This document shows, in pieces, positions 1-64,000 of a stretch of DNA of 64,000 nt (positions are counted from its first letter, which is position 1; every line of letters starts with the position of its first letter). Both the position numbers and the translations under genes were made by a program. Under the pieces are notes generated by a model. That model saw only the letters and a program-made list of their open reading frames with translations, ran no database searches and was not told the DNA's origin. The stretch is from Tumebacillus algifaecis (GTDB taxonomy: Bacteria; Bacillota; Bacilli; Tumebacillales; Tumebacillaceae). The stretch is from NCBI RefSeq assembly GCF_002243515.1, contig NZ_CP022657.1, positions 1,913,001-1,977,000 of the forward strand. Direction: 5' to 3'.

Positions 1-95
1 GCGTCAAATTGGACGTTGCGGTGCTGAAAGTGAAGCCTGGCAACGTTACGATCCTCCAGCACAGCGGTATGTTCGAAGTGCTGTTCCCGGAGTAA
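1..95 (+). CDS. C-terminal end of an unidentified protein (partial)
   Basis: An open frame runs from the window edge to a TAA at 93-95, giving 30 residues ending in MFEVLFPE. It is followed at once by a strong terminator, so it is very likely the end of a real gene. The fragment is mostly hydrophobic beta-type sequence with no recognisable motif, so I cannot name the family. Confidence 0.6.
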   Translation, partial: VKLDVAVLKVKPGNVTILQHSGMFEVLFPE

Positions 96-112
96 CTTGA
101 TCTACGTTATAG

Positions 113-145
113 AAAAACAACTCGAGAGCTGCTCGAGTTGTTTTT
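113..145 (+). terminator. Rho-independent terminator
   Basis: AAAAACAACTCGAG and its complement surround a four-base loop and are followed by a T tract. The A-rich left arm also makes it usable for the converging minus-strand gene that ends at 155. Confidence 0.9.
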
Positions 146-154
146 CTTTTTGTC

Positions 155-1117
155 CTATTCTTCTGAGTTGCGCAGTGATTCTAAGATGACCTGCACCTCG
201 TAGCCTGCTTGGAAGTCGTACAGTTGCGCAGACTCGCCTTGCAGCGCGCGCACCAGATTGTGCACGACATTTGTAGAGTCTATATCGTCCGTTTGGAGTG
301 GGAGGATCGGCTCGCCCAATTTGCCGCCCTCAAGTGTTTGCCAATCGGTCAGGCGCAGGGTGCCTGCCGATCCGTATGCGGTGAAGGAGACGCGTTCCGA
401 ACCGGCCAGTTGCGCGAGTCCGTCGTAGAGAACCGGCGTTCCGTCTTCCAGTTCTAACTGGGCGAGGATGCCCGTTTCGGAGCGGGTCGAGTCGGCTGGG
501 AACTCTAGCGTTTTGGAGAGTACGTTGAGCGGCCCGAACACAGTTTGGAGCAAGTGGACAAAGTGCGCGCCCGTTTCCATCACGAACCCGCCTTGTTCAC
601 GACCGCCGACCCAATCGTTTTGTTGCCAAGCACGAGGCCACTGTGGAAAATGGGTGTGCACCTCCAAGCGGCGCAGCGTACCGAGGTAGCCCTCTGCGAG
701 CAAGGTGCGAAATTTGTTGCATCCTTGCGTGTAAGGCAAGGGGAAATTGATGGCATGTAACACGCCTGCCGTCGTTGCCGCTTCCATCATCTCCTTGGCT
801 TCTTGCAACGAGTTGGCCAGCGGTTTTTCACAGAACAGATTTTTGTTGGCAGCCAGAACATCGAGGGCGATGCGGTGGTGGTACTTCGGAGGGACGGCCA
901 GGTAGACGAGATCCAACTCCGCTTCTTGCAACATCGCTTTGTGATCGGTAAACCACGGGATGCCGCCCAGTTCATTCGATTTTTGCATGGCGAGGTCTGC
1001 CAGCACGTCGGTGACCGCCACCACCGTGGTTGCAGGGTGCATGGTGAAGCTTTTGATCAAGCGTTCACCGATCGCGCCAAGTCCGATAATGCCAACTCGA
1101 AAAGGTGTAGTGCTCAT
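155..1117 (-). CDS. Gfo/Idh/MocA family oxidoreductase
   Basis: 320-residue cytoplasmic NAD(P)-dependent oxidoreductase. The N-terminal Rossmann fold has the dinucleotide loop GIIGLGAIG (residues 9-17), and the EKPLA motif at 97-101 supplies the conserved lysine of this superfamily. The C-terminal half is the usual alpha/beta substrate domain. The family acts on sugars, inositols and related polyols; the substrate cannot be told from sequence. The ATG at 1115-1117 has a G-rich Shine-Dalgarno sequence just upstream on the minus strand. The gene stands alone, converges on the fragment at 1-95, and diverges from the PepT-like gene. Confidence 0.88.
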   Translation of the reverse strand: MSTTPFRVGIIGLGAIGERLIKSFTMHPATTVVAVTDVLADLAMQKSNELGGIPWFTDHKAMLQEAELDLVYLAVPPKYHHRIALDVLAANKNLFCEKPLANSLQEAKEMMEAATTAGVLHAINFPLPYTQGCNKFRTLLAEGYLGTLRRLEVHTHFPQWPRAWQQNDWVGGREQGGFVMETGAHFVHLLQTVFGPLNVLSKTLEFPADSTRSETGILAQLELEDGTPVLYDGLAQLAGSERVSFTAYGSAGTLRLTDWQTLEGGKLGEPILPLQTDDIDSTNVVHNLVRALQGESAQLYDFQAGYEVQVILESLRNSEE

Positions 1118-1218
1118 GAGCTATTCCCCCACTCGATATGAAATCTGTTGCTTTTGTTCAATACTACCATTTTTCGAAGATCCCGATAAGCGTGGTCACT
1201 TGTCTTTGCGGCTGAGCC

Positions 1219-1248
1219 GCTTATCCCTGTCAAATTCAGGTCATACTA
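1219..1248 (+). promoter_or_regulatory. Candidate sigma-F promoter of the PepT-like gene
   Basis: GCTTA (1219-1223) and GGTCATACTA (1239-1248), separated by 15 bases, fit the forespore sigma-F consensus GYWTA / GGNNANAHTR at every defined position. The start would fall near 1255, leaving a leader of only about 16 bases that still contains the ribosome binding site. It was found by eye, and CATACTA also satisfies the sigma-G -10 element. Confidence 0.5.
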
Positions 1249-1270
1249 GGTGCTGAAAGGGGGGCTTTGC

Positions 1271-2455
1271 ATGCAATTGAATCAACAGCAGGTGGTCGAT
1301 CGCTTTTTAGAACTCGTCAAAATCGACACACCATCGCATGAGGAGCGGCTGATGGCCGATTATTTGCTGAAGGCGCTAAAGGAATTGGGTCTTGAGGTGC
1401 ATGAGGATAGCGCTGGTGCATTAGCCAGTCATGGAGTGGGGAACGGGACGCTCGAGAGTCTCGGGAAACGGACGCAGACGGGCAACCTGATCGCCAGTTT
1501 GAAAGGCGATCTGGAGGGCGTTCCGCCGCTGATGTTCACCGCCCACATGGACACGGTCGTTTCCAATCGAGGGATCAAGACGGAGATCGACAATGGGGTG
1601 ATCCACACGGATGGCAAAACGATCCTTGGGGCGGACGACCGGGCGGGGATTTGTGCGATTTTGGAAGCGATTCGTTTTTTGAAAGACAATGATGTGAAGC
1701 ATGGAGATTTGCAGTTTGTGTTTACGATTGCAGAGGAGACCGGGCTGTATGGGTCGCTCTATTTGGAAGAAAAGGAGATCAAATCGCAATACGCTTTTGT
1801 GATGGATTCGGGCGGTCCACCCGATACGATCATCACGATGGCACCGACCGAAGTTGATTTTACAGTGCGCATCTATGGAAAAGCGGCGCACAGCGGTGTC
1901 AATCCGGAGGACGGTTTAAACGCGATTTCCGTCGCAGCCGATGCGATCTCCAAGTTAAAGTTGGGGCGAATCGATGACGAGACCACGATCAACATCGGCA
2001 TCATCCAAGGCGGTGAACGCACGAACATCGTCTGTGATCGCTGTGAAATACAAGGGGAGGTCAGAAGCCGAGATGACCAAAAGCTGAGCGAACAGTTGGC
2101 AAAGGTGCGGACCGCCTTTGACTTGGCCGTTCAGAAGTGGGGGGCGAGGATGGATTTTGAAGAGCAGAAAATTTACCTCGGCTTCAATCTGACAGAAGAG
2201 GACGAAGTGGTTCGCCTCGCCATGGAAGGCGTGCGCAGCGCGGGGCTCGAACCGAAATTGGCACCGCGCGGGGGTGGAAGTGATACCAACAATTTTAACG
2301 CCAAAGGCATTCCGGCCGTCAACTTGGGCGTTGGTGCGAATAAGGACCACACGGTCGAGGAAAATCTCAAGGTGCAAGACTTGATCGACGCGACCCGCCT
2401 GGTGATCGGCATCATCCAGACGGCTGCAGAGCGGACGGAGGTAAAATCCTCATGA
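1271..2455 (+). CDS. M20-family peptidase, PepT-like (tripeptidase T-like)
   Basis: 394-residue cytoplasmic metallopeptidase. Metal ligands of the M20 fold are visible: AHMDTV (91-96), ADDRAG (121-126), AEETG (154-158), and late motifs GGGSDTNNFN and HTVEE near the C terminus. It is closest in layout to the PepT-like group (Bacillus YqjE type), which trims small peptides. The start is taken as ATG 1271, seven codons into the longest frame (GTG 1250), because AAAGGGGGG at 1256-1264 sits at proper spacing. Its stop overlaps the next start (ATGA), so it is coupled to the DUF3866 gene. A sigma-F-like promoter upstream suggests forespore expression. Confidence 0.87.
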   Translation: MQLNQQQVVDRFLELVKIDTPSHEERLMADYLLKALKELGLEVHEDSAGALASHGVGNGTLESLGKRTQTGNLIASLKGDLEGVPPLMFTAHMDTVVSNRGIKTEIDNGVIHTDGKTILGADDRAGICAILEAIRFLKDNDVKHGDLQFVFTIAEETGLYGSLYLEEKEIKSQYAFVMDSGGPPDTIITMAPTEVDFTVRIYGKAAHSGVNPEDGLNAISVAADAISKLKLGRIDDETTINIGIIQGGERTNIVCDRCEIQGEVRSRDDQKLSEQLAKVRTAFDLAVQKWGARMDFEEQKIYLGFNLTEEDEVVRLAMEGVRSAGLEPKLAPRGGGSDTNNFNAKGIPAVNLGVGANKDHTVEENLKVQDLIDATRLVIGIIQTAAERTEVKSS

Positions 2456-3615
2456 AGCGAAGATTCGAGCGAGGCACTGTCAGGGCGGTGATCGGCGAAA
2501 TGGGAGGTGGCCGGGAATTGCTCGTGGACCTCAACGGCAAGAGCGAGCGTGCCTTTGAAGAACAGGACGTGTGTGTGCGGGCTGAAGTTGGCGATACCGT
2601 TTTGCTCAACACGACAGGTGTCCGGCTTGGTCTTGGCACAGGAGGAGTGCATTTTGTCGTCAGCGCATGGGAAAAAGCGGGCTTGGGCAACCACGATGCA
2701 ACCGAGTTGCCCGGCCACATCATGAAACTGCGCTATACACCATTGCAGCGGGCGGTGCATGCGGTCGAGGAGCAGGATCATCCACTGCATGAACACATTG
2801 TTGCGCACGAGTCGCTGGATCATGTCCCTGTAGTGATTTGCGAACTGCACTCGATGGTACCGGCAGTCGCCATGTCGCTGCAATATGAGTTGAAGCAGAG
2901 CGGTCAGGCGCCATGCAGGATCGCGTATGTGATGACAGACGGAGCGGCGTTGCCGATCGCTTTTTCCAAGACGGTGCGCGCCTTGAAAGAACTCGGGTTG
3001 CTCAGCGGCACCGTCACCGTAGGACATGCATATGGCGGCGATCTGGAAGCGGTCAACCTCTACTCAGGACTGCTGGCAGCGAAACACGCGATGGAAGCGG
3101 ACGTGATCATCGTCGCGATGGGGCCGGGCATCGTCGGCACCGCCACCAAATACGGTCACACCGGGATCGAAGTCGGGCAGGTGGTCAATGCGGTGCATAC
3201 GCTCGGGGGTGATCCGATCGTCGTGCCGCGCCTTTCGTTTGCCGATCCGCGACCACGCCATCAAGGTATCTCACACCACACCCTGACCGCGTTAGGACAG
3301 GTCGCGCTCGCCAAAGCCACCGTTCCGCTCCCCAATCTGACAGACGAAGAGACGGCTCAGATCTTCAAGCAGATCAGGAGCGCCAATCTGCATGACAAGC
3401 ACCAACTTGTCGGGGTCAGCGGAAGGTCGATACTGGACGCGGCCAACCATTTTCAAGTACCATTGAGGACGATGGGGCGCACGCTGCAAGAAGATCCTGC
3501 CTTTTTCTTTGCGGCGGGGGCAGCGGGCGAATGGACGTCCCGCCTCATCAAAAAACCGCTCCGGCATCATGCCGTGCGGTCTTCTGCAGGTGCGTTGTTG
3601 GCCGATAAAAACTGA
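2452..3615 (+). CDS. DUF3866 family protein
   Basis: 387 residues, matching my memory of the DUF3866 family, which has no assigned function and occurs in spore-forming Bacillota near nudF and spoIIM. The N-terminal 60 residues look like a small beta barrel (RGTVRAVIGEMGGGRELLVDL). The centre carries glycine-rich stretches (MGPGIVGTATKYGHTG) that resemble a nucleotide or cofactor loop. No signal peptide or membrane segment is seen. It overlaps the PepT-like stop by four bases, so the two are probably translated together. Confidence 0.8.
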   Translation: MKRRFERGTVRAVIGEMGGGRELLVDLNGKSERAFEEQDVCVRAEVGDTVLLNTTGVRLGLGTGGVHFVVSAWEKAGLGNHDATELPGHIMKLRYTPLQRAVHAVEEQDHPLHEHIVAHESLDHVPVVICELHSMVPAVAMSLQYELKQSGQAPCRIAYVMTDGAALPIAFSKTVRALKELGLLSGTVTVGHAYGGDLEAVNLYSGLLAAKHAMEADVIIVAMGPGIVGTATKYGHTGIEVGQVVNAVHTLGGDPIVVPRLSFADPRPRHQGISHHTLTALGQVALAKATVPLPNLTDEETAQIFKQIRSANLHDKHQLVGVSGRSILDAANHFQVPLRTMGRTLQEDPAFFFAAGAAGEWTSRLIKKPLRHHAVRSSAGALLADKN

Positions 3616-3807
3616 CTGAGCGTCGCGTTGCTGTTGCTTGCGATCGTGCGGAGGACAGCGCGAATCTCCCATGCTCTGCCAACCAGACGCAACCTGTTTT
3701 CTGTCATGTACGTTTTGACCATAAGGGTTGTCCCTCCCGAACTGACTATGATGTTCTCAGTCTATTCCGGGAGTAGAAGCGATATACCAAGCGGAGGAGG
3801 AGAAAAG

Positions 3808-4365
3808 TTGTCTCACGATCATTTGATAGAAAAGACGCTGTCTTCGAAGACGATTTACGAAGGCAAGGTCATCGATCTCACCGTGCAGACGGTGCAGTTG
3901 CCAAACGGAAAAGAAGCGCTGCGCGAAGTGGTGCTGCATCCGGGCGCGGTGACGGTGCTGGCGATTACCGACGAGGACAAAATTCTGCTGGTCAGCCAAT
4001 TTCGCAAACCGACAGAGCGCGTGCTGATCGAAACTCCAGCCGGGAAACTGGAGCGCGGCGAGAATCCGCTGGAGTCGGCGAAGCGTGAATTGGAAGAAGA
4101 GACGGGGTATGTTGCGAAGGAATGGAAACATCTCGCCTCTTTTTACACGTCGCCAGGTTTTGCCGATGAACTGATGCACGCCTATGTGGCGACCGGTCTT
4201 ACGCTGACGAAGCAAAACCTCGATGATGACGAATTTTTAGACGTGCTCGCAGTGACGGCAGATGAGGTCCAGCAGATGATCGCTGACGGGCAGATCTACG
4301 ACGCCAAAACGCTGGCTTGTGTCTACTGGTGGCTTCGTGAGCGGGCGTTGCAGGGGAAAGCGTAA
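3808..4365 (+). CDS. nudF: NUDIX hydrolase, ADP-ribose pyrophosphatase
   Basis: 185-residue enzyme that cleaves ADP-ribose to AMP and ribose 5-phosphate. A complete Nudix box spans residues 79-101 (G79, E85, R93-E94, E97-E98, G100), and the proline-containing loop and FYTSPGFADE segment after it are typical of the ADP-ribose group. The start is a TTG at 3808 after GGAGGAGGAG; the longer frame from 3628 has no ribosome binding site and a non-conserved N terminus. It ends three bases before the EndoQ-like gene, and nudF close to spoIIM and fur matches Bacillus. Confidence 0.88.
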   Translation: MSHDHLIEKTLSSKTIYEGKVIDLTVQTVQLPNGKEALREVVLHPGAVTVLAITDEDKILLVSQFRKPTERVLIETPAGKLERGENPLESAKRELEEETGYVAKEWKHLASFYTSPGFADELMHAYVATGLTLTKQNLDDDEFLDVLAVTADEVQQMIADGQIYDAKTLACVYWWLRERALQGKA

Positions 4366-4368
4366 GCG

Positions 4369-5556
4369 ATGACCACGGAGCTTCGCGAATACTTCTTAGA
4401 CCTACATATCCACATCGGGCGCACGAAAGACGGGCGTCCTGTGAAAATAACAGCGGGGAAAGACCTGACTTTTTTTGAAATCATCCGCGAGGCGGCCGAC
4501 CGCAAAGGTGTAGGGATCATCGGGATCATCGACGCGGTATCGCCGCCCGTATTAGATGAGATCGAAGCGTTTGTTCGCGAGGGGATCATGACGGAGTTGC
4601 CGGGAGGTGGCTACGACTATCAGGGTCGGACGACGCTGTTGCTCGGTGCGGAAGTGGAGACATCGGGACCGCATGGTGGGGCCGCACATTTCGGGATCTG
4701 GATGCGGGACATCACCGCGATGCGCGAGTTTTCTGACTGGTTGGGCGAGCGGGTCACCAATCGAGTGCTGTCCTCACAGCGCGCGCGCTGTACCTCGTTC
4801 GAACTGCAAGCAAAGTGCACGGAGCTAGGTGGCCTGTTTATCATCAACCATGCCTTCACGCCGCACAAAAGCGTACTCGGCAACTGCGTACCTCGCCTGT
4901 CGGAGATGGTGGAACTGGAACAGGTGACCGCTTTGGAACTTGGACTTTCAGCCGACTCTGCGATGGCCGACCTGTTTTCGGAGCTGTCAGACATCACGTT
5001 CGTCTCCAACTCCGATGCGCATTCCCTGGCCAAGATTGGGCGAGAGTACAACAAAGTCAGACTGGCCGCCCCTACTTTTTCAGAAGTGAAAAAAGCGCTC
5101 TTGCGGCAGGAGGGGCGCGAGGTGGTCGCCAACTATGGACTCGATCCGCTACTCGGCAAATACCATCGCACGTACTGCCTCGCCTGTGACGAGCTGCTCG
5201 ATACGGCGACGATCCAAAACTTGTCCTGCCCGGCATGTGGTGGAACGAAAATTGTGCGCGGAGTGCTCGACCGCATCCGCTCCATTGCGAACCGCACAGA
5301 GCCGATGCACCCGCCGCACCGCCCACCTTACTTCTATCAAATTCCGCTCGATTTCATCCCGAAGGTCGGCAAAAAGACGATCGACAAGCTACTCGACCAT
5401 TTTGGCACCGAGATGAACGTCCTGCATCGAGCGACCGAAGAGCAGTTGCATGAGGTGGTAGGACCCAAGATCGCGCGGGACATCGTGCTCGCGCGCGCTG
5501 GACAACTTGCGATCGCCACGGGCGGTGGCGGAATCTACGGAAAAATCCTCTCCTGA
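4369..5556 (+). CDS. Endonuclease Q-like protein (PHP domain plus zinc finger)
   Basis: 395 residues. The PHP metal-dependent phosphoesterase domain starts at DLHIH (11-15) and includes NSDAH (214-218). It is followed by a four-cysteine zinc finger (C270, C273, C287, C290) and a helix-hairpin-helix-like C terminus (IPKVGKKTIDKLLDHFG). This order is that of EndoQ, a DNA repair endonuclease that nicks 5-prime of deaminated bases and abasic sites in archaea and some bacteria. The repair role here is inferred from the family. It lies directly behind nudF in the same run. Confidence 0.85.
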   Translation: MTTELREYFLDLHIHIGRTKDGRPVKITAGKDLTFFEIIREAADRKGVGIIGIIDAVSPPVLDEIEAFVREGIMTELPGGGYDYQGRTTLLLGAEVETSGPHGGAAHFGIWMRDITAMREFSDWLGERVTNRVLSSQRARCTSFELQAKCTELGGLFIINHAFTPHKSVLGNCVPRLSEMVELEQVTALELGLSADSAMADLFSELSDITFVSNSDAHSLAKIGREYNKVRLAAPTFSEVKKALLRQEGREVVANYGLDPLLGKYHRTYCLACDELLDTATIQNLSCPACGGTKIVRGVLDRIRSIANRTEPMHPPHRPPYFYQIPLDFIPKVGKKTIDKLLDHFGTEMNVLHRATEEQLHEVVGPKIARDIVLARAGQLAIATGGGGIYGKILS

Positions 5557-5574
5557 AAGCAGAGTCGATCAGAT

Positions 5575-5603
5575 TCATAGTCTTGCATCCTCCGACATAG
5601 ACT
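5575..5603 (+). promoter_or_regulatory. Candidate sigma-E promoter of spoIIM
   Basis: TCATAGT (5575-5581) and CATAGACT (5596-5603), 14 bases apart, each differ at one position from the mother-cell sigma-E consensus KMATATT / CATACANT. spoIIM is sigma-E dependent in Bacillus. The predicted start is near 5610. Confidence 0.5.
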
Positions 5604-5626
5604 GTAGCATCGGACAAGTCGGAGGA
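5588..5626 (+). promoter_or_regulatory. Inverted repeat overlapping the spoIIM ribosome binding site
   Basis: TCCTCCGAC (5588-5596) is exactly complementary to GTCGGAGGA (5618-5626), which includes the first part of the spoIIM Shine-Dalgarno tract (5621-5633). The left arm lies upstream of the predicted sigma-E start, so only transcripts reading in from nudF/EndoQ would form the stem. See findings. Confidence 0.5.
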
Positions 5627-5639
5627 GGAGGGGCTAGCT

Positions 5640-6290
5640 ATGTTTGGCGACTGGAAACAAGCATCGTCCTTATACATGCGGGATCACCTAAGTTTGTTTG
5701 TCTTCACATCGGTGCTTTTTATGATCGGGGTGCTGTTTGGCGCCATCGTCGTCGGTGCTTTGGCTGAGGACCAGGTGACCTCGCTCAATGAATCATTAAA
5801 AGGTTTTTTCAATGCGATTTCTCTTGATCAGACAGGCACCACCGCGTCGGAGATCACCTGGCATTCGGCAGCATCTTTCCTGAAGACGGTCGGTCTACTC
5901 TGGATCTTGGGAATGTCGATCATCGGACTGCCTGTCATCGTCATCTATATTTTTATCAAAGGATTTGTCGTCGGCTTTTCGGTCGGCGTGATCGTGTCGC
6001 AGTTCAAAGGGCAGGGCCTGCTGTTTGCACTGGCTGCGATCTTGCCACAAAATTTAATCTACGTTCCGGCGCTGATCTTGTGCGGTGTGGCGGGGATCTC
6101 CTTTTCCTTGATGCTGGTCCGCAGCAGATTTACCCATCAGCAGCGCGGCGGTGCCGGAACGTTGCTCTATCGAAATTTTCTCTCGTACACCGGGCTGATC
6201 GCGGCGGTCGCCGTCGTGATGGTCGTGGCGGCCTTCGTAGAAGGCTATCTCTCGCCGTCGTTGATGCGATTGATCGTGCCGCAGGTGTAG
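5640..6290 (+). CDS. spoIIM: Stage II sporulation protein M
   Basis: 216-residue membrane protein with about five hydrophobic segments (near residues 20-45, 85-110, 115-140, 140-160 and 180-205). SpoIIM works with SpoIID and SpoIIP in the DMP complex, which remodels septal peptidoglycan and drives engulfment of the forespore by the mother cell. The short N-terminal cytoplasmic piece and the KGFVVGFSVG stretch are typical. ATG 5640 follows a long GGAGGAGGAGGGG tract. Position before fur matches the Bacillus order. Confidence 0.9.
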   Translation: MFGDWKQASSLYMRDHLSLFVFTSVLFMIGVLFGAIVVGALAEDQVTSLNESLKGFFNAISLDQTGTTASEITWHSAASFLKTVGLLWILGMSIIGLPVIVIYIFIKGFVVGFSVGVIVSQFKGQGLLFALAAILPQNLIYVPALILCGVAGISFSLMLVRSRFTHQQRGGAGTLLYRNFLSYTGLIAAVAVVMVVAAFVEGYLSPSLMRLIVPQV

Positions 6291-6313
6291 AAGGCAAGGA
6301 GCGTTACTGACTG

Positions 6314-6655
6314 ATGAGCCGTATGTTTACTGTGATCAATGAAGAATTTGAGTGCTTGAACTGCAAAACGCAGGTCAAACCATTAGCGCAAGGATCTTGC
6401 CGCAACCACTGCCCCAACTGTTTTCACTCGTTGCACCTCGACATCAATCCGGGGGATCGGGCGGCCAATTGCGGCGGCATGCTTGTGCCGATCGGCTTTG
6501 AAGAGCATAAGAAAAAGGGGCACATGGTCATCCACCGCTGCCAAGCGTGCGGACATGTCGGTCGCAACAAACTCGCATTCGACGACCCGGTGCAACCAGA
6601 TTCGTTCGACGAGATGGTAAAATTGATCCAAAAATTCTCCTATCAGCAATTCTAA
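6314..6655 (+). CDS. RNHCP domain-containing zinc-ribbon protein
   Basis: 113 residues. The signature RNHCP occurs at residues 30-34, with cysteine pairs at C14/C17, C33/C36 and in HRCQACGH, so two zinc-binding knuckles are likely. The family is small and widespread and has no settled function; nucleic-acid binding is only a guess from the zinc ribbons. It begins 23 bases after spoIIM, so co-transcription is likely, and a terminator follows. Confidence 0.8.
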   Translation: MSRMFTVINEEFECLNCKTQVKPLAQGSCRNHCPNCFHSLHLDINPGDRAANCGGMLVPIGFEEHKKKGHMVIHRCQACGHVGRNKLAFDDPVQPDSFDEMVKLIQKFSYQQF

Positions 6656-6684
6656 ACGGTACAGAAAATTGGAAAATGCTAACT

Positions 6685-6740
6685 GCTCCCATTCTGAGAA
6701 GTCGAACCTAGACTTACGAAGAAGCGGGAGCGATTTTTTT
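6685..6740 (+). terminator. Rho-independent terminator after the RNHCP gene
   Basis: GCTCCC (6685-6690) pairs with GGGAGC (6726-6731), with an inner stem AAGTC/GACTT around 6699-6715, then a run of T at 6734-6740. Confidence 0.7.
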
Positions 6741-6920
6741 GGAGGCATAAGTAAAAGCTGACCGAACGAGGCCAGCACATCGTGTACCTTGCTGTGGTTG
6801 ACATCGCAAACGCTCTGCCGTCCGACTCGCATTACGAGGTGTAGAGGCGGTCCAAAAAACGGTAAAAAACCTGCTCAAGCGGTTAGCGTAGGAGGGACAG
6901 TTTCGACGGCTGGCAAAAGT
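6741..6920. other. Intergenic stretch with no supported gene
   Basis: Between the RNHCP terminator and the fur promoter I find only a short plus-strand reading frame (about 6752-6844, ending LPSDSHYEV) with no start codon plus ribosome binding site. It may be a gene remnant. In B. subtilis a small gene, yqkK, lies in this neighbourhood, but I see no recognisable equivalent. Confidence 0.4.
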
Positions 6921-6949
6921 TTGACACGTCTAAAACGGTTGAATATAAT
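6921..6949 (+). promoter_or_regulatory. Sigma-A promoter of fur
   Basis: TTGACA (6921-6926) and TATAAT (6944-6949), separated by exactly 17 bases, are a perfect consensus promoter. The start is expected near 6956, about 47 bases before the fur ATG. I did not see a clear Fur box here. Confidence 0.85.
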
Positions 6950-7002
6950 AAGGAAGGATTTAGACAATTGGATGTTAACAAAACCGCTAAGGGGGGCAGG
7001 AG

Positions 7003-7446
7003 ATGCAAGAGAGACTCGAACAGATCAAAAAACAACTCCACTCGGAGCAGTTTAAGCTGACCCCTCAGCGCGAGGCGACTCTTCGTGTGCTTTTGGAAAA
7101 TGAAGAGAGCCATCTGAGTGCGGAAGAGATTTTCATGCTGGTCAAGCAAAAGTCGCCCGACATCGGCCTTGCAACTGTCTACCGAACTCTCGACCTGCTT
7201 TGCGATTTGAAGATCATCGAGAAGCTAAACTTCGGTGACGGTGTGGCACGCTACGAATTCCGCACCGACGACCATCCGCACCACCATCATCATTTGATCT
7301 GCCTAAAGTGCGGCTCATTGTCGGAGATCGAAGACATGCTCGACGATCTTGAGGAACGGGTCGAGCGCGATCACAAGTTTAAAATTGTCGATCATCGTGT
7401 CAGCTTTCTTGGCTATTGCGAAAATTGCCAGAGTGAAGCGGAGTAA
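7003..7446 (+). CDS. fur: Ferric uptake regulator family transcription factor
   Basis: 147-residue metal-dependent repressor. The winged helix includes the recognition segment GLATVYRTLD (55-64), followed by the dimerisation domain with the histidine-rich stretch HPHHHHH (91-97) and two structural zinc pairs, C100/C103 and C139/C142. Fur, PerR and Zur share this layout; position beside spoIIM, yqzK and xerD argues for Fur itself. ATG 7003 follows GGGGGGCAGGAG. It is transcribed from a perfect sigma-A promoter. Confidence 0.9.
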   Translation: MQERLEQIKKQLHSEQFKLTPQREATLRVLLENEESHLSAEEIFMLVKQKSPDIGLATVYRTLDLLCDLKIIEKLNFGDGVARYEFRTDDHPHHHHHLICLKCGSLSEIEDMLDDLEERVERDHKFKIVDHRVSFLGYCENCQSEAE

Positions 7447-7447
7447 C

Positions 7448-7508
7448 CCTGCAAAAAGTTGCCTGCAATTTTTGTAGACTGTGCTAAAATTTGCAGAGCG
7501 ATTGCAGG
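7448..7508 (+). promoter_or_regulatory. Candidate upstream activating dyads for ald
   Basis: CCTGCAA occurs at 7448-7454 and 7462-7468. Its complement occurs as TTGCAG at 7491-7496 and TTGCAGG at 7502-7508, forming two nested inverted pairs. The centre is about 120 bases before the -12 element of the sigma-54-type promoter, a normal distance for an enhancer-binding protein site. No T tract follows, so a fur terminator is less likely. Confidence 0.45.
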
Positions 7509-7567
7509 CTCCGTATCCTCTTTTCTGCTTGATGTCAGACTAAATCGGTACTTAGTTGGACAAGTTT

Positions 7568-7586
7568 CCAAGTTGAATCAACTTGG
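7568..7586 (+). promoter_or_regulatory. Perfect palindrome overlapping the -24 element of ald
   Basis: CCAAGTTGA and TCAACTTGG flank a single central A. The right arm shares TTGG with the -24 element at 7583-7586. It could be an operator for a repressor or for a metabolite-sensing regulator. Confidence 0.45.
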
Positions 7587-7600
7587 CATATTTATTGCAT
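7583..7600 (+). promoter_or_regulatory. Sigma-54 (SigL) type promoter of ald
   Basis: TTGGCATATTTATTGCAT contains the invariant GG (7585-7586) and GC (7597-7598) exactly 10 bases apart and matches TTGGCAC-N5-TTGCA except at one base. Transcription would start near 7610, about 47 bases before the ald ATG. No good sigma-A alternative is seen; TTGAAT to CATAAT has a 19-base spacer. Confidence 0.65.
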
Positions 7601-7656
7601 AATGAATCAGTGTGAATGGACGAGCAATGCTCGCAACTAAGGGGGCCTACATAATT

Positions 7657-8775
7657 ATGAACGTTGGAATTCCGAAGGAAATTAAGAACAATGAGAACCG
7701 TGTCGCCATCACGCCGGCTGGTGTAGAAGCACTGCGCATCAACGGTCACAACGTATTTATCGAAACGAGCGCTGGTATTGGTAGCGGTTTCACGAACGAA
7801 GACTACCAAAACGCAGGTGCGGTGATCCTCGAAACTGCGGCGGAAGTGTGGAGCACCGCCGATATGATCATGAAGGTAAAAGAACCGATCGCGCCTGAGT
7901 ACGGCTTTTTCCGCGAAGGGCTGATCCTGTTTACCTACCTGCATCTCGCGCCGGAGCCGGAATTGACCAAAGCGCTGATCGAGAACGGTGTGATCGCAAT
8001 CGCTTATGAGACGATCCAATTGCCGGACCGCTCCTTGCCGCTGCTCATTCCGATGTCCGAAGTGGCAGGCCGCATGTCCGTGCAAATCGGCGCGCAATTC
8101 CTTGAAAAGCCGTGGGGAGGTAAAGGCGTCCTGCTCGGCGGTGTACCGGGCGTTCTGCCGGGCAATGTCGTGATCATCGGCGGCGGTATTGTCGGTACCA
8201 ACGCGGCGAAAATGGCACTGGGCCTTGGCGCGAACGTTACGATCATCGACAATAACTCGACTCGTCTGCGCCAACTGGATGATATCTTCGATGGCCGCGT
8301 GCGCACCTTGATGTCCAACTCCTACAACATCGAGTCGATGGTTCGCCAAGCGGATCTCCTCATCGGTTCGGTCTTGATCCCGGGCGCGCGCGCTCCGAAA
8401 CTGGTCAAAGAATACATGGTCAAACAAATGGCTCCGGGCTCTGTGATCGTGGACGTTGCGATCGACCAAGGCGGTTCCATCGAGACGAGCGACCGCGTGA
8501 CCACTCACTCCGAGCCGACCTATTTGAAGCATGGCGTCGTGCACTACGCAGTGGCGAACATGCCGGGCGCAGTCGCTCGCACTTCGACGCTGGCGCTCAC
8601 CAACGTGACGCTGAACTACGCACTGGCGCTGGCTAACAAAGGTTGGGCGCAAGCGGCGAAAGACGACGCGGCATTGGCGAAAGGCGTCAACGTTGTCAAC
8701 GGTAAAGTAACGTATGAAGCGGTTGCAACCGCACTGGGTTACGACTACACCGAACTGGCTTCGGTAATCGCATAA
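7657..8775 (+). CDS. ald: Alanine dehydrogenase
   Basis: 372 residues, normal length for Ald, which interconverts L-alanine and pyruvate plus ammonia with NAD(H). Catalytic and substrate residues R15, K75 and H96 are in place, and the Rossmann loop [18 protein letters not shown] sits near residue 175. The enzyme is a cytoplasmic hexamer used in alanine catabolism and important for sporulation in Bacillus. ATG 7657 follows ACTAAGGGGG; an in-frame ATG at 7612 has no ribosome binding site. The promoter region looks sigma-54 dependent. A terminator closes the gene. Confidence 0.95.
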
Positions 8776-8787
8776 CGAATGCATCAC

Positions 8788-8819
8788 GAAGAAGGGCAGA
8801 AATGCCTCTTCTTTTTTTT
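8788..8819 (+). terminator. Rho-independent terminator of ald
   Basis: GAAGAAGGGCA and TGCCTCTTC form a stem with a GAAA loop, followed by eight T. Confidence 0.85.
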
Positions 8820-8882
8820 CGTCCCTGTCCATACAGTGTTTGTAACGGGCAATCAGGTCTTTTTGTGAGGAGGGGACAAGAG

Positions 8883-9128
8883 GTGATCATATCGCTCCGC
8901 CAATTGTCGCGCTTTTTGCGCTTGATCATCTTTACGATTATTTTCAGCTTCATCTGCTTCAAAGTGCTAATGATCGTGCAGGCGATGATCGAACCTGCCA
9001 ATAAATACAAAGAACCGATCGGCGGGGATGCGGTAAAGGTCGATGCGCGTTATGAGCCAGTAACGCCGGATCACTCGTATGACGAAATCCTGTATCGGCT
9101 CAACCTTTTTTTTGAAATTGGGGAATAG
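8883..9128 (+). CDS. DUF4227 family small membrane protein (YqzK-like)
   Basis: 81 residues with one N-terminal membrane helix (LRLIIFTIIFSFICFKVLMIV) and a soluble tail. The size and position between fur and xerD match YqzK of B. subtilis (DUF4227), whose role is unknown. The start is GTG 8883 after GAGGAGGGG; the longer frame from 8802 begins inside the ald terminator. It probably shares a transcript with xerD. CATACAGT at 8830-8837 fits a sigma-E -10 element, but I see no matching -35. Confidence 0.78.
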   Translation: MIISLRQLSRFLRLIIFTIIFSFICFKVLMIVQAMIEPANKYKEPIGGDAVKVDARYEPVTPDHSYDEILYRLNLFFEIGE

Positions 9129-9219
9129 TTTTCTTTACATAACTTTTGTAGAACGGAAGGATTTTGACCGACTTTGCCGAATTTTAATGGGGTCAAGCAT
9201 GGGCAAAAGGGGTCGTTAC

Positions 9220-10107
9220 ATGGACAGGCTGATCGAGCGATTTATTCATTACCTAGCAGTTGAACGAGGACTCGCGCTGAATACACTCGAGTCGTATCAG
9301 CGTGACCTGATCGGGTATGTGGGCTTTTTAGACCGAAGCGGCATCCAAGATCTCAACCAGACGCGTCGCGCCAATATCATCGCGTATCTGGCCGAACTGC
9401 AGCGTAAGGGTCGTGCAACTTCGACCATTTCACGCAATCTGGCTTCCCTGCGTGCGTTTTATAGCTTTTTGTTGCGCGATGGATTGATCGACGGTGATCC
9501 GACGGCCAATCTGGAGTCGCCAAAGATCGAGAAGCGACTGCCCAAGGTGCTTTCGGTCGCTGAGGTCGAAGCGCTGCTCGAAGGGCCAGATACAGGCACG
9601 ATTGCTGGCATCCGCGACAAAGCGATGCTCGAACTGCTCTACGCAACTGGAATCCGCGTCTCCGAGCTGGTGTCCTTGAACATTTCTGATGTCAACATCA
9701 ACATGGGTTTTCTCAAATGTTACGGCAAAGGCTCAAAAGAGCGCATTATCCCGCTAGGTTCGGTCGCATTGACCACGGTGGGCGACTACCTGCTCAAGAG
9801 CCGGGGCAAGATGCTCCGCGACCAGATGGAAGAGTCTCTGTTTGTCAACCATCACGGACAGCGCTTGTCTCGTCAAGGCTTTTGGAAAATCATCAAGAAA
9901 TATGCGCACTCTGCGAGGATTGATAAAGAGATCACTCCGCACACTTTACGACACTCATTCGCCACTCATCTGTTGGAAAACGGTGCGGACCTGCGTGCGG
10001 TGCAGGAGATGCTCGGTCATGCCGACATCTCGACCACCCAGATCTACACGCATTTGACCAAATCACGCTTAAAAGAAGTGTACGCCAAAGCACATCCACG
10101 TGCTTAG
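9220..10107 (+). CDS. xerD: Site-specific tyrosine recombinase XerD
   Basis: 295 residues. The N-terminal SAM-like DNA-binding domain is followed by the catalytic domain with the full set R146, K170, H241, R244, H267 and nucleophile Y276. XerD acts with XerC at dif to resolve chromosome dimers at division. ATG 9220 has AAGGGG seven bases upstream; upstream in-frame ATGs (9079, 9199) lack good sites. Position after yqzK and before deoB is conserved in Bacillus (ripX), which separates it from phage integrases. Confidence 0.93.
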
Positions 10108-10110
10108 CAT

Positions 10111-10143
10111 AACCCTCACCAATCGGATGGGGGTTCTTTCTTT
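10111..10143 (+). terminator. Terminator after xerD
   Basis: AACCC(TCACC) pairs with (GGATG)GGGGTT around AATC, followed by a T-rich stretch. Confidence 0.65.
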
Positions 10144-10249
10144 GAACTAATAGTTGTCAGACATCCGTCCTTTGAGGTACATTAATGGACAAGACAGGAA
10201 AGACATACCCTAATTGTGAGTATCCAGCAAAAAGCGGAGGAGATTTAAC

Positions 10250-11425
<1,176 letters not shown>

Positions 11426-11437
11426 GGGAGATACACC

Positions 11438-12766
11438 ATGAGAATGTATGACATTATTCATAAAAAACGGGATGGCGGTCAGCTGAACAAGCAGGAGATC
11501 GCCTATATCGTCAAAGGGTTTACCGACGGTAGCATCCCCGATTACCAAATGTCGGCACTTTCGATGGCGATCTATTTCCAAGGCATGAGCGCCGAGGAGA
11601 CGGCCGAACTGACGCTGTCGATGGCGCAATCGGGCGATATGATCGATCTGTCGGGCATCAATGGGAACAAAGTTGATAAACACTCCACTGGCGGTGTCGG
11701 TGATACGACGACGCTGGTGCTTTTGCCATTGGTGGCATCTGTCGGCGTGCCGGTCGCCAAACTGTCAGGACGCGGTTTGGGGCATACGGGCGGTACGATC
11801 GACAAGTTGGAAGCGATTCCGGGCTTTTCGATCGACATGCCACAAGACCAATTTGTGGCGAACGTCAACAAATATGGCTGCGCACTGATCGGGCAGACCG
11901 GTTCGGTCGCGCCGGCGGACAAGAAGTTGTATGCATTGCGCGACGTGACGGCGACGGTCGATACGATTCCATTGATCGCCTCCTCGATCATGTCGAAAAA
12001 AATCGCCTCCGGTGCCGACTCCATCGTCCTCGATGTGAAGACGGGCGACGGCGCCTTTATGAAAACGCTAGACGGCTCTTTTGAGCTGGCCAAAGCGATG
12101 GTTGACATCGGCAACAACGTCGGGCGAAATACGATCGGCGTGATCTCCGGCATGGAGCAACCACTCGGGTATGCGATCGGCAATGCGCTGGAGGTACAGG
12201 AAGCGATCGATACGCTGCGTGGAGTAGGTCCGGACGATCTGGCCGAGCTGTGCTTGGTACTGGGTTCCTACATGTTGGTCGCGACCGACCATGCGGCGAA
12301 TGCGGAGGAAGCGCGGCAGATGTTGGTCGATTCGCTGCAAAGTGGCAAGGCGTTGGAAACGTTCCGCAGTTTCATCGAAGCGCAAGGCGGCAACCCGGCT
12401 GTCATCGACGACCGGACTTTGCTCCCGCAAGCGAAGCGTCAAGTTGCGGTCACGTTAGGCCGTGCGGGCTATGTGGCGGAAATCCACGCAGAAGAAGCGG
12501 GTACTTGCGCGATGTTGCTCGGAGCGGGACGCGAGACGAAAGATTCGGAGGTCGATCTGGCGGTCGGCATCGTTCTGCACAAAAAAGTGGGCGATGCGGT
12601 TGCCGCGAACGAGGCGATCGCAACGCTGTATGTAAATGACGAGAGCAGGCTGACTGAGGTGATCTCGCGCCTCCAGGCCGCCTATGTGTTGACCGATGAA
12701 CGGCAGCCGGTGCAGCCATTGATTTATGGCGTCGTGACCAAATCGGGCATCGAGCGTTTCGTCTAG
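11438..12766 (+). CDS. pdp: Pyrimidine-nucleoside phosphorylase
   Basis: 442 residues. It splits uridine, deoxyuridine or thymidine with phosphate to the base and (deoxy)ribose 1-phosphate, which deoB then converts. The phosphate-binding segment KHSTGGVGDTTTL (about 81-93) and the glycine-rich KLSGRGLGHTGGTIDKLEAIPG stretch are hallmarks of the thymidine/pyrimidine phosphorylase family. B. subtilis has a purine phosphorylase in this slot, so the pyrimidine enzyme here is a family swap also seen in other Bacilli. ATG 11438 follows AAGGGAG. Confidence 0.93.
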   Translation: MRMYDIIHKKRDGGQLNKQEIAYIVKGFTDGSIPDYQMSALSMAIYFQGMSAEETAELTLSMAQSGDMIDLSGINGNKVDKHSTGGVGDTTTLVLLPLVASVGVPVAKLSGRGLGHTGGTIDKLEAIPGFSIDMPQDQFVANVNKYGCALIGQTGSVAPADKKLYALRDVTATVDTIPLIASSIMSKKIASGADSIVLDVKTGDGAFMKTLDGSFELAKAMVDIGNNVGRNTIGVISGMEQPLGYAIGNALEVQEAIDTLRGVGPDDLAELCLVLGSYMLVATDHAANAEEARQMLVDSLQSGKALETFRSFIEAQGGNPAVIDDRTLLPQAKRQVAVTLGRAGYVAEIHAEEAGTCAMLLGAGRETKDSEVDLAVGIVLHKKVGDAVAANEAIATLYVNDESRLTEVISRLQAAYVLTDERQPVQPLIYGVVTKSGIERFV

Positions 12767-12831
12767 GTCGATACATCCGGTATACGGGGCATTTTTGCTG
12801 GCAACAATAAACTCCATAGGGGGTGAATGGA

Positions 12832-13047
12832 ATGCCAGCAGGAGTGAAATGCCAAGTAGAAGAGTGTACGTACAATAAAGAGACTGCGTGTAGCGCAGAG
12901 AAGATCGAAGTTTCCTCGAACGGAAACGATGTGGTGGGCACCAACAAAGGAACGTTGTGTGCCACGTTCGAATACAGCGACCATTATCGGGCCAAATCTG
13001 GTCTCAGCAAAGAAGAATATCGGGAGCGTTTCGACGCGCAACACTAA
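12832..13047 (+). CDS. DUF1540 small cysteine-containing protein
   Basis: 71 residues with four cysteines in a DUF1540-like pattern (VKCQVEECTYNKETACSAEKI and a late CATFE), probably a small metal-binding or disulfide protein. Members occur in spore formers and have no defined function. ATG 12832 follows AGGGGG; a GTG nine bases earlier overlaps that ribosome binding site. A strong terminator ends the gene. Confidence 0.82.
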   Translation: MPAGVKCQVEECTYNKETACSAEKIEVSSNGNDVVGTNKGTLCATFEYSDHYRAKSGLSKEEYRERFDAQH

Positions 13048-13051
13048 ACAG

Positions 13052-13076
13052 AACCCCTCAATCGAGGGGTTTTTTC
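13052..13076 (+). terminator. Terminator after the DUF1540 gene
   Basis: AACCCCTC and GAGGGGTT with a short AATC loop, followed by six T. Confidence 0.92.
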
Positions 13077-13085
13077 ATTTTTTTG

Positions 13086-13115
13086 TAATAAAAAAGCGAA
13101 AATGGAAGCATGCTA
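13086..13115 (+). promoter_or_regulatory. Candidate sigma-G (or sigma-F) promoter of dacF
   Basis: TAATA (13086-13090), 18 bases, then CATGCTA (13109-13115). The -10 matches the sigma-G pattern CATNHTA perfectly and the -35 differs at one base from GHATR. dacF is a forespore gene (sigma-F and sigma-G) in B. subtilis, which supports the call. Confidence 0.5.
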
Positions 13116-13158
13116 CAACTGCTGACTTGAACTTGAAACGATCCAGGGAGGGTAAGAT

Positions 13159-14361
13159 ATGTCTCTCAAAAGACGATTGGGCCGCACGTGTACTTCGTTG
13201 CTGTGTGCGACGGCACTCATGATGGCATCTTTTACAGGCTCGGCATCGGCAGCCGAGAAAAAAGATAACAAGGCGGCGCAAGTAGACCTTGCCAAGCAAT
13301 CGGTATCGGCCGTGCTGATGGATCAGGCCACCGGAACTGTGCTGTTCGAGAAAAATGGCAATGCCAAACTTCCTCCAGCCTCCGTGACAAAAGTGATGAC
13401 GATGCTGTTGATCATGGAGGCGGTGGAGAACGGCAAAGTGAAGTGGAGCGATAAGATCCGCACCAGCGAGAACGCAGCCAGCATGGGCGGCTCCCAGATC
13501 TTTTTGGAACCGGGCGAAGAGATGACGCTCGAAGAGATGTTCAAAGGGATCGCTGTCGCTTCAGGCAACGATGCAGCCGTGGCGGTGGCCGAGCATCTGG
13601 CCGGATCGGAAGAAGGGTTTGTGCAGTTGATGAACGAGCGCGCCGAGCAACTTGGTTGCAAGGCGACCCACTTTAGCAATGTCAATGGTCTTCCAGTGGA
13701 CAACCATTACACATCTGCACACGATATCGCCCTGATGTCGCGGGAACTGTTGAAACATGACGCGGTGACCAAGTATACAGGCATCTACCAAGACTACCTG
13801 CGCAAAACGAGTGAAAAGCCATTCTGGCTGGTTAACACCAACAAACTGGTGCGCTTTTACAGCGGCATGGACGGACTGAAGACGGGCTTCACCGCCGAAG
13901 CGAAATACTGCCTGTCTGCCACTGCACAACGCGGCGGGTTTCGCGTGATCGCCGTAGTGATGGGTGCACCGACATCGCCTGTGCGCAATGCTGAAATCTC
14001 GCAGATGATGGACTTCGCGTTTGCCAACTACAAATCGGAAGTCCTGTACAAATCGGGACAAGTTGTACAACAGGTGGCGATCGACAAAGGCGATGTCCGA
14101 AACTTACCGATCGTCACCAATGACACGGTCGGGGTGCTGATGAAAAAGGGCGACAAGAAAACGGCCTACCAGCAAGAAGTCGTTTTAAATGAAGTGAAAG
14201 CTCCGATCAAAAAAGGTCAGGTGCTCGGCTCCGTCGTCATCAAAAAAGAAGGGCAAGAAATTACCAAAGCGGATCTCGTCGCCAGCATAGATGTGAGCAA
14301 GGCTGGCATGTGGACGCTGTTTAAGCGGACCGTGGAGAGTTGGCTGACTTTTGGAACGTAG
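13159..14361 (+). CDS. dacF: D-alanyl-D-alanine carboxypeptidase, sporulation type (DacF)
   Basis: 400 residues with a signal peptide (hydrophobic LLCATALMMASFTGSASA). Penicillin-binding serine peptidase motifs are present: S75-VTK (SxxK), S135-GN and K241-TG, followed by a C-terminal beta domain and an amphipathic membrane anchor. It removes terminal D-Ala from pentapeptide stems; DacF helps set cortex cross-linking from the forespore side. In B. subtilis dacF directly precedes spoIIAA; here some 15 kb of other genes lie between. ATG 13159 follows CAGGGAGGG. Confidence 0.9.
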   Translation: MSLKRRLGRTCTSLLCATALMMASFTGSASAAEKKDNKAAQVDLAKQSVSAVLMDQATGTVLFEKNGNAKLPPASVTKVMTMLLIMEAVENGKVKWSDKIRTSENAASMGGSQIFLEPGEEMTLEEMFKGIAVASGNDAAVAVAEHLAGSEEGFVQLMNERAEQLGCKATHFSNVNGLPVDNHYTSAHDIALMSRELLKHDAVTKYTGIYQDYLRKTSEKPFWLVNTNKLVRFYSGMDGLKTGFTAEAKYCLSATAQRGGFRVIAVVMGAPTSPVRNAEISQMMDFAFANYKSEVLYKSGQVVQQVAIDKGDVRNLPIVTNDTVGVLMKKGDKKTAYQQEVVLNEVKAPIKKGQVLGSVVIKKEGQEITKADLVASIDVSKAGMWTLFKRTVESWLTFGT

Positions 14362-14376
14362 CTGAAAACGAGCATC

Positions 14377-14413
14377 GGCGGCAAAGTCACAGCGGTGGCT
14401 TTGCCGCCTTTTT
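14377..14413 (+). terminator. Terminator of dacF
   Basis: A perfect 10-base-pair stem GGCGGCAAAG / CTTTGCCGCC followed by five T. Confidence 0.92.
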
Positions 14414-14496
14414 GTTCTGCAATTGATCGGGCAAGCGGTGAGGTACAATCGTGACCGCTCTTGCGAACACAGACTCAACAGGCGAGGGGAGAGCTG

Positions 14497-14544
14497 GTGA
14501 ACCTGCCGGGAAGTCTCGTTTCCTTTTGGCAGGAGTGGTGGTAG
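14497..14544 (+). CDS. Possible 15-codon leader peptide upstream of recQ
   Basis: GTG 14497 follows GAGGGGAG at good spacing and opens a 15-codon frame reading MNLPGSLVSFWQEWW before TAG. Three of its last five codons are tryptophan. The stop lies 22 bases before the recQ start. It could be a translational leader or a chance frame; nothing but the ribosome binding site and the skewed composition supports it. Confidence 0.3.
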   Translation: MNLPGSLVSFWQEWW

Positions 14545-14565
14545 GATAGAGGGGAAAGTGAGGCG

Positions 14566-16704
14566 TTGCCCGTGTTTGAACAAGCATTGCACCTGCTCAA
14601 GAAATATTATGGATACGATTCCTTCCGCAAAGGGCAGGAACGGATCATCGCTAGCATCTTGAGCGGACACGATGTGCTTGGGATTATGCCGACTGGCGGA
14701 GGTAAATCGATTTGCTATCAGATTCCAGCCCTCCTACTACCTGGTGTGACCCTAGTGATTTCACCTCTGATCTCCCTGATGAAAGACCAAGTTGACACGC
14801 TGACAAGCCTCGACATCCCCGCTACCTTTATCAATTCATCGCTCACGCAGTCCGAAGCGGAAGAGCGCATGGAGGCTGCTCGGCATGGAGCGTACAAGTT
14901 GATCTATGTCGCACCGGAGCGACTCGACTCCGAACGTTTTCGCTCCCAGATTCAGGAGCTCCCGATCTCGATGATCGCCATCGATGAAGCGCATTGTATC
15001 TCCCAGTGGGGGCACGATTTCCGCCCCAGCTATCTCGCCGTTCCCAAGGTGCTTGACCTGCTGCCTGTGCGTCCGCTCGTAACCGCGTTCACTGCGACGG
15101 CAACCACCGAGGTCACGCGCGATATTGTCGAGCTTCTTGGCATCGACCCGACCTATACGTTTGTCACCGGGTTTAATCGCGAGAACCTGACGTTCAAAGT
15201 CCTGCGCGGAGAGAACAAACGCGATTTTGTCCTGCACTATTTGCATCAGTTTCGTGAGCAGGCTGGCATCATTTATGCGGCGACACGCAAAGAGGTCGAT
15301 ACGTTCCATGCTGAACTGCTGGTGCGCGGATTTGCTGTGGGGAAATATCATGCTGGGCTGAGCGATGCGGAGAAGTCAACGTACCAAGAGCAGTTTTTAT
15401 ATGATGACATCCGCATCATGGTCGCGACCAACGCGTTCGGCATGGGGATCGATAAATCAAATGTGCGGTTTGTACTACATGTCAACCTGCCTAAAAATAT
15501 GGAGTCGTACTATCAGGAAGCTGGCCGCGCCGGACGCGATGGCGAGCCGAGCGAGTGCATTCTGCTCTATCATCCGCAGGATGTGCAGTTGCAAAAGTTT
15601 CTGATCGAGCAGTCGGTGATGGCACAAGAACGCAAAGGCAGCGAGTACAAGAAATTGCAGTCGATGGTGGACTTTGCGCACACCACCCGCTGTCTGCGCA
15701 ACTACATCCTCGAATATTTCGATGATGAAGCGGTCGAACCGTGTGGAGTCTGCTCGAACTGCAAAGATGACAGCGAAGAGAAAGACATCACCGTTGAGGC
15801 GCAAAAAATCTTCTCCTGCATCTATCGAATGAAGGAGCGCTTCGGTGCATCGCTCGTCGCTCAAGTCTTAAAAGGATCGTCGAACAAAAAGGTGTTGCAG
15901 TTCGGCTTCGACAAATTGCCGACATATGGCTTGATGAAAACCTACAAAGAAAAAGAGATCACCGACCTGATCCACGTCTTGATCGCCGAAGGGTACCTTG
16001 GGCTCACCGACGGTCAATATCCGGTGGTGCGGCTTGAGAGTAAAGCTGGCGCGGTGCTAAAAGGACAAGCCCAGATTCTGCAAAAAATTCGCTTGCGCCC
16101 GACACAGGCACCAAGCGGAGACAGCAAGCTGTTCGAGCAGTTGCGCGAACTGCGCAAAGAGATTTCTCAGCGCGAAAAAGTGCCGCCGTACATCATCTTC
16201 TCCGACAGCACGCTGCGTGAGATGAGCGATTACTGCCCGACCGATGAAGCTGGCCTGCTGACGATAAAAGGTGTAGGCGAAGGCAAACTGGTCCGGTATG
16301 GAAAACCGTTTCTGGAACTGTTGCAAGCGTATGCGAAGGAGCACGGAGCAAGCGCTGCGCCCCGCAAGCATCTGCCTGACGCACCAGTAGCAAACGATGA
16401 GGAGACACCGAGCCATCTCAAGTCCTATCAGCTCTTCCAGGCTGGGCTGTCTTTAGCAGAAGTGGCGCAGGAGCGCCAACTCAAGTCGATCACCGTACAG
16501 GATCATATCATCCGTGCCATTTCTGAAGGGCAGCCGGTACAATGGGAACGGATTATCCCGCCCGAGCAGGAAGAGTTGATTCAACGTGTGATCGATGAAC
16601 TTGGCGCCGAAACGCTCAAGCCGATCAAGGAGGCATTGCCCCAAGAAGTTGACTATTTTGCGATCAAAGGTCTGCTCTGCAAGCGTTCCTTGCAGCATGT
16701 ATAA
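14566..16704 (+). CDS. recQ: ATP-dependent DNA helicase RecQ
   Basis: 712 residues. The helicase core has Walker A TGGGKS (43-48), a DEAH box (140-143), motif VI QEAGRAGRDG, then the zinc-binding RQC region (cysteines in RCLRNYILEYF and EPCGVCSNC), an HRDC domain (about 515-590), and a C-terminal helix-turn-helix extension (LAEVAQERQLKSITVQDH). The protein unwinds DNA in recombination repair. The start is TTG 14566 or GTG 14572, two codons apart; neither is decisive. Its stop is 18 bases before the TetR gene. Confidence 0.93.
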   Translation: MPVFEQALHLLKKYYGYDSFRKGQERIIASILSGHDVLGIMPTGGGKSICYQIPALLLPGVTLVISPLISLMKDQVDTLTSLDIPATFINSSLTQSEAEERMEAARHGAYKLIYVAPERLDSERFRSQIQELPISMIAIDEAHCISQWGHDFRPSYLAVPKVLDLLPVRPLVTAFTATATTEVTRDIVELLGIDPTYTFVTGFNRENLTFKVLRGENKRDFVLHYLHQFREQAGIIYAATRKEVDTFHAELLVRGFAVGKYHAGLSDAEKSTYQEQFLYDDIRIMVATNAFGMGIDKSNVRFVLHVNLPKNMESYYQEAGRAGRDGEPSECILLYHPQDVQLQKFLIEQSVMAQERKGSEYKKLQSMVDFAHTTRCLRNYILEYFDDEAVEPCGVCSNCKDDSEEKDITVEAQKIFSCIYRMKERFGASLVAQVLKGSSNKKVLQFGFDKLPTYGLMKTYKEKEITDLIHVLIAEGYLGLTDGQYPVVRLESKAGAVLKGQAQILQKIRLRPTQAPSGDSKLFEQLRELRKEISQREKVPPYIIFSDSTLREMSDYCPTDEAGLLTIKGVGEGKLVRYGKPFLELLQAYAKEHGASAAPRKHLPDAPVANDEETPSHLKSYQLFQAGLSLAEVAQERQLKSITVQDHIIRAISEGQPVQWERIIPPEQEELIQRVIDELGAETLKPIKEALPQEVDYFAIKGLLCKRSLQHV

Positions 16705-16722
16705 AGAAGGAGGGTGTCGCCT

Positions 16723-17301
16723 GTGGTGAAGAAAAAAGTGGCGCGAGGCGACCTGATCAAAGAGACGGAGCGATTGTTGCTCGAAAAGGGCTACGAGGGA
16801 GTTAATTTTTCGGTTCTATCCGAGCGGTTGGGAGTCGGGCGGAGCACCCTGTATGACCATTTTTCCTCCAAAGATGAACTGATCGCCGTCTACATGACCG
16901 ATGTGATGGATGCCATCTTGGCCCAGTGCGACGGTCTGATGGAACAGGAGGATGCCCTGCTACAGATCAAAGAGATGATCCGTATTTTCCACACCTACTC
17001 GCAGATTCACAAGATCGTCCAACTGATGCCCGCTTTGTGCGCCACAGGAACTGCTTCAGAAAAAGTCACCTCGGCGTTGTCCACCCTACAAGCGGGTCAT
17101 CATCGCTTGATGAATCTCGTCACAACGGCGATCGAAAAGGCGAAAGCGCAAAAGCGCATCCGAAACGAGCTGCCGACTCCATTGATCGCTTCGCTAGTCT
17201 TTCATTCGATCCTGCTACCCAAAACGGAAGGCCACCCGCCTGAAGCGTGGAGCGAATTGATTTTTGATCTGCTGTTCCACGGCTTGCAGACACAAACTTG
17301 A
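16723..17301 (+). CDS. TetR/AcrR family transcriptional regulator
   Basis: 192 residues. The N-terminal TetR helix-turn-helix is clear (NFSVLSERLGVGRSTLYDHFSSKDEL, about residues 27-52). The C-terminal ligand domain is unassigned and lacks similarity I can name. GTG 16723 has AAGGAGGG eight bases before it; GTG 16714 and 16726 are alternatives. A perfect 22-base palindrome lies 34 bases past its stop, on the promoter of the next gene, so it most likely represses the two membrane proteins that follow. Confidence 0.9.
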   Translation: MVKKKVARGDLIKETERLLLEKGYEGVNFSVLSERLGVGRSTLYDHFSSKDELIAVYMTDVMDAILAQCDGLMEQEDALLQIKEMIRIFHTYSQIHKIVQLMPALCATGTASEKVTSALSTLQAGHHRLMNLVTTAIEKAKAQKRIRNELPTPLIASLVFHSILLPKTEGHPPEAWSELIFDLLFHGLQTQT

Positions 17302-17305
17302 GTTC

Positions 17306-17334
17306 TTGACGACACGGTCAGGCTGTGCCATAAT
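17306..17334 (+). promoter_or_regulatory. Sigma-A promoter of the membrane-protein pair
   Basis: TTGACG (17306-17311) and CATAAT (17329-17334) with a 17-base spacer. Confidence 0.8.
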
Positions 17335-17335
17335 C

Positions 17336-17357
17336 AATCCGACACTAGTGTCGGATT
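17336..17357 (+). promoter_or_regulatory. Probable TetR operator (perfect 22-base palindrome)
   Basis: The half site AATCCGACACT is followed directly by its exact complement. It begins two bases after the -10 element and covers the expected transcription start, the usual place for TetR-family repression. The regulator is encoded just upstream. Confidence 0.8.
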
Positions 17358-17384
17358 CGAGGACCGTAGAAGAGGTGAGCATCG

Positions 17385-17837
17385 ATGTATGAGTGGCTGT
17401 TCTTTTTGCACTTGACCAGTCTTGCTTTGTGGCTGGGCGGTTTGGTGATGGTAAGTGTCTTATTGTTGATGATCAATCGAAGTGCTGGCGAAGCTGTCAA
17501 AGCACAGATTTCGGTTTACTTGAAACTGACCAATCGTCTGTTGCATCCGAGCGCGCTGGTCGTATTGCTCTCTGGTGGTGTCATGATTCAACAGATGGGG
17601 ATTGAACGCAGCATGAAGCCGTTCTGGCTTTTGTTTATGGAGCAATGGGGCGGTATGGTCGTCCTGCTTTCGACCATCGTGCTCGGCTTGGTCGGGCGGC
17701 GTTTGAAAAAGCGGCTGTTGGCTGCCAGTGGCGGGGATGCCGCTGTGCGAGCGACCCTCCCGTTCCGTGCGGTGATGCTGGTGACGGTGTGCGGAATTTT
17801 GACTGTCCTGGGCGTCGTCTCGCTGAAGATCACGTAG
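17385..17837 (+). CDS. Four-helix membrane protein, TetR-controlled
   Basis: 150 residues with four predicted membrane helices (about 5-28, 50-68, 80-103, 125-147). WLGGLVMVSV in the first helix and the layout recall CopD-like or DUF2269-like small membrane proteins, but I cannot assign a function. ATG 17385 follows GAAGAGGTGAG. It is expressed from the promoter-operator at 17306-17357 and is followed after 16 bases by another membrane protein, probably the same operon. Confidence 0.72.
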   Translation: MYEWLFFLHLTSLALWLGGLVMVSVLLLMINRSAGEAVKAQISVYLKLTNRLLHPSALVVLLSGGVMIQQMGIERSMKPFWLLFMEQWGGMVVLLSTIVLGLVGRRLKKRLLAASGGDAAVRATLPFRAVMLVTVCGILTVLGVVSLKIT

Positions 17838-17853
17838 AAAGAAGGACCAGAAG

Positions 17854-18510
17854 ATGAACTTGTTGTTGTGGAGCTTTGCGACGTTGCTCGCCGGATATTT
17901 TGCGATTCAGATCTTTAGAGAATGGATCGAAAAGCGGAAAATGGCGCAACTCGCTTGGCTGATTGGCTTTTTCCTCTATACGTTCAGTGCGTTTGGTAGC
18001 GCGTGGGCCTATCTGTCCGGCTGGGATGAAACGATCTACCGACTGTGGTACGTGTCGGCCGCTTCGCTCGTCGCATTTCTTGGAGCCGGTCAATTGTACT
18101 TTACGGTCAAGCCGAAAGTGGCACATCTCTTTCTGCTGTTGATCATCGCGATCACAGCGGTGATGATGTTCAAAGCGCTGACCGTTCCGGTCGATCTGAC
18201 GGTGCTGCAAGAAGCACAAGGCGAAATCGGTGGTGCGGCGTTACCGAGTGAAGTACGCGTGTTTTCACCGATCTTGACGATCCCAGGCAGTATTGCCTTG
18301 ATTGGCGGCGCTCTCTTTACGGCGCTCGCTCGCAAGTCGAAATCGGGCTTGTGGATCGGCATCGGCTCGCTGATCATCGCGATGGGCGGGACGTTTACAC
18401 GACTCGACTTGCCAGAAGCTCTGCCGATCGCCAATTCGATCGGGATCGGACTGATCTATTACGGCTACGCGCTGACCCAGCGTCGATCCGTGCAAAAGGC
18501 AAACGCCTAA
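17854..18510 (+). CDS. Seven-helix membrane protein of unknown function
   Basis: 218 residues, almost entirely hydrophobic, with about seven helices and short loops; the only long loop is around residues 112-138. No transporter signature is visible. ATG 17854 follows AAAGAAGGACCAG. It is the second gene of the TetR-controlled pair and is closed by a terminator. Confidence 0.7.
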   Translation: MNLLLWSFATLLAGYFAIQIFREWIEKRKMAQLAWLIGFFLYTFSAFGSAWAYLSGWDETIYRLWYVSAASLVAFLGAGQLYFTVKPKVAHLFLLLIIAITAVMMFKALTVPVDLTVLQEAQGEIGGAALPSEVRVFSPILTIPGSIALIGGALFTALARKSKSGLWIGIGSLIIAMGGTFTRLDLPEALPIANSIGIGLIYYGYALTQRRSVQKANA

Positions 18511-18516
18511 ATTGTG

Positions 18517-18542
18517 AACCGGGGATTAATTCTCCGGTTTTT
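18517..18542 (+). terminator. Terminator of the membrane-protein pair
   Basis: AACCGGGGA and TCTCCGGTT form a stem with one mismatch, followed by T residues. Confidence 0.8.
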
Positions 18543-18610
18543 TGTTATGGAAATGATGTGAAAAAACGCTATAATTAGGATAGAGTGATTTATAGCGTAG
18601 GGGTGGAAAC

Positions 18611-20074
18611 GTGACAAATGAAAAAAGACTGCAAGAGATAGCGTTTCAACATGATTTTTATCTGAAATCTATCAATCTGGCACGCATGGGTTTGATGATG
18701 GGCCTTGGACTGTCGCTCATCTTCGCCGCGTTTGACGCGTGGCTGGTTCCAGAAGTGAAAAATCAATTTTGGTTGATCCGCTTTGGTTTGATACTTCCGT
18801 TTACGGTGCTTGCGCTCGTGCTCTCGTATACAAAATACTTTGAGCGCTGGATGCAGCCGTTGCTGATGTTGTTCCCGACCCTTTCCGGTTTTGGTGTGGT
18901 GTACATGATCTATCTGGCACCACAGGCATCGTTCCTTTACTATGGGTTGATGATGTTGTTCATTTTTATCTTTGCGATGTCGCGCCTGCGTTTTCGGTAC
19001 GCCGCCATCATTGGTTGGGCGATCTTTGCCGCTTGGCTTGGCGTGGCCATTGTAACATCCACATCGACGATACAATTGGTCACCGATGTGTTCTTCCTGT
19101 TCTCGATCAACTTTGCCGGCATGTTCACCTGCTACTTACAGGAAGGCGAACTGCGCAAAGAATTTACCCAACGCGGTTTGCTGAAAGCGGAACGCGACAA
19201 GACCGAAGAGTTGATCGCAGATATTTCGGTTCGCAATGATGAGCTGTCGGTGGCGACCGAAACGATGCGCACGCTGTCTAAAAAATTGCAACGCACCGCA
19301 GAAGAGGTGCTCCAGGAAGCAAAAACGGTGGCCACTTCTTCAAACCATGCTTCGGCCGCTCTGCAGGAGACTGCGGTCGGTATTCAAAACGTGGCGGGCC
19401 TCGCACAGCAGGTCAGCGCGTACTCGACCTCGCTGTCCGATAAGAACACAGAAGTGAAACGGTCGGTCGATACGGGCACCGACCGGGTACGGGAGATTTT
19501 GGATGTGACCAGCGATGCATTGATCACCGCACACGATAATGCGGAAAAGGTCAAAAACCTGCAAGCAGAAACGAAAAACATCGCTCAGATTATTGAAATT
19601 ATCGTCAATATCTCGCAACAGACCAATCTGCTCGCGTTGAACGCAGCGATCGAGTCGGCACGCGCCGGGGAAGCGGGGCGCGGGTTCGCTGTGGTCACAG
19701 GGGAGATTCGCTCGCTGGCCGATGAAACGGCGGCGGCGACGTCGAAGATCGCCCAGATCCTCGATAAGATTCGCGACGAATCGGATGCGGTCGCAGAAAA
19801 GTCCAATCTGATCAAAGATACGACCGAAAAGATCCGCATCAAAGGCGAGCAAGTTTCTGAAGAGTTTGGAATGATCTCGACGAGCGTTTCCTCGATGAGC
19901 GAAATCGTGCGCATCGTCGAAGAAGCGGCATCCGAACAGTCCGCGGCAGCAGCAGAGATGTCGGTAGAGACGGACAAGGCGATCTCCGCATCTGAAGAGG
20001 TTGTGCTAGTCGCAGAAGAATTGGAGAAGATTTCTCTGACGCTCGATGCGATGATGGAACAGTTTAAAGCGTAA
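18611..20074 (+). CDS. Methyl-accepting chemotaxis-type signalling protein with six-helix membrane sensor
   Basis: 487 residues. The first about 185 residues form six membrane helices with short loops and no extracellular ligand domain, so the sensor itself is probably in the membrane. A coiled coil follows, then the MCP signalling domain with the conserved hairpin tip [24 protein letters not shown] (about 336-359). It should feed CheA/CheW; no HAMP domain is evident. The start is GTG 18611 after TAGGGGTGG. TATAAT at 18570-18575 is a possible -10 without a clear -35. No chemotaxis genes lie nearby. Confidence 0.85.
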
Positions 20075-20093
20075 ACAGCAACACCCAGATAAG

Positions 20094-20130
20094 AAGAGCC
20101 ATGGAGGAATTGACCTCTCTGGCTCTTTTT
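20094..20130 (+). terminator. Terminator of the MCP-like gene
   Basis: AAGAGCCATGGAG pairs with CTCTCTGGCTCTT, followed by T residues. Confidence 0.85.
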
Positions 20131-20190
20131 CATCTGTAAAAGATGGATCGGTCTGGGGATACTTTTCGTATCCATTTCTTTGGGGACGTG

Positions 20191-20219
20191 TTGACACTTT
20201 TTTCTGTTCGGCGTATCAT
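20191..20219 (+). promoter_or_regulatory. Sigma-A promoter of copA
   Basis: TTGACA (20191-20196) and TATCAT (20214-20219) with a 17-base spacer. Confidence 0.8.
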
Positions 20220-20220
20220 A

Positions 20221-20239
20221 CATACTATAGGGGGGTATG
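20221..20239 (+). promoter_or_regulatory. Candidate CsoR-type copper operator
   Basis: CATACTATAGGGGGGTATG is an interrupted inverted repeat (CATAC...GTATG) with a G tract, the form of CsoR boxes before copper-efflux genes in Bacillus. It sits just after the -10 element of the copA promoter, so a bound repressor would block initiation. No csoR gene is in the window. Confidence 0.65.
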
Positions 20240-20281
20240 GTTCGAGAGGTTGAATTTTGAAAGGATGAAGGAGGGAGCACG

Positions 20282-22474
20282 ATGAGTGAACAAAAAGTAA
20301 CCTTGCAGGTAACCGGGATGACCTGTGCCGCATGTTCTGCCCGAATTGAGAAAGTGGTCAGCAAGATGGACGGCGTCGAAACGGCGAACGTCAATCTGAC
20401 GATGGCGCGGGCGACGGTCACTTTTGATGAAAATAAATTGCAGGCTGGGGACATCATCCAACGTATCGTAAGACTCGGCTTTGGCGCAAGCGAGCTGGCA
20501 GAGGAGGGAACGGACAATGCGAGCGAGAAGTTGTGGAGGCGGCAAGTTGCACTCTTTATCTTTTCTGCGGTGCTGTCACTCCCATTTTTGATCGGTATGT
20601 TCGAAATGTTTGGGGCGACCCTGTTGCCAGATTTTCTGATGAACCCGTGGGTGATGCTCGCGATGGCCACACCAGTTCAGTTTGTCGCAGGCTACAGCTT
20701 CTATGTCGGTGGTTACAAGGCCCTGCGCAACAAAAGCGCGAATATGGACGTACTGGTGGCATTAGGCACTTCTGCCGCCTATTTTTACTCGCTTTGGTTG
20801 ATCTTGCGCGGTGAAGAGCATGTCTATTTCGAGACTAGTATGATCATCATCACGTTGATTCTGTTGGGCAAGATCTTTGAGCAACTGGCAAAAACGCGAA
20901 CTTCCGATGCGATAAAAAAGCTGATGCACATGCAGGCTAAGACGGCGCGAGTCGTCCGTGGTGGTGTGGAGCTGGAAGTGAAGATCGAAGAGGTGGTGCT
21001 CGGTGATGTCGTCGTGGTGCGCCCGGGCGAAAAAATCCCCGTCGATGGTTCGGTGCTGGACGGTCAATCCTCGATCGACGAGTCGATGTTGACTGGCGAA
21101 TCGATTCCGATCGACAAGAAGCCGGGCGACCCGGTATACGGAGCTACACTGAACAAAAACGGTGCGTTGTCCTTCAGGGCTGAAAAAGTTGGTCAAGACA
21201 CGGCGCTCGCACAGATCATTCGCGTCGTTGAAGAGGCTCAGGGCTCCAAGGCACCGATCCAACGGATGTCTGACGTGATCTCCGGTATCTTTGTGCCGAT
21301 TGTTGTCGGCATCGCAGTGCTGACCTTTGTGGTCTGGTACTTCTTGGTAGACGGTGGACTTCAAGATGCCCTGACGATCGCGCTGATGAACGCGACGGCA
21401 GTGCTGGTGATCGCTTGTCCGTGCGCCTTGGGTCTGGCTACCCCGACCTCGATTATGGTCGGAACGGGTAAGGGTGCGGAAAATGGTATTCTGTTTAAAG
21501 GCGGCGAGCATCTGGAAAACTTACAAAAAGTAAGTGTGATCCTGCTCGATAAAACGGGAACGATCACCAAAGGTCAGCCGACCGTCACCGATGTGGTGCT
21601 GCTCAGCGACCAGTTCCATTCCGAACAGGATTTGCTCTTGCTGGCCGCGTCTGCTGAGAAGCGTTCTGAACATCCACTCGCAACCGCGATTGTCAAAGCG
21701 GGAGCATCATTGGGAGAAGTGCAAGACCCCGAGGAGTTCGAAGCGATCACTGGGCGCGGTGTGCGCGCCGTTGCACAAGGCCGCAAGCTCTTGATCGGCA
21801 CGCGACGCCTGATGCAGGAAGCGGGGATCGACTATGCGGCCGCAACGGAAGGGCTGGCGCGTCTGGAAAGTGACGGGAAGACGGTGATGATCCTCTCGGT
21901 GGACGGACAGGTCAGCGGTCTGCTCGCAGTGGCAGACACGGTGAAAGAGTCGTCGCAGGCAGCGATTGCCGAACTGAAGGGGATGGGTCTGAAAGTGGTG
22001 ATGATCACCGGCGATAATCACAAGACGGCGCAGGCGATCGCAGCACAGGTCGGAGTGGATGAAGTGTTAGCAGAAGTGTTGCCCGAGGAAAAGGCGGACG
22101 CCGTCAAGCGCTACAAAAGCGCGGGCCAGCGTGTCGCGATGGTTGGGGACGGAATCAATGATGCTCCCGCTCTGGCGATGGCCGATGTCGGGATCGCGGT
22201 CGGCACCGGAGCGGACGTTGCGATTGAAGCGGCAGACGTCACGCTGATGGGGGCCGAATTGGAAGGTGTGGCACGAGCCGTTCGCCTGTCGAAAGCGACG
22301 ATCCGCAACATCAGACAAAATCTATTCTGGGCACTGGCTTACAACGTGGTCGGCATCCCGATCGCGGCGGCAGGTCTGCTCTCGCCGTGGGTAGCCGGCG
22401 CAGCGATGGCGTTCAGTTCCGTGTCGGTCGTCATCAACGCTTTGCGGCTGAAACGCGTCAACATCGACGCGTAA
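20282..22474 (+). CDS. copA: Copper-exporting P1B-type ATPase
   Basis: 730 residues with a single N-terminal heavy-metal domain (GMTCAAC, C15/C18), where many Bacillus CopA proteins have two. Eight membrane helices include the metal-selective [11 protein letters not shown] motif. Catalytic motifs DKTGT (phosphorylation aspartate), SEHPLA, TGDN and [10 protein letters not shown] are intact. It pumps Cu(I) out of the cytoplasm. ATG 20282 follows AAGGAGGGAGC. It forms an operon with copZ and is probably under CsoR. Confidence 0.94.
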
Positions 22475-22522
22475 AGCATAGAGTCAACACCAATATATTT
22501 AGAGCGATGGAGGAGAGAAACG

Positions 22523-22726
22523 ATGACATCATTTACGTTTGATGTACAAGGCATGTCTTGTGGTCATTGCAAAAGCGCGGTGGAAAGCGCACTGAAAGAG
22601 GCAGGTGCAACCGCCGTTGACGTCGATTTGGAGGCAGGGCGCGTCGCGGTCACCTACGATGCAGACAAGTACGATCTGAACAAGATGCGTGATGCGATTG
22701 AAGACGCCGGGTACGATGTTGCCTAA
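22523..22726 (+). CDS. copZ: Copper chaperone CopZ
   Basis: 67 residues, a single heavy-metal-associated domain with metal ligands C13 and C16 in GMSCGHC. It carries Cu(I) in the cytoplasm and delivers it to CopA. ATG 22523 follows GATGGAGGAG, 48 bases after copA. A perfect terminator ends the operon. Confidence 0.93.
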   Translation: MTSFTFDVQGMSCGHCKSAVESALKEAGATAVDVDLEAGRVAVTYDADKYDLNKMRDAIEDAGYDVA

Positions 22727-22740
22727 ACATAGCGATCAAG

Positions 22741-22773
22741 AGAAACCTCATCCGCACTGCGGATGAGGTTTCT
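22741..22773 (+). terminator. Terminator of copA-copZ
   Basis: GAAACCTCATCCGC and GCGGATGAGGTTTC form a perfect 14-base-pair stem with an ACT loop. Confidence 0.9.
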
Positions 22774-22865
22774 TCATCAGTATGAAAACAGAAGTGTGGA
22801 CAAGATAGAGAATGATAATTGGGATCGGTGTAAAGAATTTGTCTGTTTTTTGCTGAATTTGGAGA

Positions 22866-22894
22866 TTGAATCTGGATGGGGCACATGTTATATT
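22866..22894 (+). promoter_or_regulatory. Promoter of the tRNA cluster
   Basis: TTGAAT (22866-22871) and TATATT (22889-22894), 17 bases apart, with an extended -10 TGT. It lies about 50 bases before the first tRNA. Confidence 0.7.
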
Positions 22895-22943
22895 AGCTCA
22901 TGTCGCCGCTGTGCGAAACTATACACACAATACTTTACTGCAT

Positions 22944-23036
22944 GGAGAGATGTCCGAGTTTGGTCGAAGGAGCACGATTGGAAATCGTGTAGGCGCCTAA
23001 AACGTCTCGGGGGTTCGAATCCCCCTCTCTCCGCCA
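22944..23036 (+). tRNA. tRNA-Ser (GGA)
   Basis: Acceptor arms GGAGAGA/TCTCTCC, anticodon GGA in CGATTGGAAATCG, a long variable arm typical of serine tRNA, T-loop GTTCGAATC, and an encoded CCA. Confidence 0.95.
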
Positions 23037-23044
23037 CTTCTTAC

Positions 23045-23121
23045 GGCGGCGTAGCTCAGCTGGCTAGAGCATTCGGTTCATACCCGGGGGGTCGGGGGTT
23101 CAAATCCCTCCGCCGCTACCA
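23045..23121 (+). tRNA. tRNA-Met (CAT), elongator type
   Basis: Acceptor GGCGGCG/CGCCGCT fully paired (unlike initiator tRNA), anticodon CAT, encoded CCA. The sequence closely resembles Bacillus elongator tRNA-Met. A CAT anticodon could also be an isoleucine tRNA after lysidine modification, but the body favours Met. Confidence 0.9.
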
Positions 23122-23134
23122 CCCTTTTTCATAT

Positions 23135-23218
23135 GGAGAGATACCAAAGTGGCCAACTGGGGCGGACTGTAAATCCGTTGCGAAAGCTTCGAAGGTTCGA
23201 ATCCTTCTCTCTCCACCA
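23135..23218 (+). tRNA. tRNA-Tyr (GTA)
   Basis: Acceptor GGAGAGA/TCTCTCC, anticodon GTA in GGACTGTAAATCC, a long variable arm as expected for bacterial tyrosine tRNA, encoded CCA. Confidence 0.95.
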
Positions 23219-23224
23219 TTTTCT

Positions 23225-23301
23225 GCCGAAGTGATGGAATTGGCATACGTGCACGACTCAAAATCGTGATTTTGTGGGTTCGAGTCCCACCTTCGGCACC
23301 A
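23225..23301 (+). tRNA. tRNA-Leu (CAA)
   Basis: Acceptor GCCGAAG/CTTCGGC, anticodon CAA in CACGACTCAAAATCGTG, encoded CCA. The variable arm is short for a leucine tRNA, but the anticodon stem-loop is clear. Confidence 0.88.
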
Positions 23302-23307
23302 CTCAAT

Positions 23308-23383
23308 GGGGGTATAGCTCAGTTGGTAGAGCACCTGCCTTGCAAGCAGGGGGTCAGCGGTTCGAATCCGCTTATCTCCACCA
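23308..23383 (+). tRNA. tRNA-Ala (TGC)
   Basis: Acceptor GGGGGTA/TATCTCC with two G-T pairs, anticodon TGC in CCTGCCTTGCAAGCAGG, encoded CCA. Confidence 0.95.
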
Positions 23384-23387
23384 TTGT

Positions 23388-23463
23388 TCCCCGATAGCTC
23401 AGTTGGTAGAGCGCCCGACTGTTAATCGGATGGTCACAGGTTCGAGTCCTGTTCGGGGAGCCA
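23388..23463 (+). tRNA. tRNA-Asn (GTT)
   Basis: Acceptor TCCCCGA/TCGGGGA, anticodon GTT in CCGACTGTTAATCGG, discriminator G, encoded CCA. Confidence 0.95.
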
Positions 23464-23468
23464 GATAC

Positions 23469-23544
23469 GCCTTTTTAGCTCAGTAGGTAGAGCGCATCCA
23501 TGGTAAGGATGAGGTCATCGGTTCGATTCCGGTAAAAGGCACCA
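23469..23544 (+). tRNA. tRNA-Thr (GGT)
   Basis: Acceptor GCCTTTT/AAAAGGC, anticodon GGT in CATCCATGGTAAGGATG, encoded CCA. Confidence 0.95.
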
Positions 23545-23547
23545 TTT

Positions 23548-23622
23548 GCGGAAGTGGCTCAGGGGTAGAGCATCGCCTTGCCAAGGCGAGGGTCGCGGGT
23601 TCGAATCCCGTCTTCCGCTCCA
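23548..23622 (+). tRNA. tRNA-Gly (GCC)
   Basis: Acceptor GCGGAAG/CTTCCGC, anticodon GCC in CGCCTTGCCAAGGCG, encoded CCA. Confidence 0.95.
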
Positions 23623-23635
23623 CAAGCATACGAAA

Positions 23636-23668
23636 GCATCTCGCAGACGTTGCGGGATGCTCTTTTTA
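23636..23668 (+). terminator. Terminator of the tRNA cluster
   Basis: GCATCTCGCA and TGCGGGATGC pair with one G-T around GACGT, followed by a T tract. Confidence 0.88.
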
Positions 23669-23754
23669 TCTTATAAATAGTCAGATTTTTTCAAGTAATT
23701 GGATTTGCGAGATTTAACTTAAGCGAGATACAATGGTAAGAGGGAGGTAGGAGC

Positions 23755-24549
23755 ATGAAACGCTTTTGGAAGAAGCTCGCGTTGCTTGGTGTCGGGATCT
23801 TGGTCTTATTTGCAAATAAAGTCGGTGTGGAGGGCCAAGGGAATTTTCCGAACCAAGACCTCCAAGGCGGTGTGATCTCTCTGAAAGCGGTTACCTACAA
23901 CATCCAGATCGGGAAAAATTCGCATGGGGATTTGAATTTAGAAGGGACGATTGCAGAGCTGAAGGCGCTGGAAGCCGATCTGATTGGCTTGCAGGAGGTA
24001 GAGCGCTATTCACCTCGCTCTGGGTTGAGCGATCAGGCTAAAGCGATCGGAGAGGCGCTAGACATGGAGTATCGTTATGCAGCGGCGCTTAAAATTGGCC
24101 CCTTCGAATATGGCAACCTGCTGCTCTCGCGATATCCGATCGAAGCGGTAAAACGAATTCCGTTGCCATCTGATAAAGAGAACCGAGTTGCCCTGCTGGC
24201 CACATTAAACGTTCATGGGCGAGATGTGCGCGTCATGGTTACTCATTTAGGTCTCAATCGCGAGGAGCGCATCGCGCATGTCAACTTGCTCGAGCGGGAA
24301 TTGCAACAAGTTGAACTGCCGCTCATCGTCATCGGGGACTTTAACACGGAGCCGGATGGAGAGGAGCTAGTTCCTTGGACTCAGCACTTAAGTCATGTTT
24401 CGAAAGTTCCGTTGGTCACATTGCCCGGTGCAGGCAAGCAGATCGATTCCATTCTCGTTTCGAAGGAATTTTCAATCGGAAATGTGTTTACGGTGCAGAG
24501 TGAGGCGTCCGATCATTATCCGCTCACAGCTCATCTCGAATTGCCTTAA
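23755..24549 (+). CDS. Endonuclease/exonuclease/phosphatase family protein, membrane-anchored or secreted
   Basis: 264 residues with an N-terminal hydrophobic segment (LALLGVGILVLFAN). The metal-dependent EEP fold follows: TYNIQIGK, GLQEVER, a histidine in MVTHLGL, GDFNTEP and the final SDHYPL. The family includes DNases, sphingomyelinases and inositol-phosphate phosphatases, so the substrate is open; an external nuclease or phosphodiesterase is plausible. ATG 23755 follows GAGGGAGGTAGGAG. It is a single gene. Confidence 0.85.
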   Translation: MKRFWKKLALLGVGILVLFANKVGVEGQGNFPNQDLQGGVISLKAVTYNIQIGKNSHGDLNLEGTIAELKALEADLIGLQEVERYSPRSGLSDQAKAIGEALDMEYRYAAALKIGPFEYGNLLLSRYPIEAVKRIPLPSDKENRVALLATLNVHGRDVRVMVTHLGLNREERIAHVNLLERELQQVELPLIVIGDFNTEPDGEELVPWTQHLSHVSKVPLVTLPGAGKQIDSILVSKEFSIGNVFTVQSEASDHYPLTAHLELP

Positions 24550-24575
24550 TAAACTGACTTTGTTCGATGTGACAT

Positions 24576-24620
24576 AAAAGAACCCCTGTCGCTCATAAGA
24601 GTACAGGGGTTCAACATTTT
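24576..24620. terminator. Convergent terminator between the EEP protein and the XRE-TPR gene
   Basis: GAACCCCTGT (24580-24589) and ACAGGGGTTC (24603-24612) form a 10-base-pair stem. T residues on both strands suggest use from either side. Confidence 0.75.
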
Positions 24621-24629
24621 CAAATGGAA

Positions 24630-25922
24630 CTACATAATCAATACACGTTCGCGTAGGTTCGATTCGACGATGCTCTGCATTTTTTGCAGGGACTCGGTCG
24701 CGGCCAGGAAGTCACCACGGGATTTGTAGATCTCGCCGAGCAGGGCGTAGGTCTTCGTGATTTGACCAATCATATCAAACTGCTGGAACAGTTCAATCGC
24801 TTTTTCGGAGAATTCGATTGCCGAATCGAACTCTTCCAGACCCAGTTCAACCTCAGCTAAGGTGCGGAAGATGAATGCGGTCTCGCGAATGCCCGGTTCA
24901 AGTAACTCGAGCGCTTGCTTACAGTGTGCTTCTGCATCTTTAAAACGGCGTTCTTTCAGGAGCAGGCGGGCAATTTCACTGTTCACATTGGCATTGTCGA
25001 AGTCGCTTCCGTACTTGGAGAAGCCTTCCATGCATTCTTCGAGCAAGGACAGTGCCTCTTCGACCTTGCCTTCGTCGCCTTTGATCATCGCGAGGTTGAC
25101 TTTGCAGTCATAAGACGCTTTAATCATGTTCAACGATTTGAAGATTGCAATTGCATCTTGTGTATGTTCAACAGCTCTTTTGTAGTTCTTCAATTCTTTA
25201 TTTGCGTGTCCCAAACCGTTGTAAGTTTCACCAATTAATTTTAGGTAATTTGTCCCTTGCAGAAGGTGGTAGGATTCGGTGTAATATTTAAGTGCGTCAT
25301 TATATTCACCGAGTTTCAAGTTAACCATGCCGAGGTTCGTAATGACGAACGCCTTTGTCGATACGTCGATTCCTTCGGAGCGGGCCAGAACTTGATATGC
25401 CTTTTTCCAATGGAACTGTGCGAGCAACAGGTTTTCCTTGCGTAGCTGGATCACACCGAGCTTATTGAGCGCAAGAACTGCAATATTGTGTTCACCGGCA
25501 CGGATCGCGCTGTCCAACACGTCTTCAAACAGCTCAGTAGCACGTTCAAACTGCTCCACATGCAGGTAGCAGTTTGCCAAGTCGAACGAAATATTGGTCA
25601 GTTGCAAATGCGGAGCCGGGTTGTCGAGCAGCTCTTCCAAAAGCGAGATTGCTTTGTCGTATTCACTGGTTTCCATATATGCTTTGGCCAGTTTGTAAGT
25701 GCTCGTTTGTTCGAGCTTGGTTTGCATGTCAGACAAAAAGTAATCCACCGATGTTTCGAGTTTTTCTGCGATCGCGCAGAGTAATTTATGAGATGGATTT
25801 GCTTTGTCCGCTTCGATCTGTGAAATCATACTCGGAGTGACCATGCCGGAGCCCAGGTCACTTTGTGTGAGACCCTTCATGATTCGAAGTTCTTTGATTT
25901 TTTGTCCTAAAGAAGTAGGCAT
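24630..25922 (-). CDS. XRE-type regulator with tetratricopeptide repeats
   Basis: 430 residues. An N-terminal helix-turn-helix of the XRE class (QKIKELRIMKGLTQSDLGSGMVTPSMISQIE, about 6-37) is followed by roughly eight TPR units through to the C terminus. This layout is that of RRNPP-type regulators (PlcR, Rap-related, NprR), which often bind short signalling peptides, and of many uncharacterised sporulation-phase regulators. No adjacent secreted pheromone gene is visible, so peptide control is only a possibility. The start is the ATG at 25920-25922 with GGGAGGG upstream; the longer frame from 26030 lacks a site. Confidence 0.85.
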   Translation of the reverse strand: MPTSLGQKIKELRIMKGLTQSDLGSGMVTPSMISQIEADKANPSHKLLCAIAEKLETSVDYFLSDMQTKLEQTSTYKLAKAYMETSEYDKAISLLEELLDNPAPHLQLTNISFDLANCYLHVEQFERATELFEDVLDSAIRAGEHNIAVLALNKLGVIQLRKENLLLAQFHWKKAYQVLARSEGIDVSTKAFVITNLGMVNLKLGEYNDALKYYTESYHLLQGTNYLKLIGETYNGLGHANKELKNYKRAVEHTQDAIAIFKSLNMIKASYDCKVNLAMIKGDEGKVEEALSLLEECMEGFSKYGSDFDNANVNSEIARLLLKERRFKDAEAHCKQALELLEPGIRETAFIFRTLAEVELGLEEFDSAIEFSEKAIELFQQFDMIGQITKTYALLGEIYKSRGDFLAATESLQKMQSIVESNLRERVLIM

Positions 25923-26179
25923 TTGGGTTCCCTCCCACCCTAAAGCTAATTTAATCTGTATACTCTTCATTGTACAACAGCGTCCAAAAGAAAGGAATAC
26001 TGCATAAGTCAATTCATGAAAGAAAATCATGACTTAAATGTTCTATAGCTTATACATATTTCCTGAACAATATACCATCTGCAACATTAACTGTCCAGTC
26101 AAGAGTGGCCGATTCACTGCATAAACTATGAATAGAATGTGTAACGACGAACCGATCAGCCCGGAAAGGGGGGCTTCTG

Positions 26180-27208
26180 GTGTACGAACGTTGGCATCCT
26201 ATTTCTTACCAAGTTTCGACAACTTCCACCACTCGCATTGTGGGCTCAGATCCGGTCAGCGCGGCGATTGGAATTGCTCAGACCGTGTTTCCTGCGCGGC
26301 GACCGAACGCCGTCATATTAACACGCCCCGATTTTTTTCCTGTTGTGCTCGCCGCTGCTCGTCTGTTGCATCGTCCATTTGATGCGGTGATGCTTTATAC
26401 AGATGGTGAACAATTAGAAGACAGCGTTTCCCGCGAACTGATCCGCCTATCTCCACAAGGTAACGGGTTGCCTGGCCAGGTGATCGTGATCGGGACGGTG
26501 CACGCCAATGTGCTGCACGACCTGACGCAGCTTGGCTTCTCGGTCTGCCATCTACTCGGTCATGATCTGTGGGACACGGTGGGCAGGATCGCCGATTGTG
26601 AACCGAGCGCAGACAGCGAGTATGCGTTGCTCGTCTCGGCCGATCCACAAGGGGGCGGGATTGCGGCGGGCAGCTTCGCCGCTTCGACCGGATCGCCGAT
26701 CCTCTTTGCTTCCGAGCGCGGTTTGTCCGACATGGCGACGCGCTATCTGCACAAACATCCTCGCAAAAAGTTGATCGTCGCAGCCCCCGAGTCCTATCTA
26801 CCCGCAACGCTTGGTAGCGAGGTGCGCAAGGCTGGTTCGAAGATTGAAGCGTGGGTCGGCGGGCGTGATGTCTTTGAGACAGCTGTGGAACTGGCACAAT
26901 TGCGCAAGGGCAAGGTCAAATTCGCTTTTGGCAAAAAGGAGCGCAAAGGCGGGGGACTGGCGCTCGTGCCTGTCGAGCAGTGGGCCTTTGGAGCGGCTTC
27001 GGCCGCTCTGTCGAATGTCGGTCGCTCGATCCCACTGTTGCTGACCCGGCACGATCGCTTGCCGTCTGTGGTCGAAGAGTTTCTGTATGATCTGCAAGCA
27101 AGATCACAAGAAGTTCGGTTGCATGGCTTTGTCATCGGCAGTTTTGATGTGATCAACCAGCCGGTGCAGATCATGTTGCATCGGGCGATCGCCCCCGACG
27201 GGTTCTGA
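26180..27208 (+). CDS. Cell-wall-binding-repeat-2-like protein without a signal peptide
   Basis: 342 residues. The sequence has the rhythm of CW_binding_2 repeats: TRIVGSDPVSAAIGIAQ near the start, AVILTRPDFFPVVLAAARLL, QVIVIGT, and a second segment HLLGHDLWDTVGRIAD with PILFASE. Classical members are surface proteins, but this one starts directly with soluble sequence and has no signal peptide or anchor, so a cytoplasmic role is likely. GTG 26180 follows AAAGGGGGG. The TlpA-like gene begins 64 bases past its stop. Confidence 0.6.
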   Translation: MYERWHPISYQVSTTSTTRIVGSDPVSAAIGIAQTVFPARRPNAVILTRPDFFPVVLAAARLLHRPFDAVMLYTDGEQLEDSVSRELIRLSPQGNGLPGQVIVIGTVHANVLHDLTQLGFSVCHLLGHDLWDTVGRIADCEPSADSEYALLVSADPQGGGIAAGSFAASTGSPILFASERGLSDMATRYLHKHPRKKLIVAAPESYLPATLGSEVRKAGSKIEAWVGGRDVFETAVELAQLRKGKVKFAFGKKERKGGGLALVPVEQWAFGAASAALSNVGRSIPLLLTRHDRLPSVVEEFLYDLQARSQEVRLHGFVIGSFDVINQPVQIMLHRAIAPDGF

Positions 27209-27272
27209 ATGAGCGTGCGTTTTCTCCTAGTGTTTGGGCATCCTGATCCAGAGAAGCATGGAAAGGGGACGG

Positions 27273-27812
27273 ATGCTGATGATACAGGGTTGGAAGCGCA
27301 CGCTGTTTCTTTTTGGCTCACTGGCCGTTGTGCTGCTCATTACCTGTTTGCTGATGGTAGGCACCCACGAGGCGCAAGCTGACACCGGGATCAAAGCAGG
27401 GCAGATCGCTCCCGACTTTGAACTGCTCGATCACCAAGGCAACAAGCATAAGCTGAGCGATTATCGCGGGAAACCGGTGCTGCTCAATTTCTGGGCCTCA
27501 TGGTGTACCTCATGCCGGATGGAGATGCAGGATTTGGTCGATTCGGCCATATTGTACGACAACAAAGTGCAGTTTGTGGGTGTCAATCTGGCAGATCAAG
27601 ATTCGCCGACCGTGTCGCAGGCGTTTTTAAAAAAATTTAGGGTCGAGTTTCCAAACGTGTTGGATGAGCAGGGCAAGGTTGCCGATCAGTATCAAGTACT
27701 GGTCGTCCCCACCTCTTTCCTGATCGATCGGGAGGGAAAGATCGTACAGATGGTGCAAGGTCCGCTATATAATGAGGAGATCGACAAGCTGTTTCAAAAG
27801 GTGCTCAACTAA
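27273..27812 (+). CDS. TlpA/ResA-like membrane-anchored thioredoxin
   Basis: 179 residues with an N-terminal membrane anchor (about 10-30) and an extracytoplasmic thioredoxin fold whose active site is C78-TS-C81 (WCTSC). It carries the AhpC/TSA-type entry APDFELLDHQG and a cis-proline VVPTSF. Such proteins reduce disulfides outside the membrane, for example apocytochrome c. It is a second member beside resA at 56734, with a different CxxC dipeptide (TS rather than EP), so probably a different partner. Start is ATG 27273 or 27279; both follow AAAGGGG. Confidence 0.85.
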   Translation: MLMIQGWKRTLFLFGSLAVVLLITCLLMVGTHEAQADTGIKAGQIAPDFELLDHQGNKHKLSDYRGKPVLLNFWASWCTSCRMEMQDLVDSAILYDNKVQFVGVNLADQDSPTVSQAFLKKFRVEFPNVLDEQGKVADQYQVLVVPTSFLIDREGKIVQMVQGPLYNEEIDKLFQKVLN

Positions 27813-27898
27813 TTCTGTTGAATAACAGACGGTCCAACGTTTATCTCATGTCCTCTTTGGTTACAATGGTAATTCGTAATGCCATTGCAGGGAGCGTG

Positions 27899-29200
27899 AT
27901 GACGATGGACCGTTTTGTGATTATCGGCGGAGATGCTGCCGGGATGAGTGCTGCTATGCAAATCAGACGTGCCCACCCGGATGCCTCGCTCACTATTTTT
28001 GAAAAAGGCACGACTTACTCGTATGCGCAGTGCGGGCTGCCTTACTATATTGGCGGCTCCATCAGGTCGGCCGACAAGTTGATCGCCCGCACGCGCGAGG
28101 CGTTTCAAGAAACATACAACATGAATGCGACGATTTTGCACGAAGTCACCGCGATTCACCCCGAGCGGCAAGTGGTGACCGTTCGCAACTTGCAAGCCGA
28201 CACGGAGACGGAACACCCGTTTGACAAATTGCTGATCGCCACCGGAGGACGAGCCGTACTTCCCGATTGGGAGGGCGCGCAACTGGAAGGTGTCTTTGTG
28301 CTGAAAACGCTGGCCGACGCATTGCGGATCGAAGCGTATACCAAACAAGCGGATATCAGGCAGGTGGTCGTCATCGGCGGTGGCTACATTGGACTGGAAA
28401 TGGCCGAAGCGTTTCATGCGCTGGGCAAGCAAGTACGCATTGTAAACCGTGGCGACCAGGTGGCTGGCCCATGGGACAAAGAGATGGCCGATCTGTTGAC
28501 CGCAGAATTGGAGCGGCATGGCGTCGCTGTCCATCTGGGCGAAGAAATAATCAGTCTGTCAGGGATGAACGGGAAGGTCAAAACGGTGGACACAAAAACG
28601 GCCTCCTACCCGGCCGACCTCGTGCTGGTGGCGGTCGGGATCATCCCCAACTCGGAGATCGCCAAGCGTGCAGGTCTGTCGCTATCAGTTCGCGATGCCA
28701 TCTCGGTCAACGCCAAAATGGAAACGAGTCACGCCAACATCTGGGCGGCAGGTGATGTCGCGAGCCAATTTCACCGTCTGAAAAATCGAGAGGACTATAT
28801 TCCGCTCGGCACGCATGCCAACAAGATGGGGCGCATCGCTGGCAAACAGATGGCGCTCGGTCAAGGCGAATTCCAAGGAGTGCTCGGCACGGCGATCTTA
28901 AAAGTGTTCGATCTGACGGCAGCCCGCACCGGATTGTCGGAGGGGGAGGCGCACAAGGAAAAGATTCCGCATCGGACGGTGTCGCTATCGACGTTGCAAC
29001 ATGCAGGATACTACCCGAACGCTCAGCCTTTGCACATCAAATTGATCGTGCGCGAAGGGGCGGACAAGCGCATTGATGTGTTGGCGACCGCCATTTGGCA
29101 AGGGATGACGGCCGAACAGCTGCTCGATCTCGATCTGGCGTACGCGCCGCCGCACAACGCGGTGTGGGACCCGGTGCAACAGGCGGCCAGACGGCTGTAA
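27899..29200 (+). CDS. CoA-disulfide reductase-like flavoprotein
   Basis: 433 residues of the pyridine nucleotide-disulfide oxidoreductase class with a single active-site cysteine. FAD loop IIGGDAAGMSAA (8-19), the redox cysteine C45 in YAQCGLPYY, NAD(P)H loop VVIGGGYIGLEMAEA, AAGDVA near residue 280, and the C-terminal tyrosine pair in HAGYYPNAQPL are all as in CoA-disulfide reductase and Npsr-like enzymes. Bacilli use CoA or bacillithiol as low-molecular-weight thiols. No rhodanese domain follows. ATG 27899 or 27905 is the start (AGGGAG upstream). Confidence 0.87.
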   Translation: MTMDRFVIIGGDAAGMSAAMQIRRAHPDASLTIFEKGTTYSYAQCGLPYYIGGSIRSADKLIARTREAFQETYNMNATILHEVTAIHPERQVVTVRNLQADTETEHPFDKLLIATGGRAVLPDWEGAQLEGVFVLKTLADALRIEAYTKQADIRQVVVIGGGYIGLEMAEAFHALGKQVRIVNRGDQVAGPWDKEMADLLTAELERHGVAVHLGEEIISLSGMNGKVKTVDTKTASYPADLVLVAVGIIPNSEIAKRAGLSLSVRDAISVNAKMETSHANIWAAGDVASQFHRLKNREDYIPLGTHANKMGRIAGKQMALGQGEFQGVLGTAILKVFDLTAARTGLSEGEAHKEKIPHRTVSLSTLQHAGYYPNAQPLHIKLIVREGADKRIDVLATAIWQGMTAEQLLDLDLAYAPPHNAVWDPVQQAARRL

Positions 29201-29261
29201 TCGCGGTGTTCTCTGCGGATTTTGGCAGCTTTCCGCGAGAAAACAGACGTTTTGTCGAGGG

Positions 29262-29291
29262 GCAGGAATCTTTTTGGGCCTAGTAGAAATA
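29262..29291 (+). promoter_or_regulatory. Candidate sigma-H promoter of the spoIIA operon
   Basis: GCAGGAATC (29262-29270), 12 bases, then GTAGAAATA (29283-29291). Each element has one mismatch to the sigma-H consensus RNAGGAWWW / RNNGAATWW. spoIIA is a sigma-H target in Bacillus. Confidence 0.5.
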
Positions 29292-29334
29292 GGGGGCAAG
29301 ACAGCAATTTTTTCCTCAAGGAGGCAGGGACAAG

Positions 29335-29682
29335 ATGTTGCAAATCTCCACAGACGTTTGCGGCGACACGCTGATCGTGCGGCTCTCGGGTGAACTTGAT
29401 CATCATACAGCGGAAATGGTGCGCAGCCAGGTTGAAGCGGAGCTAGACCGCGGCCTGACCGCACACCTCGTTATGAATTTGGAAAACTTGAGCTTTATGG
29501 ATTCTTCCGGTCTAGGCGTAATTCTTGGCCGTTATAAACGTGTGACCCAATCTGGCGGGCGCATGGCTTTATGCGCGGTCAATGATCAACTCAAAAAGCT
29601 GTTCGAACTTTCGGGGATGCTGAAGATTTTGCGAATCTATCCGAACGAATCTCAGGCGCTGGCTGAGACGGGGGTGGCGTAA
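29335..29682 (+). CDS. spoIIAA: Anti-sigma F factor antagonist SpoIIAA
   Basis: 115-residue STAS-domain protein. The phosphorylation site lies in MDSSGLGVILG (D56, S57, S58), where SpoIIAB phosphorylates Ser58 and SpoIIE removes the phosphate. The unphosphorylated form displaces sigma-F from SpoIIAB in the forespore. ATG 29335 follows AAGGAGGCAGGG. The stop abuts the spoIIAB start. Confidence 0.95.
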   Translation: MLQISTDVCGDTLIVRLSGELDHHTAEMVRSQVEAELDRGLTAHLVMNLENLSFMDSSGLGVILGRYKRVTQSGGRMALCAVNDQLKKLFELSGMLKILRIYPNESQALAETGVA

Positions 29683-30120
29683 ATGGAGAATTTCATGGAA
29701 TTGAAATTTGCCGCGCGCTCCCAGAATGAATCGTTCGCACGCGTGGCGGTCGCTGCGTTCATCTCACAGCTCGATCCGACGCTTGAAGAGCTGACCGAAA
29801 TCAAGACGGTCGTCTCCGAAGCGGTGACCAATGCAATCATCCATGGTTATGACGGCCAGGACGGTCTGGTGCTGATCACCTGCGCGATCATCGACGGCAC
29901 GATCGAAATGGTGATTGAAGACAATGGCCGTGGGATTGATGATGTCGAAGAGGCGCGCCAGCCCCTGTTTACTTCCAAGCCAGAGTTGGAGCGCTCCGGC
30001 ATGGGCTTTACCATCATGGAGAATTTTATGGATTCGATCGAAGTGACGAGCAGACCCGAATTGGGCACCCGCGTGCGGCTGGTCAAACGTCTGAAAAGTC
30101 CTTCTGTCGCGAATCACTAG
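29683..30120 (+). CDS. spoIIAB: Anti-sigma F factor and serine kinase SpoIIAB
   Basis: 145 residues, GHKL-fold kinase. The N box [11 protein letters not shown] (E46, N50), the G1 box DNGRGIDD and the G2 segment [12 protein letters not shown] bind ATP. It holds sigma-F inactive in the predivisional cell and mother cell and phosphorylates SpoIIAA. The first ATG (29683) is used because [18 protein letters not shown] aligns end-to-end with the Bacillus protein; it directly follows the spoIIAA stop. Confidence 0.95.
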
Positions 30121-30131
30121 GGGGATGCAGG

Positions 30132-30881
30132 ATGGCAATTGAAAAAACTGCCCCGCATCAGAAGTATTCGGACGAGCAGGTCAAACATTTGATTGCCGCT
30201 TCACAAGGAGGGGATGATGGTGCTCGCGAGGCGCTGATCGTCTCCAATCAGCGACTGGTCTGGTCGGTCGTCCAGCGTTTTCTCAACCGCGGTTACGAAG
30301 CGGATGATCTCTTTCAGATCGGCTGCATCGGTCTGATGAAGGCGATCGACAAGTTCGATCTTTCGTATGATGTGCGCTTCTCTACCTATGCGGTCCCGAT
30401 GATCATCGGTGAAATCCAGCGCTTCTTGCGCGATGACTCCACTGTCAAAGTCTCCCGCTCACTCAAGGAGACGGCACGGCAAGTGCGCCGCACCCGCGAT
30501 GAATTGGCCAAAAAGCTCAACCGCCAGCCGCACATCAACGAAGTGGCGCAGGCGATGGGGATGGAGCCGACCGAGGTGGTCTTTGCTTTAGAGTCGATGC
30601 GCCAGCCCGCGTCGATCCACGAGACCGTTTTTGAAAATGATGGAGATCCGATCTACCTGATGGATCAGATCTCCGACGAGACGCAAAACAAGTGGTTTGA
30701 TAAACTGGCGTTGCACGACGCTTTGGCGCGGTTGCCCGAACGGGAGCGCTTGATCGTCTTCATGCGCTTCTTCCGCGACAAAACGCAGGCCGAAGTGGCC
30801 GAAGTGCTGGGCATCTCGCAGGTGCAGGTGTCGCGGCTGGAGAAAAAGATTTTACAGATAATTCGCGATCAGCTCGGTTAA
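30132..30881 (+). CDS. sigF: RNA polymerase sigma-F factor
   Basis: 249 residues. Region 2 (NQRLVWSVVQRFLNRGYEADDLFQIGCIGLMKAIDKFD), region 3 and the region 4 helix-turn-helix (TQAEVAEVLGISQVQVSRLEKK) are intact. It is the first forespore-specific sigma factor and drives early forespore genes; SpoIIAB controls its activity. The start is 11 bases past spoIIAB with GGGGGATGCAGG as ribosome binding site. Confidence 0.96.
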   Translation: MAIEKTAPHQKYSDEQVKHLIAASQGGDDGAREALIVSNQRLVWSVVQRFLNRGYEADDLFQIGCIGLMKAIDKFDLSYDVRFSTYAVPMIIGEIQRFLRDDSTVKVSRSLKETARQVRRTRDELAKKLNRQPHINEVAQAMGMEPTEVVFALESMRQPASIHETVFENDGDPIYLMDQISDETQNKWFDKLALHDALARLPERERLIVFMRFFRDKTQAEVAEVLGISQVQVSRLEKKILQIIRDQLG

Positions 30882-30905
30882 GTTCTGCACTTCTGCCCCA
30901 TACTA
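30876..30905 (+). promoter_or_regulatory. Candidate sigma-G promoter of the 48-aa membrane protein
   Basis: CATACTA (30899-30905) is a perfect sigma-G -10 element. GGTTA (30876-30880), 18 bases upstream, is a weaker -35 with two mismatches to GHATR. The start would be near 30912, inside the short gap after sigF and just before the ribosome binding site at 30923. Confidence 0.4.
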
Positions 30906-30935
30906 CCGAAAGAAGCATGTGCGAGGTGATGGTGG

Positions 30936-31082
30936 ATGGAGGAGAAAGTGAAAACGACCAAGCGCCGCGTGGTCTGGCTGGCTGTTCTGCTAGCCCTTCT
31001 CGCCGTCAGCGCGGGAGGGTATGTCTGGTGGGATCAAACGGCTGTCAAATATGATCGGATCACCAACGCGACGCGAGTTTAA
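30936..31082 (+). CDS. 48-residue single-helix membrane protein between sigF and spoVAC
   Basis: Reads MEEKVKTTKRRVVWLAVLLA, then LLAVSAGGYVWWD and a polar tail ending NATRV. A lysine/arginine-rich cytoplasmic start, one membrane helix (about 12-31), and a short outer tail give N-in topology. The ribosome binding site GAGGTGAT is ideal and five bases before the ATG. It sits where spoVAA and spoVAB are found in Bacillus, is preceded by a perfect sigma-G -10 box and followed by its own terminator. I do not recognise the family. Its job in the forespore membrane is unknown. Confidence 0.7.
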   Translation: MEEKVKTTKRRVVWLAVLLALLAVSAGGYVWWDQTAVKYDRITNATRV

Positions 31083-31091
31083 GATCGATCG

Positions 31092-31129
31092 AAAAGCAGG
31101 TACCTTTTCCAAAAAGTGCCTGCTTTTTT
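31092..31129 (+). terminator. Terminator between the 48-aa gene and spoVAC
   Basis: AAAAGCAGGTAC and GTGCCTGCTT pair around a 12-base loop, followed by six T. It separates spoVA transcription from sigF. Confidence 0.85.
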
Positions 31130-31132
31130 CTT

Positions 31133-31162
31133 TCATAGCACAGGCACTCCCTTGGCAAGCTA
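31133..31162 (+). promoter_or_regulatory. Candidate sigma-G promoter of the spoVA operon
   Basis: TCATA (31133-31137), 18 bases, CAAGCTA (31156-31162). Each element has one mismatch to GHATR / CATNHTA. It lies just after the terminator and before spoVAC, so spoVA would have its own late forespore start. Confidence 0.45.
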
Positions 31163-31199
31163 GGATTACGACAGGTCAAGGCAAGAGGAGGTACTTCCC

Positions 31200-31658
31200 A
31201 TGAAGCAAGGACCCAAGGCGAAGGCAGACTATAAAAAGCTTACTGACAAGCACGTTCCGAAACGTCCTGTATTCGCCAATGTAATTCGAGCGTTTTTAGT
31301 CGGTGGATTGATCTGTTTGCTCGGGCAGTTTGTGCAGAAGTTTTTCATGACGTACTTTGATTTCGACCAAAAGACGGCAGGGAACCCGACGGTGGCGGTG
31401 ATGGTTTTTCTGGCGGTTCTGCTTACAGGTCTTGGCGTCTATGATCGGATCGGGCAGTGGGCAGGAGCGGGGTCGGCCGTTCCGGTCACTGGATTTGCCA
31501 ACGCGATGTCTTCGGCGGCGATCGAGCATAAAAGCGAGGGGTTGGTGCTCGGTGTCGGCGGTCAGATGTTTAAAGTCGCAGGTCCGGTGATCGTGTTCGG
31601 TGTGGTCGCAGCATTTGTGATCGCAGTGATCAAGCATCTTATCAAGATGGTGATGTGA
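31200..31658 (+). CDS. spoVAC: Stage V sporulation protein AC
   Basis: 152 residues with three to four membrane helices. SpoVAC is a forespore inner-membrane protein of the dipicolinic acid channel and behaves as a mechanosensitive channel in B. subtilis. The segment [19 protein letters not shown] and PVTGFANAMSSAAIE are shared with SpoVAEB, to which it is related. ATG 31200 follows AAGAGGAGG. It heads spoVAC-AD-AEB-AEA-AF. Confidence 0.94.
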   Translation: MKQGPKAKADYKKLTDKHVPKRPVFANVIRAFLVGGLICLLGQFVQKFFMTYFDFDQKTAGNPTVAVMVFLAVLLTGLGVYDRIGQWAGAGSAVPVTGFANAMSSAAIEHKSEGLVLGVGGQMFKVAGPVIVFGVVAAFVIAVIKHLIKMVM

Positions 31659-31687
31659 TTACAGTTTGATGGAAGGTGAGTCAAGGC

Positions 31688-32707
31688 ATGGGATTAATCG
31701 GGAAGCAGACATGGGAATTTTCAACCAAACCGGTGTTGATCGCCACTGGAGCGGTCGTCGGTCCTAAAGAGGGCGAAGGGCCGCTTGGGCAAGAGTTTGA
31801 CACGGTGCATCAAGATCCGTATAACGGGCAGGATTCGTGGGAAAAGGCGGAACGCCGCTTTTTTGAAGAAGCTTGTCAGACGGCGCTGAAAAAAGCCAAC
31901 TTGGCGAACGATGTGATCGACGTGCTGTATGCGGGAGATTTGCTGAATCAAATCGTCACGGCCAATTTTGGGGCGCGGACACTGGCCGTTCCGTTTTTGG
32001 GAGTGTTTGGTGCCTGCTCGACCTCGATGGAATCGCTGGCATTGGCGGCGATGACCGTCGATGCTGGCTATGCGAACCATGCGATGGCGGCCACCGCTTC
32101 GCACAACTCGACGGCAGAACGGCAGTTCCGCTACCCGACCGAATACGGCGGACAAAAACCGCCGACCGCACAGTGCACGGTGACCGGCTCGGGTGCGGCG
32201 ATCGTCGGGCGCACAGGAAACGGGCCGCGCATCACCCATGCGACGATCGGCAAAGTTGTCGATCTCGGTGTAAAATCGCCGTTTGAAATGGGGCCAGCGA
32301 TGGCACCTGCCGCGGTCGATACGATTGCGAGACATTTTAAAGACACGGGTCGCACGCCAGAGGATTACGATCTGATCGTGACGGGCGACTTGGCGCGGGT
32401 CGGGCATAAGATCGCCGAAGAGCTACTCGGCAAAGAGGAAGGCTTGTTTTTCGGAGATCGCTTTAAAGACTGTGGAATCTTGATCTTTGATCCAGACCAG
32501 TCGGAAGTATTTTCGGGTGGGAGCGGCTGTGCCTGCTGTGCGGTCGTCACCTATGGTCATCTGCTCAAGCGAATGGAACGCGGAGAACTGAACCGCATCC
32601 TAGTCTGCGCAACAGGCGCGTTGCTGTCTCCGCTCTCCTCGCAGCAAGGCGAATCGATTCCCTGTGTCGCGCATGCGGTGGTCATCGAGAGGGGAGAGTG
32701 GGTGTAG
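31688..32707 (+). CDS. spoVAD: Stage V sporulation protein AD
   Basis: 339 residues with a thiolase-like fold ([34 protein letters not shown] type motifs). SpoVAD binds dipicolinic acid on the outer face of the spore inner membrane during DPA uptake. ATG 31688 follows AAGGTGAG; a GTG 12 bases earlier lies inside that site. Its last codons run almost to the spoVAEB start. Confidence 0.95.
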
Positions 32708-32708
32708 C

Positions 32709-33071
32709 ATGGAACTCGATCTGACGTTTTTGTACGCGTTTTTAGTCGGCGGACTGATCTGCGTAATCGGTCAGTTGTTGATGGATTTGACCAATTTGAC
32801 GCCCGCGCATGTGATGACGCTGTTGGTCGTGTTTGGGGCGGTGCTCGACGGGTTCGGACTGTACGAGCCGTTGATCAAATTGGCTGGGGCTGGAGCGACG
32901 ATTCCGATCACCTCGTTTGGTAACGCGCTGGTGCACGGGGCGATGGCCGAAGCAGAGCAACACGGACTGGTCGGCATCATCACCGGGATCTTCGAGGTAA
33001 CATCGGCGGGCGTTTCGGCGGCGATCGTCTTTTCTTTTTTTGCGGCGCTGCTGTTCAGACCCAAAGGGTAA
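32709..33071 (+). CDS. spoVAEB: Stage V sporulation protein AE, membrane part
   Basis: 120 residues with four membrane helices ([18 protein letters not shown] at the start). It is a paralogue of SpoVAC (shared FLVGGLIC and [13 protein letters not shown] patterns) and part of the DPA transport complex. It begins one base after the spoVAD stop codon, consistent with translational coupling. Confidence 0.92.
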
Positions 33072-33114
33072 GGTAGGACTGCTCAGACAATCTGACCGAA
33101 GGGGTGACGGAATC

Positions 33115-33696
33115 ATGGGGAAGCGCAAAGTCATTTTGATCACAGATGGGGATCAGGTCGCGAGAAAAGCGGTCGAAAAAGTGGCAGCCGAAGTTGGTTG
33201 CCGCGTCATCTCTCGTTCATCTGGCAACCCGACTCCGCTCAGCGGTCAGCAATTGATTCGGCTGATCGAACATGCCAAACATGATCCGGTGTTGGTCATG
33301 TTCGATGACAACGGGAACGGTGACTATGGCTACGGCGAACGGGCGCTGGAATATGTGGTCAACCACCCGAACATCGAAGTGCTCGGCGCCATCGCTGTGG
33401 CTTCCAATACGCCGATGGTGGACGGCGTGCATGTCGATTTTTCGATCGATCAGAACTGCCAGTTGATTGATGATGCGGTCGATAAAGACGGTCACCCTTC
33501 GCATAGCGTTGAGCATGTGGTCTACGGTGACACGGTAGACATCCTATCAAGCTGCGAGATCCCGATGATCGTAGGTGTTGGTGATATCGGCAAGATGCAG
33601 GGTAAAGACCATTTTTTAAAAGGGGCGCCGATCACCAAGGCTGCGATCATAGAAATTCTGAAACGGAGTGGATATGACCATGTCGCGGATCATTAA
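33115..33696 (+). CDS. spoVAEA: Stage V sporulation protein AE, soluble part
   Basis: 193 residues, soluble, with an N-terminal ILITDGDQVARKAVEKVA segment and FDDNGNGDYGYGERAL typical of the SpoVAEA family, whose exact role in DPA uptake is not known. ATG 33115 follows GAAGGGGTGACGG; the longer frame from 33040 overlaps spoVAEB. It overlaps the spoVAF start. Confidence 0.9.
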   Translation: MGKRKVILITDGDQVARKAVEKVAAEVGCRVISRSSGNPTPLSGQQLIRLIEHAKHDPVLVMFDDNGNGDYGYGERALEYVVNHPNIEVLGAIAVASNTPMVDGVHVDFSIDQNCQLIDDAVDKDGHPSHSVEHVVYGDTVDILSSCEIPMIVGVGDIGKMQGKDHFLKGAPITKAAIIEILKRSGYDHVADH

Positions 33697-35185
33697 GAAC
33701 ACGGATATCCCGCCAGCCGATCAAGATCTTCACTTAGAAAAACAGCTTTCAAAAAATCTGACGTTTTTTGAACGAGCGCTTGGGATCGGGGAAAGCTATG
33801 ACATGATCAAGCGCCCGATGACATTTGCCGGACATGATTTTTGTTTGCTCTATATCAATGGCTTTATTAAAGATGCGATCATCGATGATATTTTGCGCAT
33901 GCTGGCTCAAGTGAAGAAGGAACAGTTAGCATTCGATACGTTCGAAAAGTTGCTAAATACGTATTTGTCGCACACGCAGGTTGAGAAAGAGGAGCAAACT
34001 AATAAGATCATTACCGCGATCCTGTCCGGGCAGACGGTGATTCTGATCGACGGATTTGCGCAGGCTTTTATCATCGATGCGCGCAGTTACCCAGCTCGAA
34101 CCCCGCAGGAGCCAGAATTGGAACGGGTCGTGCGCGGCTCGCGTGACGGATTTGTGGAGACGCTCGTCCAAAACACGGTGCTCACCCGGAGGAGAATCCG
34201 TGACCCGAGGCTTCGCATGGAGACGATGCAGATTGGCAAGCGATCCAAAACGGACGTTTGTGTCGCGTACCTGCAGGACGTGGCTGACGATTCACTGGTC
34301 GAAGAGATCAAAGGACGTTTGCAGAAAATCGACGTAGACGGTTTGCCGATGGCCGAAAAATCGGTCGAGGAGTGGCTGACGAAGCGCAACAACTGGAACC
34401 CCTACCCGGTCGTGCGCTATACAGAGCGGCCAGATGTTGCCGCCATGCATATCCTTGAAGGGCATGTCCTCATCTATGTGGACACGTCGCCAAGCGTGAT
34501 GATCACGCCGACGACCGTCTTTCACCACGTCCAGCACGCGGAGGAGTTTCGAGAAAATCCGGCGGTGGGCGCCTATATCCGTTGGGTGCGGTTTTTGGGC
34601 ATCGTCGCCTCTCTGTTTTTAATACCGCTGTGGATTTTGTTCACGTTGATTCATCGCGAATGGTTGCCAGAGCCGCTGTCCTTTTTAGGACCGGACACGG
34701 TAGGTGCGATTCCGATCATCTTGCAGTTTCTGTTAGCCGATATCGGCATCGATATGATGCGGATGGCAGCCATTCATACGCCATCCCCTCTGGCGACAGC
34801 GATGGGGTTGATTGCGGCTGTGTTGATCGGTGACATTGCCGTCAAAGTCGGTCTGTTCTCACCGGAGTCGATCTTGTATCTGTCGGTGGCGGCGATCGGA
34901 ATGTTCGCAACACCAAGCTACGAATTGTCGATGGCCAATCGGCTTTCGCGGATGTTTTTCATTCTGGCGGTCGCATTTTTCGACTGGTACGGATTGGTGG
35001 CGGCGGTGGCACTGTGGTTTATCTTGCTGGCGCGCACCAAGTCGATCAATCGGCCCTACCTCTGGCCGCTGCTGCCCTTTAACTTTAAGGCGCTGTGGGA
35101 GATCATGGTTCGCACGCCGATGCAGTACAAGAACCAGCGGCCGTCCCTGCTGAATCCGAAAGACAAAGATAGGCAGCCGAACTAG
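33674..35185 (+). CDS. spoVAF: Stage V sporulation protein AF (GerA-family)
   Basis: 503 residues related to the GerAA subunit of germinant receptors: a large N-terminal hydrophilic domain (about 1-300) and five C-terminal membrane helices with conserved PLWILFTLIHREWLPEPL and TPSPLATAMGLIAAVLIGD. SpoVAF modulates germination in B. subtilis. The start is ATG 33674, overlapping the spoVAEA stop by 23 bases; ATG 33680 is an alternative. No terminator is visible before the lysA promoter. Confidence 0.92.
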   Translation: MTMSRIIKNTDIPPADQDLHLEKQLSKNLTFFERALGIGESYDMIKRPMTFAGHDFCLLYINGFIKDAIIDDILRMLAQVKKEQLAFDTFEKLLNTYLSHTQVEKEEQTNKIITAILSGQTVILIDGFAQAFIIDARSYPARTPQEPELERVVRGSRDGFVETLVQNTVLTRRRIRDPRLRMETMQIGKRSKTDVCVAYLQDVADDSLVEEIKGRLQKIDVDGLPMAEKSVEEWLTKRNNWNPYPVVRYTERPDVAAMHILEGHVLIYVDTSPSVMITPTTVFHHVQHAEEFRENPAVGAYIRWVRFLGIVASLFLIPLWILFTLIHREWLPEPLSFLGPDTVGAIPIILQFLLADIGIDMMRMAAIHTPSPLATAMGLIAAVLIGDIAVKVGLFSPESILYLSVAAIGMFATPSYELSMANRLSRMFFILAVAFFDWYGLVAAVALWFILLARTKSINRPYLWPLLPFNFKALWEIMVRTPMQYKNQRPSLLNPKDKDRQPN

Positions 35186-35197
35186 GGACGACTAACC

Positions 35198-35226
35198 TTG
35201 CAGGGCTCGAACAATATTGCTATAAT
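35198..35226 (+). promoter_or_regulatory. Sigma-A promoter of lysA
   Basis: TTGCAG (35198-35203) and TATAAT (35221-35226) with a 17-base spacer and an extended -10 TGC. A second TATAAT lies at 35230-35235. Confidence 0.75.
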
Positions 35227-35263
35227 CGAATATAATTAAATACGACAACACCTCATTCGTACG

Positions 35264-35446
35264 AGTGGGGTAGAGGCGCGGGTAATATGAGTATCGATTA
35301 GGAAGTGCTGGCACACTGATGAGCAATCGAGAAAGGATGACCGCCGAAGTGGAGAACTTGCCAAACGTTTTCTGCTGGGTCGACATTGAATAAGTGTCGA
35401 ACTGTCACCGCCGAATCTGAAGTGATTCTGTAGGTGAAGCGCTACT
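35264..35446 (+). ncRNA. Lysine riboswitch (L box) aptamer
   Basis: Conserved L-box blocks appear in order: GGTAGAGGCGCG (35269-35280), GAGTAT, GAAAGGATGA (35331-35340), CCGCCGAAG, TGCTGG (35373-35378), CATTGAATAAGTG and ACTGTCACCG (35401-35410), closing with CTAC near 35442-35445. The aptamer senses lysine and controls the downstream terminator. The gene behind it is lysA, which makes lysine. Confidence 0.92.
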
Positions 35447-35508
35447 TCATGAGTTGAGGGGATCAGATCTGTTTTGGATCATTCTGCTCTATATTGACAC
35501 AACATCCC

Positions 35509-35548
35509 AAAACGGTTGGCGCACTCCCTTTGACGCCAGCCGTTTTTT
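35509..35548 (+). terminator. Riboswitch-controlled terminator before lysA
   Basis: AACGGTTGGCG and CGCCAGCCGTT form a stem with one G-T pair, followed by seven T. As the expression platform of the lysine riboswitch it should form when lysine is bound. Confidence 0.85.
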
Positions 35549-35605
35549 TGTTGTCTTAACTGGGTAATTATGGGTTTGAGGGTCTGGAGAGGAGATAAAA
35601 TACAG

Positions 35606-36942
35606 ATGTATCTGCACGGAACGAGTCGCATCAACGAACAGGGTCATTTGGAGATTGGCGGCGTGGACACGACAGAACTTGTGAAGAGTTTTGGAACACC
35701 GCTGTACGTGTACGATGAGGCGATGATGCGTGAGACGATTCGCGCGTACAAGGCTGCTTTTGCCACATCCGGATTGCGCTATGAAGTTGCATATGCGTCG
35801 AAAGCGTTTTGTACGCTGGCGATGTGCCGGATTATCGACGAAGAAGGGTTGGCGCTCGATGTGGTGTCGAGCGGCGAACTCTACACGGCGTTACAGGCTG
35901 GATTCCCGGCGGAGCGCATTCACTTTCACGGCAACAACAAGACGCCTGACGAGATCGATTTGGCCTTGCAGGCCGGTATTGGTGAATTTGTCGTCGATAA
36001 CTTTCATGAGCTGAAACTGCTCGGAGCGCTCGCGACGCAAAAAGGTGTGATCGCCGACATTCTGTTGCGCTTGGCACCAGGCGTGGAAGCGCACACGCAC
36101 GAGTACATCTCGACCGGGCAGGAGGATTCGAAATTTGGCTTCGACATGAAAGGCGACATGGCGCGTCGGGCGGTCGAAACGGCTCTGTCCACTCCGGGCG
36201 TTCGGCTGATCGGTCTTCATTCGCACATCGGATCACAAATTTTCGAGACGGAAGGATTTTCGGAAGCTGTTGGCATCGTCTCCAGTTTCTTCGGTGAATG
36301 TGTGCGTGAACTGGGAGCAAAAGATCTGCATAAACTTAACGTCGGTGGTGGGTTTGGCATTCGCTATACGGAAGAGGACACGCCGCTTCAAGCCGATCAG
36401 TACATCACAGCGATTGGCCAAGCGATTCAAGCTGCGTTTGATCAACTCGACTTGTCCTATCCCATGATCGTCATCGAACCGGGCCGCTCCATCGTCGGCG
36501 CTGCTGGCACCACGCTGTACACGGTCGGCTCGACGAAAGACATCCCAGGTGTGCGCAAATACGTTTCGGTCGATGGGGGATGTCGGACAATCCGCGTCCC
36601 GCGCTGTATCAGGCTGTTTACGAAGCGATGCTCGCCAATCGGGCGACTGAGGCCAATGCGGAACTCGTTTCGATCGCAGGCAAAGCGTGCGAGTCGGGCG
36701 ACATGCTGATCTGGGATGTCAATCTGCCGACCGTGCAGGCAGGCGATGTTCTGGCTGTGTCCTGTACAGGTGCGTATTGCTATTCGATGGCGAGCAACTA
36801 CAACCGCATCGCCCGTCCAGCCGTCGTCTTCGTGCAAAACGGGCAGGCGGATCTGGTGGTGCAGCGGGAGAGCCATGTCGATTTGATTTCGCACGATCTG
36901 ATTCCGGCTCGGCTGACCGGAAAGGTGCTGGCGAACCAATAG
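35606..36942 (+). pseudogene. lysA: Diaminopimelate decarboxylase, interrupted by a frameshift
   Basis: The product would convert meso-diaminopimelate to lysine with PLP. Part one (from ATG 35606) contains the PLP lysine K66 in YEVAYASKAF, GLHSHIGSQ, NVGGGFG and EPGRSIVG. At VSVDGG the frame is lost and a stop follows at 36709. The rest (DNPRPALYQAVYEA, CESGD, GAYCYSMASNYN, to 36942) continues in the next frame. Five G at 36575-36579 where six are needed explain the break; with one more G the protein would be 445 residues, the normal length. It may be a real mutation or a sequencing error in a homopolymer. Confidence 0.88.
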
Positions 36943-37022
36943 CAATTCGTTAAAGTAGACCATGGCGGAAGGCAAGTCCCTTTTTGTCCGCATAGGATAA
37001 GTAGTGAAAGGAGGGATTCAGC

Positions 37023-37151
37023 TTGGCTTTGATGTTCTCTTTTCTGCCGAGAATTGTACAGTTTTTCGGGATCTTCCAGAATGTAGTCGGGTTCATTCAA
37101 CCGATTTGGCCTATGATCTCGACCTTCTTCACCCGTCGGGCTGCTGCGTAA
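37023..37151 (+). CDS. 42-residue hydrophobic/amphipathic small protein
   Basis: A TTG start at 37023 follows a near-perfect AAAGGAGGG by seven bases. The frame reads LALMFSFLPRIVQFFGIFQN, then VVGFIQPIWPMISTFFTRRAAA, and stops inside the terminator stem at 37149-37151. The peptide is rich in F, I and P and could lie along or in a membrane. I do not recognise it. Ribosome binding site plus immediate terminator make it a plausible small gene. Confidence 0.55.
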   Translation: MALMFSFLPRIVQFFGIFQNVVGFIQPIWPMISTFFTRRAAA

Positions 37152-37170
37152 GCAGCACCGACGTTTTTTT
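37134..37170 (+). terminator. Terminator overlapping the end of the 42-aa gene
   Basis: CGTCGGGCTGCT and AGCAGCACCGACG form a stem with one bulge, followed by seven T. Confidence 0.88.
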
Positions 37171-37273
37171 GTTGAGCGGACAGAATGGGCTTGGCTACGT
37201 ATGTGTCTACGGTGACCGAATCGGGCGACAGGCAATATCCTGAACGTATCTGATAAAGATTGAGGGTGAGGAT

Positions 37274-37747
37274 ATGCCGTTACGCAGAGTGAAGGCAACA
37301 AACGCACATCTTCGATTGTTGGCGCAACTGATGCAGGCCGAGGCGCGCGGGGAAGGTCGGCGCGGGCAGGAGCTGGTGGGGAGTGTGTTGATCAATCGAG
37401 TCGTCGCGGACTGCAAACCTGACTTTCATAACCTTCGCACGATCCCGCAGGCGATCTACGGGAAATTCGGCCCGTCGCGATCGCCGTTCGAACCTGTACA
37501 AAATGGCGAAATCTATAAGATGCGTCCGACATCACAAGACCTTCGTCGCGCACGCGAGTTGGCCAATGGGCGGATCGATTCGCTGACCAGAAGATCGCTA
37601 TGGTTTTACAACCCTTCTCCGGGTCGAGCGTACCGAGCACCCTGTACTGGGCAAATGCCGCGCGCACCGAAAACGCAGTATCAGTTCTCCTTCAAAAACC
37701 ACTGTTTCTATACGGGAACACCAGGTTATTGCCCGGAGTTCCTCTAA
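37274..37747 (+). CDS. SleB/CwlJ-type cell wall hydrolase
   Basis: 157 residues, essentially only the Hydrolase_2 catalytic domain. The catalytic glutamate is in QAEARGEG (E23, with E27 nearby), followed by GSVLINRV and the C-terminal WFYNPSPGRA and HCFYTG. There is no signal peptide or peptidoglycan-binding repeat, as in CwlJ, which acts on spore cortex during germination. The exact role (cortex lysis or vegetative turnover) is inferred. ATG 37274 follows GAGGGTGAGG. Confidence 0.87.
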   Translation: MPLRRVKATNAHLRLLAQLMQAEARGEGRRGQELVGSVLINRVVADCKPDFHNLRTIPQAIYGKFGPSRSPFEPVQNGEIYKMRPTSQDLRRARELANGRIDSLTRRSLWFYNPSPGRAYRAPCTGQMPRAPKTQYQFSFKNHCFYTGTPGYCPEFL

Positions 37748-37749
37748 AC

Positions 37750-37786
37750 AAAAAGATCGCCCTCCAGGAGAAGGCGATCTTTTTTA
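37750..37786. terminator. Bidirectional terminator between the CwlJ-like and phospholipase-D-like genes
   Basis: AAAAAGATCGCC and GGCGATCTTTTTT form a perfect stem with A and T tracts on both sides, serving the converging genes. Confidence 0.9.
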
Positions 37787-37788
37787 CG

Positions 37789-40086
37789 TTATTGTTTCGG
37801 GTTCGGTGTAGTCACAATCCAGTCGTCCATCGTGTCGGTATCGAGCGTCGGGGACTTGCGAGACAGGACTTGTCCGTTATTGGTGTAGAGCGACCAGTTG
37901 GTCACGTAGTTGTTCCATGCGACATTGTCAACCGTCACACCGGAAGCGTTTTTCAAGAGCAGGTTGTCGCCGGTGTTGGTCAGCGTCAAATTCATGCCGG
38001 AAACGTCGAGGCCAAAACCTTTGTAAGCGGAGAAGCCCACGCTGTCTTTGCCGACCATCAGATAGGAGTGTGCTGGGATTACGGTGCCAGCCGGCAAGGT
38101 GAAGTTGCCCGATTTGTTGGATAGCTTGTACCCGGTCAGGTCGTAAGCGACGTTGTTCGGGTTGAACAATTCGACATATTCGCGGGTTGCGTCAAAGCCG
38201 CCCGTCAGATACATCACTTCGTTGATCTGGATGTGTGCTGTGCCTTTTGGTTCTTCTGGGTTCCACGATTGCGCGCCGCCTGTCCAGTCATGCCAGAACA
38301 GCGCCTCATAGTAAGCGGCGACTTCGGTGTTTTCGACGAGCACACCTGCTTCGCGGTTGTTGGTCGGAGAGTTAGATGACCAGTTGATCGAGGAGACCAA
38401 CGTTTTGTTGCTGTCGGCGATCATGCCTTTGTTGTGAATCTTCTCAATGCCGACAGCTGGGAGATTGACCAATTTCGCTTGCATGTCAAGAGACTCGGTG
38501 GCAGCGATGCTGTTGATGTACTGGACGGTGTACTGGTTGTCGCGCGGATCGCTCGAATCGAGGAAGGCGGAATCGAGCAGCACGCGGACTTTCACGCCGC
38601 GTCGAGCCGCTGCGATCACTTCTTCCAAATAGACATCGGGCGTCGTCGTCACGCTACCAGTAGCGGTCGGACCCCAGTGTTTGTGGATATAGAGCTGTTC
38701 GACCAACAGCGTATTTTGTGCTTGACGCGCCAAACCGATGATCGAGTTTTGCTGCAGGTAGGTGCTGTCCGGTGCAAGGATTGGCGTTACGCGGAATTCG
38801 CCGTTGATCGGTTTGCTCTTGAAGCCGCCCTTGTAGGTGCCGGTCGGCGGAGTGCTGGTGTCAGGTGTGAAACCGACCGCAGGTGCGCCGTACTTGGCGT
38901 GACTCTCCGTGAACGCGAAGGAATCCTTGGACGCAGTGTTCCAGTCGGTGTTGAACACGCCGCTGAAGAACTGGGCAGTCTGCGTGTCATTGACGATGAT
39001 GCCCCAGCCGCGATTGCCGTAGTTTTGGTTGTACGGCACGCCGGTCGATTTCCAGTTCTCCGACTGGGTGAAGATGCTCTTGCTGTCAATGATCGCGTAT
39101 TTTGCATGGTCGAAGCGGTAGCGCTTGTAGGCTCCGATGGTGGAGTCGGAGATGATGTAGCGAACTTGGCCGCCTGCGTTTACGATCTGCTGGGATACAT
39201 ATTTGCTGTCGTTGAGCAATCCGCCGACAGGGCCCCCTTCCAAGAAGACGCGGACTTGTACACCGCGGGCAAGGGCGTTTTTGATCACATCAAGCAGTTG
39301 GACCGATTGGAATTCGTAGAGGTTCAGGTCGATGCTGGTCGTGGCCGAGTTCATCAGAGCTGCCAGCGTCGCGAAGCTGTTGTCAGGCGAGGAATAGGGT
39401 TGGATCGTGCCCGCGTACGAATAGGTCGGAGCGTTAAAGCGAGATTGACCTGCTTGATAGACGCGGAGGTGTTCCCAGTCCGCTTTGGAGTCGGTATCTG
39501 GGAATTGTCCGGACATCTCGTCTTTTTCACGCACGAAGTACGTGCCTTCCGAAACGTTCGGAACGGATGGGCCTGTCCAGCCTGTGGTCGCGGTTCCCGA
39601 GCCGTATGCAAACGCGTCGATGTTCACACCGCTCGCGTTGTACAGATAGACAGCGCTGCCTGCGTTTGCGAGGCTCGGCACGGAGCCCGTGACCGTCAAC
39701 TGCGGCACGGTGGTGTCCGAGTCGCTCCCATATTCAAAGTCGGCTTGGAACAACATTTCAGATTTAAAAGTGGTTGCCGTCTTGGTCACATACAGCGTTT
39801 GCCCGGCTGTAAGCGTGGTGCCAGACGGAAACGCCAGCTTGGATGAGCCCGAGCCGATTTTCAGGTACCATCCGCCGATGGAAAGCGCGGACGAGGTCGG
39901 GTTGGTGATTGCGATGAATTCTTCCGGTTCATACGAAACATTAGTATCTGCGTACACTTCAGTGATCAGCGGATACGTCACCGCCGCAGCACTAGACTCG
40001 CTTGCAGGCATCATGCCTGCGATCAGTCCTGCCGACAGCAGTGCGGAGAGCAGCACAGAGGTAAATTTCTTGTTCTGTGGCTTCAT
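37789..40086 (-). CDS. Secreted protein with two phospholipase-D HKD motifs flanked by lamin-tail domains
   Basis: 765 residues with a signal peptide (LLSALLSAGLIAGMMPASESSAAA). A lamin-tail-like beta domain (about 38-190) is followed by two phospholipase-D half sites with intact HxKxxxxD motifs (H327-K329-D334 and H551-K553-D558) and a second lamin-tail domain (about 618-760; AHIQINEVMYLTGGFDATREYVELFNP). The two HKD motifs should form one active site; family substrates include phospholipids and nucleic acids. The lamin-tail domains suggest binding to a surface or to DNA. The start at 40086 has GATGAGGATGG upstream. Confidence 0.85.
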   Translation of the reverse strand: MKPQNKKFTSVLLSALLSAGLIAGMMPASESSAAAVTYPLITEVYADTNVSYEPEEFIAITNPTSSALSIGGWYLKIGSGSSKLAFPSGTTLTAGQTLYVTKTATTFKSEMLFQADFEYGSDSDTTVPQLTVTGSVPSLANAGSAVYLYNASGVNIDAFAYGSGTATTGWTGPSVPNVSEGTYFVREKDEMSGQFPDTDSKADWEHLRVYQAGQSRFNAPTYSYAGTIQPYSSPDNSFATLAALMNSATTSIDLNLYEFQSVQLLDVIKNALARGVQVRVFLEGGPVGGLLNDSKYVSQQIVNAGGQVRYIISDSTIGAYKRYRFDHAKYAIIDSKSIFTQSENWKSTGVPYNQNYGNRGWGIIVNDTQTAQFFSGVFNTDWNTASKDSFAFTESHAKYGAPAVGFTPDTSTPPTGTYKGGFKSKPINGEFRVTPILAPDSTYLQQNSIIGLARQAQNTLLVEQLYIHKHWGPTATGSVTTTPDVYLEEVIAAARRGVKVRVLLDSAFLDSSDPRDNQYTVQYINSIAATESLDMQAKLVNLPAVGIEKIHNKGMIADSNKTLVSSINWSSNSPTNNREAGVLVENTEVAAYYEALFWHDWTGGAQSWNPEEPKGTAHIQINEVMYLTGGFDATREYVELFNPNNVAYDLTGYKLSNKSGNFTLPAGTVIPAHSYLMVGKDSVGFSAYKGFGLDVSGMNLTLTNTGDNLLLKNASGVTVDNVAWNNYVTNWSLYTNNGQVLSRKSPTLDTDTMDDWIVTTPNPKQ

Positions 40087-40157
40087 GGATACACCATCCT
40101 CATCAAGAATTGTGGAAGAAATGAGATAAGTAACAAAAATACGAACATTACAAATCG

Positions 40158-40186
40158 ATTGTACATGATTATTCGGGAAAATACAA
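40158..40186 (-). promoter_or_regulatory. Sigma-A promoter of the phospholipase-D-like gene
   Basis: On the minus strand, TTGTAT (40186-40181) and TACAAT (40163-40158) are 17 bases apart, about 70 bases before the start codon. Confidence 0.65.
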
Positions 40187-40253
40187 TAAAGCTTCTGTAA
40201 GGCTTAATGTAAATTGTGAAGTTGACTAGAAAACACGTTTAATTGAGAGCAAA

Positions 40254-40288
40254 CGAAAAATGCCTTATTGGAATAAATCCGATAAGGC
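40254..40288 (-). terminator. Terminator of the minus-strand D,D-carboxypeptidase gene
   Basis: On the minus strand GCCTTATCGG pairs with CCAATAAGGC around ATTTATT, followed by a T tract. Confidence 0.8.
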
Positions 40289-40290
40289 GG

Positions 40291-41508
40291 TCAGATGGAA
40301 CGGGACTTCCTAAATTTCACAATTCTTTTCGACAGAAAGAGCAGGACTGTGACCAATGTGAAGAGAAGCAGGAACTTGTTCTCGATGACAGCAACCGCCT
40401 CATTGATCGGCCAAGCGGCTACATCGTTGTCAGCAAGCAGATCGACAGAGACGATGATCTGCCCGTCGGTCACGTAGTCGATCGAGCCGACGACATCGCC
40501 TTTGCGAAACGGCGCTTGTGGCACATTGATGTGCGGAATCGAAGTGAATGAAGGTGAAGGTGTGCTTTCAAGCGGCAGGGTGCGGTAAACGTCTTCGGCC
40601 AAAGTTGCTCGGACTGGTGTGGCATTCAGTGCGAACGATTGAATGACATCGCCTTTGGATGCCAATTTCGTTGTGACAAACTGATCAAAGCCATAATCGA
40701 GCAGAACGGTTGCCTCTTCACGAATTTTCGGGCGGTTTTCCACACCCATCAACACGGCGATCAGTTCGCGGTCCCCGCGCTTGGCGGAGACGGTGATCGT
40801 TTGCTGGGCCTGATCGGTGAATCCGGTCTTGATGCCCGTTGTACCTTCGTAGTTGTAGAGCATCTGATTCAGATTGATCAAGGTGCTTTCCCAGACTTGA
40901 CCTTTCCAAGGCAAGCTCTCAGTCGCGACGATTTTACGAAACGTTTGATTGTTCATTGCGTAGGAAGAGATAAGTGCCATGTCGCGGGCGGTCGTGGTAT
41001 GTAAGTCATCGTGCAAACCGCTTGGCGTCACAAAATGGGTGTGAGTCGCCCCGAGCGCTTTCGCTTTTTGATTCATCATGTCGGCAAATTGCTCGACGGA
41101 GCCGCCGATATGTTCGGCAATGGCTACGGCTGCGTCATTGCCGGAGTTGAGCATCAGGCCATACAGCAGATTTTCGAGCGTTTGCTCTTCATCATACTCA
41201 AGGTAGATGCGGTTGCCTTCCTGTTCACGAGCTAGTTTGGACGTTTTCACCTTGGCGCTCAGGTCCCCTTTTTCCAAAGCGAGAATGGCGGTGAGCACTT
41301 TGGTGATCGAAGCAGGATAGAGCGGTTGGTCCGGATTTTGTTCAAACAGAAACTGGCCGGACTGCCGATCGTACAAGATGGCGCCTTGGGCCGATAACCC
41401 GGTTGGCTTTTTCTCCTCATGAGCGGCCAAAACATCGGCCATACTAGTTAGAGTCAGAAAGTAGACAAGCAGACAGAAAGTTGTGAGTATTTGACCTAGT
41501 TGTCGCAT
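40291..41508 (-). CDS. D-alanyl-D-alanine carboxypeptidase (PBP5-like)
   Basis: 405 residues with a signal peptide (TTFCLLVYFLTLTSMADVLA) and a C-terminal membrane helix (FLLLFTLVTVLLFLSK). Serine peptidase motifs S67-ITK, SGN (in LMLNSGNDAAVA) and KTG (TGIKTGFTD) are complete. It trims D-Ala from pentapeptides in the wall. With dacF and dacB this is the third such enzyme in the window; its non-sporulation promoter and monogenic setting suggest a vegetative DacA-like role. The start is the ATG at 41506-41508; a GTG six codons earlier overlaps the ribosome binding site. Confidence 0.9.
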   Translation of the reverse strand: MRQLGQILTTFCLLVYFLTLTSMADVLAAHEEKKPTGLSAQGAILYDRQSGQFLFEQNPDQPLYPASITKVLTAILALEKGDLSAKVKTSKLAREQEGNRIYLEYDEEQTLENLLYGLMLNSGNDAAVAIAEHIGGSVEQFADMMNQKAKALGATHTHFVTPSGLHDDLHTTTARDMALISSYAMNNQTFRKIVATESLPWKGQVWESTLINLNQMLYNYEGTTGIKTGFTDQAQQTITVSAKRGDRELIAVLMGVENRPKIREEATVLLDYGFDQFVTTKLASKGDVIQSFALNATPVRATLAEDVYRTLPLESTPSPSFTSIPHINVPQAPFRKGDVVGSIDYVTDGQIIVSVDLLADNDVAAWPINEAVAVIENKFLLLFTLVTVLLFLSKRIVKFRKSRSI

Positions 41509-41528
41509 TATTTGTTCACCCACCAATT

Positions 41529-41558
41529 ATTGTAGTCTACCTACTCATCTTTATGCAA
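41529..41558 (-). promoter_or_regulatory. Promoter of the minus-strand carboxypeptidase
   Basis: On the minus strand TTGCAT (41558-41553) and TACAAT (41534-41529) with an 18-base spacer. Confidence 0.55.
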
Positions 41559-41583
41559 AGTTAGTAATTTACAGTGATCGGAC

Positions 41584-41612
41584 TTGCAGTCGTGATGGTG
41601 ATCCGTTATATT
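41584..41612 (+). promoter_or_regulatory. Sigma-A promoter of the potassium channel gene
   Basis: TTGCAG (41584-41589) and TATATT (41607-41612), 17 bases apart, divergent from the carboxypeptidase promoter. The start would be about 25 bases before the ATG. Confidence 0.7.
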
Positions 41613-41644
41613 CAAATCTATTGTGAAAATATCGAGGGGATTTT

Positions 41645-43015
41645 ATGCCAAAAAAACGTTCATGGCAGTTAAAAAGCTGGCAAAAATTTTTATCGCCGGC
41701 ACGCTTTTTGATGATCGGTTTCGCAGTTTTGGCGATCGTGGGAGCGATTCTGCTCAGCTTGCCCGTTGCGACGGAAAATGGAGAAGGGCTGCCTTTTGTT
41801 GATGCTTTGTTTATGGCGACATCTGCCATCTGTGTGACGGGGCTGGTGGTCGTCGATACGGGGAGCACCTTATCAATGTTTGGGGAAGTGGTCCTTCTGA
41901 CGCTCGTCCAGATCGGTGGGCTAGGTATTATGACGGTGGCGACCTTTGTGACGATCTGGACGGGGAAAAAAATCGGCCTGACAGAACGTCTGCACCTGCA
42001 GCAATCGCTAAATGTCTCCTCGCTTGAAGGGCTGATCCGGTTATCGCGCAACGTGGTGTTGATGACGTTAGCGATCGAATTTGTGTTTGCGTTGATCCTC
42101 GCTTACCGTTTTTCGGGTCATATGCCGCTTGGAAAAGCGCTGTATTATGGAATCTTCCACTCGATTGCCGCATTTTGTAATGCCGGATTTGACTTATTTG
42201 GCGATTATAAGAGCTTGGCCGATTATGCGGGAGATCCGGTAGTCAACATCTCGGTGATGACGCTGGTGTCGGTCGGAGGCTTAGGCATGGCAGTGATGGC
42301 CGACTTGCTGCGCAAACTGGTCAATCGCAAGGAACGGCTGATGTTCCATTCTAAGTTGGTGCTGATCGCAAGCGTCGTGTTGTTCGTGGTCGGTACTCTC
42401 GGTTATTATGCGCTGGAGCATGGGAATCAGGGCACACTGGCCGAGAAGAGCGAAGGGGAGCAACTACTTGCCGCCGGGTTTGCGTCGGTTACAGCCCGTT
42501 CCTCAGGTTTTGCGACGATCAATTATGAAGAGATGTCACAAAGTGGTCAGTTCTGGACGATGATGCTGATGTTTATCGGAGCGTCGCCCGGTTCGGCCGG
42601 CGGCGGGATTCGCACGACGACGGCGCTCGTTATCTTGCTGTTCGTCTGGACGGTCGTGACCAATCGGGGGCAGACGGTCATCTTCAAGCGGGCAATCTCA
42701 CCGCGGGTGATCAATAAGTCACTGACCATCGCCGTGATGTCGATGACGCTGATCGTGGTGACGACGATGATTTTGACGATCACGGAAAATCGGGAGTTTA
42801 ACAGGGTGCTGTTTGAAGCCGTTTCGGCAGTTTCGACCGTCGGGCTCTCGACCAACCTGACGCCCGAACTTTCTCCAGCCGGAAAAGTCGTGGTGCTGAT
42901 CGTGATGTACATCGGACGTCTCGGGCCATTGACCCTAGCGCTTGCATTGGCTGCCCGTCATCAAGGGAAGCCATCCAATGTGCGCTATCCGGAAGGCAAC
43001 GTGTACGTCGGGTGA
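41645..43015 (+). CDS. Potassium uptake channel subunit, KtrB/TrkH family
   Basis: 456 residues with four repeats of helix-pore-helix. The selectivity loops SAICVTGL, AAFCNAGFD, TARSSGFAT and STVGLST supply the filter glycines. KtrB-type proteins import potassium, often with sodium coupling, and need a KtrA-type ring protein in the cytoplasm, which is not encoded here; the closest Bacillus relatives are KtrB and KtrD. ATG 41645 follows GAGGGGA. It is a single gene. Confidence 0.9.
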   Translation: MPKKRSWQLKSWQKFLSPARFLMIGFAVLAIVGAILLSLPVATENGEGLPFVDALFMATSAICVTGLVVVDTGSTLSMFGEVVLLTLVQIGGLGIMTVATFVTIWTGKKIGLTERLHLQQSLNVSSLEGLIRLSRNVVLMTLAIEFVFALILAYRFSGHMPLGKALYYGIFHSIAAFCNAGFDLFGDYKSLADYAGDPVVNISVMTLVSVGGLGMAVMADLLRKLVNRKERLMFHSKLVLIASVVLFVVGTLGYYALEHGNQGTLAEKSEGEQLLAAGFASVTARSSGFATINYEEMSQSGQFWTMMLMFIGASPGSAGGGIRTTTALVILLFVWTVVTNRGQTVIFKRAISPRVINKSLTIAVMSMTLIVVTTMILTITENREFNRVLFEAVSAVSTVGLSTNLTPELSPAGKVVVLIVMYIGRLGPLTLALALAARHQGKPSNVRYPEGNVYVG

Positions 43016-43069
43016 TGCTGTGCGTTTGTAAGGTCAATCACGGCCACGGAGGATTGTTCCAGTTTTCAC

Positions 43070-43098
43070 TTTACAGCGGAAATCGAGAAAGCTATACT
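43070..43098 (+). promoter_or_regulatory. Sigma-A promoter of the rib operon
   Basis: TTTACA (43070-43075) and TATACT (43093-43098) with a 17-base spacer, 20 bases before the riboswitch. Confidence 0.78.
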
Positions 43099-43117
43099 GG
43101 TTCTTACAATGATATAG

Positions 43118-43266
43118 TTCCTTCAGGGTGAGGTGAGACAGCATCAAGCTGTCAATTCCTAATCGGCGGTGATGATCTTTTTCGAAAGAGCTAAGTCCGC
43201 GAGCCTTCACAGGCAGGAACTGGTGCGAATCCAGTACCGACGGTATAGTCCGGATGGGAGAAGGAA
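43118..43266 (+). ncRNA. FMN riboswitch (RFN element)
   Basis: The closing helix is TTCCTT (43118-43123) / AAGGAA (43261-43266). Conserved blocks in between: CAGGGTGAGGTGAGA, ATCGGCGGTGATGA, AAGTCCGCGAGC (43193-43204), CAGGAACTGGTGCGAATCC and ACCGACGGTATAGTCCGGAT. It binds FMN and controls the downstream terminator and thus the riboflavin genes. Confidence 0.96.
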
Positions 43267-43361
43267 TGATGTGAACGGATGGCAGGATACGCATGCCCTT
43301 TTTTGGGGAGCTTTCTTTCGGTGCGTATGTATTGCTTGTGATCCGTATGCGCGCGAAACCT

Positions 43362-43394
43362 GCCCTGAAGTCGATGTGACTTCAGGGCTTTTTT
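43362..43394 (+). terminator. Riboswitch-controlled terminator before ribD
   Basis: GCCCTGAAGT and ACTTCAGGGC form a perfect stem followed by six T. Confidence 0.93.
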
Positions 43395-43427
43395 CTGCGC
43401 AGTGAACAGAACAGGAGGTGGATTCGT

Positions 43428-44531
43428 GTGAACGATCAACATTATATGAACCTCGCATTGCAACTGGCAGCGATGGCAAAAGGCAAAACGAACCCGAATC
43501 CCCTGGTAGGAGCTGTCATTGTGAAAGAAGGCCGCGTCATCGGGCAAGGAGCGCATCTGCGCGCTGGAGAGCCGCACGCTGAGGTCCATGCGTTTCGCAT
43601 GGCAGGTGAAGCGGCAAAGGGGGCGACGCTGTATGTGACGCTGGAACCTTGCAGTCATCATGGGCGAACGCCGCCCTGCGCAGATCTGGTGATCTCCTCG
43701 CAGGTTGGGCGCGTGGTCGTTGCGATGCTCGACCCGAACCCGCTGGTGGCCGGACGCGGTGTCACGCGCATACGGGAAGCAGGCATTGAAGTGGAAGTTG
43801 GCGTCTTGGAACAGGAGGCGCGTCGGTTGAACGAGCGTTTTGTGCACAACATGCTGACCAAGCAGCCGTTTGTGACGGTGAAAACGGCGATGACGCTCGA
43901 TGGCAAGATCGCAGCGCACAGCGGGGACAGCCGTTGGATTACCGGGGAGGAATCACGCGCCTTCGTGCACCGTCTGCGCGATGCGGCGGACGCGATTCTT
44001 GTCGGTATCGGTACCGTCCTCGCCGATGATCCGGAACTGACGACCCGCTTGCCTGAGGGTGGTGGGAAGCATCCGGTGCGGATCGTGCTCGACAGACAGC
44101 TTCGCACGCCCGAGACGGCGCGAGTGGTCAGCACAGAACAGGCGAAAACGTGGATTTTCACCGGGCCAGATGTTGATGAAGATAAAGCGGCACGCCTGCG
44201 CGAGCTTGGGGTTGATGTGATCCAAGTGCCGCTGAGCGATGGCGGGCTTGACCTGCGCGCCGTGTTGGACTTGCTATATCAGCTTGGCATCACCGATCTG
44301 CTCGTCGAAGGAGGGGCCTCGGTCAACGGCGCGTTTTTGAAACAAGGTCTGATCAACAAAGTCGTCTCGTTCATCGCGCCGAAGCTGATCGGTGGAGCGA
44401 CCGCTCCGACGCCTTACGCGGGTGACGGGTTTGATAAGATGGCAGACGCGGTAGATCTGTTAGACCTGACCGTCGAGCGGTATGGCGCAGATCTTTGTCT
44501 GATCGGCTACCCGAAACGGGCGGAGGTGTAG
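43428..44531 (+). CDS. ribD: Bifunctional deaminase/reductase of riboflavin synthesis
   Basis: 367 residues. The N-terminal deaminase domain has zinc ligands H50 (HAEVH, with E52), C75 and C84 (PCSHHGRTPPC). The C-terminal reductase domain (about 146-360) includes TAMTLDGKIA, SRWITGEESR and LLVEGGASVNGAFL. It carries out the second and third steps after GTP opening. GTG 43428 follows AGGAGGTG. It is the first gene of ribD-E-BA-H. Confidence 0.95.
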   Translation: MNDQHYMNLALQLAAMAKGKTNPNPLVGAVIVKEGRVIGQGAHLRAGEPHAEVHAFRMAGEAAKGATLYVTLEPCSHHGRTPPCADLVISSQVGRVVVAMLDPNPLVAGRGVTRIREAGIEVEVGVLEQEARRLNERFVHNMLTKQPFVTVKTAMTLDGKIAAHSGDSRWITGEESRAFVHRLRDAADAILVGIGTVLADDPELTTRLPEGGGKHPVRIVLDRQLRTPETARVVSTEQAKTWIFTGPDVDEDKAARLRELGVDVIQVPLSDGGLDLRAVLDLLYQLGITDLLVEGGASVNGAFLKQGLINKVVSFIAPKLIGGATAPTPYAGDGFDKMADAVDLLDLTVERYGADLCLIGYPKRAEV

Positions 44532-44534
44532 GGC

Positions 44535-45191
44535 ATGTTTACCGGTTTGGTCGAAGAGGTCGGGACGATTCAGGAGATTCGCACGTCCGGCAAAGCGATC
44601 CATTTGAAGATGCGAGCAGCTTCCATTTTGGGAGATGTCGCGCTGGGTGATTCGATCTCTGTCAACGGGATCTGTCTGACGGTGACTCACTTTGACGGGG
44701 GTTCATTTACGGTCGATGTCGTGCCAGAAACGATGCGCCGCACCGCACTGCACGAGTTGTCCGTCGGTTCGCCAGTCAATCTGGAGCGGGCGATGGCGAT
44801 GGGCCAGCGTTTCGGCGGACATATCGTTTCCGGACATATTGACGGGATCGGCCAGATCACCGAGATCGTGGATGAGGACATAGCGAAAGTGGTGCGGATC
44901 AAAGCGATGCCTGACGTCTTGCGCTATCTGGTCGAGAAGGGGTCGATCACGATCGACGGGGTGTCGCTGACGGTGATGGATGTGGCGAGCGACTCGTTTC
45001 GAGTTTCTGTCATTCCGCACACCTGGCAGGTGACCGTGTTGCGTCATCGTCGCATCGGTTCTGTCGTCAATTTGGAATGTGACATCATCGGCAAGTATGT
45101 GGAACGCCTGTTATTGCCATATGCACCCGGAGAAGTAAAGGGCAAGCAGAACATCACCTTAGAATATTTGCAACAAAACGGGTTTGCGTAA
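44535..45191 (+). CDS. ribE: Riboflavin synthase alpha chain
   Basis: 218 residues made of two homologous lumazine-binding barrels, each starting with a [10 protein letters not shown] or [12 protein letters not shown] type segment. It converts two molecules of 6,7-dimethyl-8-ribityllumazine to riboflavin and a pyrimidine that is recycled. It begins three bases after ribD. Confidence 0.95.
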
Positions 45192-45208
45192 GAGAGGGGG
45201 CGGATCGG

Positions 45209-46351
45209 ATGTTTCATGGGATCGAAGTAGCAGTGGAAGATCTGAAGCAAGGCAAAGTGGTGATCGTGGTCGATGATGAGGACCGCGAGAATGAGGGAGA
45301 TTTTATCGCACTTGCCGATAAAGTGTCGGCCGCCACGATCAATTTTATGATCACACATGGCCGCGGACTGGTCTGCGTGCCGATCACGGAGGAACGGGCT
45401 ACAGCGCTCAACCTGCGCCCAATGGTCTCACACAACACCGATCAACACGGCACTGCGTTTACCGTATCGATCGATGCTAAAGTTGGCACAACAACGGGGA
45501 TTTCCGCTTATGAGCGCGCTGTGACCATCGAAAGAATGATCGAAGACGGCGCGTCCGGTGATGATTTTAAAAAGCCAGGCCACATCTTCCCACTGGTTGC
45601 ACGCGACGGCGGGGTGTTGCGCCGCGCCGGACATACGGAGGCGGCGATCGACTTGGCGTTGCTAGCCGGTTCCTATCCGGCTGGTGTGATCTGTGAAATT
45701 TTGAACGCAGATGGCACGATGGCCCGTGTGCCCGACCTGAAGAAGATCGCCGAAGAGCATGACATCAAGATGATCACGATCGCCGATCTGATCGCATACC
45801 GGAAGGATCGCGAAAAGCTGGTCGAGCGCGTGGCCCAAATGGAGTTGCCGACCGACTTCGGCACGTTCCAGCTATACGTTTACAAAAACATTCTCGATGG
45901 CACCGAGCATGCCGCTTTGGTCAAAGGTGCGATCGATCCCGATGTGAACACATTGGTCCGTGTGCGCAATGAATGCACGCTAGGCGACATTTTCGGCTCA
46001 CACAAATGCAACTGTGGCACGCAACTGCACGCCGCACTTCGGGAGATTGATCAGAATGGTAGCGGTGTGTTGCTACACCTGCGTCAAGCGATGGACGGCG
46101 CCAATTCGTTGCTGGCCAAAGTGAAAGCGTATGAAGGCGACAGCACACACATGCAAACGGACAAAGGGCAAACGATCGACTATGGCATTGGCGCTCAGAT
46201 TTTGCGCGATCTTGGCGTGACCAAAATGCGCTTGCTCTCCAACAACCCGCGCAAGTTTGTTGGGTTGGAAGGATATGGATTGGCGATCACTGAGACCCTT
46301 CCCCTTCGCGTGCGCGAGGAAGACCGTCGCGCGGTGAAATTACCTTTGTAA
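45209..46351 (+). CDS. ribBA: RibBA: DHBP synthase fused to a degenerate GTP cyclohydrolase II domain
   Basis: 380 residues, about 20 shorter than usual. The DHBP synthase half is intact (DDEDRENEG 22-30, [15 protein letters not shown] 141-145) and makes dihydroxybutanone phosphate from ribulose 5-phosphate. In the GTP cyclohydrolase II half the zinc cysteines C256, C267 and C269 (GSHKCNCG) and the YGIGAQIL and LLSNNPRK segments remain. However, the RQEGRGIGL motif reads [10 protein letters not shown], and the catalytic Asp and Arg before the D-Y pair are Q321 and I323. That domain may be inactive or altered. Operon position between ribE and ribH is normal. Confidence 0.9.
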
Positions 46352-46403
46352 GCGATTTTGGCACCATTACGTTTGGAGTTACAATTGAGAGGAGATATTT
46401 TGG

Positions 46404-46871
46404 ATGGCGAAGTTTTTTGAAGGCAATCTGATTGGCACCGGTTTAAAAGTAGGGGTAGTCGTCGGACGTTTTAACGAGTTTATCGGAAGCAAATTGCTCA
46501 GCGGAGCGCTCGACGCATTCAAACGTCATGGTCTTGAAGAGGACGACGTGGAAGTAGCGTGGGTGCCGGGTGCGTTTGAAATCCCGCTCGTCGCACAAAA
46601 GATGGCGCAGTCCGGCCGCTATGATGCGGTGATCACGATCGGTGCTGTCATTCGTGGGTCTACCCCGCACTTTGATTTTGTTTGCAACGAGGCTGCGAAA
46701 GGCGTTTCCAAAGTCGCGCTCGAAACAGGCGTCCCGACCATTTTCGGCGTCCTGACCGTCGATACGATCGAGCAAGCGATTGAGCGTGCCGGCACGAAAG
46801 CGGGCAACAAAGGCTGGGAAGCGGCAGTCACCGCCATTGAGATGGCGAACCTGACCAAACAATTCAACTAA
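46404..46871 (+). CDS. ribH: 6,7-dimethyl-8-ribityllumazine synthase
   Basis: 155 residues, complete. It joins the RibD product and dihydroxybutanone phosphate and assembles as an icosahedral shell. Phosphate- and substrate-binding parts [29 protein letters not shown] and [11 protein letters not shown] are all present. ATG 46404 follows GAGAGGAG. A terminator ends the operon. Confidence 0.96.
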
Positions 46872-46881
46872 GAAAGACGAG

Positions 46882-46911
46882 GCGGTGCACAAGATGTGCA
46901 CCGCTTTTTTT
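46882..46911 (+). terminator. Terminator of the rib operon
   Basis: GCGGTGCAC and GTGCACCGC stem followed by seven T. Confidence 0.92.
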
Positions 46912-46972
46912 GTCTTGAATTTTCGTACTATCCTGTATACAGTGAAGGAAAGTGGAAGGGGGATGGGCTGTA

Positions 46973-47191
46973 ATGACCACTCAAGAAATGCTCGATCATG
47001 AATTTAATTTTAGTGAAGTAACGCTGTCGTTCTTAGACCCTGGAAATACAGGGCGCGGTAAATCGACCGATGAGATAACGCCGCCGTATCCGAGCAGCCC
47101 GACTCCAGGTAATGGACCGAATCTCACGCTGGACGAAATCACACCACCATTTCCAATCAGTCCAGTCGAAGAGGATGAACCTGATGCATAA
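46973..47191 (+). CDS. 72-residue acidic, proline-rich peptide with a duplicated motif
   Basis: An N-terminal 30 residues of mixed sequence (MTTQEMLDHEFNFSEVTLSF) are followed by two near-identical blocks, DEITPPYPSSP and DEITPPFPISP, separated by TPGNGPNLTL, and an acidic end EEDEPDA. No signal peptide or cysteine. The ATG follows AAGGGGG ten bases upstream; GTG 46952 is an alternative. It has its own terminator and possible promoter, so it is probably a real monocistronic gene. The leader-plus-repeat layout recalls modified-peptide precursors, but no modifying enzyme is nearby; an MFS exporter follows. Function unknown. Confidence 0.68.
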   Translation: MTTQEMLDHEFNFSEVTLSFLDPGNTGRGKSTDEITPPYPSSPTPGNGPNLTLDEITPPFPISPVEEDEPDA

Positions 47192-47240
47192 CGGACGCTT
47201 CCGTTCTTATACTAGAACGGAGGCGTCTGCCTCTTTTTTT
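47192..47240 (+). terminator. Terminator after the proline-rich peptide gene
   Basis: GACGCTTCCGTTC and GAACGGAGGCGTC pair with one G-T around TTATACTA, followed by TGCC and seven or more T. Confidence 0.85.
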
Positions 47241-47325
47241 CTAGCGATTCTATCTGTTACAATAGAGAGTGATCAAATCGTACATAAATAAATATTTTGT
47301 AACTCGTGACAAAGGAGGGGAGCCT

Positions 47326-48804
47326 GTGGCAAAAACGAATCGCACCGCCGTCGTGGTTGCGGTGATGATGGCAAACTTTCTGGCTGCGATCGACGTATCG
47401 ATCGTCGGAACGGCGATGCCTACGATCATTGGAACACTCGGCGGTCTGCCACTGATGTCGTGGGTGTTCTCCGCATTCCTGCTCGCTTCGACGGTGACGG
47501 TACCGATCTATGGCAAGCTATCCGATCTGTACGGTCGCAAGATCATTTTTATGTTCAGTTCGGTGGTGCTCATCATCGGGTCCGTTCTTTGCGGGATCGC
47601 AGAATCGATGGTGCAACTGATTATCTACCGCACGATTCAGGGCTTGGGTGCCGGGGGAATCATGGCGGTCGCCCAGACGATTTTAGGGGATATTTTTTCT
47701 GCGGAAGAGCGCGGGAAAATTCAAGGCTGGTTCAGCGGTGTCTGGGGCGTTTCGGCGGTGGTCGGGCCACTGCTCGGGGGCCTGATGGTCAGTTATTTGG
47801 ACTGGCCGTGGGTGTTTTACATTAATGTGCCGATCGCGCTGGCGGCGATCTTGATCCTTGCGTTTGCGCTGCATGAGGATCTGGAGCGCAAGAAGCACAA
47901 GATCGATTATGTTGGCTCGATCACGCTGACCGTGTCGATGACTGCGTTGCTGTTTGCGTTGCTCACTGGCGGTAATCAATATGAATGGTTCTCACCACAG
48001 ATTCTCGGGCTGATTGTGGTCGCTGTGCTGGTGTTCGTCTGGTTCCTGTTCAACGAGCGCAGAGTGACAGAACCGATGCTACCTCTTGATCTCTTCCGTT
48101 CGCCGTTGATCGCGGTGGCCTCGATCGCCAACTTCCTGCTCGGTGCGGTGCTTGTGGGCATTACGTCGTACATGCCGTCTTATGCGCAAGGCGTGCTCGG
48201 TGGCACGGCGACGGCAGCGGGACTGCTGATCACACCGATCTCGATCGGTTGGCCGATCGCCTCGATCATCGGTGGACCGCGAATGATCAAATGGGGATAC
48301 CGACGAACCGCGATGATCGGAGGAGCGCTGGTCGGGATCTCCTCACTGCTTTTGATCTTTGTCACGCCTGCCGTTGGCTACTGGTATGTGATGCCGGTGT
48401 TGCTCGTGCTCGGGATGGGCATGGGACTGACGACGCTCGCGTTCCTCGTTTCGGTGCAAGCGACGGTGCCGTGGAACCGCAGGGGGATTGCGACCGCTTC
48501 GTTGCAGTTTATCCGCTCGCTGGGCTCGTCGGTTGGCGTCGCGGTGATGGGCGCTGTCATGAACGCTCGCATACTCGACTTGCTGCGTGGCGATCCGGAC
48601 ATTCAGGCGCCGCTGGAAGCGACCAACAACTTGCTCGACCCAGAGAAGCGAGCGCTGCTTGAGCCGAGCATCGTGGACCGATTGAGCGAAGCGTTTGCCA
48701 GCGGCTTGCACTACGCGTTCTTGCTGGTCGCCGTATTTGGGATCGGAGCACTCGTCGTGACGTTGTACTATCCGCGCGACAAGACAAGCGCTCTCAAATC
48801 GTAA
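47326..48804 (+). CDS. MFS multidrug exporter, DHA2 (14-helix) family
   Basis: 492 residues with 14 predicted helices. It carries the DHA2 motifs: an aspartate in AAIDVSIVGTAMPTI, motif A GKLSDLYGRK, RTIQGLGAGG and motif C GVWGVSAVVGPLLGG. Relatives (EmrB/QacA, LmrB) export drugs and lipophilic compounds by proton antiport; the substrate here is unknown. The start is GTG 47326 after AAGGAGGGG; the frame from 47269 has a poorly conserved extension. An extended -10 TGTTACAAT at 47255-47263 is the likely promoter. Confidence 0.9.
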   Translation: MAKTNRTAVVVAVMMANFLAAIDVSIVGTAMPTIIGTLGGLPLMSWVFSAFLLASTVTVPIYGKLSDLYGRKIIFMFSSVVLIIGSVLCGIAESMVQLIIYRTIQGLGAGGIMAVAQTILGDIFSAEERGKIQGWFSGVWGVSAVVGPLLGGLMVSYLDWPWVFYINVPIALAAILILAFALHEDLERKKHKIDYVGSITLTVSMTALLFALLTGGNQYEWFSPQILGLIVVAVLVFVWFLFNERRVTEPMLPLDLFRSPLIAVASIANFLLGAVLVGITSYMPSYAQGVLGGTATAAGLLITPISIGWPIASIIGGPRMIKWGYRRTAMIGGALVGISSLLLIFVTPAVGYWYVMPVLLVLGMGMGLTTLAFLVSVQATVPWNRRGIATASLQFIRSLGSSVGVAVMGAVMNARILDLLRGDPDIQAPLEATNNLLDPEKRALLEPSIVDRLSEAFASGLHYAFLLVAVFGIGALVVTLYYPRDKTSALKS

Positions 48805-48815
48805 ACATCTAGTGA

Positions 48816-48852
48816 AAAGAGCACCTGCTGTGAAGTCGGCAGGTGCTCTTTC
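48816..48852 (+). terminator. Terminator of the MFS gene
   Basis: AAAGAGCACCTGC and GCAGGTGCTCTTT form a perfect stem. Confidence 0.88.
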
Positions 48853-48906
48853 GCGGCCATTTATGATATGATAGGCTAGAACTTTTTTGCTCGAAGGAGG
48901 GCACCT

Positions 48907-49551
48907 ATGCTATTTAGCGGACTCAATATGGATGACCTGTTGTTTCGGGTCATCGCGTTTTTGATCGCCATCACTGTACATGAACTCGGGCATGCGTATG
49001 TCGCGTACCGTCTGGGTGATCCAACGCCCAAGCGTGAAGGGCGCATCACGTTAAATCCGATTGCACACATGGATTTACTCGGGACGCTGATGATTTTGTT
49101 CGGCCCCTTTGGGTGGGCAAAACCGGTGTCGTTTAACCCTCATAATTTCCGCGGCAACAAGCGTGTTGGCAAAATTTTGACCACCATCGCCGGGCCGCTC
49201 GCCAACTTCATCACTGCGATCGTCTTCTGTTTCCTGCTGGTGTTTTTCTACAATCTCGGCATTGAAGATTCGGCGTGGAACACCTTTGTGCTGCGTCTGG
49301 TGGAAGCGGTCGTGTCGTTGAACCTCATTCTCGGTCTGTTCAACCTGTTGCCGATCCCGCCGCTTGACGGCTATTGGATCGTGCGCGACATTCTGCCGCA
49401 AAGATTCGCGCACAAGCTGACCCCGGTTGAGAAGTACGGTCCGTTCGTGTTGTTGCTTGTCGTCTTTTTCGGAATCACCTCGTATTTGATCTTGCCGATC
49501 TACTATGCGCTCGGCGATCTCCTGCTCGGGATGGTCAAGGGGCTGCTGTAG
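48907..49551 (+). CDS. Site-2 protease family membrane metallopeptidase (M50)
   Basis: 214 residues with about six membrane helices. The zinc motif HELGH is at 25-29 and the third ligand lies in NLLPIPPLDGY. It belongs to the compact M50 group without a PDZ domain (YwhC type). Such proteases cut membrane-embedded regulators or leftover signal peptides; the target is not known. ATG 48907 follows GAAGGAGGG. It ends exactly where scpA starts, as in many Bacilli. Confidence 0.88.
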   Translation: MLFSGLNMDDLLFRVIAFLIAITVHELGHAYVAYRLGDPTPKREGRITLNPIAHMDLLGTLMILFGPFGWAKPVSFNPHNFRGNKRVGKILTTIAGPLANFITAIVFCFLLVFFYNLGIEDSAWNTFVLRLVEAVVSLNLILGLFNLLPIPPLDGYWIVRDILPQRFAHKLTPVEKYGPFVLLLVVFFGITSYLILPIYYALGDLLLGMVKGLL

Positions 49552-50316
49552 ATGGAACCTATCCAAACAGACGTTTTAAAACTCAAGTTGGAGACATTTG
49601 AAGGGCCGCTCGACCTTTTGTTGCATCTGATCGACAAGGCGGAGCTTGAGATCACCGACATTCCAATCTCGCAGATCACCGATCAGTATCTGTCCTATCT
49701 GCAAACGATGCACGAGCTGAACCTGGAGATCGCTTCCGAATTTTTGGTGATGGCATCGCAGTTGCTTGCGATGAAATCAGGGCTGCTGTTACCGCGTCCG
49801 ATCGAACTTGACGTTCCGCTGATCGATTATGACGAGGAGATGATCGATCCGAGGCAGGCGCTGATGGAACGATTGATCGAGTATAAGAAATACAAGCATC
49901 TTGCCGAGGACCTGAAAGACCGCGAAGAACTGCGCAATCAGGTGTTTACGCGCCGACCAGAGAACCTCAAACAGTATGCGCCGGAAGTGGAGCCGAACCC
50001 CGTGCAAGGCGTTTCCTTGTTCGACTTGCTCGACGCCTTTCGCAAAGCTCTGCAAAAAGCGCAACCAGACGAGTATGTGGCCGACATTCATCGCGAGGAG
50101 ATGTCGCTAGAAGGCAGGATGCAGGAGATCATGGGCCTCCTCGCCTTTAAAAGCGGCCGAATCTCGTTTTCCGAATTGCTTGGCGGATATCAGCGCAGAT
50201 CGGAACTGATCGTTTCGTTCCTCGCTTTATTAGAACTGATGAAGGGGAAACAAGTGCGCTGTCTGCAACGCGGCTTGTTTGATGAAATCATCATTGAAAT
50301 GTACGACATTCTGTAA
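49552..50316 (+). CDS. scpA: Segregation and condensation protein A
   Basis: 254 residues. This kleisin subunit bridges the SMC heads with ScpB to organise and segregate the chromosome. The N-terminal FEGPLDLLLHLIDKAELEITDI and the C-terminal winged-helix segment are typical. ATG 49552 directly follows the M50 stop. An operon with scpB, nine bases later, is likely. Confidence 0.95.
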   Translation: MEPIQTDVLKLKLETFEGPLDLLLHLIDKAELEITDIPISQITDQYLSYLQTMHELNLEIASEFLVMASQLLAMKSGLLLPRPIELDVPLIDYDEEMIDPRQALMERLIEYKKYKHLAEDLKDREELRNQVFTRRPENLKQYAPEVEPNPVQGVSLFDLLDAFRKALQKAQPDEYVADIHREEMSLEGRMQEIMGLLAFKSGRISFSELLGGYQRRSELIVSFLALLELMKGKQVRCLQRGLFDEIIIEMYDIL

Positions 50317-50333
50317 CAAGCAAGGTGGTTCAC

Positions 50334-50930
50334 TTGGATGCAAAGGAAATCAAATCTGTAATTGAAGGTCTGTTGTTCGTGTCGGGCAGTGATGGAATTG
50401 AAGCCAAGCAGTTGGCCGACATTTTGGAGCTTGACCGCGAGGAGGCGCGGGACTATTTATACGACCTCCAGACCGATTTTATCCGTGAGGGGCGGGGCAT
50501 TCGGATCGTGGAAGTAGCGGGGATGTTCCAGTTGACCACACGTCCTGAACATGCAATCTTTTTTGAACGCTTAGCCCATCAGCCCCAACAGGCGACGCTG
50601 TCGCAAGCGGCAATCGAGACGCTGGCCATCATCGCCTATAAGCAGCCGATCACCCGCAGCGGTATCGAAGATGTGCGCGGTGTAAAATCGGAGCGGGCGG
50701 TCAACACGCTGCTCAGCAAACAGTTGATCAAAGAAGTCGGACGTGCGGAAGGACCAGGTCGTCCGATCCTCTTTGGCACAACCCGCGAGTTTTTGGAGTA
50801 TTTCGGGCTACGCGATCTCAAGGAGCTTCCGCCGCCGCCAGCGCTTGTGCCGATGAACGACTTGCAAGACGAAGAGGAGCATCTGCTGTTTCAGATGCCC
50901 GACATGTTTCCAGAAGCGGGCGATGAATAA
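50334..50930 (+). CDS. scpB: Segregation and condensation protein B
   Basis: 198 residues with two winged-helix domains (ESLLF-like IEGLLFVSGSDG start and TLSQAAIETLAIIAYKQPITRSGIEDVRGV). It dimerises and binds ScpA in the SMC condensin complex. The start is TTG 50334 after AAGGTGG; GTG 50325 lies inside that site. A terminator follows. Confidence 0.94.
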   Translation: MDAKEIKSVIEGLLFVSGSDGIEAKQLADILELDREEARDYLYDLQTDFIREGRGIRIVEVAGMFQLTTRPEHAIFFERLAHQPQQATLSQAAIETLAIIAYKQPITRSGIEDVRGVKSERAVNTLLSKQLIKEVGRAEGPGRPILFGTTREFLEYFGLRDLKELPPPPALVPMNDLQDEEEHLLFQMPDMFPEAGDE

Positions 50931-50935
50931 AAAGA

Positions 50936-50962
50936 GCTTGGGAGAAATCCCAAGCTTTTTTG
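50936..50962 (+). terminator. Terminator of scpAB
   Basis: AGCTTGGGA and TCCCAAGCT stem with GAAA loop, followed by six T. Confidence 0.93.
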
Positions 50963-50975
50963 TGTGGTCTTTTTT

Positions 50976-51004
50976 GTATGAAAAGGAAGAGACTGGACAA
51001 GATA
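50976..51004 (+). promoter_or_regulatory. Candidate sigma-F promoter of ytfI-ytfJ
   Basis: GTATG (50976-50980), 14 bases, then GGACAAGATA (50995-51004). Each element has one mismatch to GYWTA / GGNNANAHTR and the spacer is one short. ytfJ is a sigma-F gene in B. subtilis. Confidence 0.35.
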
Positions 51005-51037
51005 ATCGGGAATCTGGAAGATGTGGAGGAGGACCGC

Positions 51038-51775
51038 ATGAAATCGCTTTGGGGACTCCTGCTGGCGTTTGCAATTTTGCTGGCGGCGCTCTTTGCCGCG
51101 CTGTTCAAGGTGATGGCTTGGTATGGGATTGTGCTGTTGGCGCTTACGCTCTTCCTGATGCTTGCGCTCGTGCTCCCTGTGAGGATCGAAGTGCATTACA
51201 AAAGGGATGGCCGAGATGACCGACTTCATTTGGGTGTGCGAGTGCTGTTCGGGTTGATCAAATTCGGCTATGATGTTCCGACCGTAGCGTTTATGGAGCG
51301 AGCTGGGATGATCGGTATCAAAAAAGAGCCGGCCAAAGGGATGCCAAAAAGAAAGCAGGGCTGGGTCACCATCACGGTGGAAAAGCTTCAAAAGATACAG
51401 CGGCAGATCAATCAATTTCGTCGACGGATCGGCAAATACAAGCGGGCGATGCGCAAGTTTACCAAAACGTTTCATATTGAGTCGTTCAAGTGGCGAACGA
51501 TGTTTGGAACGGGCGATGCCGCCCAGACTGGCTATACGACAGGACTCGCTTGGGGCATAAAAGGTATGCTTTCAAGTTTCATCTACCGTTATTTATCAGT
51601 TTCAACTCGGTTGTGCTACGATGTGAAACCTCATTTTCAGGCCAAAGGATTTCGCACGGAACTATCCTGCATAATCCGTTTCCGGCCGGGTAAAGCTATC
51701 TTTGCAGGACTTACATTGGTATTTCTATGGTTGAGGGAGGGCGCAAAATGGCGGAACATCCGATCCAAGGCTTGA
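51038..51775 (+). CDS. DUF2953 family protein (YtfI-like)
   Basis: 245 residues. Two adjacent N-terminal membrane helices (about 5-45) precede a basic soluble region rich in K and R. The family (DUF2953) is found next to ytfJ in spore formers and has no defined function. ATG 51038 follows GTGGAGGAGG; the longer frame from 50960 begins at the terminator. Its end overlaps the start of ytfJ by 28 bases, so the two are coupled. Confidence 0.8.
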   Translation: MKSLWGLLLAFAILLAALFAALFKVMAWYGIVLLALTLFLMLALVLPVRIEVHYKRDGRDDRLHLGVRVLFGLIKFGYDVPTVAFMERAGMIGIKKEPAKGMPKRKQGWVTITVEKLQKIQRQINQFRRRIGKYKRAMRKFTKTFHIESFKWRTMFGTGDAAQTGYTTGLAWGIKGMLSSFIYRYLSVSTRLCYDVKPHFQAKGFRTELSCIIRFRPGKAIFAGLTLVFLWLREGAKWRNIRSKA

Positions 51776-52257
51776 TGCAAACGGCCATGGAAAACATTAA
51801 AGAAATGGTCGATGTGAACACGATTGTCGGTGACCCGGTCGCGACGCCTGATGGCAGTGTGATTTTGCCGATTTCAAAAGTGGGATTTGGATTTGCGGCG
51901 GGCGGTTCGGAATTTGACATGGAAGCAGATACGAACAAAGGCAAAAGCGGCGAGCAGACCAATGTGGAGCTGCCGTTTGGCGGCGGTGCGGGCGGCGGGG
52001 TGTCAATCACGCCGATCGGGTTCTTGGTCGTCGGCAACGGCCAGGTGAAAATGCTTTCGACCGAAGGACCGAACCAGCTTTACGATAAGCTGATCGACCT
52101 CGCCCCGCAAATGTTCGATAAGGTCAATCAGATGATCAAAAAGAACAAGAACGGACAGGGTGGACAACAAGCTCAGGGCCAAGGGCAAAACGGCAATTCC
52201 GGCTCGCGCAAACAGCAAGGTCAAAATCAAAATTCGCAACATGATGCTGATTACTGA
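51748..52257 (+). CDS. ytfJ: GerW family sporulation protein YtfJ
   Basis: 169 residues. The GerW/YtfJ domain (about 1-120) includes DVNTIVGDPVATPDGSVILPISKVGFGFAAGG and PIGFLVVG. The C-terminal 40 residues are a low-complexity tail rich in G, Q, N and S. In Bacillus YtfJ is a forespore protein linked to spore germination. ATG 51748 follows GAGGGAGGG inside the ytfI coding region. Confidence 0.9.
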   Translation: MAEHPIQGLMQTAMENIKEMVDVNTIVGDPVATPDGSVILPISKVGFGFAAGGSEFDMEADTNKGKSGEQTNVELPFGGGAGGGVSITPIGFLVVGNGQVKMLSTEGPNQLYDKLIDLAPQMFDKVNQMIKKNKNGQGGQQAQGQGQNGNSGSRKQQGQNQNSQHDADY

Positions 52258-52266
52258 TGTTCGCAG

Positions 52267-52293
52267 GACGTCCCGATATGGGGCGTCTTTTTC
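52267..52293 (+). terminator. Terminator of ytfIJ
   Basis: GACGTCCC and GGGGCGTC pair with one G-T, followed by five T. Confidence 0.8.
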
Positions 52294-52369
52294 TTTGTGG
52301 GATAAGCCCCGGGCTTGTGCATATACATAGGACAGACAGAACCTATGTGTGAGGAGTGGAGGACCAGAG

Positions 52370-53560
52370 ATGAAACGGAAATCGCTCGCGGCAGCACTTG
52401 CATTTGCTCTCTTGTTTTTGACGGTGCACCCAGCAGCCGCTACTCATGATCCCAAAAGCAACGCATTTCTGGAAGCGATCCCTGCTTCCCACAGCTTGTA
52501 CGCCGAAGAAGTTTCGGTCAGCGCCCATTCTGCTGCCGTGATTGACGTGCAGACCGGGCGCGTTCTTTATGAAAAGAACGGTGACGACAAAATGCTGATC
52601 GCATCGCTCACCAAGATCATCACGGCGATTGTGGCGATCGAATCGGGCGTTGATCTGAACAGCGAGGTCACCGTCTCCAGCCGTGCGTCAGGGAAAGAAG
52701 GCTCCTCGATCTACTTAAAAGTCGGGGAAAAGCAAAAGCTGATCGATCTGCTCTATGCGGTGATGCTCCGCTCCGGAAACGATGCGGCGACGGCGGTGGC
52801 TGAGCATGTGGGCAAGACGGAACAAGGCTTCGTTGAGATGATGAACAAAAAAGTGGAGGATCTGGGTCTGAAAGGCACTCATTTTGCGAACCCGCATGGA
52901 TTGGATGCCAAAGAGCACTTTTCAAGCGCACACGACATGGCGGTGCTGACCGCCTATGCGCTTCGCAATCCCATTTTTGCAGAAATCGTCAAGACGAAGG
53001 TCAAATCGATCCCGATGCCAGGCGAAGCTTGGGAGCGTAAAATGCATAACAAAAATAAGATGCTCGTGCGCTATGAAGGTGCGGATGGCGTGAAGACAGG
53101 CTATACCAAGGCGGCCGGCCGGTGCTTGGCCTCTTCCGCGACACGCGACGGCAGACAGATCGTCGTGTTGACCCTTGATGCTTCCAGCGACTGGGATGAC
53201 CATGCCAGACTGCTCGATCACGGTTTTTTGAAGTATCAATTTATGCCGGTCGTCAAAGAACACGATGTCCTGCAGACGGTGCCCGTGGAAGATGGTCTGA
53301 AACAGGAAGTCGATGTGGTCGTCGGACATGAGTTCCATTATCCACTGCGGGAAGATGAAAAGGACAAGATCGTCCAGAAGATCGAACTTGAAGACGAACT
53401 GCACGCACCGCTGACTGCCGGGCAGATCGTGGGAGAGATGAAGATTTACTTTGAAGACCGCCTCGTCGGTCAAGTGCCGATTCTCGCTGGGCATGATGTG
53501 CAGGAAAAGACGTTTTGGGGCAAGTTTAAGAGTCTGTTTTCGAACATGATCAGCCGCTGA
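52370..53560 (+). CDS. dacB: D-alanyl-D-alanine carboxypeptidase DacB (sporulation)
   Basis: 396 residues with a signal peptide (LAAALAFALLFLTVHPAAA). Serine peptidase motifs S79-LTK, SGN (LRSGNDAAT) and KTG (DGVKTGYTK) are complete, followed by a beta domain and a C-terminal amphipathic anchor. DacB works from the mother cell to set cortex cross-linking. The operon dacB-spmA-spmB is the same as in Bacillus. ATG 52370 follows AGGAGTGGAGG. An inverted repeat ACATAGG...CCTATGT at 52325-52348 lies in the leader; I did not find a convincing sigma-E promoter. Confidence 0.92.
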   Translation: MKRKSLAAALAFALLFLTVHPAAATHDPKSNAFLEAIPASHSLYAEEVSVSAHSAAVIDVQTGRVLYEKNGDDKMLIASLTKIITAIVAIESGVDLNSEVTVSSRASGKEGSSIYLKVGEKQKLIDLLYAVMLRSGNDAATAVAEHVGKTEQGFVEMMNKKVEDLGLKGTHFANPHGLDAKEHFSSAHDMAVLTAYALRNPIFAEIVKTKVKSIPMPGEAWERKMHNKNKMLVRYEGADGVKTGYTKAAGRCLASSATRDGRQIVVLTLDASSDWDDHARLLDHGFLKYQFMPVVKEHDVLQTVPVEDGLKQEVDVVVGHEFHYPLREDEKDKIVQKIELEDELHAPLTAGQIVGEMKIYFEDRLVGQVPILAGHDVQEKTFWGKFKSLFSNMISR

Positions 53561-53579
53561 TAGAAAGGAGTGTGACGGA

Positions 53580-54179
53580 ATGATCAACGCGATCTGGGTG
53601 TTTATGATTTTCGCGGGCGTTGTCGTCGCAGCTCTAAACGGGCGGATGGAACTGGTCACCAACGCGGTCTTGAACGGGGCTAAACAAGGTGTGGTCGTCT
53701 GTTTGGGCCTGCTTTCGATCATGGTGTTTTGGCTTGGGTTGATGAAGATTGCCGAGGCGGCGGGGTTGGTGCAATCGTTTGCTAAAGTGCTGTATCCGCT
53801 GGCTCGCTTCCTCTACCCGTCCGTACCGAAAGATCATCCTGCGATGGGGTCGATCGTTGCCAACATGAGCGCCAACATGCTCGGCCTCGGCAACGCGGCC
53901 ACACCGCTCGGCTTAAAAGCGATGCGCGAACTGCAAGATTTAAATCCGGACAAAGAGAAGGCGTCAGATGCGATGTGCACCTTGCTTGCGATCAACACTT
54001 CGGGACTCACGATCATCCCAGCCACGGTCATCGGGTTGCGTTTGCAGTATGGATCGACCAATCCGACGGAGATCGTGGTCTCGACGTTGATGGCTACGCT
54101 GCTGGCCACGACGACCGCAGTGCTGCTCGATCGCTATTACCGCAGTCGTGAACGGAAGAGATGGGGTGGTGGGCCATGA
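53580..54179 (+). CDS. spmA: Spore maturation protein A
   Basis: 199 residues, nucleoside-recognition (Gate) family membrane protein with about five helices, conserved VPKDHPAMGSIVANMSANMLGLGNAATPLGLKAM and NTSGLTIIPATVIGLR. With SpmB it is needed for normal dehydration of the spore core. ATG 53580 follows GAAAGGAG. It overlaps spmB by four bases. Confidence 0.94.
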   Translation: MINAIWVFMIFAGVVVAALNGRMELVTNAVLNGAKQGVVVCLGLLSIMVFWLGLMKIAEAAGLVQSFAKVLYPLARFLYPSVPKDHPAMGSIVANMSANMLGLGNAATPLGLKAMRELQDLNPDKEKASDAMCTLLAINTSGLTIIPATVIGLRLQYGSTNPTEIVVSTLMATLLATTTAVLLDRYYRSRERKRWGGGP

Positions 54180-54712
54180 TGGGACTGGTTCAGGTCATCG
54201 CCGCGTGGACATTGCCTGTGATCATTGCCTTTATTCCGACCTATGCCTATTTCTTTCGCAAAATTCCTGTTTATGAAACGTTTATCGACGGTGCCAAAGG
54301 CGGCCTTCCGACGGTGATCAAGCTGATGCCGCATCTGGTCGGCATGCTCGTCGCCGTCAGCGTGTTTCGTGAATCGGGCGCGCTCGATCTGCTGATCTCT
54401 GCGCTCAACCCGCTTTTGGTACCGCTTGGGGTACCGCCCGAATTTCTACCGATGGCGCTGTTGCGCTCGATTTCAGGGTCCGGTTCGATGGCGATCATGA
54501 CCGACATTTTTCAGGCGCACGGCCCCGACTCGTTTCTGGGAAAGCTGGCCTCGACGATGCAAGGCGCTTCAGACACCACACTGTATGTGCTGACCGTCTA
54601 TTTTGGCTCGGTCGGCATCCGCAATGCCCGTTATGCCGTCAAAGTCGGACTGCTGGCCGACCTCGCTTCTGTCATCGCCTCGCTTGCCGTTGTGCATCTC
54701 ATTTTTCATTAA
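54176..54712 (+). CDS. spmB: Spore maturation protein B
   Basis: 178 residues, paralogue and partner of SpmA with about five helices and the conserved RSISGSGSMAIMTDI and GASDTTLYVLTVYFGSVGIRN. ATG 54176 overlaps the spmA stop (ATGA); a second ATG follows at 54179. It completes the dacB-spmA-spmB operon. Confidence 0.94.
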   Translation: MMGLVQVIAAWTLPVIIAFIPTYAYFFRKIPVYETFIDGAKGGLPTVIKLMPHLVGMLVAVSVFRESGALDLLISALNPLLVPLGVPPEFLPMALLRSISGSGSMAIMTDIFQAHGPDSFLGKLASTMQGASDTTLYVLTVYFGSVGIRNARYAVKVGLLADLASVIASLAVVHLIFH

Positions 54713-54809
54713 ATGTCTTCAAAAAAGTTGATCACTTTGGCCAGCCTCCCGTGCATATGATGCTGTTACTACAACGCTATCGTTTCACGACGAATCCAAA
54801 AGGGGCGGG

Positions 54810-55160
54810 GTGTCAGGTTTGGGAGAATTTGCAGGAATTGTATTGCACGATTCTGCCTGTCCCGCACGGACTCGGGGAGGGTTTGATTTTTATATCTGCA
54901 GGGATGGCACGGTGGTGACGTCACAGGATTTTCTTGATGACGACCATGTACATGTTTGTGTGGAAGGGGATTTTTCGGCCCCGCTTGAAAACTCCGAGCT
55001 GGTGCGGGAGCAGATCTTTGTGCTGGTCAAACTGGTGATTCGGCTAGCCTCTGCGTTCAAATTTGATCCGGAGAAAATGATGGCCCACGGAGATTTGTGC
55101 CCTGGCGTTGAATTTCCCTGGCATGAACTAAAAATAAGAATCGACCGTCCCCCGCACTGA
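54810..55160 (+). CDS. Minimal N-acetylmuramoyl-L-alanine amidase-like protein
   Basis: 116 residues. The pattern resembles the Amidase_2/PGRP fold: an early histidine in IVLHDSA, a central FDFYICRDGTV, and a late MMAHGDLCPGVEFPW that supplies the second histidine and a cysteine as possible zinc ligands. The protein is much shorter than usual (about 150 or more) and has no signal peptide, so it may be a minimal or non-catalytic member. GTG 54810 follows AAAAGGGG. It stands between spmB and rluB with its own terminator. Confidence 0.6.
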   Translation: MSGLGEFAGIVLHDSACPARTRGGFDFYICRDGTVVTSQDFLDDDHVHVCVEGDFSAPLENSELVREQIFVLVKLVIRLASAFKFDPEKMMAHGDLCPGVEFPWHELKIRIDRPPH

Positions 55161-55184
55161 CCCGTTGCGGGGGATTTGATTTTA
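55148..55184 (+). terminator. Terminator of the amidase-like gene
   Basis: CCCCCGCA and TGCGGGGG pair around CTGACCCGT, followed by a T-rich stretch. Confidence 0.8.
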
Positions 55185-55202
55185 ACGGGGAGGTTGATTA
55201 GA

Positions 55203-55235
55203 ATGAGTGAGCATAGGAAACGCGTGGGAGAGTGA
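55203..55235 (+). CDS. Possible 10-codon leader peptide before rluB
   Basis: ATG 55203 follows GGGGAGG by nine bases and reads MSEHRKRVGE then TGA, eight bases before the rluB ATG. The strong ribosome binding site fits this frame better than any rluB start, so it may feed ribosomes into rluB. It could also be a chance frame. Confidence 0.3.
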   Translation: MSEHRKRVGE

Positions 55236-55242
55236 CAAAATC

Positions 55243-55971
55243 ATGGAACAGATGGAACGGCTGCAAAAAGTGCTGGCCCAAGCGGGAGTGGCATCCCGAC
55301 GCAAGTGTGAAGAGATCATCACAGCAGGTCAGGTACAAGTGAATGGCGTCGTCGTCACGGAGCTTGGCACCAAAGTGAATCCGCACCAAGACCGCATCGA
55401 AGTAAACGGCGTGCCAATCACGTCCGAAGAAAAAGTATACATCATGCTCAACAAGCCGATCGGCGTCGTATCGACCGCTTCTGACCCGCAAGGCCGCAAG
55501 ACGGTCGTCGATGTGGTCGGCGCCGATCAGCGCGTGTACCCGGTCGGCCGCCTCGATCTCGACACGTCAGGATTGCTTTTGATGACCAACGACGGGGAAC
55601 TGGCCAACGGGATGATGCACCCCCGGCATGAGATCGATAAAACGTACCGCGCTTGGGTGCGCGGCAACGTGAACAGCGAAGCGGCCAAACAGTTGGCCAG
55701 CGGAGTAGAGTTGGAAGACGGACCGACCGCCCCGGCCAAAGTGAAGATCGTCCAGGTCGGAAATGGCGAAACGCAGATTGAGATCACCATTCACGAGGGG
55801 CGTAACCGGCAAGTCCGTCGGATGTGTGAAGCGATCGGTCATCCAGTCAAATCGCTACACCGCGTTCAGGTTGCTTTTTTGAAACTTGGCCGTCTGCGTT
55901 ATGGAGAGATGCGTTCGCTGACTCCGGCAGAAGTGGACAGGTTGTATGCGGTCACTGGAATCAAACGGTAA
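55243..55971 (+). CDS. rluB: Ribosomal large subunit pseudouridine synthase B
   Basis: 242 residues. An S4 RNA-binding domain (residues 1-62, RLQKVLAQAGVASRRKCEEII) precedes the RsuA-family catalytic domain with the catalytic aspartate in GRLDLDTSGLLLMTNDG and the EGRNRQVRRMCEAIGHPV motif. It modifies 23S rRNA near the peptidyl transferase centre. Start ATG 55243 is chosen because the family begins about here; GTG 55207 is an in-frame alternative. rluB next to spmAB and resA is conserved in Bacillus. Confidence 0.92.
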   Translation: MEQMERLQKVLAQAGVASRRKCEEIITAGQVQVNGVVVTELGTKVNPHQDRIEVNGVPITSEEKVYIMLNKPIGVVSTASDPQGRKTVVDVVGADQRVYPVGRLDLDTSGLLLMTNDGELANGMMHPRHEIDKTYRAWVRGNVNSEAAKQLASGVELEDGPTAPAKVKIVQVGNGETQIEITIHEGRNRQVRRMCEAIGHPVKSLHRVQVAFLKLGRLRYGEMRSLTPAEVDRLYAVTGIKR

Positions 55972-55986
55972 GAACGGGGCATTCTA
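55958..55986 (+). promoter_or_regulatory. Candidate sigma-G promoter of the YhcN-like gene at 56020
   Basis: GAATC (55958-55962), 17 bases, CATTCTA (55980-55986). The -10 is a perfect sigma-G match and the -35 has one mismatch. YhcN is a sigma-G protein in B. subtilis. Confidence 0.45.
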
Positions 55987-56019
55987 TGGGCAGAGAATCT
56001 GCTCCTTAGGAGGCTCCTC

Positions 56020-56574
56020 ATGGAAACATTGGCTCGAAATGCGACCTATTTGTTGCTCGTAACAGCGCTTGCGGCGACAGTTGTCGGATGCAATCGGCTG
56101 GCCGATCCGACTCCGCTGCCTGCGCGCGAGACGCAAGATACCCGCGCAGACAAAGGCATGCAATCGTACGGCGGGTACCGCTCGCCGACGGAAGACCGCA
56201 TGATCTCCACAGATCATAGTGCTTCGGCGATGAACGCACACAGCCGCAAACCTTTTTCCGCACGCGGGATGGCCTATGAACTGGAAGCGTTGGAATCGAT
56301 CCGAGAGGCCGCGGTGATCATCACAGGCACCAAGGCATATGTCGGCATCCAAGCTGCAGACGGCCATCTCCCGCCCGAACTACCGCAGACGATCGTCAGC
56401 AAAATTCGTCAGATGCACACATTGGTCGATCAGGTTCACCTCACCGAAGACGCGCAAGCTTTTGATGTGCTCAAAGGCTATTCCCAAGCGCTGGAACAAG
56501 GGCAGCCATTGAGCCGTTATGAAAGCCAATTTCGCAATGTGGTGCAAAGCGGTTCATGGATGACAGGTTCCTGA
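56020..56574 (+). CDS. YhcN/YlaJ-type sporulation lipoprotein
   Basis: 184 residues. A lipoprotein signal peptide ends in TVVGC (cysteine near residue 24), a linker of low complexity follows, and the C-terminal half (about 85-160) has the YhcN/YlaJ pattern (ALESIREAAVIITGTKAYVGIQ). These proteins sit in the spore inner membrane and affect germination or outgrowth. ATG 56020 follows TTAGGAGG. A second member lies at 62544-63122. Confidence 0.8.
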   Translation: METLARNATYLLLVTALAATVVGCNRLADPTPLPARETQDTRADKGMQSYGGYRSPTEDRMISTDHSASAMNAHSRKPFSARGMAYELEALESIREAAVIITGTKAYVGIQAADGHLPPELPQTIVSKIRQMHTLVDQVHLTEDAQAFDVLKGYSQALEQGQPLSRYESQFRNVVQSGSWMTGS

Positions 56575-56587
56575 AGATGGTAGCCGA

Positions 56588-56624
56588 AAAAGAAGCCTTT
56601 CCACTCGGGACAGGCTTCTTTATT
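56588..56624 (+). terminator. Terminator of the YhcN-like gene
   Basis: AAAGAAGCCT and AGGCTTCTTT stem with a loop of about 13 bases. Confidence 0.85.
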
Positions 56625-56733
56625 CATAAAGTTGTCACGATCTATTTCACAGCATTTCGAGACGTTCCTGTATAATAAGCGTTGGGTGAGTGTGCAGATT
56701 CAAGTCTCTATCTGGTATTGAGGTGTTAGCATA

Positions 56734-57279
56734 ATGTCCAGTCAATCGAACCGAACAAAAGTTATTACCATCGTGGTCCTGTTCATCGCGGCGCTCGGGA
56801 TCTTGGCTGCTGTGGTCAACTTTAATCAAAATGACGGCGCGGTCTCTTTAGAGATGGGCCATACTGCGCCAGACTTTACGCTTGAGACGCTGGATGGCAA
56901 AGAAGTCTCGCTGTCCGACTATCGGGGCAAAGTGGTCATGATCAACGTATGGGCTTCGTGGTGCGAACCATGCCGCAATGAGATGCCTGCCATCGAAAAA
57001 GCATATGAGACCTATCAAGACCAAGGGCTGGTCGTTCTCGGTGTCAATCTGAAAGAAAAGCGAGTTCCGATCCAAGGATTTGCGGATACTTACGACTTGA
57101 CCTTTCCGATTTTGTTAGATGTAGAGGGTCATGTGGGCATGGATCTGTACAAGGTAAAGCCGATCCCCACCACATTTTTTGTAGACCGTGACGGCGTATT
57201 GCGTCACCGCGCGGAACTGCCGATGTCCTTTTCCTACATTGAAAGCATCGCGAAACCGCTCCTTGAAGCTAGGAGATGA
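56734..57279 (+). CDS. resA: Thiol-disulfide oxidoreductase ResA
   Basis: 181 residues with an N-terminal membrane anchor (about 9-29) and an extracytoplasmic thioredoxin fold. The active site is C77-EP-C80 (WCEPC), the ResA signature dipeptide, and the cis-proline is in PIPTTFF. It reduces apocytochrome c haem-binding cysteines for ResB/ResC. ATG 56734 follows GAGGTG; TATAAT at 56671-56676 is a possible -10. Its end overlaps resB by four bases. Confidence 0.93.
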   Translation: MSSQSNRTKVITIVVLFIAALGILAAVVNFNQNDGAVSLEMGHTAPDFTLETLDGKEVSLSDYRGKVVMINVWASWCEPCRNEMPAIEKAYETYQDQGLVVLGVNLKEKRVPIQGFADTYDLTFPILLDVEGHVGMDLYKVKPIPTTFFVDRDGVLRHRAELPMSFSYIESIAKPLLEARR

Positions 57280-58772
57280 AACTGGTGCAAGCTGAGACAA
57301 AGAAGCAGAAGAAGCAAAAGAGCCTCTTTGATTACGTCTGGGACTTCTTCGCTTCCGTCAAAGTCGCGATCATCATCATCGTCGCGCTCGCTTTGACGGC
57401 GATCCTCGGGACGATCTACCCGCAGGAAAATGCGATTCCAAGCCCCAACCCGCAGTATTACTACATGGACACCTATGGAAAAATGGGTGATCTCTACTAT
57501 CGCTTAGGCTTATCCGATATGTACAACTCCTGGTGGTTCTTAACGCTTGTGCTGATGCTTGCGATCTCGCTGATCATCTGCTCGATCGAGCGCGTGGTAC
57601 CCCTGTACAAATCATTGAAAAACCAGCCGATTGCCCGCAAGGTGATCGCGATACGCTCCGACCGCTTGTACGCTGTGAAGGAAGCGGCTGGGGAGGCGGA
57701 CATCGACACGCTGGCCGCCGCTCTCAAAAAGAAACGTTATAAAGTCAGCCGTGAAGCGGGAGCCCTGCTCGCCGAAAAAGGCCGCCTCCCACGATTTGGT
57801 GCCTATATCATCCACATCGGACTTTTGATCATCATCGCAGGCGTCTTCGTTCGTCTGATTCCGGGTGCGTATTTCTCGGATATGGTCTGGTTGAAACAGG
57901 GAGAGCGCCAGTACATCGAAGAGGTCGGTTTCAGCCTGCAAAACAACGGTTTTGACTTGGAGTTTTACGATTCTGATCAGACGCGAGTGAAAAAATATGA
58001 GACGGATGTCGCGGTCTACGTTGGCGATGAAGAGAAAGTGAAAAAGCATCTGATCGTCAATGAGCCGCTCAAATTTAATCACACGCTGATTTATCAAAAC
58101 TCGTATGATCCCAATCCGATGTTCAAACGGGGGGCTGTCGAACTGTTTGAAAAGGCGTCGGGCAAGTCGCTCGGCACGTTCGAGATCAACTTTGATGATC
58201 CGCAGCAGGAGTACAAAGTCGGGGAGTACACGCTGACGATGATCAACTACTACCCGGATATCAAAGTCGATCCGGAAAAGGGTGGCGTGTTCACCAACTC
58301 GCGTGACGCGTATAACCCGGGGTTGCAGTTGAAGATCGCCAAACCAGGTGGAGAAGCGCAAACGCAGTGGATGATGCCTTTGGCACCGTTTGTTGAGGAG
58401 ATGCTCGGCAAGGATTACCAGTATAAATTGCAACTGGTGCAAGTCGAACTGTTCAACATGACCGGTCTGCGCTTGCAAAAAGACCTAGGAATTCCGGTTG
58501 TCTATTCCGGTTGTGCGGTCGTCTTGTGGGGTCTCGTACTCTGTTTCTACTTCCAACATCGCCGGATTTGGGCTAGACTTGAAGACGGAGTGTTGCACAT
58601 CGGTGCCAACACCAGCAAAAACTGGTTGGGCATGAACAAGGAGTTCAACAAGGCGACGGCTGGAATTGGCATTGAGCCTGTCGTTGTCAAGTCGAAGTCC
58701 AAAGCGAAACCAATCCAAACAGCAACATCACAATCTGATGCGAATCAAGGGAAGGAGGGAACTGAGCAATGA
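57276..58772 (+). CDS. resB: Cytochrome c biogenesis protein ResB
   Basis: 498 residues with three N-terminal-half membrane helices, a large extracytoplasmic domain (about 200-400) and a last helix (VVYSGCAVVLWGLVLCFYF). It is half of the System II haem lyase, with ResC. The C-terminal tail is rich in lysine and serine. ATG 57276 overlaps the resA stop; its own stop overlaps resC, so the genes are coupled. Confidence 0.93.
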   Translation: MKLVQAETKKQKKQKSLFDYVWDFFASVKVAIIIIVALALTAILGTIYPQENAIPSPNPQYYYMDTYGKMGDLYYRLGLSDMYNSWWFLTLVLMLAISLIICSIERVVPLYKSLKNQPIARKVIAIRSDRLYAVKEAAGEADIDTLAAALKKKRYKVSREAGALLAEKGRLPRFGAYIIHIGLLIIIAGVFVRLIPGAYFSDMVWLKQGERQYIEEVGFSLQNNGFDLEFYDSDQTRVKKYETDVAVYVGDEEKVKKHLIVNEPLKFNHTLIYQNSYDPNPMFKRGAVELFEKASGKSLGTFEINFDDPQQEYKVGEYTLTMINYYPDIKVDPEKGGVFTNSRDAYNPGLQLKIAKPGGEAQTQWMMPLAPFVEEMLGKDYQYKLQLVQVELFNMTGLRLQKDLGIPVVYSGCAVVLWGLVLCFYFQHRRIWARLEDGVLHIGANTSKNWLGMNKEFNKATAGIGIEPVVVKSKSKAKPIQTATSQSDANQGKEGTEQ

Positions 58773-59959
58773 TGACAGCTTCGAGCATTCTCTTTGGCTC
58801 GACCCTTGTTGCTTACTTTTTATCGGCGATCCTTTATGTAGTCGGCGTAACAGGAAGTAAGATGAAGGGCAGCGCAGGGAAAGCGAACGTATGGACGAAA
58901 TGGGGTTACATCGCCGCGATTGCAGGGGTGTTGTTCCAGCTTACTGCGATGATCACCCGCGGTGTTGCGGCCGGCTTCACGCCCGTTTCCAATATGTTTG
59001 AGTATATGAGTTTTTGGGCCTTTACGATCATGTTGGCCTTTGTCGTTATCAACTTTTTCTATAAAGTTCCGGGGCTAGGCGCTTTTGTCGTGCCGGTCGG
59101 CCTCACGATTCTCGCCTACGCGTCGGTGTTTCCACGCGAAGTCAAGCCGCTGATTCCGGCTTTGCAGTCATACTGGCTCAGCATCCATGTGACCACAGCT
59201 GCACTTGGTGAAGGGATTTTGACGATTTCCTTTGCAGCCGGGCTGATGTACTTGCTCGTCGTCACCGACGTGAGCAAGAAGTCGCTCTCTGCTAAGTTTT
59301 TAGAGTTTGTCGTCTACCTGTTTCTTGCCATGGTTTCGTTTATCGCGGTATCGCTCAGCTTCCGGATCGGCGGTTACGAATTGATCGCCCAGGTGGCAGA
59401 TTCGGCGTTTTTGTACAAAATGCCGCCGTTTGTCGGACCGTCTGGAACGGAACTTGGCTCTTTGACCACGTTCCTCGGCATTGCTTTGCCGCTGTTTAAT
59501 GCACCATCGTGGATGGAAGGTGCGAACGCTTCCGTCCAGTTCAATACCATCATCTGGACGATTGCAGGCTCTCTGGTGCTTTACGGCCTGTTGCGTCTGA
59601 TCGCAAGAAAGCCGCTCGTCATCACGATCTCCCGCTGGGTGCGCGGACTTGATGCAGACATGCTTGACGAAATGTCCTACCGCGCTGTGGCGATCGGCTA
59701 TCCGGTGTTCACGCTCGGCGCTTTGGTCTTCGCGATGATCTGGGCCCAAGAAGCGTGGGGTACGTACTGGAGTTGGGACCCGAAAGAGACATGGGCCTTG
59801 ATCACCTGGTTGTACTACACCGCCTATCTCCATCTGCGCTTGCGCCAAGGTTGGGATGGCGCTCGTACCGCATGGATGGCGGTCGCGGGCTTCGTGGTCA
59901 TCCTGTTCCTGCTCGTCGGGGTCAACTTGCTGATCCAAGGCCTGCACGCCTATGCATAA
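58769..59959 (+). CDS. resC: Cytochrome c biogenesis protein ResC (CcsA/CcsB family)
   Basis: 396 residues with about eight membrane helices. The haem-handling WWD motif is in WGTYWSWDPKETWALITW, and flanking histidines that ligate haem are visible (SIHVTTAALGEG and YTAYLHLRLR). It delivers haem to apocytochromes together with ResB. It overlaps the resB stop by four bases. Confidence 0.94.
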   Translation: MMTASSILFGSTLVAYFLSAILYVVGVTGSKMKGSAGKANVWTKWGYIAAIAGVLFQLTAMITRGVAAGFTPVSNMFEYMSFWAFTIMLAFVVINFFYKVPGLGAFVVPVGLTILAYASVFPREVKPLIPALQSYWLSIHVTTAALGEGILTISFAAGLMYLLVVTDVSKKSLSAKFLEFVVYLFLAMVSFIAVSLSFRIGGYELIAQVADSAFLYKMPPFVGPSGTELGSLTTFLGIALPLFNAPSWMEGANASVQFNTIIWTIAGSLVLYGLLRLIARKPLVITISRWVRGLDADMLDEMSYRAVAIGYPVFTLGALVFAMIWAQEAWGTYWSWDPKETWALITWLYYTAYLHLRLRQGWDGARTAWMAVAGFVVILFLLVGVNLLIQGLHAYA

Positions 59960-60032
59960 GTAAACAGAACAACAGGACAAGTCACCGAGAAACTTTTGGT
60001 GGCTTGTCGTTCTATAAGGGAGAGTGAATGAG

Positions 60033-60755
60033 ATGGAGCAAATGAAGAACCCCAAGATTTTGGTGGTCGATGATGAGGAGCGCATCCGTCGTCTGGTGCG
60101 CATGTACTTAGAGCGCAACGCATTTGAAGTCGAAGAGGCGGAAGATGGTCAGGAGGCGTTGGACAAGGCGCTGGAAAACCAATACTCCCTGATCGTGCTC
60201 GACTTGATGCTTCCGGGCATGGACGGTCGTGATGTCTGTGCCGCTTTGCGCCAGCAGAACAACGAGACTCCGATCATCATGCTGACCGCAGCAGGTGATG
60301 AGATGAGTCGCATCCACGGGTTTGAACTGGGGGCGGATGACTATGTGGTCAAACCGTTCTCGCCGCGCGAACTGGTGATGCGCGTCAAATCCTTGCTCAA
60401 ACGCGCCATGCAAGCGACCGACAAAGAAGCGCCGGCATCTGTCTCTTCCGTTTTGACATTCAAAAGCTTGACGATCAACTTGGATTCGCGTCGCGTGCTC
60501 TGCGATGGGGAAGAAGTGTCTTTGACTCCAAAAGAATACGAACTGCTCTGTTACTTAGCACAGCGTCCGGAGAAAGTGTTCTCGCGTGAAGAACTGCTGC
60601 GCGATGTCTGGAACTACCAGTTCTACGGGGATCAGCGCACCGTCGATACGCATATCAAGCGCTTGCGTGAAAAACTGGGCAAGGCGTCGGAGCAGGCGGC
60701 CACGATGATCGTCACCGTCTGGGGTGTCGGATATAAATTTGAGGTGGCCGAGTGA
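60033..60755 (+). CDS. resD: Two-component response regulator ResD
   Basis: 240 residues. The receiver domain has the acidic pair D13/D14, phospho-acceptor D57 and the VVKPF lysine. The OmpR-type winged helix (about 140-238) includes SLTPKEYELLCYLAQRPEKVFSREELL. In Bacillus ResDE controls genes of aerobic and anaerobic respiration, including resA. ATG 60033 follows AAGGGAG; GTG 60024 is too close to that site. It overlaps resE. Confidence 0.94.
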   Translation: MEQMKNPKILVVDDEERIRRLVRMYLERNAFEVEEAEDGQEALDKALENQYSLIVLDLMLPGMDGRDVCAALRQQNNETPIIMLTAAGDEMSRIHGFELGADDYVVKPFSPRELVMRVKSLLKRAMQATDKEAPASVSSVLTFKSLTINLDSRRVLCDGEEVSLTPKEYELLCYLAQRPEKVFSREELLRDVWNYQFYGDQRTVDTHIKRLREKLGKASEQAATMIVTVWGVGYKFEVAE

Positions 60756-62509
60756 TTCGCAACAGCGTTACAGGTAAGCTTTGGCTGACGATTATCGGAC
60801 TCTTTACCGTCGTATTGCTGTTGCTCTCGATCTTCTTAGAACAATTGTTTGACTCTTACTTTTTCCAGACGGAACAAGATCGCTTGCAGATCCGCACACA
60901 TCATATGGCCGATGTGATCGTCAACTACTCACAGGATGTGGCAATGGTAGTCTTGCAGGAGTTGGCCTTGGAGGAGAGCGCGCTGGTCAGGTTGGTGCAA
61001 CCGCCAGATAGCGATTATCTGATCGCTAAGCTCTCAATCAAGCAACTTGAGCAATTGCGCACGGGAAACACGGTGATCGAACGCGGTTATTCACCGACCT
61101 GGGACCCGGACGCAAGCCAGAAAGATCTTAGCTTCTGGGTGCTTCAGCCGCTGATCAATCGTGGTCAGATCGGCGGTCTACTCTATGTCGTGCAGCCGAT
61201 CTCAGCCTCGACCGCGATGGAGAAAGTGCAGGATCTGTTGTTCTTCTCGGCTGGGATTGCCATCGTGCTCGCGACCGGGCTCGCGTTTGTCGTTTCGCGC
61301 AACTTGTCCATTCCGATCGTACAGATGAACAAGATTGCAGAGCGCATGATGCAGGGAGATTTTAGCGGGAAAGTACAAGTCCTCACCGGAGACGAGGTGG
61401 GTCGGCTCGGACTGACGGTGAACACGCTCGCCCACAAGCTTGAAGAGAACATCGACGATCTGGAGCGAGAAAAAGAACAGCTCGCCTCGATCATCACGTC
61501 GATGAGTGATGGAGTGATTTCAGCCGATCTCAACGGTGCGATCACATTGGCCAACCCCCCGGCCCGCCGCTACATCCGCGCACAGCAGATGGCCGAAATC
61601 GGTCATCCCTCCGATAAGCAATTGCCAAAAGATTTGTACGCCTGTGAGCAACAGGTGATGCAGAGCGGTCAAACGCTTATCGATGAGCTGAACTGGCAAG
61701 GCCGGGTGTTGATCGTCACGATGGCGCCGCTCTATGAAAAAGATGGAGATTCGCTACGGGGTGTCGTCGCTGTCTTGCGCGACGTGACCGACGAGCGGGC
61801 GCTCGACAAGATGCGCCGCGACTTTATCGCCAACGTCTCCCATGAGTTGCGCACCCCGCTTGCCATGATGCAAGGTTACTCGGAAGCGTTGCTCGATGAA
61901 TTTGGCGACGATCCTGAGCAGCGCGAGGAGTTGACGAACATCATCCTTGATGAAACGCACCGCATGCGTCGCCTCGTCAACGACCTGCTCGATCTGGCAC
62001 AGTTGGAGTCAGGCCAGTTCCAGATGCACGAAGTTCAGGTCGATATGGGGGTCTTGATCCGTCGCGTGGGGCGCAAATTCTCTACGGTCGCCCATGAACG
62101 CAATGTCACGTTGCACGTCAACGTGCTTCAGAACTCCGACCCGGCGACCGTGCTGGGGGACGCCGACCGTTTGGAACAGGTGTTCACCAACTTGCTCGAC
62201 AATGCGTTCCGCCACACTCCAAAAGGCGGAATGATCACGCTGTCTTTGGCCCGAGAGGATTCATTCTTGCGCATCGGCGTACAGGATACGGGCGAGGGGA
62301 TTCCGCCTGATGACCTGCCCTATATCTGGGATCGTTTCTACAAAGTGGACAAAGCCAGAACGCGGAGCAAAGGCGGCACTGGCATTGGCCTCGCCATCAC
62401 CTATAACATTGTGAAAAGCCATCATGGCGACATCGTCGTGGACAGTGTGATCGGGCAAGGAACTGCCTTTAATGTGCTCTTGCCACGCGATACAGGCGGT
62501 AACGTATAA
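60752..62509 (+). CDS. resE: Sensor histidine kinase ResE
   Basis: 585 residues. Two membrane helices (about 10-30 and 165-185) flank an extracytoplasmic domain, followed by HAMP (about 185-240), PAS (about 245-350), HisKA with the phospho-accepting H364 in SHELRTP, and the HATPase domain with NLLDNAFRH, DTGEGIP and GGTGIGLAI. It senses oxygen limitation or redox state for ResD. The start is GTG 60752, overlapping the resD stop. Confidence 0.94.
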   Translation: MIRNSVTGKLWLTIIGLFTVVLLLLSIFLEQLFDSYFFQTEQDRLQIRTHHMADVIVNYSQDVAMVVLQELALEESALVRLVQPPDSDYLIAKLSIKQLEQLRTGNTVIERGYSPTWDPDASQKDLSFWVLQPLINRGQIGGLLYVVQPISASTAMEKVQDLLFFSAGIAIVLATGLAFVVSRNLSIPIVQMNKIAERMMQGDFSGKVQVLTGDEVGRLGLTVNTLAHKLEENIDDLEREKEQLASIITSMSDGVISADLNGAITLANPPARRYIRAQQMAEIGHPSDKQLPKDLYACEQQVMQSGQTLIDELNWQGRVLIVTMAPLYEKDGDSLRGVVAVLRDVTDERALDKMRRDFIANVSHELRTPLAMMQGYSEALLDEFGDDPEQREELTNIILDETHRMRRLVNDLLDLAQLESGQFQMHEVQVDMGVLIRRVGRKFSTVAHERNVTLHVNVLQNSDPATVLGDADRLEQVFTNLLDNAFRHTPKGGMITLSLAREDSFLRIGVQDTGEGIPPDDLPYIWDRFYKVDKARTRSKGGTGIGLAITYNIVKSHHGDIVVDSVIGQGTAFNVLLPRDTGGNV

Positions 62510-62545
62510 AAAAGTGGTGTTCCTGCAAAGGAACACCACTTTTTT
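62508..62545. terminator. Bidirectional terminator between resE and the second YhcN-like gene
   Basis: AAAAAAGTGGTGTTCC and GGAACACCACTTTTTT form a perfect stem with a TGCAAA loop, usable on both strands. Confidence 0.94.
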
Positions 62546-63122
62546 ACATTTCCGGGATCAGGCGAGAGACGATGTCAGCAATTTCATTTGAGATCGCGGT
62601 CATCGGTTTTCCGTGTTGTATGTCGCGGATCAAAGTGCGTGCCCGCGTGACGGTGTCGAGGTCGGCCGATACCAGGGCACGATAGCCGTCGCCGTTACGT
62701 TCTACCGCTTCTTTGGCCGAAAATTTGATCGAGTCGATCTGTGACCCGGTGATGCTGGGATGCAGATCGAGACCAACCAATGCCATTTTGCCGGCGATCA
62801 ATACGGAGGCATGCTCTACGCCAGGAATTCGGGTCATGATATTCGCTAACGAGTCAGCCTGCTGTTCTGCGCTTTCTTGACCTTGGTTGCCGGCCACTTG
62901 GACCTGTGGGGCGCGCACCGTGTAGTTCGGTTTGTTCGTTTCGCTCACTTGCTTGGGGTTAGGTTTGCGTTCGGCAGGCGTTGTTTTGATCTCCACTTGG
63001 TCGCCTTGTTGCTGTGGCTGCGGTTGTTGTTTAGCAGGGGCAGCTCCTTGGTTGCCGCAGCCGACGAGCGCTAGTGCGGTTAGAATCATGAGCCAACCTT
63101 TGCTTCGAGTGTAAACGTTCAT
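62544..63122 (-). CDS. YhcN/YlaJ-type sporulation lipoprotein (second copy)
   Basis: 192 residues. The lipobox is ALVGC (cysteine near residue 22), followed by a Q/P/K-rich linker (about 25-70) and the YhcN/YlaJ domain (ADSLANIMTRIPGVEHASVLIAGKMALVGLDL). Likely a spore membrane lipoprotein. It shares the fold but little sequence with the protein at 56020. The start at 63120-63122 has GGAGGGAG upstream on the minus strand. Confidence 0.85.
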   Translation of the reverse strand: MNVYTRSKGWLMILTALALVGCGNQGAAPAKQQPQPQQQGDQVEIKTTPAERKPNPKQVSETNKPNYTVRAPQVQVAGNQGQESAEQQADSLANIMTRIPGVEHASVLIAGKMALVGLDLHPSITGSQIDSIKFSAKEAVERNGDGYRALVSADLDTVTRARTLIRDIQHGKPMTAISNEIADIVSRLIPEM

Positions 63123-63243
63123 GTTAAACTCCCTCCTTACAGGGTAGTCTTCCCATTGGAGAATCAGGCTTTTCCTTGAAAATTATAGGGGGAGTGGGGA
63201 ATACTGTTAGGGCAAACAGCTGGCAAAGGAGAACAGGGACGAC

Positions 63244-63408
63244 ATGACATGGGTGTATTATGGCAAATTATTCGACAGTAAATTTCAAGCGGGGTGTCTG
63301 GCGGCGCGATTTCGTGAAGACTGGTGGTCGAACGAATACAAGAGCCCAGAACATGTAGGAATTTACAGAACGAGCAAGGGCCGATACGGCGTGAAATACA
63401 TTAAGTAA
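63244..63408 (+). CDS. 54-residue basic, aromatic-rich small protein
   Basis: Reads MTWVYYGKLFDSKFQAGCLA, then a W-rich middle (EDWWSNEYKS), and ends GRYGVKYIK. It is soluble, rich in Y, W, K and R, with a single cysteine. ATG 63244 is preceded by AAAGGAGA (12 bases) and AGGG (5 bases). I do not know the family. Its even amino-acid pattern makes a chance frame unlikely, but there is no independent support. Confidence 0.55.
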   Translation: MTWVYYGKLFDSKFQAGCLAARFREDWWSNEYKSPEHVGIYRTSKGRYGVKYIK

Positions 63409-63413
63409 ATATT

Positions 63414-63459
63414 GTTTTCACGTGAAACAATTCAAAATATTATACAATATTGTTGAATT
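63414..63459 (+). promoter_or_regulatory. Two overlapping dyad sites upstream of the CoA-binding protein gene
   Basis: GTTTTCACGTGAAACA (63414-63429) differs at two of 16 positions from the ParB-binding parS consensus. It runs into an imperfect 31-base inverted repeat at 63429-63459 (arms AATTCAA / TTGAATT, inner AATATT pairs) that contains TACAAT, a possible -10. It looks like an operator region; the binding proteins are unknown. Confidence 0.4.
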
Positions 63460-63508
63460 ATGTCGGATGAACTTGCGATGAATCGACCGAATGCGAGGAG
63501 AGAGTCTG

Positions 63509-63943
63509 ATGTTTCAAAACCCCACCGATCAGCAACTTGTTGATCTGCTCCAAAACAGCAAAACGATCGCCGTGGTCGGCTTGTCGGGCGACCCCGAGAA
63601 AGCCAGCTATCAAGTGGCCGCTTATGAACAGTCGCAAGGTTATGAAGTAGTGCCGATCAACCCGACAGTCGAATCTGTGTTGGGTCGAAAAGCTCAGCAC
63701 ATCTTGACCGAAGTCGAAGGGCCGATCGATATTGTCAACGTTTTTCGCCGCAGCGGTGAAGTGGCAACCATCGTCGATCAGGCGATCGAAATTGGTGCGA
63801 AGGCGGTCTGGACACAGCTTGATATCGTCGATGAAACAGCGGCGAAAAAAGCGCAGGATGCTGGACTGGTCGTCGTGATGGACAAGTGTTTAAAAGTCGA
63901 GCATCGTAGACTGCTCGGCAAAGAAAACAACGATTCGAAGTAA
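63509..63943 (+). CDS. CoA-binding domain protein (YneT/YccU-like)
   Basis: 144 residues, one Rossmann-like CoA-binding domain: AVVGLSGDPEKASYQVAAY near residues 23-41, then GYEVVPINPT, DIVNVFRR and MDKCLKVEHRRL at the C terminus. The fold is that of succinyl-CoA synthetase alpha-type CoA-binding proteins; the physiological role of the stand-alone family is not known. ATG 63509 follows GAGGAGAG; the frame from 63491 overlaps that site. Confidence 0.88.
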   Translation: MFQNPTDQQLVDLLQNSKTIAVVGLSGDPEKASYQVAAYEQSQGYEVVPINPTVESVLGRKAQHILTEVEGPIDIVNVFRRSGEVATIVDQAIEIGAKAVWTQLDIVDETAAKKAQDAGLVVVMDKCLKVEHRRLLGKENNDSK

Positions 63944-64000
63944 GAATGGGTAAATCGCTCTGGACAAAACGGAAGCCTTCAGTAAAATTGAAAGGTGGAG

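Follow-up and report, generated by a model that had tools for sequence, protein, structure and literature searches.

A small gene between sigF and spoVAC

The stretch analysed here, referred to as the window, comprises 64,000 nucleotides of Tumebacillus algifaecis, whose genome is near that of Tumebacillus avium (SpoVAC identity 91%; NCBI places T. avium in the Alicyclobacillaceae). Its sporulation cluster runs in the order spoIIAA, spoIIAB, sigF, a 48-aa ORF, spoVAC, spoVAD, spoVAEb, spoVAEa, spoVAF and lysA. The small ORF starts 54 bases after the sigF stop codon and ends 117 bases short of spoVAC. The features around it are the following:

30132-30881, plus strand: sigF, the upstream neighbour and last gene of spoIIAA-spoIIAB-sigF
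30876-30880, plus strand: -35-like element GGTTA, overlapping the last codon and the stop codon of sigF
30899-30905, plus strand: exact sigma-G-type -10 box CATACTA, conserved in genomes that carry the gene
30923-30929, plus strand: ribosome binding site GAGGTGA, 6 bases 5' of the ATG
30936-31082, plus strand: 48-aa miniprotein ORF, a single-pass membrane protein with the tail ...VKYDRITNATRV
31091-31128, plus strand: intrinsic terminator, a stem-loop of -17.4 kcal/mol and then a T run, 3' of the miniprotein stop codon
31200-31658, plus strand: spoVAC, the downstream neighbour and first of the spoVAC-D-Eb-Ea-F row

These features bear out an initial sequence-only reading of the DNA, which had placed a 48-residue frame with a good ribosome binding site between sigF and spoVAC. 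At the other end of the cluster, lysA (35570-36942) appears to be interrupted near 36575 by a shift of reading frame: its 379-aa ORF terminates in the wrong frame, and the C-terminal residues to be expected (MSDNPRPALYQ...) are encoded in a different one at 36580-36942. The cause would be either a sequencing error or a real mutation. A 42-codon frame, LALMFSFLPRIVQFFGIFQNVVGFIQPIWPMISTFFTRRAAA, lies 3' of lysA at 37023-37151, with a strong ribosome binding site ahead of it and a terminator-like hairpin and T run after it, both identified by eye.

Conservation across the family and order

We sampled 14 genomes from five families of the order, among them T. avium (G001), T. flagellatus (G004), T. 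lacus (G005), T. permanentifrigoris (G006) and the metagenome bin DeMMO6_24 (G011). A protein search finds the miniprotein between sigF and spoVAC in all three genomes of the genus and all seven of the family, with 59-88% identity to the window sequence in the six other family genomes. A single-sequence search of the 14 order genomes gives weak matches in G010 and G007 (E 0.08-0.09) that nevertheless lie between sigF and spoVAC, and reading the sigF-spoVAC gaps of G007, G009, G010, G011 and G013 reveals small ORFs of the same build. In G012, a 40-aa version was found by its position after sigF. The miniprotein directly follows sigF in 13 of the 14 genomes and in each of the five families, and its position between sigF and spoVAC is kept in 12 genomes of four families. 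Only G008 has no miniprotein in the region read after sigF. This distribution fits a presence since the ancestor of the order with one loss, in G008. Conservation of the frame in relatives had been named beforehand as a check on this gene, and the gene passes it.

Codon comparison of the seven family sequences (21 pairs) indicates that most changes collect at third codon positions; between the window and T. avium, positions 1, 2 and 3 carry 1, 4 and 16 changes, respectively. The dN/dS ratio is 0.10-0.32 in thirteen pairs and 0 in the pair G001-G002, whose proteins are identical, and it is not computable in the other seven, where synonymous sites are saturated. Within the last 12 codons, family pairs differ by 0-1 nonsynonymous versus 1-9 synonymous changes, and the single nonsynonymous change always comes from one residue of the window sequence.

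The six distant members are also recovered by profiles from which each was left out, with scores of 33.1 (G007), 39.6 (G009), 52.8 (G010), 24.1 (G011), 22.3 (G012) and 19.5 bits (G013), whereas the top score among 328 small background ORFs is 9.5 bits. For every member, 500 class-preserving shuffles all stay below its own score, although those of G013 reach 16.6 bits. With a model built from the family only, the same six members score 7.0-20.4 bits and the highest-scoring background ORF 5.3. Tail ends in the alignment include KYDRITNAKRV, KYHVVSNATEL, NYDTVSNASRL, KHHSVTNATEL, KYDPVANATEL, NYRQLSDAQEL and KDSHITDAISI.

Since the frame is kept in 13 of 14 order genomes and dN/dS is low, the 48-aa ORF is a real coding gene under purifying selection. 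The idea of a chance ORF in the sigF-spoVAC spacer, which its shortness and its lack of a database family might suggest, has next to no probability in view of this selection, the third-position bias and the breadth of occurrence; codon-level conservation rules it out.

A single-helix protein without a database family

The miniprotein consists of a basic N-terminus, a hydrophobic core from residue 12, an aromatic belt and a conserved C-terminal tail. The earlier description of a basic, single-helix miniprotein agrees with the five Lys/Arg residues ahead of the core in the window sequence and with the one helix predicted by AlphaFold2 (residues 3-47, pLDDT 73, pTM 0.36, from 6 sequences), a model with little information on the tail. 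Across members, the net charge is +2 to +6 before the core and -1 to +3 behind it. The N-terminus is the more positive end in ten of the twelve distinct sequences (the ends are equal in G001 and reversed in G003), from which we infer that the tail likely faces outward. The N-terminus is also the least conserved part of the protein. The window miniprotein contains no cysteine and hence no lipobox of the YhcN/YlaJ type; by eye, a lipobox-like LIGC appears in one of the twelve distinct sequences, that of G009.

Scans of twelve members against Pfam and NCBIfam place the miniprotein in no family, all matches being far below the cut-offs. The best NCBIfam match (E 0.0059) is to the FliL model, which five of the twelve members hit, and the best match in a PDB search has an E-value of 0.06. 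Matches to FliL, an anti-sigma factor, TrbK, EIAV gp90 and EmrA are likewise weak and were rejected. The part of the literature covered on Tumebacillus and Effusibacillus spoVA and on small forespore proteins, which takes in few subscription papers and no preprints, holds nothing on this gene. The miniprotein is a new small-protein family, of a kind that is already known, namely lineage-specific sporulation membrane accessory proteins. Its shortness has let a complete, conserved sporulation gene escape the curated family libraries.

A probable sigma-G-type promoter and a predicted terminator

The sigma-G consensus is GHATR-N17-19-CATNHTA. GGTTA-N18-CATACTA is found at the same place in all seven family genomes amid variable flanking bases. 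Elsewhere in the order, the corresponding place reads GGATA (G009, G010 and G011), GATTG (G007) or GATTA (G012). The perfect -10 box that had been pointed out in the window is present as CATACTA in seven of the 13 carriers and as variants in five more (CATGCTA in G007 and G012, CATACTT in G009, CATACTG in G010 and CATAGTA in G011). Twelve carriers therefore have a box, and in G013 none is recognisable.

Within any one genome the match is less telling. GGTTA fits three of the five consensus positions of the -35 element, and the window promoter as a whole matches at 9 of 11 positions, a level that 87 of 300 shuffles equal and that is not beyond chance in one genome. The number of equally good shuffles (of 300) is 69-134 in ten genomes, 16 in G007, 7 in G012 and 293 in G013. 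Among ten SASP genes of the window genome, five score 10-11 of 11 and five 8-9 of 11, and one (L180) has an exact CATACTA. We consider a sigma-G-type promoter credible because the element is conserved across genomes while its flanks vary, even though the match in a single genome mostly does not exceed chance. The window holds five CATACTA sites against 1.5 expected, the other four being at 1242, 20221, 20836 (minus strand) and 41440.

A hairpin with a T-rich run follows the miniprotein in 12 of the 13 carriers, starting 3-35 bases from the stop codon. Folding energies range from -11.4 to -32.7 kcal/mol, and in each of these twelve none of 100 shuffles folds as well. A simple pattern scan does not list the window terminator at 31091-31128 despite its support from folding. 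In G012, folding gives no terminator hairpin 3' of the miniprotein, which may be read together with spoVAEa there. In all twelve carriers with an adjacent spoVAC, a predicted terminator lies between the miniprotein and spoVAC. With its -10 box and its terminator, the miniprotein would form a predicted transcription unit of its own outside the spoVA operon in these twelve, perhaps also reached by read-through from spoIIA-sigF. The terminator and the separate expression of a forespore membrane protein, both proposed in the sequence-only reading, are consistent with these patterns. Beyond the terminator, a putative sigma-G promoter for spoVAC (TCATA-N18-CAAGCTA, about 31133-31162) was identified by eye.

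Two genomes that bear on a partnership with SpoVA

A further proposal had been that the miniprotein is a small partner of the SpoVA channel, and two genomes pull this claim in opposite directions. In its favour, G008, which lacks the miniprotein, has a broken spoVAD beside sigF, with parts near both ends gone, a frame change and a stop (pseudogene at L189 2895-3665, reverse complement). Matches span almost the full length of its spoVAC, spoVAEb, spoVAEa and spoVAF, and a second, spoVA2-type locus is present. Against it, G012 keeps the miniprotein, the -10 box and the tail motif, and spoVAC, spoVAD and spoVAEb are gone between sigF and spoVAEa. The G012 locus (L190) reads sigF, miniprotein, spoVAEa and lysA, with spoVAF also missing, and a spoVA2-type spoVAC lies elsewhere in this genome, which is assembled in about 400 contigs to 91% completeness. 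The miniprotein could therefore be tied to the DPA channel only if it can also serve SpoVA2; otherwise no such link exists.

The miniprotein is found in nine of the nine genomes in which spoVAC-D-Eb is covered nearly end to end (G000, the window genome, and G001, G004, G005, G006, G007, G009, G010 and G013). It is also present in G002, G003 and G011, where the spoVA operon was read in part only. Its presence does not correlate with that of spoVAF, which occurs in the family members read and in G008 and has no match at the locus in G007, G009, G010, G012 and G013. In four of these, no spoVAF match falls between spoVAEa and lysA (L192 for G007, L193 for G009, L194 for G010 and L191 for G013). 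We also note a second, spoVA2-like locus in the window genome (G000:C1:4140325-4142117; L048, L003), preceded by an ORF of about 219 aa. Second loci of this kind occur in G003, G004, G008, G009 and G010, and G012 has the spoVA2 type only.

Short proteins behind lysA in other families

A profile trained on 11 distinct sequences from 12 order genomes was searched against 299 genomes of the class. Among the matches listed, scores of 60-90 bits occur only in the 12 order genomes that make up the training set. The best score listed outside the order is 33.7 bits, for the helix only, inside a 227-aa ORF. Nearly all listed matches outside the order are inside long ORFs, and none is full-length. The search missed the G012 miniprotein, so diverged members elsewhere may have been missed too. 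Three listed matches (E 1.1e-4, 5.9e-4 and 2.7e-3) fall in short ORFs located after lysA, at a distance of about 4 kb from sigF, in G143 and G047 (family f32) and in G123 (f39). They encode proteins of 28-29 aa, MNRNNAILFIILVLIACGWGVYYWLFIA and like.

A model of these three proteins was then applied to 20 further loci from other families, in 19 of which lysA was found. In each of the two f36 genomes it recovers a 31-aa protein (51.2 and 24.6 bits) that lies about 430-690 bases beyond where the lysA match ends. Family f38 yields a weaker candidate (17.8 bits) at a distance of 1.9 kb, and the next ORF other than an order miniprotein scores 7.8. The short proteins behind lysA, all in sigF orientation, are located as follows:

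L195 5395-5481: short GWGxYYW protein
L197 5643-5729: short GWGxYYW protein
L196 4792-4881: short GWGxYYW protein
L208 6219-6314: short GWGxYYW protein
L210 5228-5359: short protein (WGCYYW)

The miniprotein model gives four of the five strong short proteins 19.0-22.2 bits and the fifth 10.6. The f38 candidate reaches 7.5 bits, and the best other ORF among 2113 reaches 8.7. The scores of the strong short proteins are comparable to those of the remotest order members when left out of the profile. They concern only the helix (GWGxYYW), however, and comparison in the opposite direction gives weak scores, from 12.3 bits for G009 down to below 0 for G013. We tentatively regard the short proteins, tail-less and of 28-31 residues in the three families f32, f39 and f36, as candidate relatives of the miniprotein. 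This short form also has no family in Pfam or NCBIfam. In all five genomes examined from the families with short proteins (G047, G103, G091, G113 and G123), spoVAA and spoVAB follow sigF.

Absence of spoVAA and spoVAB

SpoVAA (PF12164) and SpoVAB (PF13782) each give no match in the 14 order genomes, with positive controls in B. subtilis, so both genes are missing as originally observed. We compared this with 69 sigF loci from 69 genomes of other families in the class, using spoVAA and spoVAB profiles grown in the analysis and calling the sigF site only. Here spoVAA follows sigF in 49 loci; two of the other 20 are too short to tell. In eight loci (four in f11 and one each in f13, f19, f24 and f31), sigF is followed by spoVAC without spoVAA or spoVAB. 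No small ORF in the 69 loci reaches 10 bits with the miniprotein models, and these five lineages, with both genes gone at the site, have no such miniprotein. A 72-aa ORF, which presumably resembles dodecin, lies between sigF and spoVAC in G027 (L154 811-1029).

In a SigF tree of 82 rows, the order groups together (support 92/84) and adjoins a group (92/69) made up of f25, with spoVAA, and f11, without it. This placement fits a loss of spoVAA and spoVAB in the order's ancestor and, independently, in f11. In a published survey, Alicyclobacillus acidocaldarius is reported to be likewise without spoVAA and spoVAB, and Kyrpidia tusciae to have both (PMC3533761).

The miniprotein had been said to take the place of spoVAA and spoVAB. 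The position and the gene content of the order agree with this; the lack of homology to either protein does not, nor do the five lineages that lack both genes without having such a gene, nor the tentative short relatives that coexist with both. Profile comparison by hhalign gives a probability of 8.3% for SpoVAA, over 15 helix columns only, and 0.3% for SpoVAB, and both candidates were rejected. Because the short lysA-side proteins coexist with SpoVAA and SpoVAB, replacement of these two proteins in particular now appears less likely than first thought.

Proposed function and alternatives

We propose, with a probability of about 0.35, that the miniprotein is a sigma-G-dependent accessory of the forespore or spore inner membrane that carries a docking tail and tunes the neighbouring DPA-channel or germination machinery. 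The full-length form is found in Tumebacillus and its order. This proposal builds on a helix that would be made in the forespore and on a conserved, probably outward tail. The basic N-terminus would stay in the forespore core, the helix would lie against a larger partner within the membrane, and the tail would reach the space between the forespore membranes and end in a docking motif, about [YHS]-x-x-[ILV]-[STA]-[ND]-A-x-[RES]-[VLI]-COOH. The most likely partner would be the SpoVAC-SpoVAEb channel of spoVA1, and that of spoVA2 where spoVA1 has been lost, whose opening or stability the miniprotein may tune as SpoVAA/SpoVAB or the NJ2 cap do elsewhere. In B. subtilis, SpoVAC and SpoVAEb form the channel and SpoVAD its core-side plug, and deletion of spoVAA or spoVAB leads to premature germination that is suppressed by deletion of gerA (PMC11841064). 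For SpoVA2, the lipoprotein NJ2 is predicted to be an outer-face cap and matters for DPA import (PMC13059800).

Several observations favour a SpoVA accessory: spoVAD beside sigF is broken in G008, the only genome of the order that lacks the miniprotein, the tentative short relatives are also within the sigF-spoVA-lysA cluster, half of the ten SASP genes of the same genome have similar promoters (at least 10 of 11), and the order lacks spoVAA and spoVAB, whereas spoVAA is found in 49 of the 69 sampled loci elsewhere in the class. Other observations weigh against it. G012 keeps the gene without spoVAC, spoVAD and spoVAEb at the locus, a terminator stands between the gene and spoVA in 12 of the 13 carriers, and the G008 coincidence is by itself weak (2/14 by chance). 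Five lineages manage without spoVAA/spoVAB at the site and without such a gene, and the topology rests on charge. Moreover, B. subtilis without a spoVA operon of its own imports DPA through SpoVA2 or C. difficile SpoVA (PMC13059800).

Level with the accessory reading is the alternative that this spore inner-membrane protein serves another machine, such as the germinant receptors, the SpoIIIA-Q channel or cortex or germ-wall enzymes, and merely adjoins spoVA. Its own promoter and terminator, its retention in G012 and its lack of homology to SpoVAA or SpoVAB all suit this reading. Against it stand a place kept between sigF and spoVAC by 12 genomes from four families, the absence of the gene only where spoVAD is broken, and the tentative short relatives in the same cluster.

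A bolder extension, which we consider rather doubtful, is that the sigF-spoVA-lysA cluster of many Bacilli hides an ultrasmall, single-helix spore-membrane family. A tail-less form of about 28-31 residues would lie behind lysA where SpoVAA and SpoVAB exist, and a tailed form of 40-51 residues would lie behind sigF in the Tumebacillus order, its tail taking over part of the channel contact of SpoVAA/SpoVAB. If true, this family would be the smallest known DPA transporter component.

It is unlikely that the gene is a fourth spoIIA cistron, expressed by read-through and modulating sigma-F/sigma-G activity or timing from the membrane. It follows sigF by 54 bases, 12 of the 13 carriers have a strong terminator after it, and G008, without the gene, has a hairpin and T run directly after sigF (by eye). 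Yet a conserved -10 box lies between sigF and the gene and points to late expression from a start of its own, and the least conserved part of the protein is the core-side N-terminus. Improbable, too, is a precursor of an exported, Phr-like peptide, whose tail would be released by cleavage and act as a signal between the two membranes: the short length, basic N-terminus, hydrophobic stretch and conservation up to the last residue would suit it, but the alignment has, by eye, no conserved signal-peptidase motif, the aromatic belt and helix suggest a stable anchor, and the tentative short relatives keep the helix without the tail.

We consider it very unlikely that the frame is a cis-acting leader or arrest peptide controlling terminator read-through into spoVAC. 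The terminator after the stop codon, spoVAC downstream and the conserved C-terminal residues recall such a device; the tail, though, differs between families, G012 has no such terminator and another gene downstream, and the helix would still be in the ribosome tunnel while the tail is made, so that its insertion could not be sensed. There is scarcely any case for a shrunken remnant of SpoVAA or SpoVAB, which would share the position and match the loss of both full genes from the order, given the hhalign results and a tail under selection of its own.

Comparison with known systems

The miniprotein, with one helix and a conserved tail and found where SpoVAA and SpoVAB are missing, offers a minimal handle on how these two and other accessories aid the DPA channel. 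Like SpoVM, it is a tiny membrane-associated sporulation protein; SpoVM is an amphipathic helix of the mother cell, whereas the miniprotein appears to be a transmembrane helix under a sigma-G-type promoter. Phr peptides are exported and cut from precursors that resemble the miniprotein in size and in a layout with a conserved C-terminal end, but the miniprotein has no conserved cleavage motif (by eye) and no Rap-like neighbour gene. With SpoVAA and SpoVAB it shares the position between sigF and spoVAC, the membrane and possibly a role, although these proteins have about 200-230 and 140-150 aa, respectively, in most loci, and the miniprotein is unrelated to them and has a terminator of its own. 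A possible model is SpoVANJ2, a YhcN/YlaJ-type lipoprotein encoded in the spoVA2 locus, which as a lineage-specific accessory is predicted to cap a SpoVAC-SpoVAEb channel from outside (PMC13059800). The miniprotein differs from it as a bare helix with no conserved lipobox cysteine, a much shorter tail and a predicted transcription unit of its own.
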